NCBI RefSeq assembly: GCF_009862785.1
Contig: NZ_WWHU01000001.1
Coordinates: 372,001 to 436,000, forward strand
Length of the DNA stretch: 64,000 bases
Direction: 5' to 3'
Source: Gordonia sp. SID5947
GTDB lineage: Bacteria > Actinomycetota > Actinomycetes > Mycobacteriales > Mycobacteriaceae
Shown: piece after piece, positions 1 to 64,000 of the stretch
Layout: every line of letters starts with the position of its first letter
Position numbering within the stretch: position 1 is the stretch's first letter
Made by a program: the position numbers and the translations under genes
The notes under the pieces: generated by a model
Told to the model about the DNA's origin: nothing
Database searches by the model: none
What the model saw: the letters and a program-made list of their open reading frames with translations, nothing else

Positions 1-1404
1 GGCGCCCGACAGCTTCCCGGATGCGGCGATCTCGGCCACCCGGGCGCGGTTGATCCGGGTGTCGTTGTAGTCGCCGAGCGCCGACTGGACGCTCTTGGCG
101 ATGGAGGCCACCTTTCGATAGCGCTTCTTGGCGAGGGGCTCGGCCGCATCGGTGCTGTAGCGCAATCGCTTTGCGCGCTTGCGAATGGTGTGCAGTTGTT
201 CCGCCCATTCCACGGAGCCTTCCGTGAGGCTCGACAACACGCTTTGTTCCTTGCGGATCTTCTTGCGACTCTTGGCGATGGCGCGGTCCACGGCGATCGT
301 CGCGTCGAGTTCGGCGTCCGGACCGGGTGGCGGTGACGCGATGAGTTCGTCGATCGCATCCAGGAGCGCGAAGTATCGATCGGAGTCCATCGCGGCGTGT
401 GCGGCCTTGATCGCGCGGTCGTGGATCGCGGTCTCGGTGCCGGCGAGCTCGGCGATCAGTGCCTGCGACGCGTTCTCGGCCTTCAGCAGGTTCTCGTCGA
501 GTGCCAGCTGGACTTCGGAGTCGCGGGCGTCGCCGAGGATCCTGGCGAGCAACTTCAGTTCTGCACCGATATGGCCGGTGCGCTCGGCGTCGAGAACGGT
601 CGGGAACCCGGAGAACACACTGCGCAGCCGGCGGCAGGCGACCCGCATCTGGTGCACCGCGTCCTCGGCGTCGATGCGCACGAGCGGGTCCTGGGTGATG
701 AGAGAGTTGCGATGGATCGCGATGTCGGTGACCACGAGTTCCAACGCGGTCGGTCGCCTGCCGAGGTGAGGTTCCACCACGGTCGGGGTAGAACCGATCG
801 CGCGTGCGAGTTTGGACGCCGACGACGGCTCACGTCCGCCTGCCCCGCGCAGGGTCTTCTCCGCGGTCTTGAGCAGTCGCGGATGCGGATCGTCGCCCAG
901 GAGCTCGAACTCCCATTCGGCCCATTCCTGGAAATGTCCACCGGGTAGCAGTGATTGGGCGGTGACCAGATCCTCGGCGAACTCTGCGACGGGCGCTCCG
1001 TCGGCTCCGAGCAACGTCGTCACCGTCCGTGTCGTGGACACGGCCGCCACCGGTATGAGCCTGCGGGTCCGGGTCAGCGCCACCACCGGTGAGATCAGTT
1101 CGGTCGGTACCTCGCCGTCGGCCGGCGCCTCGTCGAACCCGAGCCGGAGCTCACGTCGCGCGCCGGGCGCACCCGCTGGACGCTTGAGGTGCCATCCGGC
1201 GTCGTGGCCCCCGGTACGACGACGCACGGTGATCCGGTTGCCGGCCAGATCGAGGTTCTCGGTGTCGAAGTAGGTGGCATCGAGGTTGAACGTCTCGGGC
1301 TCCGTCGCGCCGATGACGCCGGGCAGGACTCGGAGGTCGGGGGCGGTGTGCCCCGCGTCGACATCGAACTTCAGTTCCACTTCGAGCTGCTCGGATGCGG
1401 CCAC
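1..1404 (-). CDS. CYTH and CHAD domain protein (3' end outside window)
   Basis: The reading frame is open from a GTG at 1404 to the window edge, giving 468 codons without the C-terminus. The start is supported by AGGAGG at 1410-1415, five bases upstream. Near the N-terminus EVELKF is the ExExK signature of the CYTH triphosphate-tunnel fold, which binds inorganic or organic triphosphates. The C-terminal half carries the CHAD helical domain, with VHQMRVACRRLRS encoded near 620-665 and KRAKRLRYSTD near 160-190; CHAD domains bind polyphosphate. The M. tuberculosis counterpart by gene order is Rv2226. The enzymatic activity is not known for this protein; a polyphosphate-related role is inference from the domains. 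Confidence 0.85.
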   Translation of the reverse strand, partial: MAASEQLEVELKFDVDAGHTAPDLRVLPGVIGATEPETFNLDATYFDTENLDLAGNRITVRRRTGGHDAGWHLKRPAGAPGARRELRLGFDEAPADGEVPTELISPVVALTRTRRLIPVAAVSTTRTVTTLLGADGAPVAEFAEDLVTAQSLLPGGHFQEWAEWEFELLGDDPHPRLLKTAEKTLRGAGGREPSSASKLARAIGSTPTVVEPHLGRRPTALELVVTDIAIHRNSLITQDPLVRIDAEDAVHQMRVACRRLRSVFSGFPTVLDAERTGHIGAELKLLARILGDARDSEVQLALDENLLKAENASQALIAELAGTETAIHDRAIKAAHAAMDSDRYFALLDAIDELIASPPPGPDAELDATIAVDRAIAKSRKKIRKEQSVLSSLTEGSVEWAEQLHTIRKRAKRLRYSTDAAEPLAKKRYRKVASIAKSVQSALGDYNDTRINRARVAEIAASGKLSGA

Positions 1405-1479
1405 CCGGTCCTCCTGTCCCTGGGCGCGGGTCGATGCACGCGCCCGACGTGTCCTGTGTCTGTGCAGTCTAAGCCGGGC

Positions 1480-2457
1480 TCAGGGCATGCGATTCGCGAA
1501 AGCGTCCGTCGCGGTGATCAGGTGGTGCTTGATGCCCGGCTCGAAGGACGCGTGCCCGGCGTCATCGACGATGTGCAGCTGCGCGCTGGGCCACGCGCGG
1601 TGGAGGTCCCACGCGCTGCGCGTCGGGCAGACGACGTCATAGCGGCCCTGCACGATCACGCCCGGGATCTCGGCGATGCGGTCGATCCGGGTGAGCAGTT
1701 GCCCGTCCTCGAGGAACCCGTGATTGACGAAGTAGTGGTTCTCGATGGTCGCGAACGCGAGGTCGAAACGAGGCTTGTCCGCGTCGCTCGGCTGGTCGTC
1801 CGGCTTGGGCGGGAGCAGGTGGCTGGTGGCCTGCTCCCAGCCGGTCCAGGCGCTCGCGGCGGCCTGGGCGACGGCACGATCGGGCGAGGTGAGCAGACGG
1901 TGGTAGGCGGCGACCAGGTCGCCGTCGCGCTCCGCGTGCGGAACGGGCGCCAGATACGACTCCCACAGGTCGGGATAGATGTGGGCCGCGCCGCCGTTGT
2001 AGTACCAGTCGATCTCGCTGCGCCGCAGCAGGAAGATCCCGCGCAGGACGAGTTCGGTCACCCGGTCCGGATGTGTCTGCGCGTAGGCGAGACCGAGGGT
2101 CGAACCCCACGACCCGCCGAACACCTGCCACCGCTCGATGCCGAGGTGCTCGCGTAGCAACTCCATGTCGGCGATCAGGTGCCCGGTGGTGTTGGTGGAC
2201 AGATCGGCGCCGTCGGCGATGTGGGGACGCGACTTGCCGCACCCGCGTTGATCGAAGAGCACGATCCGATAGCGTGCCGGGTCGAAGAATCGACGCTGAT
2301 CGGGTGCGGTACCGCCGCCGGGGCCGCCGTGGACGAACACCACCGGCTTGCCCTCGGGGTTCCCGGAGGTCTCCCAGTAGATCTGCTGGCCGTCGCCGAC
2401 GTCGAGGTGGCCCTGGTCGTACGGTTCGATGCTCGGGTAGAAGTCGCGCATGGGCAC
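1480..2457 (-). CDS. pip: Prolyl aminopeptidase (proline iminopeptidase)
   Basis: A 325-residue alpha/beta hydrolase of peptidase family S33 that removes N-terminal proline from peptides; cytoplasmic, with no signal peptide. Visible motifs are the oxyanion-hole loop HGGPGGG (residues 43-49), the nucleophile elbow GGSWGS with Ser116, the acid in GRYDVVCP and the histidine in DDAGHASFEPG near the C-terminus. The order and spacing match the E. coli and Serratia enzymes nearly end to end, including YAQTHPDRVTELVLRG. A second in-frame ATG two codons downstream is an equally possible start. It lies 23 bases from panB on the same strand and may be read with it. Confidence 0.93.
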   Translation of the reverse strand: MPMRDFYPSIEPYDQGHLDVGDGQQIYWETSGNPEGKPVVFVHGGPGGGTAPDQRRFFDPARYRIVLFDQRGCGKSRPHIADGADLSTNTTGHLIADMELLREHLGIERWQVFGGSWGSTLGLAYAQTHPDRVTELVLRGIFLLRRSEIDWYYNGGAAHIYPDLWESYLAPVPHAERDGDLVAAYHRLLTSPDRAVAQAAASAWTGWEQATSHLLPPKPDDQPSDADKPRFDLAFATIENHYFVNHGFLEDGQLLTRIDRIAEIPGVIVQGRYDVVCPTRSAWDLHRAWPSAQLHIVDDAGHASFEPGIKHHLITATDAFANRMP

Positions 2458-2480
2458 AACCCTATGCGCGGCGGCTCCCG

Positions 2481-3335
2481 TCAGTAGCTGTGTTCCGGAG
2501 CGGGGAAGGCTCCGCGCCGGACTTCGTCGGCGTATTGCTCTGCCGCGGAACGCAGTTCGGTACCGACGTCACCGAAGCGCTTGACGAACTTGGCGGTCTT
2601 GCCGTGTGTGAGTCCGGCCATGTCCTGCCAGACGAGCACCTGCGCGTCGGTCTCGTTGCCCGCACCGATTCCGACGGTCGGGATGGTGAGCTTGCGGGTG
2701 ATCTGGCCTGCCAGGTCGGCGGGCACCATCTCCATCACCACGGCGAATGCGCCGGCCTCCTGGACCGCGATCGCGTCGTCGACGAGCTGGTCACCTGCGT
2801 CGCCACGGCCCTGGACCCGGTAACCACCGAGGCCGTTCACGCTCTGCGGGGTGAAGCCGATGTGCGCCATCACCGGGATGCCGGCCGCGGTCAGCGCGGC
2901 GATCTGAGGGGCGACGCGCTCGCCGCCCTCGATCTTGATGGCGTGGGCACCGGTCTCCTTGAACACCTTGACGGCCGATTCGAGTGCCTGCTGCGGACTC
3001 GCCTCGTAGCTGCCGAAGGGCAGGTCGGCGACGACCAGCGCCTGCGGCGCGCCTCGGACCACCGCGCGGATCAACGGGATGAGCTCGTCGACGGAGACCG
3101 GGATGGTGGTGTCGTAACCGAGGACGACATTGGCTGCCGAGTCGCCGACGAGCAGGACCGGGATGCCGGCCGCGTCGAAGATGCGGGCGGTGGAGTAGTC
3201 GTAGCAGGTCAGCATGGACCACTTCTCACCGTCGGCCTTCATCTGTGCCAGATGGTGGACACGCGTGGCGCGGCGGCGGGGAGAGGGATCTGACGCAGAG
3301 GAAGCGGACGCGCCATACACCGAAGAATCGGACAT
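2481..3335 (-). CDS. panB: 3-methyl-2-oxobutanoate hydroxymethyltransferase
   Basis: Ketopantoate hydroxymethyltransferase, the first committed step of pantothenate and CoA synthesis: it transfers a hydroxymethyl group from methylene-tetrahydrofolate to alpha-ketoisovalerate. The 284 residues fit the family size with a short N-terminal extension rich in Ser and Arg. Recognisable segments are [19 protein letters not shown], the metal-binding [25 protein letters not shown] and AIKIEGG, then [13 protein letters not shown] and [12 protein letters not shown]. Gene order matches Rv2225. It is transcribed away from the CaeA-like gene, with 162 bases between them that must hold both promoters. Confidence 0.95.
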
Positions 3336-3497
3336 CGTTGTCTCTTTTCTGCCTCGAGTCCTGCCAAGCAGGTACCCGGGTTGGGTTGGACGCCATCCAT
3401 TGTGTCACCGGGCTGCACGCGGTTGAATGCCCGTGACCTGTGGCTTTCCTCACATGTCCAGTGCGGGGGCGCATCCGGCGGACCGTACGATCGCCGC

Positions 3498-5030
3498 ATG
3501 CCGCTCCTGCGTCGAACCACGGTGCGACGGCTCGCCGTCGGCGCGGTGGTCATGGCGCTCGGCGTGCTGTGCGGTTGTCGTGTCCTGCCCGCGGGAGGCG
3601 GGATCGAATGGCACGCCTGCGGTCCCGACGACGGCGTCGCGGCCACCGCGGCACCGGGAGCCGTGGCCGGTCGCCTGTCGTGTGGCCGGCTGTCCGTTCC
3701 GCTCGATCCCCGCGATCCGGCTCTGGGCTCGATATCCCTCGCGGTCGCGCGGCTGGGCGCCGCGGAACCCTCCACGGGCACGCTGGTGATCAATCCGGGC
3801 GGCCCGGGTGGCTCCGGAGTCCACCATCTCGTCGGCTCCGCTGGGCGCCTGGCGCAGTTGCCGCTCGCGAACAGCCACGACATCGTCTCGTTCGACCCGC
3901 GTGGTGTAGGGGCGTCCCGGCCGGCGATCCGGTGCCGCACCGACGCCGAGCGCGACGCCGAACGTGTGATGGATCTGGGCGGCGGATCGGTTGCCGCGAT
4001 CGCGCGGGTCGAGCGATATCGGCAGATGTTGGCGCGGCAGTGTCGTGACCGCGTCGGCCCGGAGGTGCTGTCGCGGGTCGGGACCGACTTCGTCGCCGGT
4101 GACCTCGACCGGATCCGGGCCGCGCTCGGCGTCGATCAGATCGCGTTCCTCGGCTACTCGTACGGCACCCGAATCGGTCTCGAGTATGCGAAACGACATC
4201 CCTCGCGACTCGACGCGCTCGTCCTCGACGGCGTGGTCGATCCCGACGAGGATCCGGTCGACGCGTCGGTAGATCAGGCCCGGGGATTTCAACAGGCCTT
4301 CGATGCGTTCGCCACGGACTGTGCTCGGCGGCCCGGTTGCCCGCTGAGTGGTGGGGCCGCGGAGCGGGTCGCCGGGTATCGCGAGTTGGTGGCGGCGTTG
4401 CTCGCGCACCCGGCGGCGTCGGCAGAACGGCGCGAGCTCTCGGCAGCGGACGCCGAGACCGCGACGGTGGCCGCGCTGTATCAGGAATCGGCGTGGGACG
4501 ACCTGCGGTCGGCGCTGATCGGACTGGCGTCGGGGGACGGCACCGGCATGCTACGACTTGCCGACTCCCTCGAGGGCAGAGACGGCGCCGGCCGGTACGA
4601 CGCGACGCAGGACGCATTCCTCGCGATCACGTGTGCCGACGACCGCCGGGTGCCGGATCGGGCGCGCTACGACGAGTTGGACCGTCGGGTGCGCACCGCT
4701 GCTCCTTTTCGCGACGACGGGCGTGGCGGGGGGCGCGGACCACGGGGGACCTGTGAATTCTGGACACCCGCGGTCCGCGCCGACGACAGTCCGCCGAACG
4801 GGGTCGTGCTCGGCGCGGGTGCGCCGCGTCCACTCGTCGTGGCGTCCACCGGGGACCCGGCCACGCCGTACCCGACGGCGATGACGGTGGCGCGACGCGT
4901 CGGTGCGATGGTCGTCAGTGTCGACCAGCACGCGCACACCGCGGTTTTCCAGGGCGACGGCTGCGTCGACAAGGCGGTGGGCGACTATCTGACCGATCCC
5001 ACAGTGCCGCATCGCATTCTCGAATGCTGA
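3498..5030 (+). CDS. caeA: CaeA/Hip1-like secreted lipoprotein serine hydrolase
   Basis: A 510-residue alpha/beta hydrolase of the TAP/SlpD family. It begins with a short basic segment and a hydrophobic stretch ending in the lipobox LCGC (Cys27), so it should be an exported lipoprotein at the outer face of the membrane. The nucleophile elbow is GYSYG with Ser221, preceded by VSFDPRGVGASRP; the C-terminal region has STGDPATPYPTA and QHAHTAVF, which should carry the acid and histidine. The start at 3498 is preferred over upstream in-frame codons because it puts the signal peptide at the N-terminus. By position it equals Rv2224c (CaeA/Hip1), a cell-envelope protease and esterase. A second paralogue (Rv2223c in M. 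tuberculosis) is absent. Confidence 0.88.
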   Translation: MPLLRRTTVRRLAVGAVVMALGVLCGCRVLPAGGGIEWHACGPDDGVAATAAPGAVAGRLSCGRLSVPLDPRDPALGSISLAVARLGAAEPSTGTLVINPGGPGGSGVHHLVGSAGRLAQLPLANSHDIVSFDPRGVGASRPAIRCRTDAERDAERVMDLGGGSVAAIARVERYRQMLARQCRDRVGPEVLSRVGTDFVAGDLDRIRAALGVDQIAFLGYSYGTRIGLEYAKRHPSRLDALVLDGVVDPDEDPVDASVDQARGFQQAFDAFATDCARRPGCPLSGGAAERVAGYRELVAALLAHPAASAERRELSAADAETATVAALYQESAWDDLRSALIGLASGDGTGMLRLADSLEGRDGAGRYDATQDAFLAITCADDRRVPDRARYDELDRRVRTAAPFRDDGRGGGRGPRGTCEFWTPAVRADDSPPNGVVLGAGAPRPLVVASTGDPATPYPTAMTVARRVGAMVVSVDQHAHTAVFQGDGCVDKAVGDYLTDPTVPHRILEC

Positions 5031-5075
5031 GATTCGTGCCGCAAAACCGCAGGATGCTGAGTTCGACTCGAACAT

Positions 5076-5091
5076 GTAACACGGATTTAAC
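5076..5091 (+). promoter_or_regulatory. Possible GlnR half-site upstream of glnA2
   Basis: GTAAC, six bases, then TTAAC lie 24-39 bases before the glnA2 start. The first element fits the GlnR a-box GTnAC; the second is a poor b-box (GAAAC expected). The much better site before glnA1 makes a shared regulator plausible, but this could be ordinary AT-rich promoter sequence. Confidence 0.25.
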
Positions 5092-5114
5092 AGGCTACTT
5101 CTAATGTCCGGGGC

Positions 5115-6455
5115 ATGGATCGCCAAAAGGAATTCGTGCTGCGGACCCTCGAAGAGCGCGACATCCGATTCGTGAGGCTGTGGTTCACCGACGTCCTCGG
5201 CTACCTCAAGTCCGTGGCGATCGCACCCGCCGAGCTCGAGGGGGCCTTCGCCGAGGGTATCGGGTTCGACGGCTCGGCCATCGAGGGATTCTCCCGTGTG
5301 TCCGAGGCGGACACGGTCGCCAAGCCCGATCCGTCGACCTTCCAGATCCTGCCGTGGACGACCTCGACCGGTCGCCACCACTCCGCGCGGATGTTCTGCG
5401 ACATCGCGATGCCCGACGGCACCCCGAGCTGGGCGGACTCGCGACACGTTCTGCGTCGTCAGCTCAACAAGGCAGCCGACCAGGGCTTCAGTTGCTACGT
5501 GCACCCGGAGATCGAGTTCTTCTTGCTGAAGGACGCCCCGCTGGACGGCAGCGTGCCGACACCCGCCGACTCGGGTGGCTACTTCGACCAGGCCGTGCAC
5601 GACGCCGCACCGAACTTCCGTCGCCATGCCATCGAGGCCCTGGAGTCGATGGGGATCTCGGTGGAGTTCTCTCATCACGAGGGCGCGCCCGGACAGCAGG
5701 AGATCGACCTGCGCTACGCGGACGCACTGTCCATGGCCGACAACGTGATGACCTTCCGGTACGTCATCAAGGAGGTCGCCATCGACGAGGGCACCTGGGC
5801 GACCTTCATGCCGAAGCCGTTCAGCGAGTTCCCGGGCTCGGCGATGCACACGCACATGAGCCTGTTCGAGGGCGACACCAACGCATTCCACAACCCCGAC
5901 GACCCGATGCAGCTGTCGACCACCGGTAAGCAGTTCATCGCGGGAATCCTGCATCACGCCAGTGAGATCAGCGCGGTCACCAACCAGTGGGTGAACTCCT
6001 ACAAGCGCCTGATCCACGGTGGCGAGGCGCCGACGGCCGCCACCTGGGGTGGCGCCAACCGGTCTGCCCTGATCCGGCTTCCGCTGTACACGCCGAACAA
6101 GGCGTCGTCGCGGCGGATCGAGGTCCGCAGCCCGGACTCTGCGTGCAATCCGTACCTGACCTTCGCGGTACTGCTCGCGGCCGGATTGAAGGGCATCAGC
6201 GAGGGGTACGAGTTGCCAGACGAGGCCGAGGACGACGTGTGGGCGCTGACTCCGGCCGAACGACGGGCGATGGGCTATCGGGAGTTGCCGGGCAGCCTCG
6301 CCGACGCCCTCGTGGAGATGGAGAAGTCGGAGCTGGTGGCCGAGGCACTCGGTGAACACGTCTTCGATTACTTCCTTCGCAACAAGTGGACCGAGTGGAC
6401 GAGCTACCGCAGCCTGGTCACGCCGTACGAGCTGAAGAACTACCTGCCGCTGTAG
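5115..6455 (+). CDS. glnA2: Type I glutamine synthetase GlnA2
   Basis: A 446-residue class I glutamine synthetase, the exact length of M. tuberculosis GlnA2 (Rv2222c). Family motifs are FDGSAIEGF, the metal-binding PEIEFFLL, GQQEIDLRYADAL, the ATP-site FMPKPFSEFPGSAMHTHMS and NSYKRLIHGGEAPT with NRSALIRLP. It lacks the adenylylated tyrosine context (LYELPPEE) that GlnA1 has, so the neighbouring GlnE probably does not modify it. The expected reaction is glutamate plus ammonia plus ATP to glutamine, although this subfamily is less active than GlnA1 and its physiological substrate is less certain. It is followed after 49 bases by glnE on the same strand. Confidence 0.95.
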   Translation: MDRQKEFVLRTLEERDIRFVRLWFTDVLGYLKSVAIAPAELEGAFAEGIGFDGSAIEGFSRVSEADTVAKPDPSTFQILPWTTSTGRHHSARMFCDIAMPDGTPSWADSRHVLRRQLNKAADQGFSCYVHPEIEFFLLKDAPLDGSVPTPADSGGYFDQAVHDAAPNFRRHAIEALESMGISVEFSHHEGAPGQQEIDLRYADALSMADNVMTFRYVIKEVAIDEGTWATFMPKPFSEFPGSAMHTHMSLFEGDTNAFHNPDDPMQLSTTGKQFIAGILHHASEISAVTNQWVNSYKRLIHGGEAPTAATWGGANRSALIRLPLYTPNKASSRRIEVRSPDSACNPYLTFAVLLAAGLKGISEGYELPDEAEDDVWALTPAERRAMGYRELPGSLADALVEMEKSELVAEALGEHVFDYFLRNKWTEWTSYRSLVTPYELKNYLPL

Positions 6456-6504
6456 CCACGCCCTGGTGCACACCGGGGCGGTCACGCCCGCTACCTTTTG
6501 AGGT

Positions 6505-9500
6505 GTGACTTCGCTTCGTGGCCGCGGCCGCGTACCCAGTGCCGGCCGTCTCGGGCTGCTCGAGAACACCGCCCCGGGTCACCTCGCCGAACTGGAGTGG
6601 GACAAGGACGATTCGGTCGACGTGCTGTGGGCGCTGTCCCGTGCGCCCGACGCCGATCTGGCACTTCGGGCACTGATCCGTCTCAAGGGTGCGGCCGGTG
6701 CCGACGAGTGGGCCGAGGTCGACGACCGCATCCGGACCGACACGGGATTTCGCGGTCGGCTTTTCGCCGTACTCGGGGCTTCCGACGCGCTCGGCGACCA
6801 CATGGTTGCCGAGCCGTCGAGCTGGCGCCTGCTGCTCGGCGCGACGCTGCCGTCCGTCGACGAGATGAACGAGCGCATGCTGGCGTCGGTGGAAGCCACA
6901 CCCGAGCCCGGCGCGCTCGAGATGGGCAACAAGGTCTACCGTGCGGCGATCACCGGACCCAAGGCCGTGGTCGCGTTGCGGACCGCATACCGGAATCTCC
7001 TGTTGCAGTTGGCCGCCCGCGATGTCGCGCCGACCGTTCAAGACGAGCCGGTGATCTACCTCCCGGAGGTCGGCGGCTTCCTCGCCGACCTCGCGGATGC
7101 GGCGCTCACCGCCGCACTGGCGGTCGCGGTCGCCGAAGTGTGCGGCGACCAGCCGCTGCAGGTGCGGCTGGCGATCATCGCGATGGGCAAATGCGGTGCG
7201 CGTGAGCTGAATTACGTGAGCGATGTCGACGTGGTGTTCGTCAGTGAACCCGCAGACGGTGTGGCCGCCCGGATCGCCGGCGAGGTGATGCGGGTCGGAT
7301 CGCTGGCCTTCTTCGAGGTCGATGCCGCCCTCCGGCCGGAGGGCAAGGCAGGCGCACTCACCCGGACCCTCGAGTCGCATGTCGCCTACTACCGGCGGTG
7401 GGCCAAGACGTGGGAGTTCCAGGCGTTGCTGAAGGCTCGCGCGATGACCGGGGACATGGAACTGGCCGACGACTATCTGGCGGCGGTGAGCCCGATGGTG
7501 TGGACCGCCGCCGAGCGCGAGGATTTCGTTCCGGAGACGCAGGCGATGCGACGCCGCGTCGAGTCGCTGGTTCCGGAGGAGTTGCGCGAGCGCAATCTCA
7601 AGCTCGGCAGCGGAAGCCTTCGCGACGTCGAATTCGCCGTACAGCTCCTGCAGATGGTGCACGGACGCGTTGACGAGGAGATCCGCGTCAAGGCCACCGT
7701 CGACGCGCTCAGTGCGCTGACTGCCGGTGGTTACGTCGGCCGTGACGACGGAGCGAATCTCACTGCGTCCTATCAATTCCTGCGCGCGCTCGAACATCGG
7801 CTCCAGCTGCAGCGGCTGTCGCGCACCCACCTGCTCCCGGCCTTCGAGGACGAGGGGAACATGCGTTGGCTCGCCCGGGCCGCGCACATCCGCCAGGAGG
7901 GCGACCGTGATGCGACGGGCGTGCTGCGCGAAGAGCTCAAACGTCACAAGTCGCGTATCCGCAGATTGCACGAGAAGCTCTTCTACCGTCCGCTCCTCGA
8001 TGCGGCCACCCGGTTCAACACCGACGAACTGACGCTCACCGACAAGTCGGCCGAACGTCGTCTGTCGGCGCTCGGCTACGCGAAACCCGAACGCGCACTG
8101 AGTCATATCCGTGCTCTCGCGTCCGCCGCAGGACGGCGGGGGCAGATCCAGTTGCTGATACTGCCGTCGTTGCTCGAGTGGATCGGCAACACCCCCGATC
8201 CCGATGCCGGGTTGCTGAACTATCGCCGGCTCTGCGACGTGATGGACAAAGAGGAGTGGTTCATCCGGCTGTTGCGCGACGACGGTGTCGTCGCCGAACG
8301 GCTGATGCACGTGCTTGGCACGTCGGAGTACATAGCCAATCTGCTCATGCGGTCACCCGAGGTGATCCATCTGTATTCCGATGGGGCCAACGGCCCCAAG
8401 CTGTGTGAGGTCCAGCCGAAGGACGTCGCCCGCGGGCTCATCGCGTCGACGGTGCGTCAGCCGGATCTCAAACGTGCAGTGGCGGCTGCGCGGTCGCATC
8501 GCCGCTTCGAGCTCGCGCGGGTCGCTTCCGCCGACATCCTCGGCATGATGGACGTCCCGGCGGTGTGCGCGGCGCTGTCGTCGGTCTGGGCATCGGTGCT
8601 CAATGCCGCGCTCACCGTCGTGATCGCCGAGTCGGAGCGTGACCGCGGGACCCCGGCTCCCGCTCGGATCGCGGTGATCGGCATGGGTCGACTCGGTGGT
8701 GGCGAACTCGGCTACGGGTCGGATGCGGACGTGCTCTTCGTCTGCGAGCCGGAGCCGGACGTCGATGAGGCGGCCGCTGTCCGCTGGTCGCAGACGATCG
8801 CGGAGAAGGTTCGCTCGATGCTGGGATCGCCCAGCGAGGATCCCCCGCTGGAGGTCGACACCGGACTCCGTCCGGAAGGCCGTAACGGCCCGGTCGTGCG
8901 GACGCTCAGTGCGTACGCCGCCTACTACGACCAATGGGCGCAGCCATGGGAGATCCAGGCGTTGTTGCGGGCCCATCAGGTCGCAGGCGACGATCAGCTC
9001 GGGATCGAGTTCCTGCACATGGCCGATCGCATCCGATACCCCGAGGGCGGGGTGTCGGGAGAGGCGGTCAAGGAGATCCGCCGGATCAAGGCCCGAGTCG
9101 ATTCCGAGCGTCTGCCGCGGGGCGCCGATCCGGCGACCCACACCAAACTGGGGCGCGGCGGTCTCGCCGACATCGAATGGACCGTCCAGCTCATCCAACT
9201 GCGGTACGCCCACAGCTACCCGTCGTTGCACAACACGTCCACACTCCAGGTCCTCGACGCCATCGGGGCGGCGGAGCTGTTGGGGGAGAACGACGTGGCG
9301 CTGCTGAAGGAAGCCTGGCTGACCGCCACCAACGCGCGCAACGCCTTGGTACTGGTCCGCGGGAAGCCGATCGATCAGCTTCCCGCCCCGGGCAGGCAAT
9401 TGCGCGCGGTCGCATACGCCGCCGGCTGGCCAGAAGATCAGGCGGCCGAATTCCTGGAGAACTATCTGCGCGTCACGCGTCGGGCAAAGGCCGTGGTGCG

Positions 9501-9519
9501 CACGGTGTTCGGAGCGTGA
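6505..9519 (+). CDS. glnE: Bifunctional glutamine synthetase adenylyltransferase/adenylyl-removase
   Basis: A 1004-residue GlnE, close to the 994 residues of M. tuberculosis Rv2221c. It has the two tandem nucleotidyltransferase-type halves: the N-terminal adenylyl-removase domain with [19 protein letters not shown] (near residue 240) and the C-terminal adenylyltransferase domain with [20 protein letters not shown] (near residue 735). Each half is followed by a helical segment containing [11 protein letters not shown] or [11 protein letters not shown]. It attaches and removes AMP on GlnA1 (Tyr405 in this window), switching glutamine synthetase off under nitrogen excess. The start is a GTG at 6505. 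Its stop overlaps the start of the next gene by four bases, so the two are probably translationally coupled. Confidence 0.96.
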
Positions 9520-10466
9520 TCGGCCCGCTCATCCGGTTCGTGTCGTTGCTCGTCGGATGGGTTCTGCTCGCCGCGGCCGCGATCGCGGTCTGGTTGCACC
9601 ACTTCCCGTCTCGCGGTGAGCTCAGCGTGTATCTGACCGGCGCGGTCCCGTGTGCGCTCGTCGCCGCGGTGGTGGCCGTCGCGATCTTCGCCGCCACCCG
9701 GCGGTGGATTCTGCTGACGGTCGCGATGATCGTGTCGACCGCGCTCTGCTACACACAGGTGCCGCTGGCGCGGGCGCAGGATGCCCCTACGGGCCGTCCG
9801 GTCACCGTTGTCACCGCGAACATGTTGTTCGGTGGAGCCGATGTCGACGCGCTGGCCCGAGAGACCGCGACGGTCGATGCGGACTTCGTGTCGGTGCAAG
9901 AGGTGACCCCGGAGGCTCTGGCGCGGCTGCGGGCGAGCTCCATCGGTCGCCTGTTGCCGTTCACCTTCGCGCTGCCGGGCCCCGGGGCGGCCGGCACCGC
10001 GATGTTCGGCCGCACACCGCTGTCCGGCCAGGCGGCCATCGAGGGCACCGCGTTGCACAACCTCGCCGGGGTGATCGACCTTCCCGGCGCCCCGCGGACG
10101 CGGGTGCTCGCAGTACACCCGGGCGCCCCGCTGCCGGGCCGGACGACGACCTGGCGTAGCGATCTCGACCGACTCGGGGTGTACCTGCGTGCGCTGCCGC
10201 CGGGCCGGCTGATCGCGGCGGGGGACTTCAACGCGACCTGGGACCATGCCGGTTACCGTGATCTGTTGCGCGACGGGATCGTCGACGCGACGGAGCAGTC
10301 GGGCGCCGGGTTCCAGCCGACATATCCGACCGACCGCCTCGGTGGACATCCGCTGGTCGCCATCGACCACGTCATCAGTCGTGGATTCGTCGCGACGTCC
10401 GTACGGACCTTCGATCTGCCGGGTTCCGATCACCGAGGAGTGGTGGTAACACTGGTGCCGACATGA
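9516..10466 (+). CDS. Membrane-anchored endonuclease/exonuclease/phosphatase family protein
   Basis: A 316-residue protein starting at GTG 9516, which overlaps the glnE stop (GTGA). Three hydrophobic segments within the first 85 residues ([18 protein letters not shown], then [16 protein letters not shown] and [14 protein letters not shown]) are followed by an EEP domain: [27 protein letters not shown] and [10 protein letters not shown], which contain the metal-binding Glu, Asp-Asn and Asp-His pair of the family. The catalytic domain is expected outside the membrane. The family includes phosphodiesterases acting on DNA, sphingolipids and phosphoinositides, and the substrate here cannot be read from sequence. 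The next gene overlaps it by four bases. Confidence 0.85.
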
Positions 10467-11125
10467 CGATCCCATTCGATGAGACCGAGGGCGCCTCCGG
10501 GCCGGGAACCAGGCGGCCACTTTCCGAGAGTCTGCGGGCGGCCACCGCCTCGGCACATGAACGTGCCGAGGGTGTCACGTTCGTCGACGACCTGATGTCC
10601 GGTCGGCTCGACGCGGACGGATACCGCCGGATGGCCACGCAGCTCTATTTCGTCTACCGATCGCTGGAATCAGTGGGCGACATGCTGTCCGGCGATGCGG
10701 TGGCGGGCCCGGTCGTCGATGAGCGTCTTCGCCGGCTCCCACGACTCGCCGCCGACCTCGCGACCCTCGGTGTCGATCCGGCGACCATCGCGCCCCTGCC
10801 GGCGGTCAGCGCGTATGTCGCCGCGATCGAGGCCACGCGCGACGATCCGGCTCGCTTCGTGGCGCATCACTACACGCGCTATCTCGGGGACCTGAGCGGT
10901 GGTCAGGTCATCCGCAGCCGGATGAAGCTGCACTATCGACTCACCGACGACGCGCTGAGCTTCTACGCCTTCGACGGGATCGGGAAGCTGAAACGCTACA
11001 AGGACGGCTACCGAGAGACCCTCGACGCGTTACCGCTCGACGACGAGCAGGTGCGGGCGCTGATCGGCGAGGCGGTCTCCGCCTTCGGTCACAACGAACG
11101 GCTGTTCGTCGAACTCGCGGGTTGA
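10463..11125 (+). CDS. Biliverdin-producing heme oxygenase
   Basis: A 220-residue HO-1-fold heme oxygenase. The proximal haem ligand is His32 in TASAHERAEG, and the distal helix has the characteristic YTRYLGDLSGGQVI. The length and the phrase YFVYRSLE agree with the HmuO family of Corynebacterium. It opens haem to biliverdin, carbon monoxide and ferrous iron, so it serves iron recovery from haem. The ATG overlaps the previous stop (ATGA), putting it at the end of a glnE-EEP-heme oxygenase run, an odd partnership for an iron gene. No Fur/DtxR-type box was noticed upstream, because the gene has no promoter region of its own. Confidence 0.93.
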   Translation: MTIPFDETEGASGPGTRRPLSESLRAATASAHERAEGVTFVDDLMSGRLDADGYRRMATQLYFVYRSLESVGDMLSGDAVAGPVVDERLRRLPRLAADLATLGVDPATIAPLPAVSAYVAAIEATRDDPARFVAHHYTRYLGDLSGGQVIRSRMKLHYRLTDDALSFYAFDGIGKLKRYKDGYRETLDALPLDDEQVRALIGEAVSAFGHNERLFVELAG

Positions 11126-11137
11126 ACCGGTTGGAGC

Positions 11138-11545
11138 TCAGGCGGCGTCGGCCCGATTCTCCCGGGCCTTCTCGATCCCGGCCTTGGCCAGCAGGAAGGG
11201 AACGAACAGGGTGCCGACCGCCGTGACGACCCAGGTGATCACGGTTGCCGCGACCCATGTGGTGGCGCCGCTGATCTCGATGCCGTCGTTGCCGAGCAGG
11301 CTCGCCAACAGCAACGCCACAAATGTCGAGACCAGGCCGACACCGCCGAGGAAGGCCTCGGCATTGCGCCGGACGAACTTGACGATGAACGGGCTGAGAA
11401 TGAGTTGCGCCGCAGCGAAGATCACCACGGCCAGCAGGAACCCGCCCATGTGCACGTGCATGTCGTCCAGGGCCCACGTGGCCACCAGGATGCCGATGGC
11501 CGCGGAGATCAGGTAGACGACGGCTCGGATCAGTATGCGGATCAT
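11138..11545 (-). CDS. Small four-helix membrane protein (phage-holin-like family PF04020 type)
   Basis: A 135-residue, almost wholly hydrophobic protein with four predicted membrane segments: IRAVVYLISAAIGILVATWAL, GGFLLAVVIFAAAQLIL, LGGVGLVSTFVALLLASLL and ATVITWVVTAVGTLFVPFLL. The PF04020 proteins carry a holin-like name but are common chromosomal membrane proteins of unknown function; there is no other phage gene here. The start at 11545 is chosen because it begins directly before the first helix; the frame stays open upstream without coding character. It converges on the heme oxygenase gene with only 12 bases between them. Confidence 0.7.
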   Translation of the reverse strand: MIRILIRAVVYLISAAIGILVATWALDDMHVHMGGFLLAVVIFAAAQLILSPFIVKFVRRNAEAFLGGVGLVSTFVALLLASLLGNDGIEISGATTWVAATVITWVVTAVGTLFVPFLLAKAGIEKARENRADAA

Positions 11546-11613
11546 GGGCTCATCGTAGGCTGAGGAGAACCGATTCGGGGCCCGTACACGCCTGCCGCCG
11601 TATTCGGCCGCAC

Positions 11614-12360
11614 TCACGCGTCGTCGACGAGAACCGCCAGTCCGTCGAGGATCACCGTCAGGCCGAAAGTGAGTTCGGTGGTGAAGAAGTCGTCGTCGTG
11701 ATCCGGCGCCTCGTCGGCGATGGCCTCGGCCAGATGGGGTAGGCGATGGTCGACGAACTCGCCGACCATCGTCCCGTAGCTGTTTCCCGCGCCGGTGACG
11801 GATGCCTCCAGCATGCCCATCTGACTGGCCTGCCGGACGTGCTGACGCACGAAACCGTCCACGAGCAGGAGTGCACTGAGTTTCTGCTGACCGGACAACC
11901 CGGTTTCGTCGAACGCCGCAAGCCCGGTGTCGGTCCAGGACAGCGTGTTCGGGCCGACGGGCGGCCGGCTGAGGGGGATCGCGACGAGCCAGGGGTGTTC
12001 TCGACCGCGCGCGGCGTCGGCCAGCGCCCACGCCGTGAGTCGTTCCCGCCAGGTGCCCGTCGACGTCCATGAGGGGTCGGCCGGCCCGAAGGCGGTGTCG
12101 ACCATCACCTCGACGACGTCCTCCTTGCTCTCGACGTAGCGGTACAGCGACATCGTGGTGAGTCCGAGCGCCGTCGCGATCGCCTTCATCGACACCGCAT
12201 CGGCGCCACGTTCATCGGCGATGGCGACCGCGGCTCGGCCGATGTCGCGCACCGTCAGAGTGGGCCGCGGACCTCGACGCGGAGTGGGGTCCTCGCGACC
12301 CCACAGCTGCGCGAGAAATCGGGGGATCGCAGGTCGTGCCGTGCCGTCCGTCGAGGTCAT
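11614..12360 (-). CDS. TetR family transcriptional regulator
   Basis: A 248-residue repressor with an N-terminal helix-turn-helix (GRAAVAIADERGADAVSMKAI, ALGLTTMSLYRYVESKEDVV, about residues 40-90) and a long ligand-binding domain resembling the TetR_C_1 type, with a preceding tail GRRGPRPTLTV. It is divergent from the DHA2-type drug transporter, with 104 bases between the two starts. This arrangement is typical for a repressor that controls itself and the neighbouring efflux pump and is released by a pump substrate. The inducer is unknown. Confidence 0.88.
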   Translation of the reverse strand: MTSTDGTARPAIPRFLAQLWGREDPTPRRGPRPTLTVRDIGRAAVAIADERGADAVSMKAIATALGLTTMSLYRYVESKEDVVEVMVDTAFGPADPSWTSTGTWRERLTAWALADAARGREHPWLVAIPLSRPPVGPNTLSWTDTGLAAFDETGLSGQQKLSALLLVDGFVRQHVRQASQMGMLEASVTGAGNSYGTMVGEFVDHRLPHLAEAIADEAPDHDDDFFTTELTFGLTVILDGLAVLVDDA

Positions 12361-12464
12361 GTCTCACATCGTACTAATTGCTTGCCAGGTACACAGTTGT
12401 GGTCGTAATATCTGCGTACTGCATAAACGGTCTATGACATATACAGAAAGAAAGGCGGTTCGTC
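12361..12464. promoter_or_regulatory. Divergent promoter region of the TetR/MFS pair
   Basis: This 104-base stretch is clearly richer in A and T than its surroundings (for example ATATACAGAAAGAAAGG before the MFS start, with AAAGG serving as ribosome site). It must hold both promoters and the TetR operator. Short inverted arms such as CATA-n7-TATG near 12421 are visible, but no convincing long palindrome could be assigned. Confidence 0.4.
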
Positions 12465-14288
12465 GTGCGTAGACGCTCCCCGTGGCTCGGCCTCCTCGTC
12501 CTGTGCTTGCCGATGCTCATCGTGTCGATGGATGTCTCGGTGCTGTTCTTCGCCGTTCCGTACATCGCGGCCGATCTGTCGCCGACGCCGGAACAGCAAC
12601 TGTGGATCTTCGACATCTACGGTTTCGTCCTGGCCGGACTCCTGCTGTCGATGGGCTCACTGGCCGACCGCATCGGCCATCGCCGGTTGTTGATGATCGG
12701 TGCTGCGGGCTTCAGCGTCGCGTCGCTCGCCGCGGCGTTCGCGACCTCGGCGGAGATGCTCATCGGTGCACGGGCACTGCTGGCGGTCGCCGGCGCGACC
12801 CTGATGCCGTCGACGCTCGCGATGATCCGCCACATCTTCGTCGACACCGCCCAGCGAGCCAAGGCGGTGGCCACCTGGAATGCGGTGCTCGCCGGCGGGG
12901 TGGCCGTCGGCCCGATCGTCAGCGGTCTGCTGCTCGAACATGTGTGGTGGGGCTCGGTCTTCCTGATCAACGTGCCGATCATGGTGCTGCTGATGCTCGC
13001 GGCCCCACTGGTGCTGCCCGGCGACACCGCGACACCGAGCCGGCGGGTCGATGTGATCAGCGGAGTCCTGGTGCTCGGGGCCATGCTGCCCGTCGTCGCG
13101 GCGATCAAGAATCTGGCCGCGGACGGATGGTCGATCTCCCGGGCCGCGATGCTGGTGGCGGGTCTGCTGGTGGGCGCAGTCTTCGTGATCCGGCAGCGCC
13201 GCGTCGCCGACCCGATGGTCGACCTCGGGCTTCTCGGGGAGCGTCGATTCGCGACGTCGATCTGGACCAACCTCGTCTGCATGTTCGCGTTGCTGGGCAA
13301 TTCGATCCTGATGACGCAGTACCTGCAGTCCGTGCTGGGATACTCGCCACTGCGGGCCGCGCTCTGGAGCCTCGCACCCTCGGTCGCGGTCGGGGCCGTG
13401 GCGCCGGTGACCGCCGTCATCGCGGCGCGGACCGGCCGGCCTGCGGTCATCGTCGGTGGGTTGTGCACGGGTGCAGCGGGATTCGCGGTGCTGGGCGCCT
13501 TCACCGATGTTCAGTCACTGGCGCTGGTGCTGATCGGTGCCACTTTGCTGGCAGCGGGCATCGTCGCGGCCACGTCGATGATCGCCGACTACGTGGTGGG
13601 CGTGGCACCGGCCGACCGTGCCGGCGCCACGTCGGGACTCCTGGAGACCTCGAGTGAACTCGGCGGGGCCTTGGGCATCGCGGTCCTCGGCAGCGTCGTG
13701 AATGCCGTGTTCCGGCTGGGATTCCCGGCCGATCTGGTCGGGGGTGAGGCGTCGCGGAGTCTGGCAGGCGCGGTGGCCGCGGTGCCGCATCTGGCGCCGG
13801 GCCAGGGCGCGGCGGTGCTCGACGCGGCGCGACGGGCGTTTGTGGACGGCCTCGTGGTGGCCGCGTGGACCGGGGCGGTCATCCTGGTGTGCTCTGCGGT
13901 ACTGGCCGGATGGGGCCTGCGCCCGCGCTCCGGCGAGCAGACGATCACTCCGGAGGGCGGGGATTCAGGGGCGCGGCGCGCGCGACCGCTTGATGATGGC
14001 CGAACCGATCGCGACCACGATGATCGAGCCGATCAGGGCGCCGACGATGCCACCCCAGTCGAACTTGTCGTCGTCGCCGATACCGAACAGGCCGGTGAAG
14101 ACCCAGTAGCCGAGAAGTGCGCCGAGCAGTCCCAGAACGGTGGAGGCGAGCCACGACTGCCATCCGCTCATGCTCTTGAAGGCGTCGTTCGGCACGAGGG
14201 CCCGCGCGATGGCTCCGCACACAAATCCGAGCAGCAGCGCGGCGATCAGACTTCCGATGTCCATGGCGACCTCCTGTCCGCAGACTAG
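12465..14288 (+). CDS. MFS transporter, DHA2 (EmrB/QacA) type; C-terminus probably frameshifted
   Basis: A 14-helix drug:proton antiporter. Motifs are WLGLLVLCLPMLIVSMDVSV (helix 1), GSLADRIGHRRLL (motif A), LMPSTLAMIRHIF and NAVLAGGVAVGPIVSGLLL (motif C). The last helix ends near residue 485. The open frame then continues for about 110 non-membrane residues directly antisense to the glsB-type gene. One extra G in the G run at 13959-13962 would bring a TGA at 13991-13993, giving 509 residues, the usual DHA2 size. The end at 14288 is what the sequence reads; 13993 is the likely true end. It is divergent from the TetR gene, which probably represses it. Confidence 0.8.
   Translation: MRRRSPWLGLLVLCLPMLIVSMDVSVLFFAVPYIAADLSPTPEQQLWIFDIYGFVLAGLLLSMGSLADRIGHRRLLMIGAAGFSVASLAAAFATSAEMLIGARALLAVAGATLMPSTLAMIRHIFVDTAQRAKAVATWNAVLAGGVAVGPIVSGLLLEHVWWGSVFLINVPIMVLLMLAAPLVLPGDTATPSRRVDVISGVLVLGAMLPVVAAIKNLAADGWSISRAAMLVAGLLVGAVFVIRQRRVADPMVDLGLLGERRFATSIWTNLVCMFALLGNSILMTQYLQSVLGYSPLRAALWSLAPSVAVGAVAPVTAVIAARTGRPAVIVGGLCTGAAGFAVLGAFTDVQSLALVLIGATLLAAGIVAATSMIADYVVGVAPADRAGATSGLLETSSELGGALGIAVLGSVVNAVFRLGFPADLVGGEASRSLAGAVAAVPHLAPGQGAAVLDAARRAFVDGLVVAAWTGAVILVCSAVLAGWGLRPRSGEQTITPEGGDSGARRARPLDDGRTDRDHDDRADQGADDATPVELVVVADTEQAGEDPVAEKCAEQSQNGGGEPRLPSAHALEGVVRHEGPRDGSAHKSEQQRGDQTSDVHGDLLSAD
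13965..14264 (-). CDS. GlsB/YeaQ/YmgE family small membrane protein
   Basis: A 99-residue hydrophobic protein with three membrane segments: SLIAALLLGFVCGAIARALV, WLASTVLGLLGALLGYWVFTGLF and GGIVGALIGSIIVVAIGSAI. The glycine-rich pattern is that of the GlsB/YeaQ/YmgE (transglycosylase-associated) family, often induced by stress; the biochemical role is not established. AGGAGG sits six bases before the ATG and supports the start. The 3' end lies within the open extension of the convergent MFS frame, which is evidence that the MFS extension is not genuine. Confidence 0.82.
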   Translation of the reverse strand: MDIGSLIAALLLGFVCGAIARALVPNDAFKSMSGWQSWLASTVLGLLGALLGYWVFTGLFGIGDDDKFDWGGIVGALIGSIIVVAIGSAIIKRSRAPRP

Positions 14289-14315
14289 TCCGGCAGGGGA
14301 CGTCGCGGGATGGTT

Positions 14316-14500
14316 CTAGAGGATCTCGACCTTGGTGCCCAGCCCGAGGACGATCGTGTCACGGTCGTCCGAGCTGTTCACGAGTTCCACGAGGTGCTGA
14401 TCGTCGCCCGTCGGGGTGGTGGTCCGGACGACGGCGCGCAGCCCGTCGACGCTGATGCGGTCCCCGGGGCGAGATCTTCGACGAATCTGGTACGAGTCAT
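14316..14500 (-). CDS. Small conserved-looking protein of about 61 residues, frameshifted
   Basis: From the ATG at 14500 the frame reads MTRTRFVEDLAPG and then degenerates. In the adjacent frame the remainder reads DRISVDGLRAVVRTTT, GDDQHLVELVNSSDDRD and TIVLGLGTKVEIL before TAG at 14316. Adding one base to the C run at 14462-14465 (G run on the coding strand) joins both halves into a smooth 61-residue beta-rich protein. No known function was recognised. No clear Shine-Dalgarno sequence precedes the ATG. The gene lies between the glsB-type gene and the glnA1 terminator. Confidence 0.5.
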
Positions 14501-14596
14501 GGTTTCAAAGTAAAGCCAAATCATGTGAAACGGCAGGGCACAAAGGCCTGAACGTGACACCAATCACCGAAGCCGGCCATTGCCGGGGACAGACGC

Positions 14597-14630
14597 CGAA
14601 GGGCGGCCGGGACATCCCGGCCGCCCTTCG
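14597..14630 (-). terminator. Strong hairpin downstream of glnA1
   Basis: A perfect 16-bp inverted repeat (14597-14612 and 14615-14630) with a two-base central CA lies 24 bases after the glnA1 stop. It has the size and GC content expected for a rho-independent type terminator in a high-GC genome, although no U-tract follows. Confidence 0.75.
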
Positions 14631-14654
14631 GGTGACTGTTCGGTTCGAGATCGC

Positions 14655-16088
14655 TCAGCAGTCGTAGTAGAGCGAGAACTCGTACGGGTGCGGACGGATC
14701 TGCACCGGCTCGATCTCGTTCTCACGCTTGAGCGCGATCCAGGTCTCGATGAGATCCTCGGTGAACACACCACCGGCGGTGAGGTATTCGTGATCCTCTT
14801 CGAGCTTGTCGATCACCGCTCCCAGCGAGGTGGGTGCCTGCGGGATGCCCTTGGCCTCCTCCGGCGGTAGCTCGTAGAGGTCCTTGTCGACGGGCTCGTG
14901 CGGCTCGATCTTGTTCTTGATGCCGTCGAGACCGGCCATCATCATGGCCGCGAACGCCAGGTACGGGTTGCCCGAGCTGTCCGGGCAACGGAACTCGAGG
15001 CGCTTGGCCTTCGGGTTGTTGCCCGTGATCGGGATACGCACGCATGCACTGCGGTTGCGCTGGCTGTAGACCAGGTTGATCGGGGCCTCGTAGCCCGGGA
15101 CCAGGCGCTTGTAGGAGTTCACCGTGGGGTTGGTGAACGCCAGCAGCGACGGCGCGTGGTGCAGGATGCCGCCGATGTAGTAGCGCGCCAGATCCGACAG
15201 GCCCGCATAACCGGCCTCGTCGTGGAACAGCGGCTTGCCGTCCTTCCACAGCGACTGATGGGCGTGCATGCCCGAGCCGTTGTCACCGAAGAGCGGCTTC
15301 GGCATGAAGGTGACCGTCTTGCCGTTCGCATACGCGGTGTTCTTGATGATGTACTTGAACAGCAGCACATCGTCGGCCGCATGCAGCAGCGTGTTGAACT
15401 TGTAGTTGATCTCGGCCTGGCCGCCGGTGCCCACCTCGTGGTGGCCGCGCTCGAGCTCGAAGCCGGCATTCTGCAGGTTGGTCGACATCTCGTCGCGCAG
15501 GTCCACATAGTGGTCGTACGGCGCGACGGGGAAATAGCCGCCCTTGGGGCGAACCTTGTAACCGAGGTTCGGGCTGCCGTCCGGATCGGTCGGCGAACCG
15601 GTGTTCCACCAGCCCGACTCCGACTCGACCTCGTAGAAGGTGCCGTTCATCTGCGAGTCGAACGAGACCGAGTCGAAGATGTAGAACTCGGCCTCGGCAC
15701 CGAAGAAGCAGGTGTCCGCGATGCCGGTCGAGGCCAGGTAGTCCTCGGCCTTGCGGGCGACGTTGCGCGGGTCGCGGCTGTAGGCCTCGCGGGTGAACGG
15801 ATCGTGGACGAAGAAGCTGATGTTCATCGTCTTGGCCCGGCGGAACGGATCGATCCGCGCGGTGGCCGGGTCGGGCAGCAGCATCATGTCCGACTCGTCG
15901 ATCGACTGGAAGCCGCGAACCGACGAACCGTCGAAGGCGAGGCCGTCCTCGAACACGTCCTCGGTGAACGCCGAAGCCGGGATCGAGAAGTGCTGCATCA
16001 CACCGGGCAGGTCACAGAAGCGGATGTCGACGTACTCGACACCCTCTTTCTTGATGCCCTCGAGAAGTTCTTCTTTGCTGCTGTACAC
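14655..16088 (-). CDS. glnA1: Glutamine synthetase type I GlnA1
   Basis: The main glutamine synthetase: 477 residues against 478 in M. tuberculosis Rv2220, with near-identical blocks such as [60 protein letters not shown] and [12 protein letters not shown]. Tyr405 in [11 protein letters not shown] is the site adenylylated by GlnE. The protein forms a dodecamer that makes glutamine from glutamate and ammonia. The start is a GTG with AAGGAG nine bases upstream. It is single-cistron, with a GlnR-type operator 106-143 bases upstream and a strong terminator downstream, so it should be controlled both transcriptionally and by adenylylation. Confidence 0.97.
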
Positions 16089-16193
16089 CGTGCGGTGACT
16101 CCTTAACTTGTTCGGGTGGCCAGATCACCTGGCCCGCCTCACCCGCCACCGACTTGCAGCGGCGGATCTCAGCCAGAACCGTATGGACGCGAG

Positions 16194-16231
16194 GTTGCCC
16201 GCGCGTCAAGGCCGTGTTTCTCCTGTGTTAC
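16194..16231 (-). promoter_or_regulatory. GlnR-type operator and promoter of glnA1
   Basis: Read on the glnA1 strand: GTAAC, 6 bases, GAAAC, 6 bases, TTGAC, 6 bases, GCAAC. The actinobacterial GlnR consensus is alternating GTnAC and GAAAC boxes spaced by six. The first pair is perfect and the second has one mismatch per box. The TTGAC box may also serve as a -35, with CATACG about 18 bases further as -10. Confidence 0.75.
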
Positions 16232-16429
16232 ACGCGGTCGATGCTCGGGCGACACACTGACGTTCCGGATCGCAACGATGCCATGTCCGCCGACGGAGCA
16301 CCATCTATACCCCGGAAAGATCGCCCCACGGAGAACGATGGCGGGCGGCCGGACGACCGCGACTACCATGGCAGTCATGTGTCAGGCGAGTACGGACAGC
16401 ACGAAGCGCGGCGAACCGGGAGGCCGGTG

Positions 16430-16930
16430 ATGGGCAGGGCCACCGGTTCCTGGCTGTCGGGGCCGCCCGTCGGGCCCAGCGGCGGGGACGTCGAATACCG
16501 CGGTCAGGACCTCGGTCTCCCCGCATCCGGGCCCGGTGCACTCGCCGGCGGCTGGCAACGCACCGCCGCCCTCCTCGTCGACTGGTTGCTGGCCGGCGGG
16601 ATCTCGTTGCTCTTCGTGTCCTTCGGGTCTCCCACACTCGGCACGACCGTGCTCGCCGTCTGGTTCGTACTCGGTGTGGTCGCGGTCACCTTCTTCGGTT
16701 TCACCCCTGGCCAGTTCGCGCTCGGACTCCGGGTGGCCCGGGTCGACCTCGGTCCGGACCGCGCCGAGGCGGAAGCGACGGGAAAGGTTCCGTTCGCGGC
16801 CGTCGGCATCCTGCGGACACTCGGGCGCCAGGTGCTCATCGTGTTCCTCGTCCCGGCGGTCATCAACGACTACAACGGCCGGGCTCTCCACGATCGGGCC
16901 ACCGGGACCGCGTTGGTCCGGACCCGCTGA
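16430..16930 (+). CDS. RDD family membrane protein
   Basis: A 166-residue protein corresponding by position to Rv2219A. A Gly/Pro-rich N-terminus is followed by GGWQRTAALLVDWLLAGGISLLF (the Arg-Asp-containing first helix of the RDD family), a second helix TTVLAVWFVLGVVAVTFFGF, the loop GQFALGLRVARVD and a third helix GRQVLIVFLVPAV. The family is found in transport or stress-related membrane functions, with no defined reaction. The start at 16430 is backed by GGGAGG six bases upstream; the frame is open further 5' but overlaps the glnA1 control region. It converges on the permease gene with 14 bases between. Confidence 0.82.
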   Translation: MGRATGSWLSGPPVGPSGGDVEYRGQDLGLPASGPGALAGGWQRTAALLVDWLLAGGISLLFVSFGSPTLGTTVLAVWFVLGVVAVTFFGFTPGQFALGLRVARVDLGPDRAEAEATGKVPFAAVGILRTLGRQVLIVFLVPAVINDYNGRALHDRATGTALVRTR

Positions 16931-16944
16931 CCCACCGCCCACCG

Positions 16945-18486
16945 TCAGTCGGTGTGACCCTTGAGGATCTCGTCCTCGATGGTGCCGCCGAGTCCCTCCT
17001 GTGCGGGATCGAAGCCGTGCAGGCCGCCGGTCACCGCGTACTCCTCCTCGGGTGACAACACCAATCGGTGGCGGCCGTAGAGCCCGAAGACGATCAGCCC
17101 GATCGCATAGAAGACCACGATCGCGATCACCGCGTCGCGGTAGTCGGGGTTGATCAGGACGCCGATGAAGGTGATCGCCGCGATGACGAACGCGATCACC
17201 GCGCCGGTGACGCCGGTCGGGCTCCGGTAGGGCCGCCGCGCGTTCGGGAACTTCCGGCGCAGCAGGACGAACGAGACCATCTGCAACATGTAGGCGAGTA
17301 CCGCGCCCCACACCGCGATGTTCAGGACGATCGCGCCCGCCCCGGAGATCCAGTATTCGATCACGAGCAGTGCGATCAGTCCGACGACGGCGCCCGCGAT
17401 CAGCGCCACGTACGGGGTCTGACGGGACCCGGTGAGCGAGAGCACCTTCGGGTAATAGCCGGCCCGGCTCAGCGAATAGAGGTTGCGTCCGTAGGCGTAC
17501 ATGATGCCCTGCAGGCTCGCCAGCAGTCCGATGAGCGCGAACGCCGACAACACCGACGCCCAACCGGCCGGCAGAAATGCCCGGAACCCGTCGAGCAGCG
17601 GCTCGCCGGAGTCGCCCAGCGCGGCCGCACCGGTCACCGCCGGGTTGAGGAAGAACACGATGGCGGCGCAACCGACGAGGGTGACCATGCCCCAGATGCC
17701 TGCACGTGGGATGTCGCGTGTCGGTTCGTGCGCCTCCTCGGCGGCCAGCGGTAATTCTTCGATGCCCAGGAAGAACCACATCGCGAACGGCAGCGCGTAG
17801 AGGATGCCCATCACGCCGAACGGCAGGAAATCACTCGACCCCGTCTTGGTGGCGTCCGGGTCGATGTCGAGGAGTTTGCCGAAGTCGACTGCGCCATTGG
17901 CCATCGCGAGGATGGCGAACAGCACGAGGATGCCGACCGACACGACGGCGACCACGATCGCGAACCGGAATGATGCCTCGGCTCCCCAGGAGTTGAGCGC
18001 GATGAAGAGCGCGTAGAGGATGATCCACCACACCCACGCCGGCATGCTGAGGCCGAAGAGGTCGTCGGTGATGGCGTCGGCGTACGACGCGGAGAAGTAG
18101 ACCACGACACCGGTGGTGAACACGTACTCGATCGTCTCGGCGAAGCCGGTGACGAAGCCGCCCCAAGGACCCATGGCGGCACGTGCGAACGAGTATGCGC
18201 CGCCGGTGTGCGGCATGGCCGCCGACATCTCACCGATCGAGAACAGCATGCCGAAATACATGACGACGATGATCACGGTGGCGACGCCGAGCCCGCCCCA
18301 TCCGGCCTGGCCGATGCCATAGTTCCAGCCGGAGAAGTCGCCGGAGATAACCGCGGCGATCCCGATGCCCCAGATGCCCCAGAAACCGGCGCTGCGTTTG
18401 AGTTGGCGCTTCTCGAAATAGCCTTCCTCGGCATGGGTGTAGGTGGCGCCCGCCGATTTCATCGCGGGGTTCGGGACATCTGCCAT
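16945..18486 (-). CDS. APC-family amino acid permease, ethanolamine permease (Eat) type
   Basis: A 513-residue, 12-helix transporter. The segments EKRQLKRSAGFWGIWGIGIA, VISGDFSGWNYGIGQAGWGG, FFLGIEELPLAAEEAHEPTR and YAYGRNLYSLSRAGYYPKVL match the Eat ethanolamine-permease branch as remembered from Pseudomonas and Rhodococcus. The start at 18486 precedes a hydrophilic 45-residue N-terminus; the frame is open further upstream without support. It is divergent from the glnA4-puuD-aldC-SDR-gntR run and shares its control region, so its likely job is import of the substrate that GlnA4 glutamylates. Ethanolamine is the best guess; another small amine is possible. Confidence 0.82.
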   Translation of the reverse strand: MADVPNPAMKSAGATYTHAEEGYFEKRQLKRSAGFWGIWGIGIAAVISGDFSGWNYGIGQAGWGGLGVATVIIVVMYFGMLFSIGEMSAAMPHTGGAYSFARAAMGPWGGFVTGFAETIEYVFTTGVVVYFSASYADAITDDLFGLSMPAWVWWIILYALFIALNSWGAEASFRFAIVVAVVSVGILVLFAILAMANGAVDFGKLLDIDPDATKTGSSDFLPFGVMGILYALPFAMWFFLGIEELPLAAEEAHEPTRDIPRAGIWGMVTLVGCAAIVFFLNPAVTGAAALGDSGEPLLDGFRAFLPAGWASVLSAFALIGLLASLQGIMYAYGRNLYSLSRAGYYPKVLSLTGSRQTPYVALIAGAVVGLIALLVIEYWISGAGAIVLNIAVWGAVLAYMLQMVSFVLLRRKFPNARRPYRSPTGVTGAVIAFVIAAITFIGVLINPDYRDAVIAIVVFYAIGLIVFGLYGRHRLVLSPEEEYAVTGGLHGFDPAQEGLGGTIEDEILKGHTD

Positions 18487-18563
18487 CGAGGGCTCGCTCT
18501 CACTAGGACGCCGATCGTGTGCGAGGCGGACGCCTCGGCAACTGATAAGGCAGAATAAGTCGT

Positions 18564-18647
18564 CAATGGTTGGCTCACCCACCTTTAAACGAAACGATCC
18601 GGTTAAATCCGGCGGCGATGACCAGGCGGACGGTCCTCCAATGGTTG
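18564..18647. promoter_or_regulatory. Divergent control region with a repeated CAATGGTTG element
   Basis: The 218 bases between the permease and glnA4-like starts contain CAATGGTTG twice in the same orientation, at 18564-18572 and 18639-18647, 75 bases apart. The GntR-type regulator at the end of the operon is the obvious candidate to bind here; this is inference. Between the copies, TTTAAACG and GGTTAAAT form AT-rich patches suited to a promoter. Confidence 0.4.
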
Positions 18648-18704
18648 ACTGTGGCCGACCGGCATGAGTCGGTCGCCGACGAGCGCGCACAGATGGAGTA
18701 TCGG

Positions 18705-20066
18705 ATGACCGACGGCATGCTGGACCTGACCGACCTACAGGAGCGCGTCGCCGCCGATCGGATCGACACCGTGATCGTGGCTTTCCCGGATATGCAGGGG
18801 CGGCTCACCGGGAAGCGGATCTCGGCTCGCCTGTTCCTCGACGACGTCGCCGAGCACGGCTCGGAATGCTGCGACTATCTGCTGGCGGTCGACGTCGAGA
18901 TGAACACCGTCGAGGGCTATGCGATGTCGAGTTGGGACACCGGCTACGGCGACATGGTGATGGTGCCCGACCTCTCGACGCTACGTCTGGTGCCCTGGCT
19001 CCCGGGAACGGCGCTGGTGCTCGCGGACCTGAACACCACCACCGGATCGCCAGTGACGGTCGCGCCGCGCAACATCCTTCGGCGACAGCTCGAGCGACTC
19101 GAGGACCGTGGCTTGGTGCCGTTCGTCGGCACCGAGCTCGAGTTCATGGTGTTCGACAACACCTATCGTGAGGCATGGGCGAAGCGCTATCACGAGTTGA
19201 CCCCGGCGACCGACTACAACCTCGACTACGCCATGGTCGCATCGACTCGGATGGAGCCGCTGCTGCGTGACATCCGGCGGGGGATGAGTGGTGCCGGAAT
19301 GTATTGCGAGGGGGTCAAAGGTGAATGCAACCTCGGCCAGCAAGAGATCGCGTTTCGCTACAACCGCGCGCTCGTCACCTGTGACAACCACACGATCTAT
19401 CGCAACGGCGCCAAGGAGATCGCCGACCAGCACGGCAAGAGCCTGACGTTCATGGCAAAATTCGACGAGCGGGAGGGCAACAGCTGCCACATCCACATCT
19501 CGCTGCGGGAGCCGGACGGCACACCGGTCTTTGCCGATGACGATGCGCCGAACGGGATGTCGCCGATGTTCGGGCACTTCGTCGCAGGCATCATCGCGTC
19601 ACTGGCCGAGCTGACGTTGTTCTACGCGCCGAATATCAACTCCTACAAGCGCTTTGTCGACGGCAGCTTTGCTCCGACCGCGATCGCGTGGGGGATGGAC
19701 AACCGTACCTGCGCCTTGCGGGTGGTCGGTCACGGACCGGGTATGCGTGTGGAGTGCCGGGCGCCCGGCGGTGACGTCAACCAGTACCTCGCCGTCGCGG
19801 CGCTCATCGCAGGTGGTCTCGACGGTATCGAACGCGGACTCCCGTTGCCTGAGGTCGCCACGGGCAACGCGTATCTGGGATCGGCACAACGCCTGCCGAC
19901 ATCGCTGGCGGAGGCCGCCGAACTGTTTGCCGGTTCCGCGCTGGCCGAGCGTGTCTTCGGTGCGGACGTGGTCGAGCACTACCTCAACAACGCACGCGTC
20001 GAACTGGCGGCGTACGGTGCGGCCGTGACGGATTGGGAGAGGGTGCGTGGATTTGAACGACTCTGA
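18705..20066 (+). CDS. glnA4: Glutamine-synthetase-like gamma-glutamyl-amine ligase (GlnA4 type)
   Basis: A 453-residue class I glutamine-synthetase homologue close in size to M. tuberculosis GlnA4 (Rv2860c). It has the fold motifs FPDMQGRLTGKRI, GTELEFMVF, CNLGQQEIAFRYNRAL, LTFMAKFDEREGNSCHIHIS and NINSYKRFVDGSFAPT, but lacks the adenylylation tyrosine context. Proteins of this branch in Streptomyces ligate glutamate to polyamines or ethanolamine rather than ammonia. ATG 18705 is preferred over earlier in-frame starts because GGAG lies six bases upstream and the earlier region carries the promoter. It overlaps the hydrolase gene by 20 bases. The four genes glnA4-hydrolase-aldC-SDR have the same order as Rv2860c to Rv2857c. 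Confidence 0.88.
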   Translation: MTDGMLDLTDLQERVAADRIDTVIVAFPDMQGRLTGKRISARLFLDDVAEHGSECCDYLLAVDVEMNTVEGYAMSSWDTGYGDMVMVPDLSTLRLVPWLPGTALVLADLNTTTGSPVTVAPRNILRRQLERLEDRGLVPFVGTELEFMVFDNTYREAWAKRYHELTPATDYNLDYAMVASTRMEPLLRDIRRGMSGAGMYCEGVKGECNLGQQEIAFRYNRALVTCDNHTIYRNGAKEIADQHGKSLTFMAKFDEREGNSCHIHISLREPDGTPVFADDDAPNGMSPMFGHFVAGIIASLAELTLFYAPNINSYKRFVDGSFAPTAIAWGMDNRTCALRVVGHGPGMRVECRAPGGDVNQYLAVAALIAGGLDGIERGLPLPEVATGNAYLGSAQRLPTSLAEAAELFAGSALAERVFGADVVEHYLNNARVELAAYGAAVTDWERVRGFERL

Positions 20067-20808
20067 GATCACTCCGGTCGTCGGGATGACCACCTATCTG
20101 GAGCAGGCGCAGACGGGTGTGTGGGATGTGAGCGCAAGTTTCCTGCCGCGCGTGTACTTCGACGGGGTCGCACGCGCCGGTGGTGTCGCGACGTTGCTGC
20201 CGCCCCAATCGGCCACCGAACGCGTTGCCGAGCGTGTCGTCGCAGGCGTGGATGCGCTGGTACTGACCGGTGGCAAGGACCTCGATCCGAACTCGTATGG
20301 GCAGCAACGTCATCGGAGTACCGATGTCCCGCGCGTCGACCGGGACGCATGGGAGTTCGCGCTGCTCGGAGCCGCATTGCATGCCGGAGCGCCGGTGCTC
20401 GGCATCTGCCGCGGTGCCCAGGTGCTCAACGTGGCCTTCGGTGGGACACTGCACCAGCACCTGCCGGACGTGCTCGGGCACTCGCGGCACCAGGCCGGGA
20501 ATGCGGTGTTCACGACGACGCAGGTGGCGATCACCCCCGGCACCCGTCTCGCGTCACTGATGGGTGAGTCGGCGTCGGCCGAGTGCTATCACCACCAGGC
20601 GATCGACCGCGTGGGAGACGGGCTCGTCGTCAGCGCTCGCGACGACGAGGGTGTGATCGAGGCGGTGGAACGTTCCGGCGAGCCCTTTGTCCTTGCTGTG
20701 CAGTGGCATCCAGAGGAGCGTCTCGACGATCTCCGGCTCTTTGCGGCCGTCGTCGACGCGGCGCGAGTACGGGCGTCCCGACGAATGGAGGTGAGTTCAT
20801 GGCCGTGA
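20047..20808 (+). CDS. Gamma-glutamyl-gamma-aminobutyrate hydrolase family protein (PuuD-like, peptidase C26)
   Basis: A 253-residue class I glutamine-amidotransferase-fold hydrolase. The triad is visible: Cys121 in GICRGAQVLN, His221 and Glu223 in VQWHPEE. ALVLTGGKDLDP and FGGTLHQHLPD are typical of PuuD. It should cleave the gamma-glutamyl bond of the end product of the cassette and return glutamate. If the substrate is ethanolamine-derived the product would be gamma-glutamylglycine, releasing glycine. It begins with GTG inside the end of glnA4 and ends 10 bases inside aldC, indicating translational coupling. The counterpart in gene order is Rv2859c. Confidence 0.88.
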   Translation: MDLNDSEITPVVGMTTYLEQAQTGVWDVSASFLPRVYFDGVARAGGVATLLPPQSATERVAERVVAGVDALVLTGGKDLDPNSYGQQRHRSTDVPRVDRDAWEFALLGAALHAGAPVLGICRGAQVLNVAFGGTLHQHLPDVLGHSRHQAGNAVFTTTQVAITPGTRLASLMGESASAECYHHQAIDRVGDGLVVSARDDEGVIEAVERSGEPFVLAVQWHPEERLDDLRLFAAVVDAARVRASRRMEVSSWP

Positions 20809-22184
20809 CAGAACTCGTGAACCCGGCGACCGCCGAGGTGTTCGCAGAGGTCGACATGCTCGACGGCGCTGACGTCGATGCGGCGGTCGCGAGGGCGGAG
20901 AAGGCGCAGCTCCGGTGGGCCGGGCTCGATCCGGCCGCGCGGGCAACCGCGCTGCGTGCCTTCGCGGCCGTCGTCGGAGAGCACCGATCCGAACTCGCAG
21001 ATCTCGAGGTCGAGAATTCGGGACATCCGCTGGGGCAGGCGTCCTGGGAGGCCGGACACGTGCAGGACGTGCTGAACTACTATTCCGCGGCCCCGGAACG
21101 ATTGGCAGGCAAGCAGATCCCGGTCGCCGGAGGAATCGACATCACGTTCTCCGAGCCTGTCGGCGTGGTCGGGGTGATCACGCCATGGAACTTTCCGATG
21201 ACGATCGCATCCTGGGGCTTCGGTCCGGCGCTCGCCGCCGGCAACGCGGTGATCGTCAAGCCGGCCGAGTGGACGCCGCTCACATCGATTCGACTCGCGG
21301 AACTCGCGGTCGAGTCCGGTCTGCCCGAAGGTCTGCTGCAGGTGCTGCCGGGCCGCGGTGATGTGGTCGGAGCGGCGATCATCGGCCATCCGGGGATCGG
21401 CAAGGTCGTCTTCACCGGGTCGACGCGGACCGGTAGGCGGGTGATGGAGCAGGCCGCGCTGTCCGTCAAGCAGGTCACACTCGAACTGGGTGGCAAGAGC
21501 GCCAACATCGTCTTCGCCGATTCCGATCTGGCCCGGGCGGCGGCCACCGCGCCCTACGGCGTTTTCGACAATGCCGGTCAGGACTGCTGTGCCCGGAGCC
21601 GGATATTGGTGCAGCACAGTGTATACGACGAGTTCATGGAGCGGCTGGAGCCGGCCGTGTCCGCGGTGCGAGTGGGAGATCCGCGTGCCGAGGACACCGA
21701 GATGGGTCCCCTGGTGTCGCGGCCTCACTGGGAGAAGGTCGCGTCCTACGTCACCGAGGGGGCGCCCGTTGCCTTCCGCGGTACCGCGCCCGAGGGGCCC
21801 GGATTCTGGTTTCCCCCGACGGTGCTGACGCCGCGACCGGGTGATCGCAGTGTGCGCGAGGAGATCTTCGGGCCGGTGGTGACGGTCCAGGCGTTCGACG
21901 ACGAGGCGCAGGCCGTCGCGATGGCCAACGACTCTCCGTACGGGTTGTCCGGATCGATCTGGACCGAGAACCTGTCGCGGGCGATTCGGGTGTCGCAAGC
22001 CGTGTCCGCCGGGAATCTCTCCGTGAACTCGCATTCGGCGGTGCGGTATTCGACCCCGTTCGGTGGCTACAAACAGTCGGGAATCGGGCGCGAACTCGGA
22101 CCTGATGCGCCGTCGGCATTCACCGAGACCAAGAACGTCTTCATCGCGGTCGATCCCGGCCCACCCTCAGAAGGGACATCATGA
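20799..22184 (+). CDS. aldC: NAD(P)-dependent aldehyde dehydrogenase
   Basis: A 461-residue aldehyde dehydrogenase starting at ATG 20799 with GGAGGTGAG seven bases ahead. The cofactor and active-site elements are present: VGVITPWNFPMTIA, VFTGSTRTGRRV, Glu229 in LELGGKSAN, catalytic Cys263 in NAGQDCC, and EEIFGPVV with FGGYKQSGIGRELG near the end. Its place between a gamma-glutamyl ligase, a gamma-glutamyl hydrolase and a dehydrogenase suggests a gamma-glutamyl-aldehyde substrate, as PuuC has in the Puu pathway. The M. tuberculosis equivalent by order is aldC (Rv2858c). Its last four bases overlap the SDR start. Confidence 0.92.
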   Translation: MAVTELVNPATAEVFAEVDMLDGADVDAAVARAEKAQLRWAGLDPAARATALRAFAAVVGEHRSELADLEVENSGHPLGQASWEAGHVQDVLNYYSAAPERLAGKQIPVAGGIDITFSEPVGVVGVITPWNFPMTIASWGFGPALAAGNAVIVKPAEWTPLTSIRLAELAVESGLPEGLLQVLPGRGDVVGAAIIGHPGIGKVVFTGSTRTGRRVMEQAALSVKQVTLELGGKSANIVFADSDLARAAATAPYGVFDNAGQDCCARSRILVQHSVYDEFMERLEPAVSAVRVGDPRAEDTEMGPLVSRPHWEKVASYVTEGAPVAFRGTAPEGPGFWFPPTVLTPRPGDRSVREEIFGPVVTVQAFDDEAQAVAMANDSPYGLSGSIWTENLSRAIRVSQAVSAGNLSVNSHSAVRYSTPFGGYKQSGIGRELGPDAPSAFTETKNVFIAVDPGPPSEGTS

Positions 22185-22966
22185 GCAGCACAGTCGATCT
22201 GACACAGCGTCTGTCCGGCAAGGTCGCCGTCGTCACCGGCGGGGCCGGCGGGATCGGACTCGCCTCGGCGCGCCGGATGCGGGCGGAGGGTGCGACGATC
22301 GTCATCGCCGACCTCGACCGTGCGGCGGGTGAGCGGGCGGCCGACGAGCTCGACGGCCTGTTCGTCGCCGTCGACGTCGCGGATGGGGGCCAGGTGGACG
22401 AGCTGTTCGACACCGCGGCACAGCGGTACGGCCGCGTCGACATCGCCTTCAACAACGCGGGGATCTCGCCACCCGAGGACGATCTCATCGAGACGACCGA
22501 ACTCGATGCCTGGGATCGGGTTCAGCAGGTCAACCTGACGTCGGTCTACCTGTGCTGCCGTGCTGCTCTCCGCCACATGGGTCCGGCCGGTCGCGGATCG
22601 ATCATCAATACCGCCTCGTTTGTCGCCGTGATGGGCTCGGCCACATCGCAGATCTCCTACACCGCCTCCAAGGGGGGTGTGCTGGCGATGTCACGCGAAC
22701 TCGGCGTGCAGTACGCCCGACAGGGCATCAGGGTCAACGCACTGTGCCCCGGGCCGGTGAACACCCCGTTGCTCAAGGAACTGTTCGCCAAGGATCCGGA
22801 GCGCGCGGCCCGGCGTCTGGTCCACGTCCCGGTGGGCCGGTTCGCCGAACCCGAGGAGTTGGCGGCCGCCGTGGCGTTTCTCGCCAGCGACGACGCGTCG
22901 TTCATCACCGCGTCGACGTTCCTGGTCGACGGCGGTATCAGCTCCGCGTACGTGACACCGCTGTAG
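22181..22966 (+). CDS. Short-chain dehydrogenase/reductase
   Basis: A 261-residue classical SDR. The Rossmann motif TGGAGGIG (near residue 19), NNAG, the catalytic Tyr160 and Lys164 in YTASK and the late motif ALCPGPVNTPL are all intact; the acidic residue IADLD after strand 2 suggests NAD rather than NADP. The start overlaps the aldC stop (ATGA). Its place in the operon suggests that it oxidises a hydroxyl of the gamma-glutamylated substrate to the aldehyde taken by AldC. This favours an amino alcohol such as ethanolamine over a diamine, which would need an amine oxidase or transaminase. The counterpart is Rv2857c. Confidence 0.92.
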   Translation: MSSTVDLTQRLSGKVAVVTGGAGGIGLASARRMRAEGATIVIADLDRAAGERAADELDGLFVAVDVADGGQVDELFDTAAQRYGRVDIAFNNAGISPPEDDLIETTELDAWDRVQQVNLTSVYLCCRAALRHMGPAGRGSIINTASFVAVMGSATSQISYTASKGGVLAMSRELGVQYARQGIRVNALCPGPVNTPLLKELFAKDPERAARRLVHVPVGRFAEPEELAAAVAFLASDDASFITASTFLVDGGISSAYVTPL

Positions 22967-22973
22967 GTCTGGA

Positions 22974-23726
22974 ATGACGATCCCCGCTCGTTCGGAACAA
23001 CTCGCGGATGCGCTCCTGGCGCCGGTCCGTCCGGCGAACGCCTTCGAGGAGACCGTCGGACGGCTGCTGCAACTGATCCGCCTCGGAGTATTCGAGCCAG
23101 GGGAGTCGATCCCTCCCGAACGTGAGTTGGCGGCGCGCCTGGGTGTCAGCCGAGACACCGTCCGGGAGGCGATCAAGGCCCTGGCCGACGCCGGGTTCCT
23201 GGTGTCGAGACGCGGCCGTTACGGCGGCACATTTCTGAACGACGTCCTTCCGGCGCCCGGTTCGGTCGACGCCACCGTCGGTCCGGTGGGGGATGAGGGG
23301 GCGCCGATCGCCCGTGCCGACCTCGACGATGCGTTGCGGCTCAGGGAGATCCTCGAGGTCGGCGCCGCGCGGATGGCGGCCGAACGCACCTTCTCGGCCA
23401 CCGAACGCGAGGCGCTGTGGGCTCGCCTGACCGACATGCGGGTCGCGGGTGGCGACGACTATCGCCGACTCGACTCCCGACTTCATCTGGCGATCGCCGA
23501 GGCCGCGGGGGCGCCGTCGCTGGTGAGCGTGGTCGCCGACAACCGGATGCGGATCAATCGTCTTCTCGACCGCATTCCGCAACTCGAACCGAACATCACG
23601 CATTCCGATGAGCAACACGAGGCCATCGTGATCGCCATCCTCACCGGGAATCCCGACGGCGCTGCCGATGCGATGCGGGGCCACCTCGAGGGTACGGCGA
23701 CCCTGCTACACGGTTTCCTCGACTGA
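22974..23726 (+). CDS. GntR family transcriptional regulator, FadR/FCD type
   Basis: A 250-residue regulator. The winged helix lies at about residues 20-90 (LIRLGVFEPGESIPPERELA, ARLGVSRDTVREAIKALADA, VSRRGRYGGTF). A long alpha-helical FCD domain follows, with DDALRLREILEV, RLDSRLHLAIAEAA and HSDEQHEAIVIAI, whose Asp and His residues normally bind a metal and a small organic acid. It begins seven bases after the SDR stop, so it is the last gene of the cassette and probably regulates it through the divergent permease/glnA4 region. The effector is unknown; a pathway intermediate is likely. Confidence 0.9.
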   Translation: MTIPARSEQLADALLAPVRPANAFEETVGRLLQLIRLGVFEPGESIPPERELAARLGVSRDTVREAIKALADAGFLVSRRGRYGGTFLNDVLPAPGSVDATVGPVGDEGAPIARADLDDALRLREILEVGAARMAAERTFSATEREALWARLTDMRVAGGDDYRRLDSRLHLAIAEAAGAPSLVSVVADNRMRINRLLDRIPQLEPNITHSDEQHEAIVIAILTGNPDGAADAMRGHLEGTATLLHGFLD

Positions 23727-23735
23727 CAGGGTGTG

Positions 23736-23752
23736 ACCCCTGATCAGGGGGT
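23736..23752. terminator. Possible bidirectional terminator palindrome
   Basis: ACCCCTGATCAGGGGGT is a near-perfect palindrome in the 33 bases between the convergent gntR and DUF4191 stops. It has no loop and no U-tract, so its function is uncertain. Confidence 0.35.
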
Positions 23753-23759
23753 GCGGCGA

Positions 23760-24500
23760 TCAGCCTCGACGTCGCGCGGTTCGCTGCATACCGCGGACCT
23801 TGGCGTTGCCCGGGATGGGCCCCTTCGGCATGCCCGGCCCCTGCTGATTCCGACCGCCCAGCGCGGCGAGCCGACCTTCGAGGGCGTCGATGCGCTTGCC
23901 GTCGATGTTGCGGGGCAGTTTGTTGATGTGCTTCTCCAGCTTGCTCAACGGCACCAACCCGTCGTCGTTGCCCACCACGATCTCGTAGATCGGGGTGTCA
24001 CCGACGACCCGGGCGACTTTCTTCTTCTCTTGTGCGAGCAGGGTTTTGACGCGCGTCGGCGAACCTTCGCCGACCAGGATCACACCCGGCTTGCCGATCA
24101 CCCGATGGACCGCGTCGAGATGGGCGTTGCCCGACACCGCCTGCTTGACCCGCCACTGACCGCGCATGTTGCCCAGCGCCCAACCCGCGGCTCCGGCCTG
24201 GCCCTCGGCCTTGGTGTAGACGGTGCGCTGCACGCGTCGTCCGAACAGGATGAACGCGGCGAGCAGCCCGAGCACGATGCCCAGCGGAAGCAGTAGCCAG
24301 ACCGACCCGAAGACCAGCCCGAGGACGACGAAGACTGCGACGATCAGAACGAACAGCCCGACCATGTACGGGATCAGCCGTTTGTCTTCCTTGCGCTGCA
24401 TCTGGAAGGCCTGCCACAGCTGCTTGTAGCGCTCCCGCGACGCCTGCCTGCGGGCCTTCTTCGCTTCGGCCTTCGCCTCTTTGTCTTGCGCCTTTGCCAT
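23760..24500 (-). CDS. DUF4191 domain membrane protein
   Basis: A 246-residue protein corresponding to Rv2219. It has a highly charged Lys/Ala N-terminus (KEAKAEAKKARRQASRERYK), two adjacent membrane helices (YMVGLFVLIVAVFVVLGLVF and WLLLPLGIVLGLLAAFILF) and a soluble part with KPGVILVGEGSPTRVKTLL and PRNIDGKRIDALEGRLAAL. The family is restricted to actinobacteria and has no assigned function. Its constant place upstream or beside lipA/lipB is positional conservation only. No RNA feature was seen between it and lipA. Confidence 0.88.
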   Translation of the reverse strand: MAKAQDKEAKAEAKKARRQASRERYKQLWQAFQMQRKEDKRLIPYMVGLFVLIVAVFVVLGLVFGSVWLLLPLGIVLGLLAAFILFGRRVQRTVYTKAEGQAGAAGWALGNMRGQWRVKQAVSGNAHLDAVHRVIGKPGVILVGEGSPTRVKTLLAQEKKKVARVVGDTPIYEIVVGNDDGLVPLSKLEKHINKLPRNIDGKRIDALEGRLAALGGRNQQGPGMPKGPIPGNAKVRGMQRTARRRG

Positions 24501-24551
24501 GATGACCAGTTTACGTCGCAGGTTTCGGGCGGCGGATCCGGCGGTCGATCT

Positions 24552-25586
24552 CTAGCGTGCGAGGCGTTCGAGCAGGCTGGTGGCCTCCTGGCTGGCCGAG
24601 CCGCCGTCGGCCAGGTGTGCCATCGCCGGGGCGAGTTCCCGGCCGTGGCGTGCCATCGCCTGGGCGTAGAGGCGGCCGGCGCGGTACGACGACCGCACCA
24701 GCGGGCCGGCCATGACGCCGGCAAAACCGATCTCCGAGGCGAACTCCGAGTGGTCGACGAACTCCTCGGGCTTGACCCACCGCTCGACGGGGTGGTGGCG
24801 CGGCGAGGGCCGGAGGTACTGGGTGATCGTGAGGATGTCGCAGCCGGCCTCGTGGAGGTCGACGATGGCGCTCTGCACCTCTTCGGGTGTCTCACCCATG
24901 CCGAGGATCAGGTTCGACTTGGTCACCAGTCCGAAGTCGCGGGCCTGGGTGATCACGTCCAGCGAGCGTTCGTAGCGGAACGCGGGCCGGATGCGCTTGA
25001 AGATCCGTGGCACCGTTTCCAGGTTGTGGGCCAACACCTCGGGCCGGGCGTCGAAGACCTCGGCGAGCAGGTCCGGTTTCGCGTGGAAGTCGGGAATGAG
25101 GTTCTCGACACCGGTACCCGGATTGAGCCGGTGGATCGCCCGGACGGTCTCGGCGTAGAGCCAGGCGCCCTCGTCCGGCAGATCGTCGCGTGCGACGCCG
25201 GTGATGGTGGAGTAACGAAGGCCCATCGCCTGGACACTCTCGGCGACCCGGCGGGGCTCGTCGCGGTCGAGTTCGGCAGGCTTACCGGTGTCGATCTGGC
25301 AGAAGTCGCACCGGCGCGTGCACTGTTCGCCACCGATCAAGAACGTGGCCTCGCGATCCTCCCAGCACTCATAGATGTTGGGGCAGCCCGCTTCTTCGCA
25401 CACGGTGTGCAGGCCCTCGCGCTTCACGAGACCCTTCAGTTCGGTGTACTCCGGTCCCATCGTGGCGCGTGTCTTGATCCAGTTCGGCTTGCGCTCGATG
25501 GGGGTCTGAGCGTTCCGCACCTCGAGGCGCAGCAGCTTGCGGCCGTTGGGAGCGGGATCTGCGGGGGTGTGGGGAGACGCGGTCAC
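24552..25586 (-). CDS. lipA: Lipoyl synthase
   Basis: A 344-residue radical-SAM enzyme that inserts two sulfurs into octanoyl groups on lipoyl domains. The auxiliary cluster cysteines are Cys63, Cys68 and Cys74 ([14 protein letters not shown]) and the radical-SAM cysteines are Cys89, Cys93 and Cys96 (CTRRCDFC). [26 protein letters not shown] and [12 protein letters not shown] are typical of LipA. The GTG start at 25586 overlaps the lipB stop by four bases, and the frame is open but non-coding upstream across lipB. It acts directly after LipB in the same operon, and the E2 substrate DlaT is encoded two genes away. Confidence 0.96.
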
Positions 25587-26287
25587 TGCACAGATCCTAC
25601 GCCTGCGGTCGTGGGCGCACCGACGTCGCGGTTGTCGTCGTCGAGCGCTGCCCGGACGGCAACGGCCACCGGTTCGAGTACGTCGCCGACGGTGATCGGC
25701 CGCCCCAGTTCGCGGCTCAGCGACGTCACGCCGGCATCGGCGATGCCGCACGGCACGATCGCCTCGAAGGCAGACATGTCCGGATCGATGTTCAGGGCGA
25801 AGCCGTGCAGCGCGACGCCGCGGGCCACCCGAATCCCGATCTGTCCGAGTTTGCGCTCGCCGGACCTGTCGGAGATCCACACCCCGGAGCGGCCCTCGAC
25901 CCGGCCGGTTGTCACGCCGAGTTCGGCGCACACGGTGATCAGGGCTTCCTCGAGCCGGCGCACGTACTCCACCACGTCGAGCGGTTCGCCGAGGCGAATG
26001 ATCGGATACCCCACCAGCTGCCCCGGCCCATGCCAGGTGATGCGGCCACCGCGGTCGACGTCGATCACCAAGGATCCATCGGTGGGCCGGTCGGCGTCCT
26101 CGGTACGTTTGCCCGCGGTGTAGGTGGACGGATGTTCGAGCAACAGCAGGACGTCGTGGTCGAGAGTGTCGTCGGCGCGTTCGGCCGCGAGACGGTGCTG
26201 CAGGTCGTAGGCGTCGCGATAGTCGAGGGTGCCCAGCCACCGCACCTCGATCGGTGCCGCCGAGCTGCGGATCGATCGGTCACGCAC
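25583..26287 (-). CDS. lipB: Lipoyl(octanoyl) transferase
   Basis: A 234-residue LipB that moves octanoate from acyl carrier protein to lipoyl domains. The substrate loop [16 protein letters not shown] (81-96), Lys147 in [10 protein letters not shown] and the acyl-accepting Cys180 in VPCGIAD are present. GTG 26287 is chosen because it overlaps the preceding stop by eight bases and gives the usual family length (230 in M. tuberculosis). An ATG at 26338 would add 17 residues inside the previous gene and has no better ribosome site. It is coupled to lipA through a GTGA overlap. Confidence 0.95.
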
Positions 26288-27164
26288 GGGTGTACCCCAG
26301 CGCGTCGTCGATTTCTGGGTAGGTGAACGAGAAGCCATTGTCGGTCAGCACCCCGGGTACAACGCGCTGACTGAACAGAATCATTTCCTCGGCCATCTCC
26401 CCGCCGACCCGCTTTGCTGCGAAGGCGGGCACCTTGAGGACGGTCGGCCGATGCATCGCACGGCCGATGGCATCCGCGAACTCGGCGAACGGCACGGCGC
26501 CGGGCGCCGAGAGATTGACCGGCCCGCTGATCGTCGACTCCAGCAGGAACGCAATGGCGCGTACCTCGTCAGGCAGGCTGATCCACGAGAAGAACTGCTT
26601 TCCGTCACCGATGGCACCGCCGAGACCGAGCCAGAAGATCGGCTGCAGACGCGAGAGCAGCCCGCCTCTGCGCGACAGGACCGGGGCGGTGCGCAACAGC
26701 ACCACGCGGGTGTCATCGCCTGCGTGTGCGGTCGCGGCGTGCTCCCAGTCGGTCACCAGCCCGGCGAGGAAACCGTCCCCCGCGGCGGCGGATTCATCTG
26801 CCGGCCGGTCGCCGGTGTCGCCGTAGAATCCGGTCGCCGAGGCACTGAGGAAAGTGGGTACCCCGGCTCGTGCGACCGCCTCGGCGAGCACCTCGGTCGG
26901 GGTGATCCGCGAGTCCCGGAGCTCCTGTTTGAACCGCCCCGTCCAACGGTGGTCGCCGACGCCGACCCCACCGAGACCGATCACCGCGTCCACGTCCCGG
27001 AGACTTTCCTCCGGGACCCCGAACGTTTCGGGGTCCCAGGAGAATTCGTCGTCTGCCAACGCTTCGCGACGGACCAGCCGCACGACGGTGTGCCCGGCGT
27101 TGCGCAACGCGGAGACCACCGCGGAGCCGATCAGCCCCTGCGACCCGGCGACGGCTACCCGCAT
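26280..27164 (-). CDS. TIGR01777/SDR39U1 family NAD(P)-binding epimerase-like protein
   Basis: A 294-residue extended-SDR protein. The N-terminal Rossmann motif is [14 protein letters not shown], with [41 protein letters not shown] and a C-terminal [22 protein letters not shown] and WISLPDEV. These are hallmarks of the SDR39U1 (TIGR01777, YfcH/SulA-like) family of unknown substrate. It lies between lipB and dlaT on the same strand with tight spacing (overlap of eight bases with lipB, six bases after dlaT), so all four are probably co-transcribed. By position it corresponds to Rv2216. Confidence 0.9.
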
Positions 27165-27170
27165 CGCGTC

Positions 27171-28943
27171 CTAGAGCCCGAGATCTGCGGCGAAGGCCGC
27201 TTCCTCGAGCCGCTTCTTCACCGTGGTGAGGAAACGTCCCGCATCGGCACCGTCGATCAGCCGGTGATCGTAGGTGAGGGGCAGGTAGGACATCGAACGC
27301 ACCGCGATCGACTCCGAACCGTCGTCGCCGGTGATGACCACCGGACGTTTGACGATGGCACCGGTCCCGAGCATCGCCGCCTGCGGCGGCACGAGGATCG
27401 GGGTGTCGAACAGCGCGCCCTGGCTGCCGATGTTGGTGATGGTGAACGTGCCACCGGCCAACTCGTCGGGCTTGAGGCCGCCGGCGCCCTTGCGTGCGCG
27501 GGCCGCGATGTCGGCGATCGCACGGGCGAGACCGGCGATCGACAGGTCGTCGGCGTTGTGGATGACGGGCGACAGCAGACCCTGCTCGGTGTCGACCGCG
27601 ATCCCGAGATGCACCTTGTCGTAATAGGTGATCTCTTTCTTGTCCTCGTCGATCGACGCGTTGATGTTCGGGTGCGCCTTGAGCGCTTCGACGACAGCCT
27701 TCGCGATGAACGGCAAGAACGTGAGATTGACGCCCTCGGACGCCTTGAAGGACTCCTTCGCCTGCTTGCGCAGCGACACGATCCTGGTCATGTCGACCTC
27801 GAAGACCTGGGTGAGCTGTGCACTGGTCTGGAGCGACTCACGGGTCTTCTTCGCGGTGATCTGCCGGATGCGGTTGATCTTCTGCGTGGTGCCGCGCAGC
27901 GCAGCCAGTTCGGGCTTGACCTCCGGTGCCGCCGACGAGGCAGCAGGTGCCTGCGTGGCGGCCGGCGCCGACGCGACGGGCGCGGCCGTCTCGGCGGGAG
28001 CCTTTGCGGCATCGGCAGCGGCCAGCACATCCTGCTTGCGGATGCGGCCGCCGACGCCGGTGCCCTTGATGCTGTTCAGGTCGATGTCGTTCTCCGCAGC
28101 GAGCTTTCGGACCAGCGGTGTCACATATGGGGTCGACTCGACAGTCGTGGGCTCGGACTTCGCGGCCGGCTTCTCGGATTTCGCGGCCGGTGCGGGCTCG
28201 GGGGTGGACTCAGCCTTCTTTGGCTCGGGCTCGGGCTCGGGCTCTGGTTCTGGCTCCGGCTCTTTCTCGGCTTCCGGCTCCGGGGCGGCCTTCTGGCTGG
28301 GGGCGGCCGACGCATCGCCGATCACGGCGAGCTTGCCGCCGACCTCGATGACGTCGTCCTCCTCCGCGACGATCTCGAGCAGTGTGCCCGCGACCGGCGA
28401 CGGGATCTCGGTGTCGACCTTGTCCGTCGACACCTCGAGCAGTGGCTCGTCGGCGGCCACCTCGTCACCGACGGCCTTGAGCCAGTTGGTGACGGTGCCC
28501 TCGGTGACGGACTCACCGAGTTCCGGCATCACCACATCGGTGCCCTCGGCGGAGCCGCCGCCCGACGTCGATTCCGCGGAAGGCTTCTCGGCCGGAGCCT
28601 CGGTGTCGGTCGAGGGAGCCTCGGCCGGGGCCGACTCGGCTTCCGGCTCGGCGGGTTCATCGCCACCGCTCGAGTCCGCCGCATCGTCGCCACCGGACTC
28701 CTCGCCGGCCTCACCGATGAGCGCGAGCTCTCCGCCGACCTCGACCACGTCGTCCTCGGCGGCGATGATCTTCGTCAGCACACCCGAAGTGGGGGCGGGG
28801 ATCTCGGTGTCGACCTTGTCGGTGGAAACCTCGAGCAATGGCTCGTCGGCCTCGACGGTGTCGCCCTCCTCCTTCAGCCACCGCGTGACTGTCCCTTCGG
28901 TGACACTTTCACCCAGGGCGGGCATCTGGACGGAGAAGGCCAT
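27171..28943 (-). CDS. dlaT: 2-oxoacid dehydrogenase E2 component, dihydrolipoyl acyltransferase
   Basis: A 590-residue E2 protein equivalent to Rv2215. It has two lipoyl domains, each with [10 protein letters not shown] and the lipoylated lysines Lys43 and Lys175, long Ala/Pro/Glu linkers, a peripheral-subunit-binding domain ([20 protein letters not shown], about residues 275-310) and a C-terminal catalytic domain ending in [17 protein letters not shown]. In mycobacteria the protein serves as E2 of pyruvate dehydrogenase and in the peroxynitrite reductase complex. The name sucB is also used for it. The start at 28943 has AGGAG upstream. The linker contains a Glu-Pro repeat. LipB and LipA, which modify it, are encoded directly downstream. 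Confidence 0.95.
28221..28262 (-). repeat. Glu-Pro coding repeat in the dlaT linker
   Basis: A six-base GGCTCG-like unit is repeated about seven times with drift, coding for alternating Glu and Pro between the second lipoyl domain and the E3-binding domain. Such extended linkers let the lipoyl arm swing; the length is likely to vary between strains. Confidence 0.7.
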
Positions 28944-29134
28944 CGTTGTTGACTCCTGAACTCGACGTGTGGTCATTAGGTCTGCGCGCCGCGGTGTGTG
29001 CGCCGTCGGTGCACGGAGACGGGCTGTGGCGGGTGAGCCGTCCGTCCCGAATCACCCTACCCGGCGAGCGTCACACGGACCGGCTGTGCCCGAACTTTGG
29101 GTGCGCGCCGGGGAGAGCCGACGCTGCTCGACGG

Positions 29135-30684
29135 TCAGCCCTGGTCGGCGATGTCCTCGAGCACACGGGCGATGGTCCGGACCGGCACGCCGGTGCCGCC
29201 CTTGGTGGTGTAACCCCACGGGCCCGAGGTGTTGAACGCCGGGCCCGCGATGTCGATATGGGCCCATGCGACCGACTCGGCGACGAACTCCTTGAGGAAC
29301 AGTCCCGCCGACAGCATGCCGCCGTTGCGATGGTTGGTGACGTTGGCCAGATCGGCCACGCGCGACTTGAGGTCACCGCGCAGCTCGGCGGGCAGGGGCA
29401 TGGCCCAACCGTTCTCGCCGACCTCACGCGACAGCGCGGCGACGCGATCACGGAAATCGTCGGTGCCCATGACGCCCGGGGTACGTGCTCCCAGGGCGAC
29501 CATCTGTGCGCCGGTCAGGGTCGCGGTGTCGATCAGGTAGTCGGGTTCGTCCTCACACGCCCGCACGATCGCGTCGGCCAGGATCAGTCGGCCTTCGGCG
29601 TCGGTGTTGAGGACCTCGACGGTGGTGCCGCCGTATTGGGTGAGGACATCGCCCGGTCGCTGGGCGGTCGCCGAGGGCATGTTCTCCGCCATCGGCACGG
29701 TGGCCGTGACCGAGACGTCGAGGTCGAGTCGCGCCGCGAGGATGGTGGCCGCGATGACCGCCGCGGCGCCACCCATGTCCGATGTCATGTGGTCCATGTT
29801 CGCGGCGGGCTTGATCGAGATGCCGCCGGTGTCGAAGGTGATGCCCTTACCGACCAGCGCCACCTTCTTGGCGTCCTTCTTGCCGGTGTGGACGAGGCGT
29901 ACCAGCCGCGGTAGACGGGAAGATCCCTTGCCGACGCCGATGATGCCGCCATATCCGGCCTTCTCCAGAGCGGTGTCGTCGAGCACCTCGACCTTGAGGC
30001 CGACGGCACCGGCCATCACACGGGCCCGCTCGGCGAACTCTTCGGGATACAGGTGACTGGGCGGTGTGTTCACGAAGTCGCGGGCGATGGCCACCGAATC
30101 GGCCACCGCGGCCGCATGCGCGAGCTCTGCCTTGGCCGCCCGGCCCTTGTCCTCGACGAGCAGCGTGATCGTCGTCGGCAGTGATTTCTTTGGCCGTGTC
30201 TTGTCCGACCGGAAGGTGTCGAAGCGGTACGCGCCCAGGAAGAACCCTTCGGCGGCGGCGGCCAGGTTCACCGTCGAGAGCGTGGTGGCGGCCTGTGCGT
30301 GACCGTCGAGTTCGCGTGCCGCGACACCGGCGGCCTGTCGGACCTGCTCGGCGTCGTCGAGATTGTCGGCGGTGCCCAGTCCGACCGCGACGATGACATC
30401 GACGTCGAGGCCTTCGGGGGCCTGGAGCCGCGTGATCTCGCCGTGCGAGCCGGTCGCACCGAGCCGGCGCACGGCCGCACCGACGAACTCGGCCTGCGCG
30501 TCGTCGAAGATGCCGTCCCCGATGACCAGGGTGGGCTCGGTGTCGGCACTCTCGCCATCGCCCCTGTCTCGGTGTTGTCGGGTTTGATCAGGCCGATCAC
30601 CAGGGCCTCGTCGGCCTTGCCGAGGGTGGTCGCCAACTCCAGTTCCGGGCCGCGCACGCGGTCAGTCGTCTCGTTCTTGCTCAC
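29135..30684 (-). CDS. pepA: Leucyl aminopeptidase (M17), frameshifted
   Basis: The C-terminal 445 residues are an intact M17 cytosol aminopeptidase frame with the metal and active-site motifs [27 protein letters not shown] and [14 protein letters not shown]. The N-terminus lies in another frame: from GTG 30684 it reads [19 protein letters not shown], then [16 protein letters not shown], before leaving frame. Adding one C to the run at 30561-30564 (one G on the coding strand) joins both parts into 516 residues, compared with 515 for M. tuberculosis PepB (Rv2213). The enzyme releases N-terminal residues from peptides using two metal ions. The lesion resembles others in this window and is probably a sequence error. 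It is divergent from gcvT, with 97 bases between. Confidence 0.88.
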
Positions 30685-30781
30685 GGGACAACTGTGCCAC
30701 AGGGCCGCGTGGCGCGACGGCGGGCGACGGCGCGTGTGGCGTCGCCGTGATGTCGTCGCGACCCCAGTACCGTTGGTGTCC

Positions 30782-31891
30782 ATGAGTGAACTCCTAGCGG
30801 GCCCGATCGCCGACCGCCATCGTGCGCTCGGCGCCACCTTCGCCGCCTTCGGTGGCTGGGACATGCCGGTCTCCTACGCCGGAACCGTTGCCGAGCACAC
30901 CGCTGTCCGCGAGACGGTGGGTATCTTCGACGTGAGTCACCTCGGCAAGGCCGTCGTCGCCGGCCCCGGGGCCGCCGACCTCGTGAACCGCACGTTGACC
31001 AACGACCTCGGCAAGATCGGACCGGGTAAGGCCCAATACACGCTGTGCTGCAACGAATCCGGTGGCGTGATCGATGACCTCATCACGTATCTCGTGAGCG
31101 ACGACGAGGTGTTCCTGATCCCGAATGCGGCCAACACCGCGAGCGTGGTCGCGCAGTTGTCGGCGGTGGCGCCGGACGGTGTCACCGTGACGGATCTGCA
31201 TCGTGCATACGGCGTGTTCGCGGTACAGGGCCCCAAGGCTCCCGATGCCCTGGCGCGCCTCGGTCTGCCCACCGACATGGAGTACATGGCGTTCACCGAC
31301 GCAGATCTGGTCACCGAGGCCGGGGCACTCCCGGTGCGCGTGTGCCGGACCGGCTACACAGGTGAGCGCGGTTTCGAACTCCTGCCCCGGTGGGACGACG
31401 CGGGACCCGTGTTCGACGCGCTGTTGTCGGCGGTCACCGAACTCGGCGGTCAACCTGCCGGCCTGGGCGCCCGGGACACGCTGCGGACCGAGATGGGATA
31501 TGCGCTGCACGGGCACGAACTGAGCACGGAGATCACGCCGGTCCAGGCCCGGTCGGGATGGGCGGTGGGTTGGAAGAAGCCCGAGTTCTTCGGTCGGGAG
31601 GCGCTCGTCGCCGAGAAGGCCGCCGGCCCGGCCCGCCGGCTCTACGGACTGAAGGCGGTCGGCCGTGGCGTGCCGCGACCGGACTGTGCGGTGTTGTCCG
31701 GGCCCGGCGGCAGGCAGATCGGGACGTGCACGTCGGGGACGTTCTCGCCGACTCTCAAACAGGGCATCGCGCTCGCGCTGCTGGCGACCGACGCCGGCAT
31801 CGGCGTCGGAGACGAGGTGGTGGTGGATGTGCGCGGACGGGACCTGCCGTGTGAGGTCGTCACGCCGCCGTTCGTCACCCCGCACGTCTGA
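30782..31891 (+). CDS. gcvT: Glycine cleavage system aminomethyltransferase (T protein)
   Basis: A 369-residue T protein that transfers the aminomethyl carbon of glycine from the lipoylated H protein to tetrahydrofolate, releasing ammonia. Visible blocks are [63 protein letters not shown] and [18 protein letters not shown]. The start at 30782 gives the family N-terminus; the frame extends upstream only as antisense to pepA. No glycine riboswitch fold was recognised ahead of it. H and P proteins are not in the window. Position corresponds to Rv2211c. Confidence 0.95.
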
Positions 31892-31991
31892 CCTCGGGTC
31901 CTGACCGGGCCGACGCTGCGCGGAGGTGCCCGGCGTCCCGACGGTGACGGCGGGCGACAACTCGTTTGCGGTGCGGCGGTACGATTGGCCA

Positions 31992-33097
31992 ATGACCTTG
32001 CAGTTCACGCGTACCGAGCATCCCCACCCGGTGTCGGAGAATCGTCGGTCGGAGATTCTCTCCGCCCCGGTTTCGGCAAATTCTTCACCGACAACATGGT
32101 GATGGTCGATTACGACGTGGACCGCGGTTGGCACAACGCGCAGGTGCGGCCCTACGCCCCGATCGCGCTCGACCCGTCCGCCATGGTGCTGCATTACGGC
32201 CAGGAGGTCTTCGAAGGTCTGAAGGCCTACCGTCAGCCCGATGGCTCGATCGCCGCGTTCCGTCCGGAGGCCAATGGCCTGCGGATGCAGCGTTCCGCCG
32301 AGCGCCTGGCGATGCCGCCGCTGCCGGTCGAGGACTTCATCGCGTCACTGCGGGTGCTGCTCGACGCAGACAACGAGTGGGTGCCGGCCGCCGGCGGCGA
32401 GGAGGCCCTCTATCTGCGTCCGTTCATGTTCGCCTCGCAGGCCGGTCTGGGAGTCAACGCCCCGTCCGACCAGTACATCTACTCGGTCATCGCGTCGCCG
32501 GCCGGAGCGTATTTCTCGGGTGGCATCAAGCCGGTCAGCGTCTGGCTGTCGACCGAGTACGTCCGCGCCGCGCCGGGCGGCACCGGATTCGCCAAATGCG
32601 GCGGCAACTACGCTGCCGCCTTCCTCGCGCAGGCGCAGGCCACCCAGCACGGCTGTGATCAGGTGGTTTGGCTCGATGCCGTCGAGCGTCGCTACATCGA
32701 GGAGATGGGCGGCATGAATCTGTTCTTCGTCTTCGGGTCCGGCGCCGATGCGCGGCTCGTGACCCCGGAGCTGAGCGGATCGTTGTTGCCCGGTATCACT
32801 CGGGAATCCTTGCTGCAGTTGGCAACCGACGCGGGCTTTGCTGTCGAGGAACGCCGGATCACCACCGAGGAACTTCGCAAGGGCGTCGCCTCTGGGGACA
32901 TCACCGAGGTCTTCGCCTGCGGGACCGCGGCCGTCATCACGCCCGTCGGTCGGGTCAAGGGCGACACCGAGGACTACATGATCGGCGACGGTTCGGCGGG
33001 CGAGGTCACCCAGGCGCTACGGGACACGCTCACCGGGATCCAGCGCGGCACCTTCGCCGACACACACGGCTGGATGACCGAGCTCTACCGCCGCTAG
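31992..33097 (+). CDS. ilvE: Branched-chain amino acid aminotransferase, frameshifted near the N-terminus
   Basis: A PLP-dependent fold-IV transaminase that makes valine, leucine and isoleucine from their keto acids. The body is intact from [16 protein letters not shown] onward, with [15 protein letters not shown], the PLP lysine region [15 protein letters not shown] and [15 protein letters not shown]. The start ATG 31992 reads [20 protein letters not shown] in a different frame. One extra C in the run at 32065-32068 joins both into 368 residues, exactly the length of M. tuberculosis IlvE (Rv2210c). An unrestored reading would begin either in the wrong frame at 31985 or at an internal ATG. 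Confidence 0.9.
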
Positions 33098-33118
33098 GCC
33101 CGGGCGGCCGGGACATGT

Positions 33119-33895
33119 TCAGACGAGCAGGCCGACCACCGAGAACGTCACACCGAGTTCGATGCCGGCACCCAGGATGTCGCCGCTGGCACCGCCGATC
33201 CGACGGGCACAGTGCCGCGTGAACCACCATCCGAACCCGGTCACCACGGCGACGACGATCACCGACTGGACGGCCTGCACAGCGGAGAAGTCGTCGATAC
33301 CCCATCCGGTGGCGAGCGCGGCGACGGTTGCGATCCCGGCCCACACCACGATGGACGTGCGCTGACTGTCTGCGACGAGTGCACCGAAACCTTCGGGATG
33401 CGCGGCGGGCAGCCCGCGCCGGGCACCGACCACGGCGACCAGCCGGCCGAGCGCGACGGCGAAACCGATGTCATACCAACGGTGTTCACCGACCAGCGCA
33501 CCGAGTCCGATGGACTGGATGAGCATCACCGCGACGATGGTGGCCACTCCGAACGGACCCGCCGAACCGCTGCGCATCACCTCGGCGACCCTCTCGGGTG
33601 GTCCATAACAGCCGAGCCCGTCTGCGGTGTCGGCCAGACCGTCCAGGTGCATTCCGCGCGTGAGCAGCGCCAGCACGACCACCACCACCGCGCCGATGAG
33701 TGTGGCGGGTAGGTCGGTGAGCGACAAGAGCGCCGCAACCCCGGCGGCCAGTGCGCCGAGGACCGCGCCCACCGCGGGGACCGCGCTCATCACCGCGGCA
33801 CCGACACGGCGGTCCATGGCCACGCGCGGCTGGGGGAGCGGGAGTACGGTCAGCCAGCTGAGCGCGATGTGCGCGGCGCGTAGCGGAGAGTGCAT
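33119..33895 (-). CDS. cobS: Adenosylcobinamide-GDP ribazoletransferase (cobalamin synthase)
   Basis: A 258-residue integral membrane enzyme that joins adenosylcobinamide-GDP to alpha-ribazole, the last step of the nucleotide-loop assembly of cobalamin. Typical elements are LSWLTVLPLPQP at the N-terminus, the metal-binding TRGMHLDGLADTADGLGCYG, MRSGSAGPFGVATIV and a set of five or six hydrophobic helices. The start at 33895 follows the CobU-CobT stop by 13 bases; the frame is open upstream only across cobT. Equivalent to Rv2208. Confidence 0.93.
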   Translation of the reverse strand: MHSPLRAAHIALSWLTVLPLPQPRVAMDRRVGAAVMSAVPAVGAVLGALAAGVAALLSLTDLPATLIGAVVVVVLALLTRGMHLDGLADTADGLGCYGPPERVAEVMRSGSAGPFGVATIVAVMLIQSIGLGALVGEHRWYDIGFAVALGRLVAVVGARRGLPAAHPEGFGALVADSQRTSIVVWAGIATVAALATGWGIDDFSAVQAVQSVIVVAVVTGFGWWFTRHCARRIGGASGDILGAGIELGVTFSVVGLLV

Positions 33896-33908
33896 CGACG
33901 CGCGTCGG

Positions 33909-35671
33909 TCAGGACCTGTCGGCGGCCAGTGCGCCGGCGGGTTCATCCTTGTCGCTGACGCCTGCTTCGGCGAACGTCGCCATCGTCGTGAGGATGTCCA
34001 CCGACGACGCGACGATCGGCAGTGCGGCGAGCGCGCCGCTGCCCTCACCGAGTCGCATCGAGAGGTCGAGCACCGGTTCGAGGTCGAGATGGGCCAGCGC
34101 GACGGTGTGCGCGGGCTCGACCGAGCGATGGCCCGCGAGCCACCAGCGCGAAGCGCCCGGCGCGAGTTCGTTGGCGACCATCGCGGCAGCCGTGACGACC
34201 ATCCCATCCAGGATCACGGGCGTGCGGCGCACGGCCGCCTGCGCGAGGAACCCGGCGAGCGCGGTGAGGTCGGCGCCCGCGACGGTGGCGAGCAGCGAGA
34301 GCGGATCATGGACGTGTTTTCGTGCCCGACGCATGCCGTCGCGGATCGCGGCGGTCTTGCGGATCCACCCGGCATCGTCGATACCGGTTCCGCGCCCGAC
34401 GATCTCGACGGGCTCGCGCCGCGTGAGCGTACCGATCAGCACCGTTGCCGGCGTGGTGTTCCCGATACCCATCTCGCCGCCGATGAGCAGGTCCGCGCCG
34501 GAGTCGACGAGCTCGTCGGCGATCGCGCGGCCGGCCGCGAGCGCCTCCCGGGCCTCGGCGAGGGTCAGGGCATCGGTGGTCCGTAGGTCGCCGCTGCTAC
34601 GCCGGACCTTGTAGCGGGAGACCTCGGGGGCGGTGTCGGCATCGACGGACATGTCGAAGACCCGCACGGTGGCCCCGGCGCGCTGCGCGAGCACGTTGAC
34701 GGCCGCACCGCCCGACGCGATGTTGGCCACCATCTGGGCGGTCACCTCGGACGGGAATGCCGACACCCCCGACTTGGCGACACCATGATCACCGGCGAAC
34801 ACGACCACCGACGGCGCCGTCAGTTGCCGTGGGGGACAGGCGCCCTGGCATGCCGCGAGCCATACCCCGATGTCCTCGAGCCGTCCGAGCGACCCGGGGG
34901 GTTTGGTCAGCTCGAGATGGCGCGCACGTGCGTCGGTGGCCGTGGCGGTGTCCGGCGGCACGACCGGCGGGAAGTTCTCCGCGTCGGTCGGGTCCACCGG
35001 TGGGTGCGCGGTCGGGGCCGGGGTGGCTGTCGACGGCGGCGGGGGAGGTGTCACCGGAGACGCCTCTGGCGCCGGGGACGCGGAATCGGTTTCGGCCGGG
35101 ACAGGAGTGGTCGACGGCGGTTCTTCGGGTGACGTGACCGGCGCCGGGAGGTCGAGGACACGTCCGGCGACGGTCAGGACGACACGGTCGCAGACGGCGG
35201 CGACGGCTTCGTTGAGCGCGCCCAACTCGTCTTGAAAACGGCGGCCTGCGGGCGTGGGTGGGACCACCGACAGACCGACCTCGGGGCTGATGATCACCAG
35301 TTCGCCGGTGAAACCCGATATGGCAGAACACATTTCGGATCGAATCGCGGCGAGATCGACGGGCTCGTCGCCCCACCCCCCGACCGCGTCGAGTTGGGCG
35401 GCGAGCCAGTTGCCCAGGTCGTCGAGCAACGTCGGGGTCGAATCCGCTCGCAGTGCGGCGGCCACATCGATCGTCTCGACCGTGGTGTACCGCTCGTCGC
35501 GACGAGCCCGATGGGCCGCGAGACGGGCCACCCACTCGGCGTCCGACGAGGTCGTCGGGCCGGTGGCCAGGTACCGCACCGACGGATGGCCGAGCAGCAG
35601 TGCTTCCCCATGGCCGGATTTACCCGACCGCACCCCGCCGAGGATCAGTGTGCGGGTCCCCGAGATCCCAT
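33909..35671 (-). CDS. cobT: CobU-CobT fusion: adenosylcobinamide kinase/guanylyltransferase plus NaMN:DMB phosphoribosyltransferase
   Basis: One frame codes for two enzymes. The N-terminal part (about 180 residues) is CobU with the P-loop [21 protein letters not shown] and [14 protein letters not shown]. The middle is a 70-residue Pro/Thr/Ala linker. The C-terminal 330 residues are CobT with [47 protein letters not shown] and [11 protein letters not shown]. They activate cobinamide and dimethylbenzimidazole for CobS, encoded next. The continuous frame runs to 35717 inside the DUF3043 gene. ATG 35671, four bases after the DUF3043 stop, becomes the start if one C is added at 35658-35661, giving 587 residues. 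That correction is inferred. Confidence 0.88.
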
Positions 35672-35676
35672 GCGGG

Positions 35677-36369
35677 TCAGACCTCGTCGCCCGGGGACAC
35701 CTGCGGCTTCGGGGCACGCATCATGCGGAGCTGCATGGCGCGGGTGAAGGCGTACCAGCCCAGACGGAAGCCGGTCTGCGACGAATCGACGTCCGGGAAT
35801 CGCTCGCGCACACGGCGATTCACCAGACGACCGAGGATGAATGCGTCGATCGCCATGAAGACGACGAACACCAGGAGCAGCATGTTGGCGAACACGGCGA
35901 TCTGGGGCACGAACATCACCACGATCAGGACGATCGCGAACGGCATGAACAGACCGGCGAAGTTGCGGCGCGAGTCGACGAGGTCGCGGGTGAACCGCTT
36001 GGCCGGTCCCTTGTCCCTCGGCATCAGATAGCGCTCGTCGCCCGCCATCATCTTCTCGCGCTGCTCGGTGCGCTGGGAGCGACGGTCGTCGGAGAGCTTG
36101 CGCTTCTCCTCGCGCGACATGCTCGACTTCATCGCCTTCTTGCGTGCGCGCGCCTCGGCCCTCGTGGTCGGCGGGGGTGCGACCGGGCCGCGGCGGCGGC
36201 CCTCGGCCTCTCGTCGGGACGGCGTCGCGCGGCCCTTGGCTGCCGTGTACGCGGTGCCCTTGGAGCCGTTGTTCGCACCGGCGGACGACTCGTCATCGGC
36301 GGCGATGGACACCTCGGTGTCGGCGCTCTGCGCGATCGAGTCGTCATCTGACTTCCATGGCAACTTCAC
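35677..36369 (-). CDS. DUF3043 domain membrane protein
   Basis: A 230-residue protein like Rv2206. It begins at GTG 36369 ([10 protein letters not shown]), has a long charged, probably disordered N-terminal half with [20 protein letters not shown], then [19 protein letters not shown], two adjacent helices [20 protein letters not shown] and [20 protein letters not shown], and a basic C-terminal tail. The family is actinobacterial and uncharacterised. It is on the strand of the cobalamin genes and ends four bases before the probable CobU start, but nothing in it indicates a cobalamin role. Confidence 0.88.
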
Positions 36370-36475
36370 ACCTTCGAGCCTAGGTGATTCCGCGCTGCCG
36401 AGGTTCTCCGACCTCCCTATACTTCGCCCATGGGACGAGCGCGCTGCCGGCGGGTGAGGGGTCGGTGAGGCCGAC

Positions 36476-37584
36476 ATGCAGATCCTGATCGCGCCGGATT
36501 CGTTCGGCGACACGCTCTCCGCGGTGGCCGCGGCCGAGGCGATCGCGCGCGGCTGGTCTGCTGCGCGCCCGGCCGACGTGATGCGGCGGGCACCGCAGTC
36601 AGATGGCGGTCCCGGGTTCGTCGATGTCCTGGCCTCGAGGTTCGGGTCGGTGCGTACCGCGGACGTCCCCGGCCCACTCGGTGCATCGGTGACCGCCTCC
36701 TGGCTCCTTGATGCCCGCGATGCCACCCCGGTGGCGTACATCGAGTGCGCGCAAGCATGCGGGCTGCACCAGCTCGGTGGCCGGCCGACCGCCCGCACGG
36801 CGCTGGCGGCCGACACCACGGGCGTCGGGCTCCTCGTCGCGGAGGCCCTGGCGGCGGGTGCGGGCAGGATCGTCGTCGGCCTCGGCGGGTCCGCGACCAG
36901 CGACGGTGGTCGCGGCCTGATCGATGCCCTGGGTGGCCCTCGCGAGGCCGCCGGACGTCTCGACGGCATCGAGCTGGTGGCGGCCTCCGATGTGGAGAAC
37001 CCCCTGCTCGGCGACCACGGCGCCGTCGCGGTGTTCGGCCCACAGAAGGGCGCCGATCCGGCCACCGTGCTGCGATTGGAAGAACGGATGACACAGTGGT
37101 CGCTGGTGCTGGCCGATATCGCCGGCCGAGACGTCTCGGGTGAGACGGGCGCAGGTGCCGCGGGCGGACTCGGTGCGGCGCTGCTGGCCCTGGGGGGTAC
37201 CCGGGTCTCGGGGGCAACCGTCGTCGCTGCAGCGACCGGCCGCGACGCCGACGTGGCTTCGTCCCAGCTGGTGATCACCGGTGAGGGCAAGTTCGACACG
37301 CAGACCTTGCGGGGCAAGGTCGTCGCCGCTCTCACCGCATCGGCGTCCGGCGCCGGTGTCCCGGTGCTCGTCTTGGCCGGTCAGGTCGCGCTGCCCCCGA
37401 GGAGATCGCCGCGGCCGGGATCGCCGCCGCGTACGCGATCGTCGACGTGGCGGGGTCGGTCGAGCTCGCGATGACCGATGCGCCCGATCAGCTGTCGCGG
37501 TTGGCCGAGCAGGTGGCGGCGGGATGGGCACGTGCCGAGGTGGCGACAGACGCCCGCGGGACGGGCGCGGATCGGCAGGAATAG
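36476..37584 (+). CDS. Glycerate kinase (GlxK/GarK type), frameshifted near the C-terminus
   Basis: The N-terminal 300 residues match the bacterial glycerate kinase family: MQILIAPDSFGDTLSAVAAA, SDGGPGFVDVL, AGRIVVGLGGSATSDGGRGL, FGPQKGADP and GEGKFDTQTLRGKVV. After VLVLAGQVALPP the frame turns into Arg/Ser-rich nonsense. Adding one C to the run at 37394-37398 continues as EEIAAAGIAAAYAIVDVAG and SVELAMTDAPDQLSRLAEQV to TAG at 37584. This gives 369 residues, similar to Rv2205c (358). The enzyme phosphorylates glycerate for entry to glycolysis. Confidence 0.87.
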
Positions 37585-37691
37585 ACCAGGACGGGGTACC
37601 GTTGAGATGAGCACGTGGCCGAATCGGCGTGCCGCCGGTCTATGGACGCGGCTGCCGAGGAGATCCCGACCCGAGACACACAGGAGCATCG

Positions 37692-38051
37692 ATGACCGTT
37701 CAGAACGAATCCGGAACCGCCACCACCACCGGTGTGATTCTGTCCGACGCGGCTGCCACCAAAGCGAAGGCGCTGCTCGAGCAGGAGGGACGCGACGACC
37801 TGTCGTTGCGGATCGCGGTTCAGCCCGGCGGTTGCGCGGGCCTGCGCTACCAGCTGTTCTTCGACGACCGGAGCCTCGACGGTGACCTCACCGATGATTT
37901 CGGCGGCGTCACCCTTGCGGTGGACCGGATGAGCGCTCCCTACGTCGGCGGCGCGACCATCGACTTCGTGGACACCATCGAGAAGCAGGGTTTCACCATC
38001 GACAACCCGAACGCCACGGGCAGCTGTGCCTGCGGCGACTCGTTCAACTGA
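37692..38051 (+). CDS. erpA: A-type iron-sulfur cluster carrier/insertion protein
   Basis: A 119-residue HesB/IscA-fold protein. The three conserved cysteines are Cys48 in QPGGCAGLRY and Cys112 and Cys114 in GSCACGDSF. It carries and delivers Fe-S clusters to client apoproteins; the lipoyl synthase in this window is a plausible client. ATG 37692 has AGGAG six bases upstream; the frame is open further 5' but that part has no family similarity. Equivalent to Rv2204c. A strong hairpin follows the stop. Confidence 0.93.
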   Translation: MTVQNESGTATTTGVILSDAAATKAKALLEQEGRDDLSLRIAVQPGGCAGLRYQLFFDDRSLDGDLTDDFGGVTLAVDRMSAPYVGGATIDFVDTIEKQGFTIDNPNATGSCACGDSFN

Positions 38052-38064
38052 GTCCAGACCCTCA

Positions 38065-38107
38065 CGACACTGACCGTATCCCCGTTCCGGGGGTGCGGTC
38101 AGTGTCG
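38065..38107 (+). terminator. Hairpin terminator after the Fe-S carrier gene
   Basis: Twelve perfect outer base pairs (38065-38076 with 38096-38107) enclose an inner CCCCG/CGGGG stem with a TTC loop, 14 bases after the stop codon. A likely intrinsic terminator. Confidence 0.75.
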
Positions 38108-38121
38108 TCTCGGTGACGTGA

Positions 38122-39141
<1,020 letters not shown>

Positions 39142-39148
39142 CGCTGGG

Positions 39149-39169
39149 GCCCATCGTCGGCGGATGGGC
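39149..39169. terminator. Short hairpin between convergent adoK and asnB
   Basis: A 7-bp perfect stem (GCCCATC / GATGGGC) with a 7-base loop starts eight bases after the adoK stop and ends 14 bases before the asnB stop. Its placement suits a shared terminator. Confidence 0.5.
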
Positions 39170-39182
39170 GAGGGTGTGGCCT

Positions 39183-41108
39183 CTACAGCCGGACGGGGTA
39201 GTGGTGATCGGTGATGGACGGCTCGATCGACTTCTCGACGAAGATCCCGTGCCACACCATGAACATCAGCAACGTCCACAGTCGACGACTGTTGTCGACC
39301 ACGCCGTCGCGATGCTCGTTCAGCATCGCGGTCACCGCTTCCTTGTTCAGGATGTGATCGGTCTGCGAGTGCTCGATCGTCTCGTGAGCCCAGTCGTACA
39401 TCTCGGTGCCGGCCAGCCAGTGTCGGATCGGAACCGGGAAGCCGAGTTTCTTGCGGTGCAGGACATGAGCCGGGACGATCTGCTCGAGCGCTTTTCGCAG
39501 CGCGTACTTGGTGGTGCCGTGCGATATCTTCTCGTCGAACGGCAGGGTCTCGGCGATCCGGAAGACCTCGGGATCGAGGAACGGGACGCGCAGTTCCAGG
39601 GAGTTGGCCATCGTCATCTTGTCGGCCTTCACCAGGATGTCGCCGCGTAGCCAGGTGAACAGGTCGATGTGCTGCATCCGGGCGACCGGGTCCAGCCCTT
39701 CCGACATCGCGTAGATCGGTGCCGTGACGTCGGTGTGTGTCCACTCCGGACGGTAGTCGCGCAGCACGGCACGCAGCCGCGCGTCGTCGAAGCTGCGTGC
39801 ATTGCCGTAGTAGCGCTCTTCCAGGGTCAACGAACCCCGGTGCAACAGGCTCTTGCCGCGGGTGCCCTCGGGGATTCGGTCGGAAACGCGCCCTGCGAGG
39901 CGTCGGAGGGTGGTCGGCAACCGGTCGAATGCGCCGAGCGACAGCGGCTCCTTGTAGATCGTGTAGCCGCCGAACAGCTCGTCGGCGCCCTCGCCGGACA
40001 GCACCACCTTCACATGCTTGCGGGCCTCGGCGGCCACGAAGTACAGGGGGACCAGCGCCGGGTCGGCCACCGGATCATCCAGGTACCAGACGATCTCCGG
40101 GATCGCGTCGATGAACTCGCGCGGACTCACCACCTTGACGATGTGGCGGGCCCCGATCGCCTCGGCGGATTCGACGGCGACGTCGACCTCGGAGTATCCA
40201 TCGCGCTCGAAACCGGTGGTGAAGGTGATGAGGTCGGGATTGTGCCGGATCGCCAGCGCAGCGATCGCCGTCGAGTCGATGCCGCCGGACAGGAACGAGC
40301 CGACCGTCACGTCGGCCCGCATGTGCTTGGCCACCGAGTCCGACAACACATCGGCGATCTCGTCGTATCGCTTCTGGCGCGTGGCGTCGGTTACCGGCTT
40401 GACGCCGAATCGCGGGGTGAAATAGCGCTGCACCTGGGGTGCCTGACCGGCCCGCAACGTTGCGTGACAGCCCGACTCCAGGCGACGGATCGCAGCGTGC
40501 AGGGTCTCCGGCTCGGGAACGTATTGCAGCACCGTGTAGTGCTCGATCGCCCGCGAATCGAGTTCCTCGTCGAGACCGAGACGGCCGATCAGTTCCAGCA
40601 GACTCTTCTTCTCGCTGCCGAAGGCGGTACCGCCCGGGCCGGTCGCGATGAACAACGGCTTGATCCCGAAGGGGTCGCGCGCGAGGAACAGCGAACCCTC
40701 GACCGTGTCCCAGATGGCGAACGCGAACATTCCGCGAAGTCGCCGCACCGAGTCCGGTCCCCAGTGGTGGAACGCTGCGACGATCGCCTCACCGTCGCCT
40801 TCGGTGGCGAATCGGGCGTCCACCTCGCGGCGCAACTCCTCGCGGATCTCCAGGTAGTTGTAGATCTCGCCGTTGAACACCATCGCGTAGCGGTCCGGCT
40901 GGTCCGGGGGACCCCACCGCAGCGGCTGGTGCGAATGCTCGATGTCGATGATCGACAGCCGGTTGAAACCCAGCACCAGATCGTCGTCGTGCCAGGTGCC
41001 CGGCTCATCGGGGCCACGATGACGCATGCAGTGGGATGCGGTGGACACCAGGTCGACGGCGTCGGCCGCCGATCCGTCCGAGGTCAACAGACCGAGCAAA
41101 CCACACAC
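39183..41108 (-). CDS. asnB: Asparagine synthase (glutamine-hydrolysing)
   Basis: A 641-residue class II glutamine amidotransferase fused to an asparagine synthetase domain. Cys2 of the processed MCGLLGL terminus is the glutaminase nucleophile, followed by RHRGPDEPGTW and FNGEIYNYLE. The synthetase P-loop is GSFLSGGIDSTAIAAL, and KVVLSGEGADELFGGY is also intact. It makes asparagine from aspartate and glutamine; in mycobacteria the Rv2201 homologue may also amidate the peptidoglycan peptide. It is divergent from ctaC. Confidence 0.94.
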   Translation of the reverse strand: MCGLLGLLTSDGSAADAVDLVSTASHCMRHRGPDEPGTWHDDDLVLGFNRLSIIDIEHSHQPLRWGPPDQPDRYAMVFNGEIYNYLEIREELRREVDARFATEGDGEAIVAAFHHWGPDSVRRLRGMFAFAIWDTVEGSLFLARDPFGIKPLFIATGPGGTAFGSEKKSLLELIGRLGLDEELDSRAIEHYTVLQYVPEPETLHAAIRRLESGCHATLRAGQAPQVQRYFTPRFGVKPVTDATRQKRYDEIADVLSDSVAKHMRADVTVGSFLSGGIDSTAIAALAIRHNPDLITFTTGFERDGYSEVDVAVESAEAIGARHIVKVVSPREFIDAIPEIVWYLDDPVADPALVPLYFVAAEARKHVKVVLSGEGADELFGGYTIYKEPLSLGAFDRLPTTLRRLAGRVSDRIPEGTRGKSLLHRGSLTLEERYYGNARSFDDARLRAVLRDYRPEWTHTDVTAPIYAMSEGLDPVARMQHIDLFTWLRGDILVKADKMTMANSLELRVPFLDPEVFRIAETLPFDEKISHGTTKYALRKALEQIVPAHVLHRKKLGFPVPIRHWLAGTEMYDWAHETIEHSQTDHILNKEAVTAMLNEHRDGVVDNSRRLWTLLMFMVWHGIFVEKSIEPSITDHHYPVRL

Positions 41109-41254
41109 CAGAAAGGCCTCACTTATCGACGACTACACGTGCTCCCGACGCGTCGAGTATGCCTGAGAACGGGTGATGACAACGCGCGCGGGCGGTCTCG
41201 ACGCACGTAGGTAAACCCCAATCACGAAAGGTTCGCCGTGTTGGTCTACGCTGC

Positions 41255-41294
41255 GTAGTACTAGGTGCGAGAATCGCTGTAGTGCTGGGTGTGA
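41255..41294 (+). repeat. Two 16-bp direct repeats upstream of ctaC
   Basis: GTAGTACTAGGTGCGA (41255-41270) and GTAGTGCTGGGTGTGA (41279-41294) agree at 13 of 16 positions and are 24 bases apart, in the 280-base region between asnB and ctaC. The rest of that region has no gene. They may be a tandem binding site for a regulator of the oxidase genes; this is inference. Confidence 0.55.
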
Positions 41295-41388
41295 GTACTC
41301 CCGGTGCAGGCGAGGGCAGCCCTGTGCGGGTCATGTGGCATGGCAACTCGGTCGGCACGACGTGCCGGAACCGAGCGAGCGGGAAGGC

Positions 41389-42522
41389 GTGAAATTGGCA
41401 CACGGTGGACGGCCGCGGGCGAAAGAAGCCCGATCCGCATCGCGAACGATCAAACAGATCGGGGCAGTCGTCGCACTCGGTATCGGTGCGCTGCTCATGT
41501 CGGGCTGCGACGCCCGAACCGCGATGCGATTCGGTTGGCCGGCGGGAATCACCCCCGAGGCCAAGAAGATGGGCGATCTGTGGACCTGGTCGGTCATCGC
41601 AGCGCTCGTCATGGGAATCATCGTCTGGGGCCTGATCTTCTGGACCATCACCTTTCACCGGCACAAGGCCGGCAAGGATGAGTTCCCCCGGCAGACGGCG
41701 TACAACGTTCCTCTGGAACTCGGCTATACGGCCGTTCCGTTCGTGATCATCGCGGTGCTGTTCTACTTCACCGTGGTCGTCCAGAACGACGTCGAGAAGA
41801 AGACCTCTGATCCCAAGGTCGTCGTCGATGTGACGGCATTCCAGTGGAATTGGAAGTTCGGTTACCGTGACGTCTCCTTCACCGACGGCAGCACGTACAA
41901 CGGCTTCGAGCGCGCGGCGAGTCCTTTCGAACTCCAGACCCGCAACATGCGTACCGAGCACGGTGAAGAGCACCCGATCGAGGGCCCGGCAGGCGGTCGC
42001 GACGACGACATCCGCGACTACCTGAAGTTCAACAAGATCGAGACCGTCGGGTCGTCGACCGAGATCCCGATTCTGGTACTGCCCACGGGAAAGCGCATCG
42101 AGTTCGAGATCGCGTCGGCCGACGTCATCCACTCGTTCTGGGTGCCGGAGTTCCTCTTCAAGCGCGACGTCATGCCGTTCCCGAAGCAGAACCACAGCGA
42201 CAGCGTGTTCCAGATCCAGAGCATCGATCGTTCCGGCGCATTCGTCGGCCGGTGCGCGGAGATGTGCGGTACGTATCACTCGATGATGAACTTCGAGGTC
42301 CGCGCCGTCAGCCCGCAGAAGTTCGACGCGTACATCCTGTACCGCGAGCAGAACCCGACCGCGACCAACGCTCAGGCTCTCGAGTCGATCTGTGAGGTGC
42401 CGAAGTCGGTCACGACGGTTCCGTTCAACACGCGTCGCGCGACGAACGGCGACACTCCCAAGGAACTGGGTGACGCCTCCAATACGTCCCTGCAGGGCTG
42501 CACAGTGGGAGCCAACGGATGA
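41389..42522 (+). CDS. ctaC: Cytochrome c oxidase subunit II
   Basis: A 377-residue CuA subunit of the aa3 oxidase. The N-terminus has a hydrophobic segment ending LLMSGC (lipobox), then two membrane helices (WSVIAALVMGIIVWGLIFWT and AVPFVIIAVLFYFTVVV). The periplasmic cupredoxin domain has TAFQWNWKFGY, ADVIHSFWVPEF and CAEMCGTYHSMMNFEV, in which Cys289 and Cys293 with nearby His and Met bind CuA. It accepts electrons from the cytochrome cc subunit QcrC. GTG 41389 is preferred because it places the signal close to the N-terminus, but ATG 41335 is possible. It overlaps ctaF by four bases. Confidence 0.93.
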   Translation: MKLAHGGRPRAKEARSASRTIKQIGAVVALGIGALLMSGCDARTAMRFGWPAGITPEAKKMGDLWTWSVIAALVMGIIVWGLIFWTITFHRHKAGKDEFPRQTAYNVPLELGYTAVPFVIIAVLFYFTVVVQNDVEKKTSDPKVVVDVTAFQWNWKFGYRDVSFTDGSTYNGFERAASPFELQTRNMRTEHGEEHPIEGPAGGRDDDIRDYLKFNKIETVGSSTEIPILVLPTGKRIEFEIASADVIHSFWVPEFLFKRDVMPFPKQNHSDSVFQIQSIDRSGAFVGRCAEMCGTYHSMMNFEVRAVSPQKFDAYILYREQNPTATNAQALESICEVPKSVTTVPFNTRRATNGDTPKELGDASNTSLQGCTVGANG

Positions 42523-42935
42523 AAATCGAAGCCAGGATCTTCGAGCTGCTGACCGGATTCTTCTTCATCGCCGGCATCGCCTACACGATCTGTACGGCGT
42601 TCTCCAGCAAAGGTGTGGAGTGGGCGGGTGTGACCGCCATGTTCTTCACCGGTGGGCTGACCCTGATCGCCGGGACGTACTTCAGGTTCGTCGCGCGCCG
42701 CGTAGAGATCCGTCCCGAGGATTATGAGGATGCCGAGATCGAGGATGGTGCAGGAGAGCTCGGCTTCTTCAGCCCGCACTCCTGGTGGCCGCTGCTGCTC
42801 GCGTCCGGCGCGGCGATGTTCGCCATCGGGTTCGCGACGGGCAACTTCTGGTTCGCCATCTTCGCCGCGGTCGTGATCATCGGTACCGCTGCTGGTCTGG
42901 TGTTCGAGTACCACGTGGGTCCGGAGAAGCACTGA
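42519..42935 (+). CDS. ctaF: Cytochrome c oxidase subunit IV
   Basis: A 138-residue actinobacterial subunit IV (Rv2199c). It has four membrane helices in two pairs (LLTGFFFIAGIAYTICTAF, TAMFFTGGLTLIAGTYFRFV, then WPLLLASGAAMFAIGFATG and WFAIFAAVVIIGTAAGLVFE) with an acidic loop RPEDYEDAEIEDGAGELGFF between. It stabilises the aa3 oxidase in the bcc-aa3 supercomplex. The start overlaps the ctaC stop (ATGA). In M. tuberculosis mmpS3 follows at this position; here a long hairpin and the lipid kinase gene follow instead. Confidence 0.93.
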   Translation: MKIEARIFELLTGFFFIAGIAYTICTAFSSKGVEWAGVTAMFFTGGLTLIAGTYFRFVARRVEIRPEDYEDAEIEDGAGELGFFSPHSWWPLLLASGAAMFAIGFATGNFWFAIFAAVVIIGTAAGLVFEYHVGPEKH

Positions 42936-42945
42936 CGACACTCTT

Positions 42946-42996
42946 CTCACGCAATCGGCCACATCCTCCGGCGGGGGATGTGGCCGATTGCGTGAG
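42946..42996. terminator. Long bidirectional terminator hairpin between ctaF and the PAP2-kinase gene
   Basis: A perfect 21-bp inverted repeat (42946-42966 and 42976-42996) with a 9-base loop starts 11 bases after the ctaF stop and ends 27 bases before the stop of the convergent gene. It can stop transcripts from both sides. Confidence 0.8.
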
Positions 42997-43023
42997 CGAG
43001 GGCTCATGGACTCAGTCGGTTGG

Positions 43024-44562
43024 TCAGTCACGCTGCCGTGGTGCGTAGACGGACAGGGCACGATAAGCGACCCGGAAGGTGGCTTCCTCGACTGACTCGC
43101 CGATCTCGCCGTCGTGCGCGACGACGACCGGTCCGTCGACCGCCGAGAACGAGAACTCGGGGACCTGGATCTCATGGAAGAGCGGGGACCGCTCGAGACG
43201 GCCGGCCATCAACGAACCGAGCAGACGCAGTACCGCGAATCGATGACCCACCTCGAGGATGCGCACATCGAGCAGACCGTCGTCGAGTCGTACACGTCGT
43301 GACGGGGCGAAACCGGACGGCTGATAGAGCGAGTTGCCCAGCAGGAACAGCGACGTCTCGATCACCGTGCCGTCGACGCGGATCCGCACCGGGCGCGTAT
43401 GTCTCAACGTCGCGGTGAGTGCGACCGCGGTGGCGAGAGGCCGACTCAATTTGTGCTGCAGCCGACGACGAGTACGTACGAAATGCGGATAGGCACCGAT
43501 GCTCGCCGTGTTCAGGATGACATGGGTGTCGTTGAGCAGCGCCACGTCGACCCGCATCAGGTCGCCTGCCGCCAATGCGGCCACGGTGTCGGCGACTGTC
43601 GTGATGCAGAGGTCCTTCGCGAAATGGTTGTAGGTGCCGGCCGGGAACACGGCCAGGGGCAGCCCGGTGTCGAGCGCGACGCACGCCGCCGTGGCGACGG
43701 TGCCGTCACCACCACCGACGGCGAGGACCTCGGCGCGACCAGCCGCATCACGCAGGACCGCCTCGACGTCGTCGTCGGGCCGGAGCTCGACGATCTCCGC
43801 GTCGGGGAGCTCGGCGCGCATCGTGTCGACCACCTGCCGCCCGCTGCCCGACCCCGAGGCGGGATTGACGACCGCGACCACTCCGGCACCGCGAGGGCGT
43901 GGGGGAGCGAGGTCGCGACTGGCTGCCGGTACGGCGACGCTGTGCTCGGTGATCGGCGGGACGAGACGTGCGCCGATCACGGCGATGGACGCGCCGATGC
44001 CGAATCCGGCCAGGACGTCACCGGGATAGTGGGCACCGGTCGCCACCCGCGACAGACCGACCAGACCGGCCAGGCCACCGAGGACGAGTCCGGTGGGTCC
44101 GTGCTCGATGCCGGTCCCGAGTGCGAACGCGGCCGCGCTGGCGGAGTGACCGGACGGCAACGAATTCGAGGTGGGTAGCCGGGTTCCGCGCCGTGCCAAG
44201 GGGACCGTCGTCGGTATCGGACGGGGCCGGTTACGGACCCGCTTGGCGACTTGGTTGGTGAGCAGGCTGGTGACCGCGAGCGTGGCGACACCGCGCGCCG
44301 CGGCCCGCTGCGCGGCCGGACGGCCACTGAGCGCCATTCCGCCGGCGATGGCCAACCACAGCGTGGAATGATCGGCTGCCCGCGACAGTGGCCGCATCGT
44401 GGCGTCAAGGGCCGGAGAATCCGACCGTGCCACGGTCTCGAAGACTTCCGCGTCGAGGGTGCCCAGTCCACGGGTGATCTGTCGTAAACCCGAAGAGTCC
44501 CAGCGGAATCGGGAATGGGGTCGTGATCGTCGAGGTGATCTCATCATCTCGATCCTAGCCAT
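43024..44562 (-). CDS. PAP2 phosphatase-diacylglycerol kinase family fusion protein
   Basis: A 512-residue two-domain protein. The first half (to about residue 215) is a membrane PAP2 acid phosphatase with the three motifs KRVRNRPRP, SLPSGHSASAAA and SRVATGAHYPGDVL. The second half is a DAGK/YegS-type lipid kinase with VVAVVNPASGSGSGRQV, VLAVGGGDGTVATAA and FPAGTYNHFAKDL. It may interconvert phosphorylated and free polyprenol or diacylglycerol-type lipids; the substrate is unknown. Start codons at residues 1, 6 or 7 are all possible. The gene converges on ctaF and is followed upstream by another strong hairpin that ends the qcr operon. Confidence 0.88.
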   Translation of the reverse strand: MARIEMMRSPRRSRPHSRFRWDSSGLRQITRGLGTLDAEVFETVARSDSPALDATMRPLSRAADHSTLWLAIAGGMALSGRPAAQRAAARGVATLAVTSLLTNQVAKRVRNRPRPIPTTVPLARRGTRLPTSNSLPSGHSASAAAFALGTGIEHGPTGLVLGGLAGLVGLSRVATGAHYPGDVLAGFGIGASIAVIGARLVPPITEHSVAVPAASRDLAPPRPRGAGVVAVVNPASGSGSGRQVVDTMRAELPDAEIVELRPDDDVEAVLRDAAGRAEVLAVGGGDGTVATAACVALDTGLPLAVFPAGTYNHFAKDLCITTVADTVAALAAGDLMRVDVALLNDTHVILNTASIGAYPHFVRTRRRLQHKLSRPLATAVALTATLRHTRPVRIRVDGTVIETSLFLLGNSLYQPSGFAPSRRVRLDDGLLDVRILEVGHRFAVLRLLGSLMAGRLERSPLFHEIQVPEFSFSAVDGPVVVAHDGEIGESVEEATFRVAYRALSVYAPRQRD

Positions 44563-44578
44563 GTCACGACGAGGGCCG

Positions 44579-44634
44579 CGGACAGACGGATCGGCCGCCG
44601 TCGCATTCGCGACGACGGCCGATCCGTCTGTCCG
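44579..44634. terminator. Long hairpin terminator after qcrB
   Basis: A 26-bp inverted repeat with one mismatch and a four-base loop (ATTC) lies 16 bases after the qcrB stop. It is the likely end of the ctaE-qcrC-qcrA-qcrB transcript. Confidence 0.78.
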
Positions 44635-44650
44635 TTGAGGCCTGAGTCGA

Positions 44651-46270
44651 TCAGTTCAGAGCGTCGCCGCCCTTTGCCTGCAGTTCCCGCAGGGCCTGCT
44701 TCTCGGCCTTCTCGGCTTCGTGTTCGCGTTCCACGTTGCGTGCCTGCTGTTCCGGCGGGTCCTCCAAGAGGATCGAGCCGGTGCCGGGTGCGCCCGCCGA
44801 ACCGAGTTTGTTCATCCGTTTCGGCAGTGCCGCGCCTTCGTAGGGGAGCGGGATCGGATGACCGTGGCTGTCGACCGGGCCGAGCGGCTGGTGCACCTCG
44901 ATGTACTCGCCCTGCGGCAGGCGCTTGATGATGCCGGTCTCGATGCCGTGGGCGAGGACCTCGCGGTCGCTGCGCTGCAGCGCGAGCGCCCAGCGATAGG
45001 CGATGAAGTACGCCAGCGGAGGCACCACGATCAGGCCGATACGACCCATCCAGGTGGTCGCGTTCAGCGAGATGTGGAACTTGAGCGCGATGATGTCGTT
45101 CATACAGGACAGCGTCAAGATGATGTAGAACGAAAGCGCCATCGCGCCGATCGCGGTCCGCACCGGCACATCACGTGGACGCTGCAGCAGGTTGTGGTGC
45201 GCGTCGTCGCCGGTCAGCCGTTTCTCGATCCAGGGATACGCGAACATGAGGCCGAAGATGATCGTGATGATCACGACCACCCAGAAGATCGCCGGGATCG
45301 TGTAGTTGCCCAGGTACAACTCCCATGCGGGCATGAGTCTGGCCAGGCCGTCCGTCCACATCATGTAGATGTCGGGCTGGGAACCCGCGGAGACGTGGGC
45401 CGGGTTGTACGGGCCGAGGACCCAGACCGGGTTGATCTGGAAGATGCCGGCCATCATCGCCAGCACACCCGTGGTGATGGCAAAGAAGGCGCCCGACTTG
45501 ACCGCGAACACCGGCAGGATGCGCACGCCGACGACGTTCTTCTCGGTGCGGCCGGGACCGGGGAACTGGGTGTGCTTCTGGTACCAGACCAGCGCCAGGT
45601 GGGCGCCGATCAGGGCCAGGATGATGCCCGGGAAGAGCAGCACATGCATCACGTAGAGGCGCGGGATGATGATGTCGCCCGGGAACTGCCCGCCGAAGAG
45701 CGCCCAGTGAATCCAGGTGCCGACCAGTGGGATACCGAGGACGATGCCGCTCATCGCGGCGCGGACGCCGGTACCCGAGAGCAGGTCGTCGGGGAGCGAG
45801 TACCCGAAGAATCCCTCGAACATCGCCAGGATCAGCAACAGGCTGCCGATGATCCAGTTGGCCTCACGCGGACGTCGGAAGGCGCCGGTGAAGAAGATGC
45901 GCGCCATGTGCACGATGATCGACGCCGCGAACAGCAGGGCGGCCCAGTGGTGGATCTGACGCACGAACAGACCACCGCGCACCTCGAACGAGATGTTCAG
46001 CGTGGTCTCGTACGCACGGGTCATCATCACGCCGTTGAGCGGCTGGTAGGCGCCGTCGTAGACGACCTCCTGCATCGACGGATCGAAGAAGAGGGTCAGG
46101 TAGACGCCGGAGACCAGCAGGATGATGAAGCTGTACAGCGCGATCTCACCCAGCAGGAACGACCAGTGGGTGGGGAACACCTTGTTGATCTGTCGACGGA
46201 TACCCGGCGACAGGTGGTAGCGCGAGTCGACCTCTTCGGCCTGCGTCGCGAGACGGTCGGCGATGGTCAT
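44651..46270 (-). CDS. qcrB: Cytochrome bc1 complex cytochrome b subunit
   Basis: A 539-residue cytochrome b (549 in M. tuberculosis Rv2196). It has the haem-binding helix pair with [20 protein letters not shown] and [20 protein letters not shown], the quinol-site area and the actinobacterial C-terminal extension rich in Glu, Lys and Ala ([13 protein letters not shown]). It oxidises menaquinol and passes electrons to the Rieske protein and cytochrome cc; in mycobacteria this subunit is the target of the Q203 class of inhibitors. The ATG overlaps the qcrA stop (ATGA). Confidence 0.96.
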
Positions 46271-47427
46271 GATCTACGCTCCCAGAAAGCCGGTCCGACA
46301 GGTTCGATGAAGTCGCCAGCGGCGACCATGTACCCCTGATTGTTCACCGTGATCGGCAGCTGCGCCAGGGCGCGCGCGGCCGGACCGAAAAGCGGCTTCG
46401 CGTACTCCAGCGCATCGAACTGCGACTGGTGGCAGGGGCAGAGGATGCGGTTGGTCCGTTGCTCGTACAGCGAGGTCGGGCAGCCGAGGTGGCTGCACAC
46501 CTTGGTGTAGGCGAAATAGTCGCCGTAGTTGAAGCTCTCCTGGCCCTTGCGCTTGATGGCCCGGGCGGCGTCCTCGGGACGGAGGCGGATCAACATCACC
46601 GGATTGCTCACGTACCGCAGGCCCTCGACCAGCTTGTGACGGGACTCCTCGGACTCGCCGTAGCCGTCGGAGACGCGCCACGGGAACACCGTCTCCATGG
46701 CACCGGAGTCGAGATCCTCGGGACGGACAAGGGCGACCTGGTAGGGATTGCCGGTGTCGCGGCGCAGGAAGACGGTCTCGTTCGGATCGCCGGCCGGGTT
46801 GTAGATCGGCGACCAGCCGGTGTGCCACAGCGGGGCCTTGTCGCGCTGAGCCCAGGGGTTCTTGATGATGCCACCGAGGCCGGCGACCAATCCGGTGAAC
46901 GCGAACGCGCCGAGACCGAACAGCGCGGAGCCGATGATCATCTTGCGGCGCGGCAGCGTCGAGGTGGTCAGCGAATCGTTGAGCTCGGCGCCGATCGTCT
47001 TCTTGTCGACCTCCGAGGAACCGCCGTCGTGGCGATCCTGCACCGAGATCTCGGCGGGGATGAACTTCTTGGTGAAGAGCACCATGCCGACGCCGATCGA
47101 CAGCACCGACAACCCGAAGGTGACGCCGAGCAGCGGGGTGTTGAGCGTGTAGCGCCAGTAGTCGACCGAGTCGGGGAGAGCGAACTCCCAGTGATTCCAG
47201 ATGAAGATCACGAAGCAGGCGACTGCCGAGATGCCGGCCAGGGTGAACCACGCGGCGACCTGGCGTTCGGCACGCTTCTCGACGCCGGTGCCCGGCTCGG
47301 GGAAACGCTCGGCGCGGTGGATGATCTCCACGCCGTCGAGATTGGTACCGAGTCTGACCAGGTCTTCCTTGCTCATCTGGTCGAGCTCGTCCTGCGACGG
47401 GACGTCGTTACCGCCGGTTGCACTCAT
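46267..47427 (-). CDS. qcrA: Cytochrome bc1 complex Rieske iron-sulfur subunit
   Basis: A 386-residue Rieske protein of the long actinobacterial type with three membrane helices ([40 protein letters not shown] and [21 protein letters not shown]). The 2Fe-2S ligands are in [13 protein letters not shown] and [12 protein letters not shown] 47427 gives the expected N-terminus and overlaps the qcrC stop by four bases; the frame is open a little further upstream into qcrC. It transfers electrons from menaquinol at QcrB to QcrC. Confidence 0.96.
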
Positions 47428-48377
47428 GTTCGTGATCCCATCCACATTGCGGCGGCAACGATCGCCACAACTCCGACAACCCACATCACCATGCCCTCGC
47501 TGACCGGGCCGAAGCCGCCGATCCCGAGGCCGCCCTGCGGCTTGGACTCGGTGACGTACTTGATGAATCCGATGATGTCCTTCTTCTCCTCCACCGAGAG
47601 CTGGCGGTTGGAGAACTTGGGCATGTTCTGCGGCCCGGTGAGCATGGCCGTGTAGATCTGCTGCTCTTCGACCCCGTCGAGCGGCGGGGCGAACTTGCCC
47701 GACGACAGGGCGCCGCCGCGGCCGGTGAAGTTGTGGCAGGACGCGCAGTTCAGCCTGAAGAGCTCACTGCCACGCCCGAGGTTCTTGCCGCGCAAGGACT
47801 CCTGGGCGAGGACGGGCAGGCCGTCCTTCATCTTGACCGAGCCGTCGGCGTTGCGCTCGTAGATGACCTGAGGTCCGCCGCCCTCCGACTGGATGTAGGC
47901 GCCGAGCTGGTCGATCTGTGCCTTGGTGAACTTCGGCGGCTTGCGGAGGGCCTGGGCCTCGCCGCGCGCCGCGGGCATACGGCCCGTGGACACCTGGAAG
48001 TAGACGGCGGCGTCGCCGACACCGAGCAGAGCCGGTCCGCGATCCTGGACACCCTGCAGGTTTGCCCCGTGGCAGGTGATGCACGACGTCTCGTAGAGCT
48101 TCTTGCCGTCGCTGATCAGCGCGGCATTCGATTCGTCGGCGACCGCGACCTGAGGTTTCGGGGTCAGCACCGATGCGAGAACCCCGGCGGCCACGAGACC
48201 GACGAGGAGCAGGAGGGCGCCGCTGGCCCGGCGACGCAGTTTGCGTCGTGACTTCGCCTTGCGCGCCGAGGTGGAGGCGGATGCCGGGCGTCCGGCCGAC
48301 GCGCCGTCGGCCGAGTGCGTGCTGCGGCCGGCGTCCACGTCGTCGCTATCCGACGGTCGCGGTGGAGATGAACTCAT
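47424..48377 (-). CDS. qcrC: Cytochrome bc1 complex dihaem cytochrome c subunit
   Basis: A 317-residue membrane-bound cytochrome cc. It has a basic, Ser-rich N-terminal tail, a helix [20 protein letters not shown], two c-type haem motifs (CITCH and CASCH) and a C-terminal helix [17 protein letters not shown]. It bridges the Rieske protein to the CuA centre of CtaC, replacing a soluble cytochrome c. ATG 48377 is chosen because the coding pattern begins there; the open frame upstream runs over ctaE. The N-terminal tail is longer than in M. tuberculosis (280 residues). Confidence 0.95.
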
Positions 48378-48436
48378 CTGTGACTCTCTACTAAGCGGAC
48401 GGACTGTTGCTGTTGCAGGGGCTGGCCCGGGGGCCG

Positions 48437-49048
48437 CTACCTGATGAAGTAGATGGTGACGAAGAGGCCGATCCACACGATGTCGACGAAGTGCCAGTAG
48501 TACGACACGACGATCGCCGCGGTGGCCTGGGCCGGTGTGAACTTCGACAGCTTGGTACGGATCAGCAGGAAGATGAATGCGACGAGTCCGCCGATGACGT
48601 GTAGGCCGTGGAAGCCGGTTGCCATGTAGAAGACGGAGCCGTAGGCACTCGACGAGAGCGTGGTGCCCTCGTGGACCAGGTGGTAGTACTCGTAGCCCTG
48701 GCCACAGACGAAGAACGCGCCCATCAGGAACGTCAGGATGTACCACCGGCGCAGACCGAACACGTCGCCACGCTCGGCAGCGAAGACGCCCATCTGGCAG
48801 GTCACCGACGACAAGATCAGGACGGTCGTCACCGGGATCGCGAGTGCGAGGTTCAACTCCGTGGGTTCGGGCGGCCAACCGATCGACGAATTGGCACGCG
48901 CGACGAAGTACATCGCAAAAAGCCCAGCGAAGAACATGAGCTCACTGGACAGCCACACGATGGTGCCGACGCTGACCATGTTGGGCCGGTTCAGCGAGTG
49001 CACGCGCGAGGTGATGGCTGTTCCTGAGGTACCTACAGCGCTAGTCAC
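48437..49048 (-). CDS. ctaE: Cytochrome c oxidase subunit III
   Basis: A 203-residue five-helix subunit III, the same length as M. tuberculosis CtaE (Rv2193). Markers are [58 protein letters not shown] and [23 protein letters not shown] 49048 gives the family N-terminus; upstream is non-coding. It is the first gene of the ctaE-qcrC-qcrA-qcrB operon, 59 bases ahead of qcrC, and so shares its promoter, which should lie in 49049-49183. Confidence 0.96.
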
Positions 49049-49183
49049 AAAAAGAAGTATGACGGTTCGTAGTAAGCCGTGACCACTTGGGTCACCAAAT
49101 TGGCGGAAGTATTTCTCCCGACCCAGGTGGGGGCCCCGAGAAGGCCCTCGTCGGCGTGTCCGCAGACGTGGTTTGCTGGGTTC

Positions 49184-49690
49184 GTGGATGACGATCGAAG
49201 CACCTCGCGGCCATCGGTTTCGGCCCGCTGGGACCTCAACGGACATCCGGTGTCCGCGGGCCGTTGGGAACGGATGCGACACAGGTTGTCGGGACGCGTC
49301 GCCGGTGGTGCGCCACTGGCTGTCGACGAGACGGATCTGGTCGTCGTGGCCGAGTCCGACGACGAGACCGCCGCGAGCTCCACGGTGCTCGGTCAGTCGC
49401 GGTGGCGCTCCGGCGAGGACGTGGTGTTGCGTCATGTGTTGCTGATGCCCGCACCGCGGGTTGCCGATGCTGTCGCGACGGCAGCGCTCGACGGTTATCA
49501 ACGGCTCGACGACGGGACCGGCTCACAACTCTCCGACGCCGGCGACGACGTCGTCGTGGTGCTCGCGCGGCCACAGTCACTCGATGCGATGCACCTCGCG
49601 CAGGAGCGGTCGCGGATGGCCAGCCTGGGTTCTCGGCACGGTGGCACGGTGCTCCGATGGCAGGTGCTGCAACGACCGGCGGCGCGGTGA
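49184..49690 (+). CDS. Hypothetical protein between ctaE and trpD
   Basis: A 168-residue soluble protein with codon use like its neighbours. The start GTG 49184 ([20 protein letters not shown]) is a choice; the frame is open upstream. It has two similar-sized halves, the second with [32 protein letters not shown] and [18 protein letters not shown]. The last part loosely recalls RraB-type proteins (a split-barrel fold ending in a GG-Tyr/Leu-x-W motif), but this is weak. M. tuberculosis has no gene here. The stop lies inside the tandem repeat described next. Confidence 0.6.
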
Positions 49691-49722
49691 CGACCGGCGG
49701 CGCGGTGACGACCGGCGGCGCA
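49673..49722 (+). repeat. 18-bp tandem repeat before trpD
   Basis: The unit CGACCGGCGGCGCGGTGA occurs twice exactly (49673-49690, 49691-49708) and a third time for 13 bases. The first copy contains the stop codon of the upstream gene; the array ends 15 bases before the trpD start. It is likely to have arisen by slippage and may differ between strains. Confidence 0.8.
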
Positions 49723-49736
49723 CTACTCTTTGGACC

Positions 49737-50825
49737 GTGAGCACAGAGCCTTCCCGCACCGCGTCGACGTCCCTCACCTGGCCACAGATCCTGGGCCGCG
49801 TCACCGATGGCATCGACCTGACCGTCGATGAGGCGGCGTGGGCGATGAACGAGATCATGAGCGACGCGGCCACCGGCGCTCAGATCGCCGCGTTCGGCGT
49901 GGGCGTCAAGATGAAGGGTGCGGCCCCGGCCGAACTGCGGGGTCTGGCAGCCGCCATGCTCGATCACGCCACCCTCGTCGACGTCGCGCGTCCCGCGGTC
50001 GACGTCGTCGGCACCGGGGGCGATCGTTCGCACACCGTCAACATCTCGACGATGACGTCGATCGTCATCGCCGCGGCCGGGATTCCGGTGGTCAAACACG
50101 GGAACCGGGCGGCATCGTCGAAAAGCGGCGGCGCCGACGTCCTCGAGGCGCTCGGCATCAACATCTCCCTGGGCGCGGCCGACGTGGCCCGCTGCGTCGA
50201 CGAACTCGGCATCGGATTCTGCTTTGCGCCGGTCTTCCATCCCGCGTTCCGGTTCACCGGGCCGCCGCGCAGTCAGATCGGCATCCCGACGGTGTTCAAC
50301 GTGCTCGGCCCGCTCACCAATCCGGCGCGGCCGCGTCGCGGACTGATCGGGTGTGCCTTCGTCGATCTTGCGCCGGTGCTGGCTCAGGCCTTTGCCGACC
50401 GGGGCGGTTCGGTGCTCGTCGTGCGCGGCGACGACGGGCTCGACGAACTCACCACCACCACCACCTCGACGGTGTGGCAGGTGGTCGACGGCGAGGTACA
50501 TCGGCTAGCACTCGACCCGGCCGATCTGGGCATCGGGCGGGTGCAACTCTCCGAGCTACAAGGGGGAGACGCCACCGCCAACGCGACGATCGCCCGTGAG
50601 CTGTTCGCCGGAAAGGGGGGTCCGGTGCGTGACGCCGTGCTCCTGAACGCGGCCGGCGCGATCGTCGCGTTCGAGCAGGACTCGGCGATGACGACGGCCG
50701 AACTGACCGACGCGATGGGCGCTGCCGTCGACCGGGCCGCGGCGGTGATCGACAGTGGCGAGGCGACGGGATTGCTCGACCGGTGGGGTCGCCTCACCAC
50801 GGAGCTGGCCGCAGCGGCCGACTAG
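49737..50825 (+). CDS. trpD: Anthranilate phosphoribosyltransferase
   Basis: A 362-residue TrpD that attaches phosphoribosyl to anthranilate in tryptophan synthesis. The PRPP and anthranilate sites are visible in VVGTGGDRSHTVNISTMTS, VKHGNRAASSKSGGADVLEA and FAPVFHPAF, with VFNVLGPLTNPARP following. The GTG start at 49737 gives the family N-terminus; the longer open frame includes the tandem repeat. No other trp gene is nearby, as in M. tuberculosis (Rv2192c). It converges with the Lrp-type gene with a single base between stops. Confidence 0.95.
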   Translation: MSTEPSRTASTSLTWPQILGRVTDGIDLTVDEAAWAMNEIMSDAATGAQIAAFGVGVKMKGAAPAELRGLAAAMLDHATLVDVARPAVDVVGTGGDRSHTVNISTMTSIVIAAAGIPVVKHGNRAASSKSGGADVLEALGINISLGAADVARCVDELGIGFCFAPVFHPAFRFTGPPRSQIGIPTVFNVLGPLTNPARPRRGLIGCAFVDLAPVLAQAFADRGGSVLVVRGDDGLDELTTTTTSTVWQVVDGEVHRLALDPADLGIGRVQLSELQGGDATANATIARELFAGKGGPVRDAVLLNAAGAIVAFEQDSAMTTAELTDAMGAAVDRAAAVIDSGEATGLLDRWGRLTTELAAAAD

Positions 50826-50826
50826 A

Positions 50827-51104
50827 TCATTCCTCGCCGATGGAGAAACCGCCCTCGACATCGGAGCTGGAATAGCTGCGGAACGCGATGTGGGTCGCAC
50901 TGTGCGTGACCCCGGCAGTCGGTTGATCTTGCCGGTGACGACGTCGGCGATCTGCTCATGGTCACGCACCTTGATCTTCGCGATCAGGTCGACGTCGCCG
51001 GCGCAGGAGTAGACCTCGGAGACACCCGGGATGTCCGCGACGGCCTGTGCGGTCTCCGGGATCTGGTGGACGTCGGCGTGAATCAGGACGATGGCGGTGA
51101 TCAT
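50827..51104 (-). CDS. Lrp/AsnC ligand-binding-domain protein, frameshifted
   Basis: A stand-alone RAM/ACT-like domain without a DNA-binding part. It begins MITAIVLIHADVHQIPETAQ, with VYSCAGDVDLIAKIKVRDHE following, and leaves frame after KINRLPG. One extra C in the run at 50910-50913 continues as VTHSATHIAFRSYSS and DVEGGFSIGEE to TGA at 50827, giving 92 residues. These small proteins usually form rings and sense amino acids, sometimes regulating a partner Lrp protein. None is in the window. Confidence 0.83.
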
Positions 51105-51222
51105 GCGTGCCAGCGTAATGCTCCCGACCCCGCCGACCGTGCGCAGAATCGCGCCGACCGTGCGCAGATTCGTGCCGGTGTGGCACGGGGCGTGGTCGGC
51201 GGGGCGGTCGGCCCACGTTGTG

Positions 51223-52980
51223 TCAGCCTGCCCGGCGGGGCGCATCGCGGGCGGCGTGGGCAGTCTGCGACCACGGCAGCCACCGCTCGGCGCTCGCCGC
51301 GGGCAGCGCGAACGGCTCTGTGGTGGCGACGATCCGGGCGCCGGGCTCGGTGATCCACCGATAGAGCAGCCCGGCTTCCTCGGGAGAGGCGCCGAGCAGC
51401 GGCCCCTCGGCCGCGACAACGGTCTCGGCGGCGGCGGTCAACGTCTCGACGACGGCCATCGGGGCGACACCGCGACGCGCGACGCCTGCGCTGGCCAGTC
51501 GTCCATGCCGGATCACTGCGATCTCCCAACCCCGATCGGGATCGGGCCGGGCGACGACGAGTTCGGTGATCGCGCACAGCGCCGCGAGTCGCTGGCATCG
51601 CGCCAGGGCGTCGACCGTCGCGGACACCCGGTCTCGTTGTCGCGCAGCGCTTTCGAACATCTGGGCATCGGCCAGACGGGTCAGGCGGTCGGTGAGGTCG
51701 GTCAGCAGGTGATCTCGATCGCCTGTCATCAGATCACGAACCGAGGAGACCCGCGGGAGATAGTCGGGCAGGGTCAGGGGGCGTTCGGACGCGGCGTGGC
51801 AACCTCCGATACGGGGACCGCCCACGGCTTCGGATCGACACCAGTGGTGCGTTGCCGACCCCAACCGCGTCGTACAGCTACGCAATCCGGCCGACCGGCT
51901 GATCATGTCGGCGATCGTTGCCGCGGTGGTGCGGTTGCCGATCGGGCCGACGGAGTCGTCGGTCGGGGTGCGCGAGACCTTCAGCCGGGGGAAGCGTTCG
52001 CCCGTCAGCACGATCCACCACCCGCGGTGCGGCTGAGTGGATCGCCGGTTGTAGGCGGGCGCATGGGCGGCCAAGAGGCGTAACTCGCGCACGCCGGCCT
52101 CGAGCGCGTGGGAGCATTCGACGTGGTCGACCCGGGTGGCCAGGTTCACCATCTCGCCGATCCGCCGGCGGGGGTCGCCGCCGGTGAAGTACGACAGGAC
52201 GCGACGTCGGAGGTCGACGGCGGTCCCCACGTACAGCACCTCGTCCGATGGACCGCGGAACAGATAGACACCGGGTCTCGACGGCAGGTCCCGCGCCAGG
52301 GTGCGTTTCGCACGCAGTCGGGGATCGGAGCGCGGCAGGTAGGCCGTCAGTTCCCGATAGGTGTCGACTCCCTGATTGCCCACCCGTTCGAGAAGTCGAT
52401 GGAACACCTCGACCGTGGCGCGCGCATCGTCGAGCGCGCGGTGGGTGGGGCGCGTGGAGACGTCGAAGAGGTCGGCGAGAGCAGACAACCTGACGGTGGG
52501 TGCCTCGTCGCGCGTCAGGATGCGTCGGGCCATCGTCACCGTGCACAGGCTGGCGGTGAACGGCCACTCGATTCCCAGGCGTGCCGCGTTGTGCCGGAGG
52601 AATCCCATGTCGAATCGCGCGTTGTGGGCCACCAGGATCGATCCGCGCGCGAACTCGACGAACGAGGGCAACACCGCGCCGATCATGGGTGCGTCGCCGA
52701 CCATCGCCTCGGTGATGCCGGTGAGCGTCACGATCTGCGGTGGGATGGGCAGACCCGGATCCACCAGCGTTGCGAACTCGCCGATGACCTCACCGCCGCG
52801 GATCTTCACCGCCCCGATCTCGGTGATGCCGTCATCGGTCGGGCTGCCGCCCGTTGTCTCGAGGTCGACGACGACCAGCGTGGTGTCGAACAGTGAACGA
52901 TCGGGACGGAAGCCGTCCTCGCCGTCGTCGACGTCGGCAAAGGTGAGTTGTCCGCCGTCCGTCTGCCCCCTGAGCACCAC
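51223..52980 (-). CDS. DEDDh 3'-5' exonuclease/GIY-YIG (UvrC-like) fusion repair protein
   Basis: A 585-residue protein like Rv2191. The N-terminal domain is a DnaQ-type exonuclease with Asp39 and Glu41 in VVVDLETTGG, LVAHNARFDMGFL and HRALDDA (DEDDh). A UvrC-type GIY-YIG nuclease domain follows (RPGVYLFRGPSDEVLYVGTA). The C-terminal part has a UVR-like helix DAQMFESAARQRDRVSATVD. It should process damaged DNA; some relatives act as alternative excision nucleases in bacteria. GTG 52980 is the chosen start. A LexA-type palindrome begins five bases upstream, so it is probably an SOS gene. Confidence 0.9.
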   Translation of the reverse strand: MVLRGQTDGGQLTFADVDDGEDGFRPDRSLFDTTLVVVDLETTGGSPTDDGITEIGAVKIRGGEVIGEFATLVDPGLPIPPQIVTLTGITEAMVGDAPMIGAVLPSFVEFARGSILVAHNARFDMGFLRHNAARLGIEWPFTASLCTVTMARRILTRDEAPTVRLSALADLFDVSTRPTHRALDDARATVEVFHRLLERVGNQGVDTYRELTAYLPRSDPRLRAKRTLARDLPSRPGVYLFRGPSDEVLYVGTAVDLRRRVLSYFTGGDPRRRIGEMVNLATRVDHVECSHALEAGVRELRLLAAHAPAYNRRSTQPHRGWWIVLTGERFPRLKVSRTPTDDSVGPIGNRTTAATIADMISRSAGLRSCTTRLGSATHHWCRSEAVGGPRIGGCHAASERPLTLPDYLPRVSSVRDLMTGDRDHLLTDLTDRLTRLADAQMFESAARQRDRVSATVDALARCQRLAALCAITELVVARPDPDRGWEIAVIRHGRLASAGVARRGVAPMAVVETLTAAAETVVAAEGPLLGASPEEAGLLYRWITEPGARIVATTEPFALPAASAERWLPWSQTAHAARDAPRRAG

Positions 52981-52984
52981 GGAG

Positions 52985-52998
52985 CGAACACTAGTTCG
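52985..52998 (-). promoter_or_regulatory. LexA (SOS) box
   Basis: CGAACACTAGTTCG is a perfect palindrome. With its flanks it matches 11 of 12 fixed positions of the mycobacterial SOS box TCGAAC-n4-GTTCGA. It lies directly ahead of the exonuclease/GIY-YIG gene, overlapping where transcription should start. Confidence 0.72.
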
Positions 52999-53168
52999 AC
53001 GGTACGACAGTTTCTGTTGTGACAGGCGGGAAAGGTGAGGACGGCGGCTTCGGCCACGGATCTGTCGGTGGCCGTCCCTAGTCTCCATCACGTGTGACGC
53101 ACGGTGCCGAGTCAGGCGATTCGGGCCGGCGACATACCCAGAGCACGCGATTGAGATGGAGATCACAC

Positions 53169-53453
53169 ATGTACATCGACTGCCAGTCCTGCCCGGGCCG
53201 TCCCGTCGCTTGTGACGGCTGCATGATGCAGGTGCTGTTCGACGCCCCCAACTGCGAAAACCCCACCGCCGAAGGTGGAGGGAAGGTTACGGGATCCGGG
53301 GTGCCGGGAGACGCCGACATCACCGCCGCGATCGGCGTCTTCGAGGCCGCTGCAATGGCCTCCAGCGCCGCTGCAGTATCTGCAAGAAACGGGATAACTG
53401 CAGATGGCGGCGGCGTTTCGGGCCGTCAGCTCCGGATCCTGCGCGCCGGCTGA
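53169..53453 (+). CDS. Small cysteine-rich conserved protein
   Basis: A 94-residue protein starting at ATG 53169. The first 35 residues hold cysteines in CQSCPGRPVACDGCMMQVLF, a CxxC-x7-CxxC arrangement likely to bind zinc or another metal. The remainder is Gly/Ala-rich with ITAAIGVFEAAAMASSAAA. Similar small proteins occur beside NlpC/P60 genes in other mycolata, as far as I recall. No function is known. The ORF is divergent from the repair gene and 110 bases before the riboswitch. Confidence 0.65.
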   Translation: MYIDCQSCPGRPVACDGCMMQVLFDAPNCENPTAEGGGKVTGSGVPGDADITAAIGVFEAAAMASSAAAVSARNGITADGGGVSGRQLRILRAG

Positions 53454-53562
53454 CGGCAATCGGTGATTCGGGTCCGAACGGGTCGGTGGACAGACCCGCA
53501 TCGGATTTCGTAACCTTTCCGAGACCTTTGCAGAGCGTCCCGCTCCAACAGGAGTGGTCTGG

Positions 53563-53733
53563 ATCGGTCACCGCTCAATCGCCACAGGCGAACCGGGGAA
53601 CCATCAGTTTTCGGAGCGATCCGAATCGGGGTGAATCGCGCATGCCCGGCGACGTCGTAGACGTCGTCCAGACACGTGTGTAGGGCCATTCTTCCGGCCC
53701 GAACCCGACAGCTAACTCGGTCGGCGGTCGAAG
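53563..53733 (+). promoter_or_regulatory. c-di-AMP riboswitch (ydaO-yuaA type)
   Basis: Conserved single-stranded blocks of the ydaO element occur in order: CCGCTCAATC, CGAACCGGGGAACCA, GGGGTGAATC, GTAGGGCC and GGCCCGAACCCGACAGCTAA. The last block is nearly identical to the B. subtilis ydaO leader. It lies 24 bases before the NlpC/P60 start. In this class c-di-AMP binding usually turns expression off. Confidence 0.9.
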
Positions 53734-53756
53734 GGAGAGCAAGGAGAAGTCGCTTC

Positions 53757-54473
53757 GTGGCGAAACATCGTTTGGAACAGCCCAACCGCGGCACCAAGGT
53801 AGCCAAGCGCGCGGTGGTTGCAGGGTCGATCACCGTCGGCTCACTCGCCGCTGTCGCGGGACCGGCGCTCGCAGCGCCGATACACGTGCCCAATGTCGGC
53901 ACATTCGAACTTCCTGGGGTCGATACCAAGCAGGTCCCCCAGCAATTCCAGGAGCACAAGGCGGCACCTGCGCCCAAGGCTGCTCCCAGTACCCCGGCGG
54001 CCGAGTCGCCCGGAGCGAGCGTCTCCGTTCCGAACCTGGGTACCTTCACCGTGCCCGGTCTGAACGACAACCAGATCCCGCAGCAGTTCAAGCCCAAGGG
54101 CGGCGGCGGCATCCTGGGTGCGCAGCCGACGGCGGCGCAGAAGGCCGTGCGGGTCGCCGAGAGCAAGATCGGCGCTCCGTATGTCTACGGGTCGGCCGGT
54201 CCCAACGCGTTCGACTGCTCCGGACTCGTCTACTACTCGTACAAGCAGGCTGGCAAGACCATCCCGCGCGACAGCTACGGACAGCTCGGTGGCGGCACCC
54301 CGGTGTCGTCCATCGCGGCGGCCAAGCCGGGCGACGTGCTGATCTTCAACGGTGGCGGCCACGCAGGCATGTACGTCGGCAACGGAACCTTTGTCCATGC
54401 CTCGACCGCCGGTGTGCCGGTCAAGAAGGACAAGGTCTCCAACTGGTCGATCACCGGCATCCGGCGCTACTGA
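53757..54473 (+). CDS. Secreted NlpC/P60 peptidoglycan endopeptidase
   Basis: A 238-residue exported hydrolase. AAGGAG lies 11 bases before GTG 53757. The signal peptide is VAKRAVVAGSITVGSLAAVA ending near GPALAAP. The middle contains a duplicated 23-residue motif, VPNVGTFELPGVDTKQVPQQF and VPNLGTFTVPGLNDNQIPQQF. The C-terminal NlpC/P60 domain has the catalytic Cys in NAFDCSGLVYYS and the His in GGGHAGMYVGNG. It should cut peptide stems of peptidoglycan during growth or division. The upstream c-di-AMP riboswitch ties its expression to turgor or wall status. A terminator hairpin follows. Confidence 0.92.
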   Translation: MAKHRLEQPNRGTKVAKRAVVAGSITVGSLAAVAGPALAAPIHVPNVGTFELPGVDTKQVPQQFQEHKAAPAPKAAPSTPAAESPGASVSVPNLGTFTVPGLNDNQIPQQFKPKGGGGILGAQPTAAQKAVRVAESKIGAPYVYGSAGPNAFDCSGLVYYSYKQAGKTIPRDSYGQLGGGTPVSSIAAAKPGDVLIFNGGGHAGMYVGNGTFVHASTAGVPVKKDKVSNWSITGIRRY

Positions 54474-54503
54474 GCGTCGGGTCACCGATGAGTATGTGAA
54501 CTC

Positions 54504-54542
54504 GTTTGGGCGGATCACGTGGAATGCGTGATCCGCCCAAAC
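54504..54542 (+). terminator. Hairpin terminator after the first NlpC/P60 gene
   Basis: A perfect 16-bp stem (54504-54519 with 54527-54542) and 7-base loop starts 31 bases after the stop codon. Confidence 0.78.
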
Positions 54543-54621
54543 CAATCACCTGACCTGGCAGGGCCGGTCCGCTCCGGACCGTCGCAGGTCACGTGAGCGG
54601 GGGGACAGTGGTGGAGGAGAA

Positions 54622-55697
54622 GTGACAGCCGTGGTTTCCGGATTGTGGACCGCACGGATGCGGGCGGTATCCGTACTGCTCGTGGCCGCGGTGTTGGCAC
54701 TGGTGGTGTCCGCGGGACAGCTCGCTTCGCCGACGGGCGCGGGGATGCCTCGGCGGCGCCGGTCCGTTCCCCGGATCAGCTGCTCGGCCAATACAAGAAA
54801 CTCAGCGACGACGCCGAGAAGTCGGCGGAGGCGATGCACAACGCGCAGATGGAGTACGACAAGCAGCGACGCATCGTGGCCGACTCGAAGAAGGCGTCGG
54901 CCGACGCCGACCGCACGCTCGTCGTGACACAGAAGCGTCTCGAGGGTTTTCAGGGCCGGGTCGATTCGATCGTGCGCGCCAGCTACAAGGGCGCCCGGGT
55001 CAACCGCCTGTACGCCGTGCTCGTCAGTGACTCCCCCCAGTCGTTGCTCGATCAGATGTCGGGCCTGGAGCTGATCTCTCGTCAAGCGGCCACCGACCTG
55101 CGGAGCCTCAAAGACGCGCGCCGGAAGACATTGGCTGCCAAGGCCTCCGCGGACAAGACCGCGACCGAGGCGACCGCTGCGGTGGCCGCCGCCGAGAAGA
55201 CGCGTGGTGAGCTCCAGGCGAAGCAGGCGAATCTGCAATTGCAGGCCGTGCAGATCCGCGCGGTGTACGAGTCCATGACAGGTAAGCAGCTCGCGGCGCT
55301 GCGCGGCCCGAAGTTCGATTTCGACCCGCGATTCGTGCCGAAGGGCACGTCTGCCGCACTGGTCGCGGTGCAGGCCGCGCTCACCCGGATCGGCGACCCG
55401 TATGTGTGGGGTGCCACCGGACCAGACTCGTTCGACTGCTCGGGCCTCATGGTGTGGGCATACGAGCAGGCGGGCAAGACGCTGCCGCGTTCCAGCGAGG
55501 CGCAGAGCGGTTCCGGGCAGGCGGTCGACCGTGGTGATCTGCGCCCCGGAGACCTGATCATCTACTACCCGGATGCACACCATGTCGGCATGTATGTCGG
55601 CGACGGCTACGTGATCCACGCGTCCACATTCGGTGTGCCGGTGAAGGTCGTGCCGATCGACGAGGCAGGACCATTCAGCTCGGCTCGCCGGTACTGA
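54622..55697 (+). CDS. Secreted NlpC/P60 endopeptidase with coiled coil (RipC/Rv2190c-like), frameshifted
   Basis: The signal peptide begins at GTG 54622 (GGAGGA just upstream) and reads TARMRAVSVLLVAAVLALVV up to ASPTGAG. The mature part is in another frame: SPDQLLGQYKKLSDDAEKSA, a long coiled coil, then the NlpC/P60 domain with Cys in DSFDCSGLMVWAYEQAG and His in YPDAHHVGMYVGDGY. One extra G in the run at 54741-54744 joins the two into 358 residues (385 in Rv2190c). The coiled coil probably docks the enzyme to, or inhibits it until, a divisome partner such as FtsX-type activators binds. The first NlpC/P60 gene is 148 bases upstream, behind a terminator, so this gene likely has its own promoter. 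Confidence 0.88.
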
Positions 55698-55724
55698 GTG
55701 GCGTGCCGTGAAGGGCGCGTCCGG

Positions 55725-57241
55725 ATGACGGTCGCGGGCGGGTCGCGGTCGCGACGGCCTCGAGGCCTTCTGACCATCGCCGGGTCGATGGTCCTCGTCG
55801 CCGTGATGGTGAGCGGATGCGGGCAGGATGCCGCCCCGACATCTCGATCGGGTGGCAGCACGACGACCACCCCGGCCAACATCTACGAAGAGCAGCGAGC
55901 GGCGGGGGCCCAGGCGACCCTGGATGCGCTCGGTGAGGGACTGCTCGCCGGCGACCGGAGCCGCGTGACCGATCTCGTCGACGCCTCGGCGTCCTCCGAC
56001 TTCCGTGCACGCATCGAGACATCGGTCGCCAATCTGGCCGGCACCGACCTCCGGTCCGAGACCCCGGCTCCGGCCTCGCCGCCCGCCGGCGATGCGTCGT
56101 CGACCCGGCCATCGGGTTCGCCGGCAGCGGACGCGTCGTCCGCGGCGCTGTCGTCCGCCTCGACGCCGCCGGCGAGGGGAGAAGCCTTGCAGCTGAACTC
56201 CCTTCGGTATGTCCTGGCGCCCACCGAAGAGGCCGAGACGCTGGTTCCCCCCGAATTGCAGACACGCCTAGACGCACAGGGCAGTTCGGACTCGTGGGTC
56301 GCGCCGGTGGAGTTGCACTACGCGCTCGGCGGTGCGCAGAAACCAGGGCTCGACGAGCCCGAGGTGGTGGTCTCGACTCAGTTCGTGATGGCGCGCTACG
56401 GAGACGAGTGGAAGATCGTCGGTGATGCCGCGGCGATCGGTGCGGCCGCCATGCCGACCCAGCTGTGGGAACTACCCGGTGTGGCGGCAGATGATCTCGC
56501 CACCGCGGGCGGCGAGTCTGTGATCGCCTCCTATCCCGGCACGGAGACCGTGGTCGACCGGGTGCGCCGGTTGCTCCCAGGTGCGACCGCCGCGGTCACC
56601 GACTTCTGGGGCGCCGACTGGCCGCGCCGGGCGGCGGTGGTGGCGACAGGCACGCCTGCGGAGTTCAGCGACCTGGCGCAGAGCACGGCCACCGACATCG
56701 CGGGTGCGGCGGCGGCGACGGTGTTCAGCCGGATCGATACCGGCGCACATGTGGCTGCCGGACAGCGCATCATCCTCACCCCAACGCGCGCGACATCGCG
56801 GAGCCCGCGCTGGGAGTGGTGCTGCGGCATGAGCTGACCCATGTGGCCGCGCGCGTCGCGACGTCGCCGGGTGCGCCGTTGTGGATCACCGAGGGCGTTC
56901 CCGAATACGTCGGACGGAAGAACACCTACGTTCGCCTCGAGGATGCCGCGCCCGACCTCGCTTCCGCCGTCCGGGCCGGGGACGGCCCCACGGGGCTGCC
57001 GGCCGATCGGGACTTTGCGGTGGACTCGGACGAGGCGCGCGTGGCGTACCAGGCCGCATGGTCGGTCGCCGCCTTCGTCGCGGCGCGTTTCGGGGAGGCC
57101 AAGCTCAAGGCGCTCTACCTCGGTGTCGCTGCTAGCGACGACGTGAAGCGCCAGGATGTCGCGATCCGTGGTGTCCTGGGTATGTCGCGCGCAGAGTTCG
57201 TCGCCTCATGGCAGCGATGGCTGAACGACCAGGTCGGCTGA
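55725..57241 (+). CDS. Lipoprotein with C-terminal HExxH peptidase-like domain, frameshifted
   Basis: The start region has TIAGSMVLVAVMVSGC, a signal with lipobox, then a low-complexity Ala/Ser/Pro segment and a domain with LRYVLAPTEEAETLVPPELQ. The frame is lost after GQRIILTP. One extra C in the run at 56779-56782 continues as NARDIAEPALGVVLRHELTH and PLWITEGVPEYVG to TGA at 57241, giving 505 residues. HELTH with the downstream Glu in TEGVPEY fits a gluzincin-type zinc peptidase. By order it is related to Rv2189c. ATG 55725 is chosen over GTG 55698 on weak grounds (GAAGGG upstream). It overlaps pimB by one base. Confidence 0.8.
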
Positions 57242-58359
57242 TGCGTCGAACCCTGTTGATCACCAACGATTTCCCACCGCGCCCGGGTGGTATCCAGTCG
57301 TACCTGCAGAACCTGGTCGATCTGCTGCCACCTGAGGAGGTGGTCGTCTACGCACCGCGGTGGCGAGGCCATGAGGAGTTCGACGCCTCGGTGCCCTACA
57401 CGGTGCTACGTCATCGCACGACCCTGATGCTGCCCACGCCGTTTGTCGCCCGCCGGGCCGCGAAGATCATCCGGGCCCACGGCATCTCGACGGTGTGGTT
57501 CGGCGCGGCTGCGCCGTTGGCGGTCCTCGCGCCCGCGATGCGACGGGCCGGGGCCGTCCGGGTCATCGCGAGCACCCATGGCCACGAGGTCGGGTGGTCC
57601 ATGCTGCCGCTCGCGCGTCAGGTGCTGTCGTTCATCGGGCGGAATGTCGATGTCGTCACCTTCGTGAGTCGCTACACGCGGGGACGGTTCGCCTCGGCGT
57701 TCGGTGCACGGGCGGCTCTCGAGTATCTGCCACCCGGGGTCGACACCAGCCGGTTCGCGCCGGATCCACAGGCGCGGCGGCGGATTCGGGAACAGCTCGG
57801 GCTCGGAGACCGTCCGACGGTGCTCTGCCTGTCGAGGCTGGTGCCGCGCAAGGGACAGGATGCATTGATCCGCGCACTGCCGTTGATCCGGCGGGAGATC
57901 GGCGACGTGACCCTGGTGATCGTGGGTGGCGGACCGTACGCGGAGACCCTTCGCGAACTGGTCTCGCAGTACGGGATGACCGACCACGTGGTGTTCACCG
58001 GTTCGGTGTCGTCGGCGGACCTGCCCGCATACCACAACATCGCGGACGTGTTCGCGATGCCGGCGCGGACCCGGGGCCGTGGACTCGATGTCGAAGGGCT
58101 GGGCATCGTCTATCTCGAGGCGTCGGCCACCGGGGTCCCGGTCGTCGCCGGCCAATCGGGCGGTGCGCCGGAGACGGTCGTGGAGGGCGTCACCGGAACC
58201 GTCGTCGACGGCACCGATGTCGACGCGGTGGCCTTCGCGATCACCGCAATCCTCGCGGATCCGGCCGCTGCATCCGAGATGGGCTCGCGGGGGCGTGAGC
58301 ACGCCGTGGAGACGTGGGAGTGGCGGTCGATCGCTGCCCGGCTGCGGCAGCTGCTCTGA
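57241..58359 (+). CDS. pimB: GDP-mannose-dependent phosphatidylinositol mannoside alpha-(1-6)-mannosyltransferase
   Basis: A 372-residue GT4 glycosyltransferase of the GT-B fold. The N-terminus LLITNDFPPRPGGIQSYLQN is the acceptor-side signature, with STHGHEVGWSMLP and PPGVDTSRF following; the C-terminal nucleotide-sugar site has LSRLVPRKGQDALI and GRGLDVEGLGIVYLEASATG. It corresponds to PimB' (Rv2188c), which adds the second mannose to phosphatidylinositol mannoside on the inner membrane face, the base of LM/LAM synthesis. ATG 57241 overlaps the previous stop by one base; an earlier in-frame ATG would only extend into the upstream gene. Confidence 0.95.
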   Translation: MRRTLLITNDFPPRPGGIQSYLQNLVDLLPPEEVVVYAPRWRGHEEFDASVPYTVLRHRTTLMLPTPFVARRAAKIIRAHGISTVWFGAAAPLAVLAPAMRRAGAVRVIASTHGHEVGWSMLPLARQVLSFIGRNVDVVTFVSRYTRGRFASAFGARAALEYLPPGVDTSRFAPDPQARRRIREQLGLGDRPTVLCLSRLVPRKGQDALIRALPLIRREIGDVTLVIVGGGPYAETLRELVSQYGMTDHVVFTGSVSSADLPAYHNIADVFAMPARTRGRGLDVEGLGIVYLEASATGVPVVAGQSGGAPETVVEGVTGTVVDGTDVDAVAFAITAILADPAAASEMGSRGREHAVETWEWRSIAARLRQLL

Positions 58360-58368
58360 GCTGGTGCC

Positions 58369-60171
58369 TCAGCGCGTGTAGATCGCGTCGATGTCGTCGG
58401 CGAACTTCTGGACCACCACGTTGCGCTTCACCTTCAGGGTCGGGGTCATCTCGCCGGTCTCCTCGGTGAAATCGTCCGGCAGGATGCGGAACTTCTTGAT
58501 CGCCTCCGCGTGCGAGACGGTCTTGTTCGCGTCGTCGACCGCGGCCTGGACCTCGGCTCGCAGATCGTCGTCGCCTGCCAGATCTGCGACGCTCGCCGAC
58601 GCGGGCTTGTGGTGGCGGTCCTTCCATGCGGGGAAGGCCTCCGGATCGATCGTGATCAGTGCGGCGATGAAGGGTTTCGCGTCGCCGATGACGAGCGCCT
58701 GCGAGACGAGGGGACTCGACCGGATGACGTCTTCGAGTCCGGCCGGGGACACGTTCTTGCCCCCGGCGGTCACGATCAGTTCCTTCTTCCGGCCGGTGAT
58801 CGTGAGATAGCCGTCGCCGTCGACGCTCCCGAGGTCACCGGTGTGGAACCAGCCGTCCTCGATCGCGGTGTCGGTGGCCTCGGCATTGCGCCAGTAACCG
58901 CCGAACACCACGCCGCCGGACAGCATCACCTCGCCGTCGTCGGCGATTCGTACGCTGTTGCCGGCCAACGGTTTACCCACCGTTCCGACCCGTACCCGGC
59001 CGGGTGTGTTCACGCTGAACGCGGCCGTCGTCTCGGTGAGACCGTACCCCTCGTAGACGGGGATACCGATACCCGAGAAAAAGTGCCCGAGCCGTGCACC
59101 GAGCGGTGCGCCGCCCGATATGGCGAGTTCGCACTCGCCGCCGAGCGCCGCGCGCAGCTTGCCGTAGACGAGCTTGTCGAACACGGCGTGCTTTGCCTTG
59201 AGGAGCAGACCGGCGTCGCCGCGCTCGACCGCCTGGGAGTATTCGACGGCGGCGTCGGCGGCCGCGTCGAAGATGCGTCCCTTGCCCTCGTCGTGGGCCT
59301 TCTGCCGGGCGCTGTTGTAGACCTTCTCGAACACACGGGGCACGGACAGGATCAGCGACGGCTTGAACACCGCGAACTCCGGCACCAGATTCGGGATGTC
59401 GTTGGTGTAGCCGATCTCCACGCCCGCCTCGATGGCGACCAGGTTGATGGCCCGCGCGAGCACATGTGCCATCGGGAGGAACATGAGCAACCGCTTGCCG
59501 GGACCGAGCAACGTGCGCATGTTGCCCTCGAGGACGCCATAGACCTCGGAGAGGAGATTGCTGTGGCTGAGCATGCAGCCTTTGGGCCGGCCGGTGGTGC
59601 CCGAGGTGTAGATCAGGGTGGCGGGGTCGGCGGCGGTGACGGTCGCGCGACGCTTGGTCACCTCGTCGTCGTGGATGTCGGCGCCGGCGGCCTCGAGAGC
59701 GGCGATGGCACCGGTCTCGCCGTCTGCTCCGTCGATCTGGAAGACCTTGACATCCGCGAGGTTCTCGATCCCGTCGAAGATCGCGCGATGCCCGGCATCC
59801 TCCAGGACGATCGCGGTGGCACCGGAGTCCCGCATGATCCAATCGATCTGCGGTCCCGATGACGAATCGTAGATCGGTACCGGAATCGCCCCGGCCGACC
59901 AGATGGCGAAGTCGATCAAGGTCCATTCGGGGCGGGTACGCGACAAGATCGCCACGCGGTCGCCGGGAGCGATGCCCTCGGCGATCAGCCCCTTGGCGAG
60001 GGCCGTGATCTGTGCCGCGACATCGCCCGCGCGCACCGGTGCCCAGTCGGCACCTTCTTTGCGGCGGAACACCGTTTTGTCGGGTTCTCGCTCGGCGATG
60101 CCGAAGATGATGTCGGTACAGTCGGCGTTCTCGGGGACAGAAAATCGTGCGGGAACGCTGAACTCACTCAT
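58369..60171 (-). CDS. fadD15: Long-chain fatty acyl-CoA synthetase FadD15
   Basis: A 600-residue AMP-forming ligase, the same length as M. tuberculosis FadD15 (Rv2187). The adenylate motif LIYTSGTTGRPKG, YEGYGLTETTAAFSVN, WFHTGDLGSVDGDGYLTITG and the catalytic-lysine end LKVKRNVVVQKF are present. It activates long-chain fatty acids with ATP and CoA. ATG 60171 is supported by AAAGGTG upstream; the frame is open further but crosses the divergent promoter region (60172-60304, no gene visible). Confidence 0.95.
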   Translation of the reverse strand: MSEFSVPARFSVPENADCTDIIFGIAEREPDKTVFRRKEGADWAPVRAGDVAAQITALAKGLIAEGIAPGDRVAILSRTRPEWTLIDFAIWSAGAIPVPIYDSSSGPQIDWIMRDSGATAIVLEDAGHRAIFDGIENLADVKVFQIDGADGETGAIAALEAAGADIHDDEVTKRRATVTAADPATLIYTSGTTGRPKGCMLSHSNLLSEVYGVLEGNMRTLLGPGKRLLMFLPMAHVLARAINLVAIEAGVEIGYTNDIPNLVPEFAVFKPSLILSVPRVFEKVYNSARQKAHDEGKGRIFDAAADAAVEYSQAVERGDAGLLLKAKHAVFDKLVYGKLRAALGGECELAISGGAPLGARLGHFFSGIGIPVYEGYGLTETTAAFSVNTPGRVRVGTVGKPLAGNSVRIADDGEVMLSGGVVFGGYWRNAEATDTAIEDGWFHTGDLGSVDGDGYLTITGRKKELIVTAGGKNVSPAGLEDVIRSSPLVSQALVIGDAKPFIAALITIDPEAFPAWKDRHHKPASASVADLAGDDDLRAEVQAAVDDANKTVSHAEAIKKFRILPDDFTEETGEMTPTLKVKRNVVVQKFADDIDAIYTR

Positions 60172-60304
60172 CGAGGCACCTTTCGCATGCAACTTCTCGC
60201 CATCGATGGTATCGCTGCCTCCGACGTGACCGGGGGCACGTTCGCCGACCTCGTCTGGCGAGGTCGCTGTCCCGGCGTCGGCCGAGTATGTGAAGCTAGT
60301 GAAC

Positions 60305-60718
60305 GTGACGAGCATTCAGGTGGCCGATGAGACCTTCATCGCCGCCGCACCGTCGTTGGTGACGGAGGTGGTCGGGAGCCGGGCCGACTGGCGCCGGTGG
60401 TGGCCCGACCTCCGCCTGACCGTGACCGAGGAGCGGGGGGCGCAGGGTGTGCGATGGCGTGTGGAGGGTCCGCTGGCAGGCACCATGGAGATCTGGTGCG
60501 AGCCGGTGATGGACGGTTTCGTGCTGCATTATTTCCTGCATGCGGAGCCCACGGCCGATCTGCCGGCCGAGGGGCGGGCCCGTGCCGTGTACCTCGCCGA
60601 CGCGAACCGTGAACGCCGTGCAGCCGGCAAGCTGATGTCGTTCGAGGTGAAGGATCGTCTCGAGTCCGGCCGCGCAGTGGGCGGCCCGGCCATCGGTGAT
60701 GACCGGGTGGCGATCTGA
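60305..60718 (+). CDS. SRPBCC (polyketide cyclase-like) family protein
   Basis: A 137-residue helix-grip-fold protein, Rv2186c in gene order. VTSIQVADETFIAAAPSLV starts the fold, with WRRWWPDLRLTVTEERGAQG, GTMEIWCEPVMDGFVLHYFL and a C-terminal helix. Such proteins enclose a hydrophobic pocket that binds lipids or other small ligands. GTG 60305 is preferred over GTG 60290 because it leaves only a short tail before the first strand. It overlaps the next SRPBCC gene by one base. Confidence 0.83.
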   Translation: MTSIQVADETFIAAAPSLVTEVVGSRADWRRWWPDLRLTVTEERGAQGVRWRVEGPLAGTMEIWCEPVMDGFVLHYFLHAEPTADLPAEGRARAVYLADANRERRAAGKLMSFEVKDRLESGRAVGGPAIGDDRVAI

Positions 60719-61155
60719 TGGCCGAACACACCGAACGTTCCATCGTCATCAACGCCGACGCCGACGACATCATGGCGGTGATCGCCGATTTCGAGCACTA
60801 TCCCGACTGGGTCTCGGCCGCGCGTGAGGTGGAGGTGACCGAGTACGGCGCGGGCGGTAGGCCCAGCGAGGTGCGGTTCGTGCTCGACGCCGGGGTGCTG
60901 CAGGACACCTATGTCCTGTCCTACGAGTGGGAGACCGACGGACGTGCGGTCTCGTGGCGGTTGGTGAGCAGTGATCTGCAGCGCGATCAGCGCGGCCGCT
61001 ACGTTCTCGCGCAGCAGGTCCCGGGCTCCACGAAGGTCACATACGAATTGATGGTCGATCTGTTGGTGCCGATGATCGGTCAGCTGAAGCGCCGCGCGGA
61101 GAAGGCGATCACCGAGGCGGCACTGAACGATCTGAAGAAGAGGGTCGAAGGCTGA
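60718..61155 (+). CDS. SRPBCC family lipid/ligand-binding protein
   Basis: A 145-residue protein, the counterpart of Rv2185c (144 residues). Conserved parts are INADADDIMAVIADFEHYPD, VSAAREVEVTEYGAGG, TYVLSYEWETDG, TYELMVDLLVPMIGQLKRRA and LNDLKKRVEG. It belongs to the START-like cyclase/dehydrase superfamily; no catalytic residue can be assigned. The position between fadD15 and plsC homologues suggests handling of a fatty-acyl or envelope-lipid ligand (inference). Confidence 0.9.
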   Translation: MAEHTERSIVINADADDIMAVIADFEHYPDWVSAAREVEVTEYGAGGRPSEVRFVLDAGVLQDTYVLSYEWETDGRAVSWRLVSSDLQRDQRGRYVLAQQVPGSTKVTYELMVDLLVPMIGQLKRRAEKAITEAALNDLKKRVEG

Positions 61156-61175
61156 TCGATCTCACGCCCATCCAT

Positions 61176-62384
61176 GTGGTGATCGGGCCGGGTGGCGCCG
61201 GGGTCTCGGTGACCGCGGCCTCGGGAGCCCTGAGCCGGTCCGGGCACCACCGGTCCGGTGGTGCCCGATCCGTCGCGGTTCCGGAACAAGACACCCTGCT
61301 GATCACCGTCGACCGGTGCTCGCCGACGGCCGATCTGCTGGGGGTGTTCCGGCAGCCCGACGAGCCCGTCGCGGTGTCGGCGCGACTGCACCTGCTGTCA
61401 CTCGACCGCCTGGTGCTCCTCGAGCGGACCTGGTCGACGTTCACGGCGGTCCTGACCGAAACGGTCGCGCGCTCCAAGGTGGCGTTGCCGGGCGTGGGTT
61501 CGGTTGCCGACATCGACGCCGGAGAACTCTCTACGCTCCCCGGCGTGGAGGACTTCCTGGTCCTGCGCCGCATCCGCGACGAAGCGGTCAGCGGTCAGTG
61601 GCGTCGAATCGTGGTCGACGCGTCCGGTCTCGGCGATCCGTTCGAATTCCTGAGGGCGGCGTCGGTGCTCAGTCAGGCGCTGAATCGGTTGTGGCCCAGG
61701 CATCGTCGGCTCGCCGCCGCGGCGGAGCGACCGGTGATGGCCCAGCTGACCGCGGCCGTCGACGCGATCGACCGGGACTGTGTGGACGTCACCGAGCTCG
61801 TCACCGACCCCCACGCGGTCGCGATGCACGTTGTCGTCGGGGCGGATCACCGCGGCGAACATGCGCTCCCACACCTGCTGGCCACGGTCGACGTCATGGG
61901 ACTCGCGTTGCGATCGGTGATGATCAACCACGGGGTCGGAGCCGGTCACGAGGCCGGGGAGGACGGCGCCCGGGTGGACCGTCTGCGCGCTGCGGTGGGC
62001 GACGACGTCGAGGTCGCCGAACTACCCCGTCTCGACGTCCCGATCGACCGTGCCGCGCGGCTGCGCAAACTCGGCGTCGGGCTACCGGTGCCGAACGGCC
62101 GGCCGTTCGGGTCGGGCGCGGCCCAGGTGACGGAGGCGACCGACGGCGGGTCGGGCACCGCGCGTGTGTACGAACTGTCCTGGCGTCAGCGACTTCCCGA
62201 TCCGGACGGTCTGCAGCTCGGACGCTCCGGCGACGACCTGCTGGTGACGGTCGGCGGATTCCGGCATCCGGTGCGCCTACCCTCGGTTCTGCGGCGCTGT
62301 GTGGTCGTCGACGCGATGTGGGACGGTGCCGAGCTGACGGTCCGGTTCATGCCGGATCCGGCATTGTGGCCGCAGGGCCGCTGA
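61176..62384 (+). CDS. ArsA/GET3-like P-loop protein (Rv2184c-like) with degenerate Walker A
   Basis: A 402-residue soluble protein in the place of Rv2184c, annotated there as ArsA-like. At the N-terminus VVIGPGGAGVSVTAASGALS stands where ArsA proteins have a GKGGVGKST-type loop, but the invariant lysine is missing. WRRIVVDASGLGDPFEFLR resembles the Walker B region and LRSVMINHGV the switch. The C-terminus RLPSVLRRCVVVDAM with TVRFMPDPALWPQ resembles the small beta domain of ArsA-like proteins. ATP binding is thus doubtful. The start could be slightly upstream, but only CTG is available there. Confidence 0.75.
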   Translation: MVIGPGGAGVSVTAASGALSRSGHHRSGGARSVAVPEQDTLLITVDRCSPTADLLGVFRQPDEPVAVSARLHLLSLDRLVLLERTWSTFTAVLTETVARSKVALPGVGSVADIDAGELSTLPGVEDFLVLRRIRDEAVSGQWRRIVVDASGLGDPFEFLRAASVLSQALNRLWPRHRRLAAAAERPVMAQLTAAVDAIDRDCVDVTELVTDPHAVAMHVVVGADHRGEHALPHLLATVDVMGLALRSVMINHGVGAGHEAGEDGARVDRLRAAVGDDVEVAELPRLDVPIDRAARLRKLGVGLPVPNGRPFGSGAAQVTEATDGGSGTARVYELSWRQRLPDPDGLQLGRSGDDLLVTVGGFRHPVRLPSVLRRCVVVDAMWDGAELTVRFMPDPALWPQGR

Positions 62385-62463
62385 CGTCGGACAGTCCGCC
62401 GCGAAGCGTCGTGGCAGACGTCTCGCGTACACTACTGCCGGACCGGACAGGAGAGCTGCCCAC

Positions 62464-62880
62464 ATGACCTCGGACGACACGACCGGACCCGGCGACGACA
62501 ACGTCGCAGGCCACGCCCGTGGCGCCACGGGTGACCCGGTGCGGGACTTCCTCCTCGGCGTCGCGGCGCAGATCGATCAACTCGCCGCACTGTTCGGTGG
62601 GACCGGACAGCGCTCGACCGGCCAGCACGCCGCAGCAGCGACGGCGGGGGTGTCCGCGGACACGGGCGCATTCGCCGATCTCGCCGGTGACATCACCGCG
62701 TTGCTCGCCGAACTCGGAGATCTGCTGGCCCGTCTGCTCGCCGCCCTGATCGCGGTGCTCGAGGCGATGGCCGACGCGGTGCGATCGTCGCCGGCGGCCA
62801 CCGCCGATGCGCCCCAGCACTACCAGCCGATCGCGGTTCGCATCGATGTGCGGCGGCCCGAGCCGGAGGGCGAGATCTGA
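62464..62880 (+). CDS. Small Ala-rich protein (Rv2183c-like by position)
   Basis: A 138-residue protein starting at ATG 62464 with GGAGAG 10 bases upstream. The middle has an amphipathic or membrane-prone helix: FADLAGDITALLAELGDLLA followed by RLLAALIAVLEAMADAV. The ends are hydrophilic. No domain was recognised. Its stop overlaps the ROK kinase start (TGATG), so the two are co-translated. The gene matches Rv2183c only by position. Confidence 0.72.
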   Translation: MTSDDTTGPGDDNVAGHARGATGDPVRDFLLGVAAQIDQLAALFGGTGQRSTGQHAAAATAGVSADTGAFADLAGDITALLAELGDLLARLLAALIAVLEAMADAVRSSPAATADAPQHYQPIAVRIDVRRPEPEGEI

Positions 62881-63857
62881 TGGGAGACTTGACGATCGGC
62901 ATCGACATCGGCGGCACGAGTGTGCGCGCGTCGGTGGTCGACGACCATGGCGCGATGCTGGACACCCTGCGCGCGGCCACGCCGCCGACGACGAGCGCGC
63001 TCGAACACTGCCTCGACCGCCTGGTCGGTGAACTCACCTCGAGGTGGGCGGCGAAGGCTGTCGGACTGGCGATCGCGGGATTCCTCACCCCCGACCGCCG
63101 CGTGGTGCGATTCGCGCCGCACCTGCCGTGGCGGGAGGCCACGGTCGCCGAGGACATGACGTCGCGGATCGGTGTCCCCGTCGTCGCCGAGCACGACGCG
63201 AACGCCGCCGCGGTGGCGGAGTGGCGGTTCGGGGCTGCGGCACGCGGCAAGAATTCGCTGGTGCTCGCCATCGGTACCGGGATCGGGGCGGGGCTGCTGC
63301 TCGACGGCGAGATCTATCGCGGAAGTTTCGGGGTCGCGCCCGAACTCGGACATCTGACAGTGGTCCCGAACGGTCGCGTGTGCTCGTGCGGCAAGCTCGG
63401 ATGTTGGGAAAGATACTGCAGCGGTACGGCTTTGGTTGATACCGTGCTGGAGTTGCTCGCCGACGGCGATTGGGGGCGCAGTCAGCTGGCCGCGGACGTG
63501 GCCGCCGATCCCGGCTCCCTGACCGGGCGTCGGGTGGCGGGCGCTGCCGCGGATGGGGATGCGGTCGCGATCGCGGCGTTCGCCCAATTCGCCGCATCGC
63601 TGGGACAGGGGCTCGCGATGATCGCGGACATCTTCGACCCGGATCTCATCGTGCTCGCGGGCGGTGTCGGCGCGGCGTCCGGCCTGTTCCTCGACGAGGC
63701 GCGCGAACACTATGCACGGCTGGTGACCGGCGCCGGCCATCGACAGCTCGCCCGTATCCGCGGCACCCAACTCGGCGAGAGTGCCGGCGTGGTGGGCGCG
63801 GCAGAAGTTGCGCGACAAGCAATCAGGGCGCAGGCCGGGGAGACGCTACGCAGCTGA
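62880..63857 (+). CDS. ROK family sugar kinase (glucokinase-like)
   Basis: A 325-residue ROK protein without an N-terminal helix-turn-helix, so a kinase rather than a repressor. The phosphate loop is IGIDIGGTSVRASVVDD, the catalytic base is in VVAEHDANAAAVAEW, IGTGIGAGLLLDGEIYRGS follows, and the structural zinc motif CSCGKLGCWE has Cys168, Cys170 and Cys175. Glucose or a related sugar is the probable substrate. No ROK gene is present between the matching M. tuberculosis genes as I recall, so this may be lineage-specific there. Confidence 0.9.
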   Translation: MGDLTIGIDIGGTSVRASVVDDHGAMLDTLRAATPPTTSALEHCLDRLVGELTSRWAAKAVGLAIAGFLTPDRRVVRFAPHLPWREATVAEDMTSRIGVPVVAEHDANAAAVAEWRFGAAARGKNSLVLAIGTGIGAGLLLDGEIYRGSFGVAPELGHLTVVPNGRVCSCGKLGCWERYCSGTALVDTVLELLADGDWGRSQLAADVAADPGSLTGRRVAGAAADGDAVAIAAFAQFAASLGQGLAMIADIFDPDLIVLAGGVGAASGLFLDEAREHYARLVTGAGHRQLARIRGTQLGESAGVVGAAEVARQAIRAQAGETLRS

Positions 63858-63928
63858 ACCTGAGGATGTGTATCGTTTCTGCGGGTAAGGTCTGAGGCGG
63901 TGGCGATAGGCGAGATTCGGAGTCTTCG

Positions 63929-64000
63929 ATGTGGTACTACACCTTCAAATTTGTATTGTTGGGACCGTTCCTCCGCCTCATCGGCCGGCCGAAGGTCGAA
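63929..64000 (+). CDS. 1-acyl-sn-glycerol-3-phosphate acyltransferase (PlsC), 5' end only
   Basis: The last 24 codons of the window read MWYYTFKFVLLGPFLRLIGR and then PKVE, matching the characteristic start of the actinobacterial PlsC proteins next to this locus (Rv2182c). The enzyme acylates lysophosphatidic acid at the membrane. The catalytic HxxxxD motif is beyond the window edge. The 71-base gap before it shows nothing else. Confidence 0.8.
   Translation, partial: MWYYTFKFVLLGPFLRLIGRPKVE

Follow-up and report, generated by a model that had tools for sequence, protein, structure and literature searches.

What a glutamine synthetase-like gene and its five companions are doing beside glnA1, the gene for the true glutamine synthetase, is the question raised by a 64,000-nucleotide stretch of Gordonia sp. 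SID5947 DNA (the window in what follows). In M. tuberculosis the corresponding genes, which we take to be Rv2860c-Rv2857c (glnA4, amidotransferase, aldC and a short-chain dehydrogenase, SDR), lie far from glnA1. In the window, open reading frames and family scans place a six-gene cassette at positions 16,945-23,726, exactly the span of the original prediction, between an RDD membrane protein gene (16,154-16,930, plus strand, start uncertain; PF06271, 24.1 bits, at the cut-off) and a DUF4191 membrane protein gene (23,760-24,500, minus strand; PF13829, 308 bits); glnA1 itself (14,655-16,088, minus strand) encodes a true type I glutamine synthetase, scoring 681.8 bits against TIGR00653, above the cut-off. 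The predicted content is present as well: an overlapping glnA4-type set of four genes together with a permease and a FadR-type regulator. The genes for GlnA4, the C26 hydrolase, the aldehyde dehydrogenase (ALDH), the SDR and the GntR/FCD regulator form a single run: the first three junctions overlap by 20, 10 and 4 bases, and 7 bases separate the SDR gene from that of the regulator. The permease gene diverges from glnA4 across 218 bp of intergenic DNA. The permease had been called an Eat-type member of the cassette; it is indeed Eat-like, but it scores below the cut-off of the ethanolamine permease model and, being divergent, lies outside the operon. Based on the comparisons below, we consider it likely that the cassette is one unit, an actinobacterial gamma-glutamylation route for ethanolamine.

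Eight of 59 Gordonia genomes carry the arrangement at this position, the seven other carriers having the identical six genes in the same order. That the cassette is inserted at the glnA locus, as first proposed, is borne out by cassette-free Gordonia glnA1 regions (n = 10), in three of which the RDD and DUF4191 matches are only 146-189 bases apart; in the remaining seven, 3.1-7.5 kb of other DNA separates them. The Gordonia species tree comprises the eight carriers and nine of the 51 genomes without the cassette at the site, L051 being omitted since its stretch ends within lipA. Base composition gives no sign of foreign origin, with GC of 0.64-0.68 over 16-24 kb and 0.64-0.72 in the surroundings. 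Neighbors were counted from 48 hand-chosen loci, of which nine were set aside as having a GlnA4 less than 56% identical or none (L072, L098-L104, L108); an SDR and an ALDH both lie near GlnA4 in 38 of the 39 GlnA4-type loci, and a C26 hydrolase accompanies it in 36, while the permease type is swapped or absent among the relatives' loci. In one search, the 8000 candidates with the most shared words were scored and 120 of them were listed. Since the arrangement is conserved in seven further Gordonia genomes and SDR and ALDH recur in 38 of 39 loci, it is not due to chance.

Orthology to a studied Streptomyces system points to ethanolamine as the Gordonia substrate. In S. coelicolor, GlnA4 is reported to make gamma-glutamylethanolamide, with ethanolamine ligase activity shown; glnA4 is needed on ethanolamine and EpuRI acts as a repressor; and the same later steps have been proposed for a cluster of SDR, ALDH, GlnA4, regulator and amidotransferase, accompanied in some species by a permease (mBio 2019, PMC6529630). 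Six RT-PCR primers for SCO1612, SCO1613 and SCO1614 match locus L075 (genome G946) with zero mismatches, so we use this locus as a proxy for S. coelicolor or its nearest relative; primer matches were found in 12 of 392 Streptomyces genomes, and of the six fetched, five have glnA4 at the site, the match in G1071 (L072) being a chance one with no glnA4 there. SCO1611-SCO1615 include counterparts of the Gordonia SDR, ALDH, GlnA4, GntR/FCD regulator and C26 hydrolase. The two systems differ in that the Streptomyces loci have regulator and hydrolase on the opposite strand whereas in Gordonia they run with glnA4, and in that S. coelicolor is without the permease of the Gordonia cassette.

GlnA4 (18,705-20,066, plus strand, 453 aa, PF00120) reads as a glutamine synthetase (GS)-like gamma-glutamyl-amine ligase. 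Its identity to the S. coelicolor-type GlnA4 of L075 is 61-62% (61.8%) versus 27-34% to the paralogs GlnA, GlnA2 and GlnA3, and in a tree whose reference reading frames were picked by tblastn, with five rows near kept ones omitted, both GlnA4 proteins fall in one clade of 38 rows with support of 100/100. GlnA, GlnA2 and the polyamine ligase GlnA3 fall outside it; GlnA3 is on a long branch, so its exact placement is unsure. We rejected a true GS as the identity of GlnA4 because it scores 218.5 bits against the type I model TIGR00653 (cut-off 429.15) and aligns Phe322 with the GS E327 position, where it has no Glu, and we rejected a polyamine ligase because it scores 194.7 bits against the gamma-glutamylputrescine synthetase (PuuA) model NF045547 (cut-off 650). 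Phe in place of E327 is also reported for S. coelicolor GlnA4 (PMC6529630). The alignment gives E144, E146, E207, E214, H262 and E350 as the GS metal ligands; at the amine-pocket position of GS Y179 it has Met in the window protein, Val in S. coelicolor and Glu in Chromohalobacter, a difference that keeps pocket identity from proving one substrate. The closest solved chains are 11zs and then 5dm3, which is identical over 448 residues to the Chromohalobacter protein.

The remaining plus-strand genes also resemble those of L075. The PuuD-like C26 gamma-glutamyl hydrolase (20,047-20,808; PF07722, 223 bits; C121, H221 and E223 by motif) is 46% identical to the SCO1615 counterpart, and the ALDH (20,799-22,184, 461 aa; PF00171, 515.5 bits; E229 and C263 by motif) is 62% identical to that of SCO1612. 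The SDR (22,181-22,966, 261 aa) scores 503.8 bits against NF004713, above the cut-off of 404, and 468.8 bits against PDB 4wec, and is 71-72% identical to the SCO1611 counterpart, the runner-up in that genome being at 42%; its catalytic residues are S146 (by spacing), Y160 and K164, and D44 suggests NAD as the cofactor. The EpuRI-like GntR/FCD regulator (22,974-23,726, 250 aa; PF07729 and PF00392) is 45% identical to the SCO1614 counterpart. On the minus strand, the APC-family permease (16,945-18,486, 513 aa) has TIGR00908, the ethanolamine permease model, as its best NCBIfam match, yet at 356.5 bits it misses the cut-off of 381.75, so we call it Eat-like, short of the model's threshold. It is the sole match at E ≤ 1e-30 in its own genome and 41-43% identical to its Streptomyces counterpart; in Streptomyces G671 the one permease match, at 43%, is within the glnA4 cluster, and both Streptomyces permeases tested pass TIGR00908, which the Gordonia protein does not. 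Solved structures gave only weak matches to the permease, the best at 50.5 bits.

Ethanolamine is a product of lipid breakdown, and the Gordonia carrier is a soil bacterium. In the proposed route, the permease would import ethanolamine, GlnA4 would join it to glutamate at the expense of ATP to give gamma-glutamylethanolamide, the SDR would oxidize the alcohol of this compound to the aldehyde, the ALDH would convert the aldehyde to gamma-glutamylglycine, and the C26 hydrolase would release glutamate and glycine. The GntR/FCD protein would act at the palindrome at 18,565-18,586 to keep the two divergent promoters repressed, and the substrate or an intermediate would lift the repression. We infer every one of these steps in Gordonia, along with the regulator's ligand and operator. 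The predicted order of import, glutamylation, two oxidations and hydrolysis fits the S. coelicolor counterparts, the Eat-like permease and the conservation of a DNA site for the regulator. Counting against it are the permease's sub-threshold score and its 41-43% identity to the Streptomyces protein, the identities of about 45% for the C26 and GntR counterparts, and the varying or absent permease in relatives. The predicted independence from the Eut pathway agrees with a search for EutB, which gave no match in this genome and, among 14 control genomes, a positive only in E. coli. The Eut pathway, which starts from the same nutrient with ethanolamine ammonia-lyase, was set aside on this ground.

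The palindrome reads AATGGT-N10-ACCTTT. The pattern AAWGGT-N10-ACCWTT occurs once in the 5.1 Mb genome, between the permease gene and glnA4. Among 24 related loci with the regulator retained, 20, those of Streptomyces included, have it in the promoter of glnA4 and four lack it; the pattern alone is not rare, a reversed control being found in 12 of 59 Gordonia genomes. Promoter comparison revealed a second conserved element, the half-site AATGGTTGAC (18,640-18,649, plus strand); where a locus shows both it and the palindrome, the two are 73-76 bases apart (10 of 12 loci) or 85-86 (the other two). A GlnR box in the 218-bp gap was rejected, the by-eye match being partial and not conserved. The palindrome is a new element of this analysis, no such motif having been found in print, and is probably the operator of an EpuRI-type repressor; against this assignment count the frequency of the pattern in the reversed control, its absence from four loci with the regulator, and the report that EpuRI shifts several further promoters, more targets than expected of a site with roughly one copy per genome.

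Several alternatives involve other substrates or purposes. The same chemistry might mainly serve a different short amino alcohol (3-aminopropanol, 2-aminopropanol or serinol), ethanolamine being used only to a minor extent: all that the enzyme types require of a substrate is a primary amino and a primary alcohol group, the residue in the amine pocket is variable and the permease belongs to a divergent Eat-like subgroup. We regard this as unlikely, since the ligase and SDR are 62-72% identical to S. coelicolor proteins for which ethanolamine was the tested substrate, and the ethanolamine permease model is still the best permease match. Catabolism of polyamines, GABA or another amine, as in the Puu pathway, is very improbable. 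GlnA4 belongs to the same GS superfamily, and the hydrolase and ALDH match PuuD-like and PuuC-like models, both below cut-off, but GlnA4 is far under the PuuA cut-off and splits from GlnA2 and GlnA3 in the tree. The Puu pathway has an amine oxidase at the step where the cassette has an SDR, the difference behind the early argument against polyamines; the S. coelicolor glnA4 mutant, moreover, is reported to keep growth on polyamines (PMC6529630).

We give equally little credence to the idea that the cassette detoxifies or recycles ethanolamine arising within the cell, rather than exploiting an external nitrogen source. Four loci of one, probably mycobacterial, genus (L080, cut by a contig end, L081, L084 and L085) keep the four enzymes without nearby permease, regulator or palindrome, but in the eight Gordonia genomes these three are kept together. 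More tentatively than the ethanolamine route itself, one could imagine a one-operator regulon in which the EpuRI-type repressors of Streptomyces, Gordonia and mycobacteria all recognize AAWGGT-N10-ACCWTT, with roughly one copy in each genome, and so govern ethanolamine import and breakdown; where regulator, permease and site are all absent, the same enzymes would work constitutively to recycle ethanolamine from within the cell. Gordonia G007 has a permease and a PLP decarboxylase as a pair facing this palindrome, and the decarboxylase could convert serine to ethanolamine, which would complete a serine-to-glycine route within such a regulon.

Related loci place the cassette in a wider family. 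The mycobacterial glnA4-C26-ALDH-SDR loci (genus inferred), presumably of the Rv2860c-Rv2857c type, have the same four genes, with GlnA4 67-80% identical to that of the window; L082 and L083 keep permease and regulator, whereas L081, L084 and L085 have neither. A 2022 review assigns Mycobacterium a different, amination route (PMC9397018). The Chromohalobacter operon encoding the 5dm3 protein contains a TRAP transporter, an ALDH, an Fe-ADH and an N-formylglutamate amidohydrolase, an arrangement also described for ethanolamine use in Phaeobacter, where the same reactions are predicted (Sci Adv 2023, PMC10132767). This route shares a related ligase (46% identity) and the predicted reaction order with Gordonia, but has Fe-ADH for SDR, the N-formylglutamate amidohydrolase family for C26, TRAP for APC and RpiR for GntR.

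Because the route has already been described in Streptomyces, the cassette is a good new example and not a new pathway. The actinobacterial route, of which only the S. coelicolor first step has been shown biochemically, would thereby be extended to complete cassettes in Gordonia and related, probably mycobacterial genomes, and with an operator predicted, control of ethanolamine use can be tested directly by gel shift.

The six genes of the cassette, as delimited by open reading frames and family scans, agree exactly with the coordinates of the original prediction: an Eat-like APC permease on the minus strand (16945-18486) diverges from glnA4 (18705-20066, plus), which is followed on the same strand by a C26 hydrolase (20047-20808), an ALDH (20799-22184), an SDR (22181-22966) and a GntR/FCD regulator (22974-23726). 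The description of the four enzyme genes as tightly overlapping also holds, the glnA4/C26/ALDH/SDR overlaps being 20, 10 and 4 bases; the SDR-regulator gap is 7 bases. The cassette meets its neighbors tail to tail on both sides, permease against RDD and regulator against DUF4191. The best reading is that it quite probably serves ethanolamine catabolism by gamma-glutamylation, every step in Gordonia being read from sequence. The experimentally shown steps of the actinobacterial form all come from S. coelicolor, namely GlnA4 ligation in vitro, the requirement for glnA4, and repression by the regulator EpuRI (SCO1614), and a permease from Streptomyces gave better growth on ethanolamine; what the SDR, the ALDH and the hydrolase do is predicted in the S. 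coelicolor work as well (PMC6529630). The pathway, its gene set (permease and regulator included) and its operation without Eut have already been published; the cassette in Gordonia was not found in print in the literature on Gordonia, ethanolamine and gamma-glutamyl compounds. A 2022 review gives Mycobacterium an amination route and mentions GlnA4 homologs in mycobacteria (PMC9397018).

Comparison with the S. coelicolor cluster relies on a genome (G946) taken as that species or its closest kin: six printed primers for SCO1612, SCO1613 and SCO1614 (PMC6529630) match its glnA4 cluster with zero mismatches, each within the correct gene. The window proteins are 61-62% (GlnA4), 62% (ALDH), 71-72% (SDR), 45% (GntR) and 46% (C26) identical to those of this cluster, and the second-best SDR in G946 reaches only 42%. 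Among the five GS-family genes of G946, the window GlnA4 is 61.8% identical to GlnA4 and 27.1, 33.6 and 28.4% identical to the presumed GlnA, GlnA2 and GlnA3. In a maximum-likelihood tree, the GlnA4 proteins of the window and of S. coelicolor share a clade of 38 rows (two of them the same protein) supported at 100/100; the GlnA3 row falls outside, on a long branch that leaves its exact placement unsure. With the window permease as query, no match was found in G946 at E<=1e-30, and according to PMC6529630 S. coelicolor lacks the permease; in contrast, another Streptomyces (G671) has one match, 43% identical to the window's and within its glnA4 cluster.

The window GlnA4, whose best match among those listed, its own record aside, is from Gordonia insulae (90%), reaches the cut-off of no NCBIfam model (type III GS, 243.7 against 469.6; GlnA, 218.5 against 429.15; gamma-glutamylputrescine synthetase, 194.7 against 650). 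Its nearest solved structures are 11zs (429 bits) and 5dm3 (414 bits), the third scoring 176. All six GS metal ligands are kept (E144, E146, E207, E214, H262 and E350), and Phe322 occupies the position of GS E327, which is likewise replaced by Phe in S. coelicolor GlnA4 (PMC6529630). The position of GS Y179 holds Met183 in the window, Val in S. coelicolor and Glu in Chromohalobacter, so the pocket is altered from GS in all three, and not alike. Outside the window, in the same Gordonia genome (G000:C1:2979103-2980126), a GS-family gene was matched as three stretches in different open frames, which suggests a broken gene or sequencing errors.

Neighbors were counted in 48 hand-chosen, non-random loci (8 Gordonia, 40 others), 39 of which encode a GlnA4 of 56% identity or more; near it lie an SDR in 38, an ALDH in 38, a C26 hydrolase in 36, a GntR regulator in 24 and an Eat-like permease in 20. 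Seven permeases encoded at glnA4 loci were scored, and for each the best model is the ethanolamine permease model TIGR00908; two from Streptomyces and those of L092 and L096 exceed its cut-off, and those of L083, L090 and L106 miss it, as the window permease does. Six loci without an Eat-like permease (L045, L078, L086, L087, L097 and L107) have an alternative APC permease, the L045 copy scoring 295.3 against 598.3 bits with TIGR00907 and the other five being assigned by relatedness to it. The yeast choline/ethanolamine carrier Hnm1 is a member of this TIGR00907-type group. In L045, from Gordonia G007, this permease and then a PLP group II decarboxylase (6500-9646, minus) diverge from the cassette genes; the decarboxylase (PF00282; top NCBIfam score 169.9 against 900 bits) might produce ethanolamine from serine, and no close copy was found among the other loci compared (top 31%, L100). 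Four loci of one family, probably mycobacterial (L080, cut by a contig end, L081, L084 and L085), have the four enzymes with no permease, regulator or palindrome nearby. In five other loci (L046, L047 and L101-L103) the GS-like ligases are 41-44% identical and form a clade of their own; several SDR matches and one to GntR lie in their neighborhood, and a second GS-like copy adjoins the ligase in all of these except L101.

The divergent gap between permease and glnA4 contains a palindrome, AATGGT-N10-ACCTTT (18565-18586). A scan of 50 glnA4 promoters for half-site spacings of 0-20, allowing at most one mismatch, found 21 hits at spacing 10, one at spacing 11 and none at any other. The exact form AAWGGT-N10-ACCWTT occurs at a single place in the 5.1 Mb genome and in 9 of 59 Gordonia genomes: 7 of the 9 glnA4 carriers, always adjoining glnA4, and 2 of the 50 others, away from the position of any glnA4. 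The remaining carriers, G018 and G050, have one-mismatch versions. A reversed-pattern control was found in 12/59 genomes, so the pattern by itself is not rare and its position is what counts. The Streptomyces form TAAGGT-N10-ACCWTT is present in 110 of 121 Streptomyces genomes (control, 8/121) and lies between glnA4 and the regulator in 29 of 30 loci viewed, of 115 places; the pattern was derived from seven promoters, one of which (L212, from G352) is also among the 30. In 14 of these 30 a relaxed second match lies 3' of the regulator gene (e.g. L213, around 595). Across the 39 loci, the palindrome accompanies 20 of 24 adjacent GntR genes versus 0 of 15 loci without one (Fisher p 1.5e-7, uncorrected for kinship); the exceptions are L090, which has a spacing-11 version, L095, L096 and L106. 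EpuRI shifted the glnA4 promoter, its own and several others in gels (PMC8998196); the extra promoters are not accounted for by a site that occurs roughly once in each of the genomes searched. The palindrome was not found in print, including the literature on EpuRI/SCO1614 among the matches listed, and the words palindrome, inverted repeat and operator are absent, where searched, from the main texts of PMC6529630 and PMC8998196.

Within Gordonia, a GlnA4 at least 78% identical occurs in 9 of 59 genomes, the window's counted, and a 42-43% relative in 2 more. In eight of the nine, the RDD-DUF4191 interval contains the complete six-gene cassette; in G007, the ninth, five of the six genes are found at another site, without this permease. 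In the glnA1 regions of ten genomes lacking the cassette at this site (G007 among them), the RDD and DUF4191 matches lie 146-189 bases apart in three (L048, L049 and L053) and 3.1-7.5 kb apart in seven (L050-L052 and L054-L057), so that the interval looks like a spot accepting inserts. In L050, the only one of the seven whose genes were viewed, it holds a TetR regulator, an SDR, and patatin-like, FMO-like and amidohydrolase genes. GC content shows no contrast between cassette and surroundings. A FastTree phylogeny of GlnA1, LipA and DUF4191 separates the eight carriers from nine others (support 0.938), a pattern that fits a single gain, or a single loss, of the cassette within one Gordonia subclade.

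The 448 residues shown in structure 5dm3 are identical to a Chromohalobacter israelensis protein, whose gene neighbors encode an RpiR regulator, an N-formylglutamate amidohydrolase, a TRAP permease, an ALDH and an iron alcohol dehydrogenase. The same layout has been assigned to ethanolamine in Phaeobacter, whose authors state that related C. salexigens genes were shown to function in ethanolamine use (PMC10132767). A related ligase is thus accompanied by mostly unrelated helpers in two lineages, which look to carry out the same four reactions.
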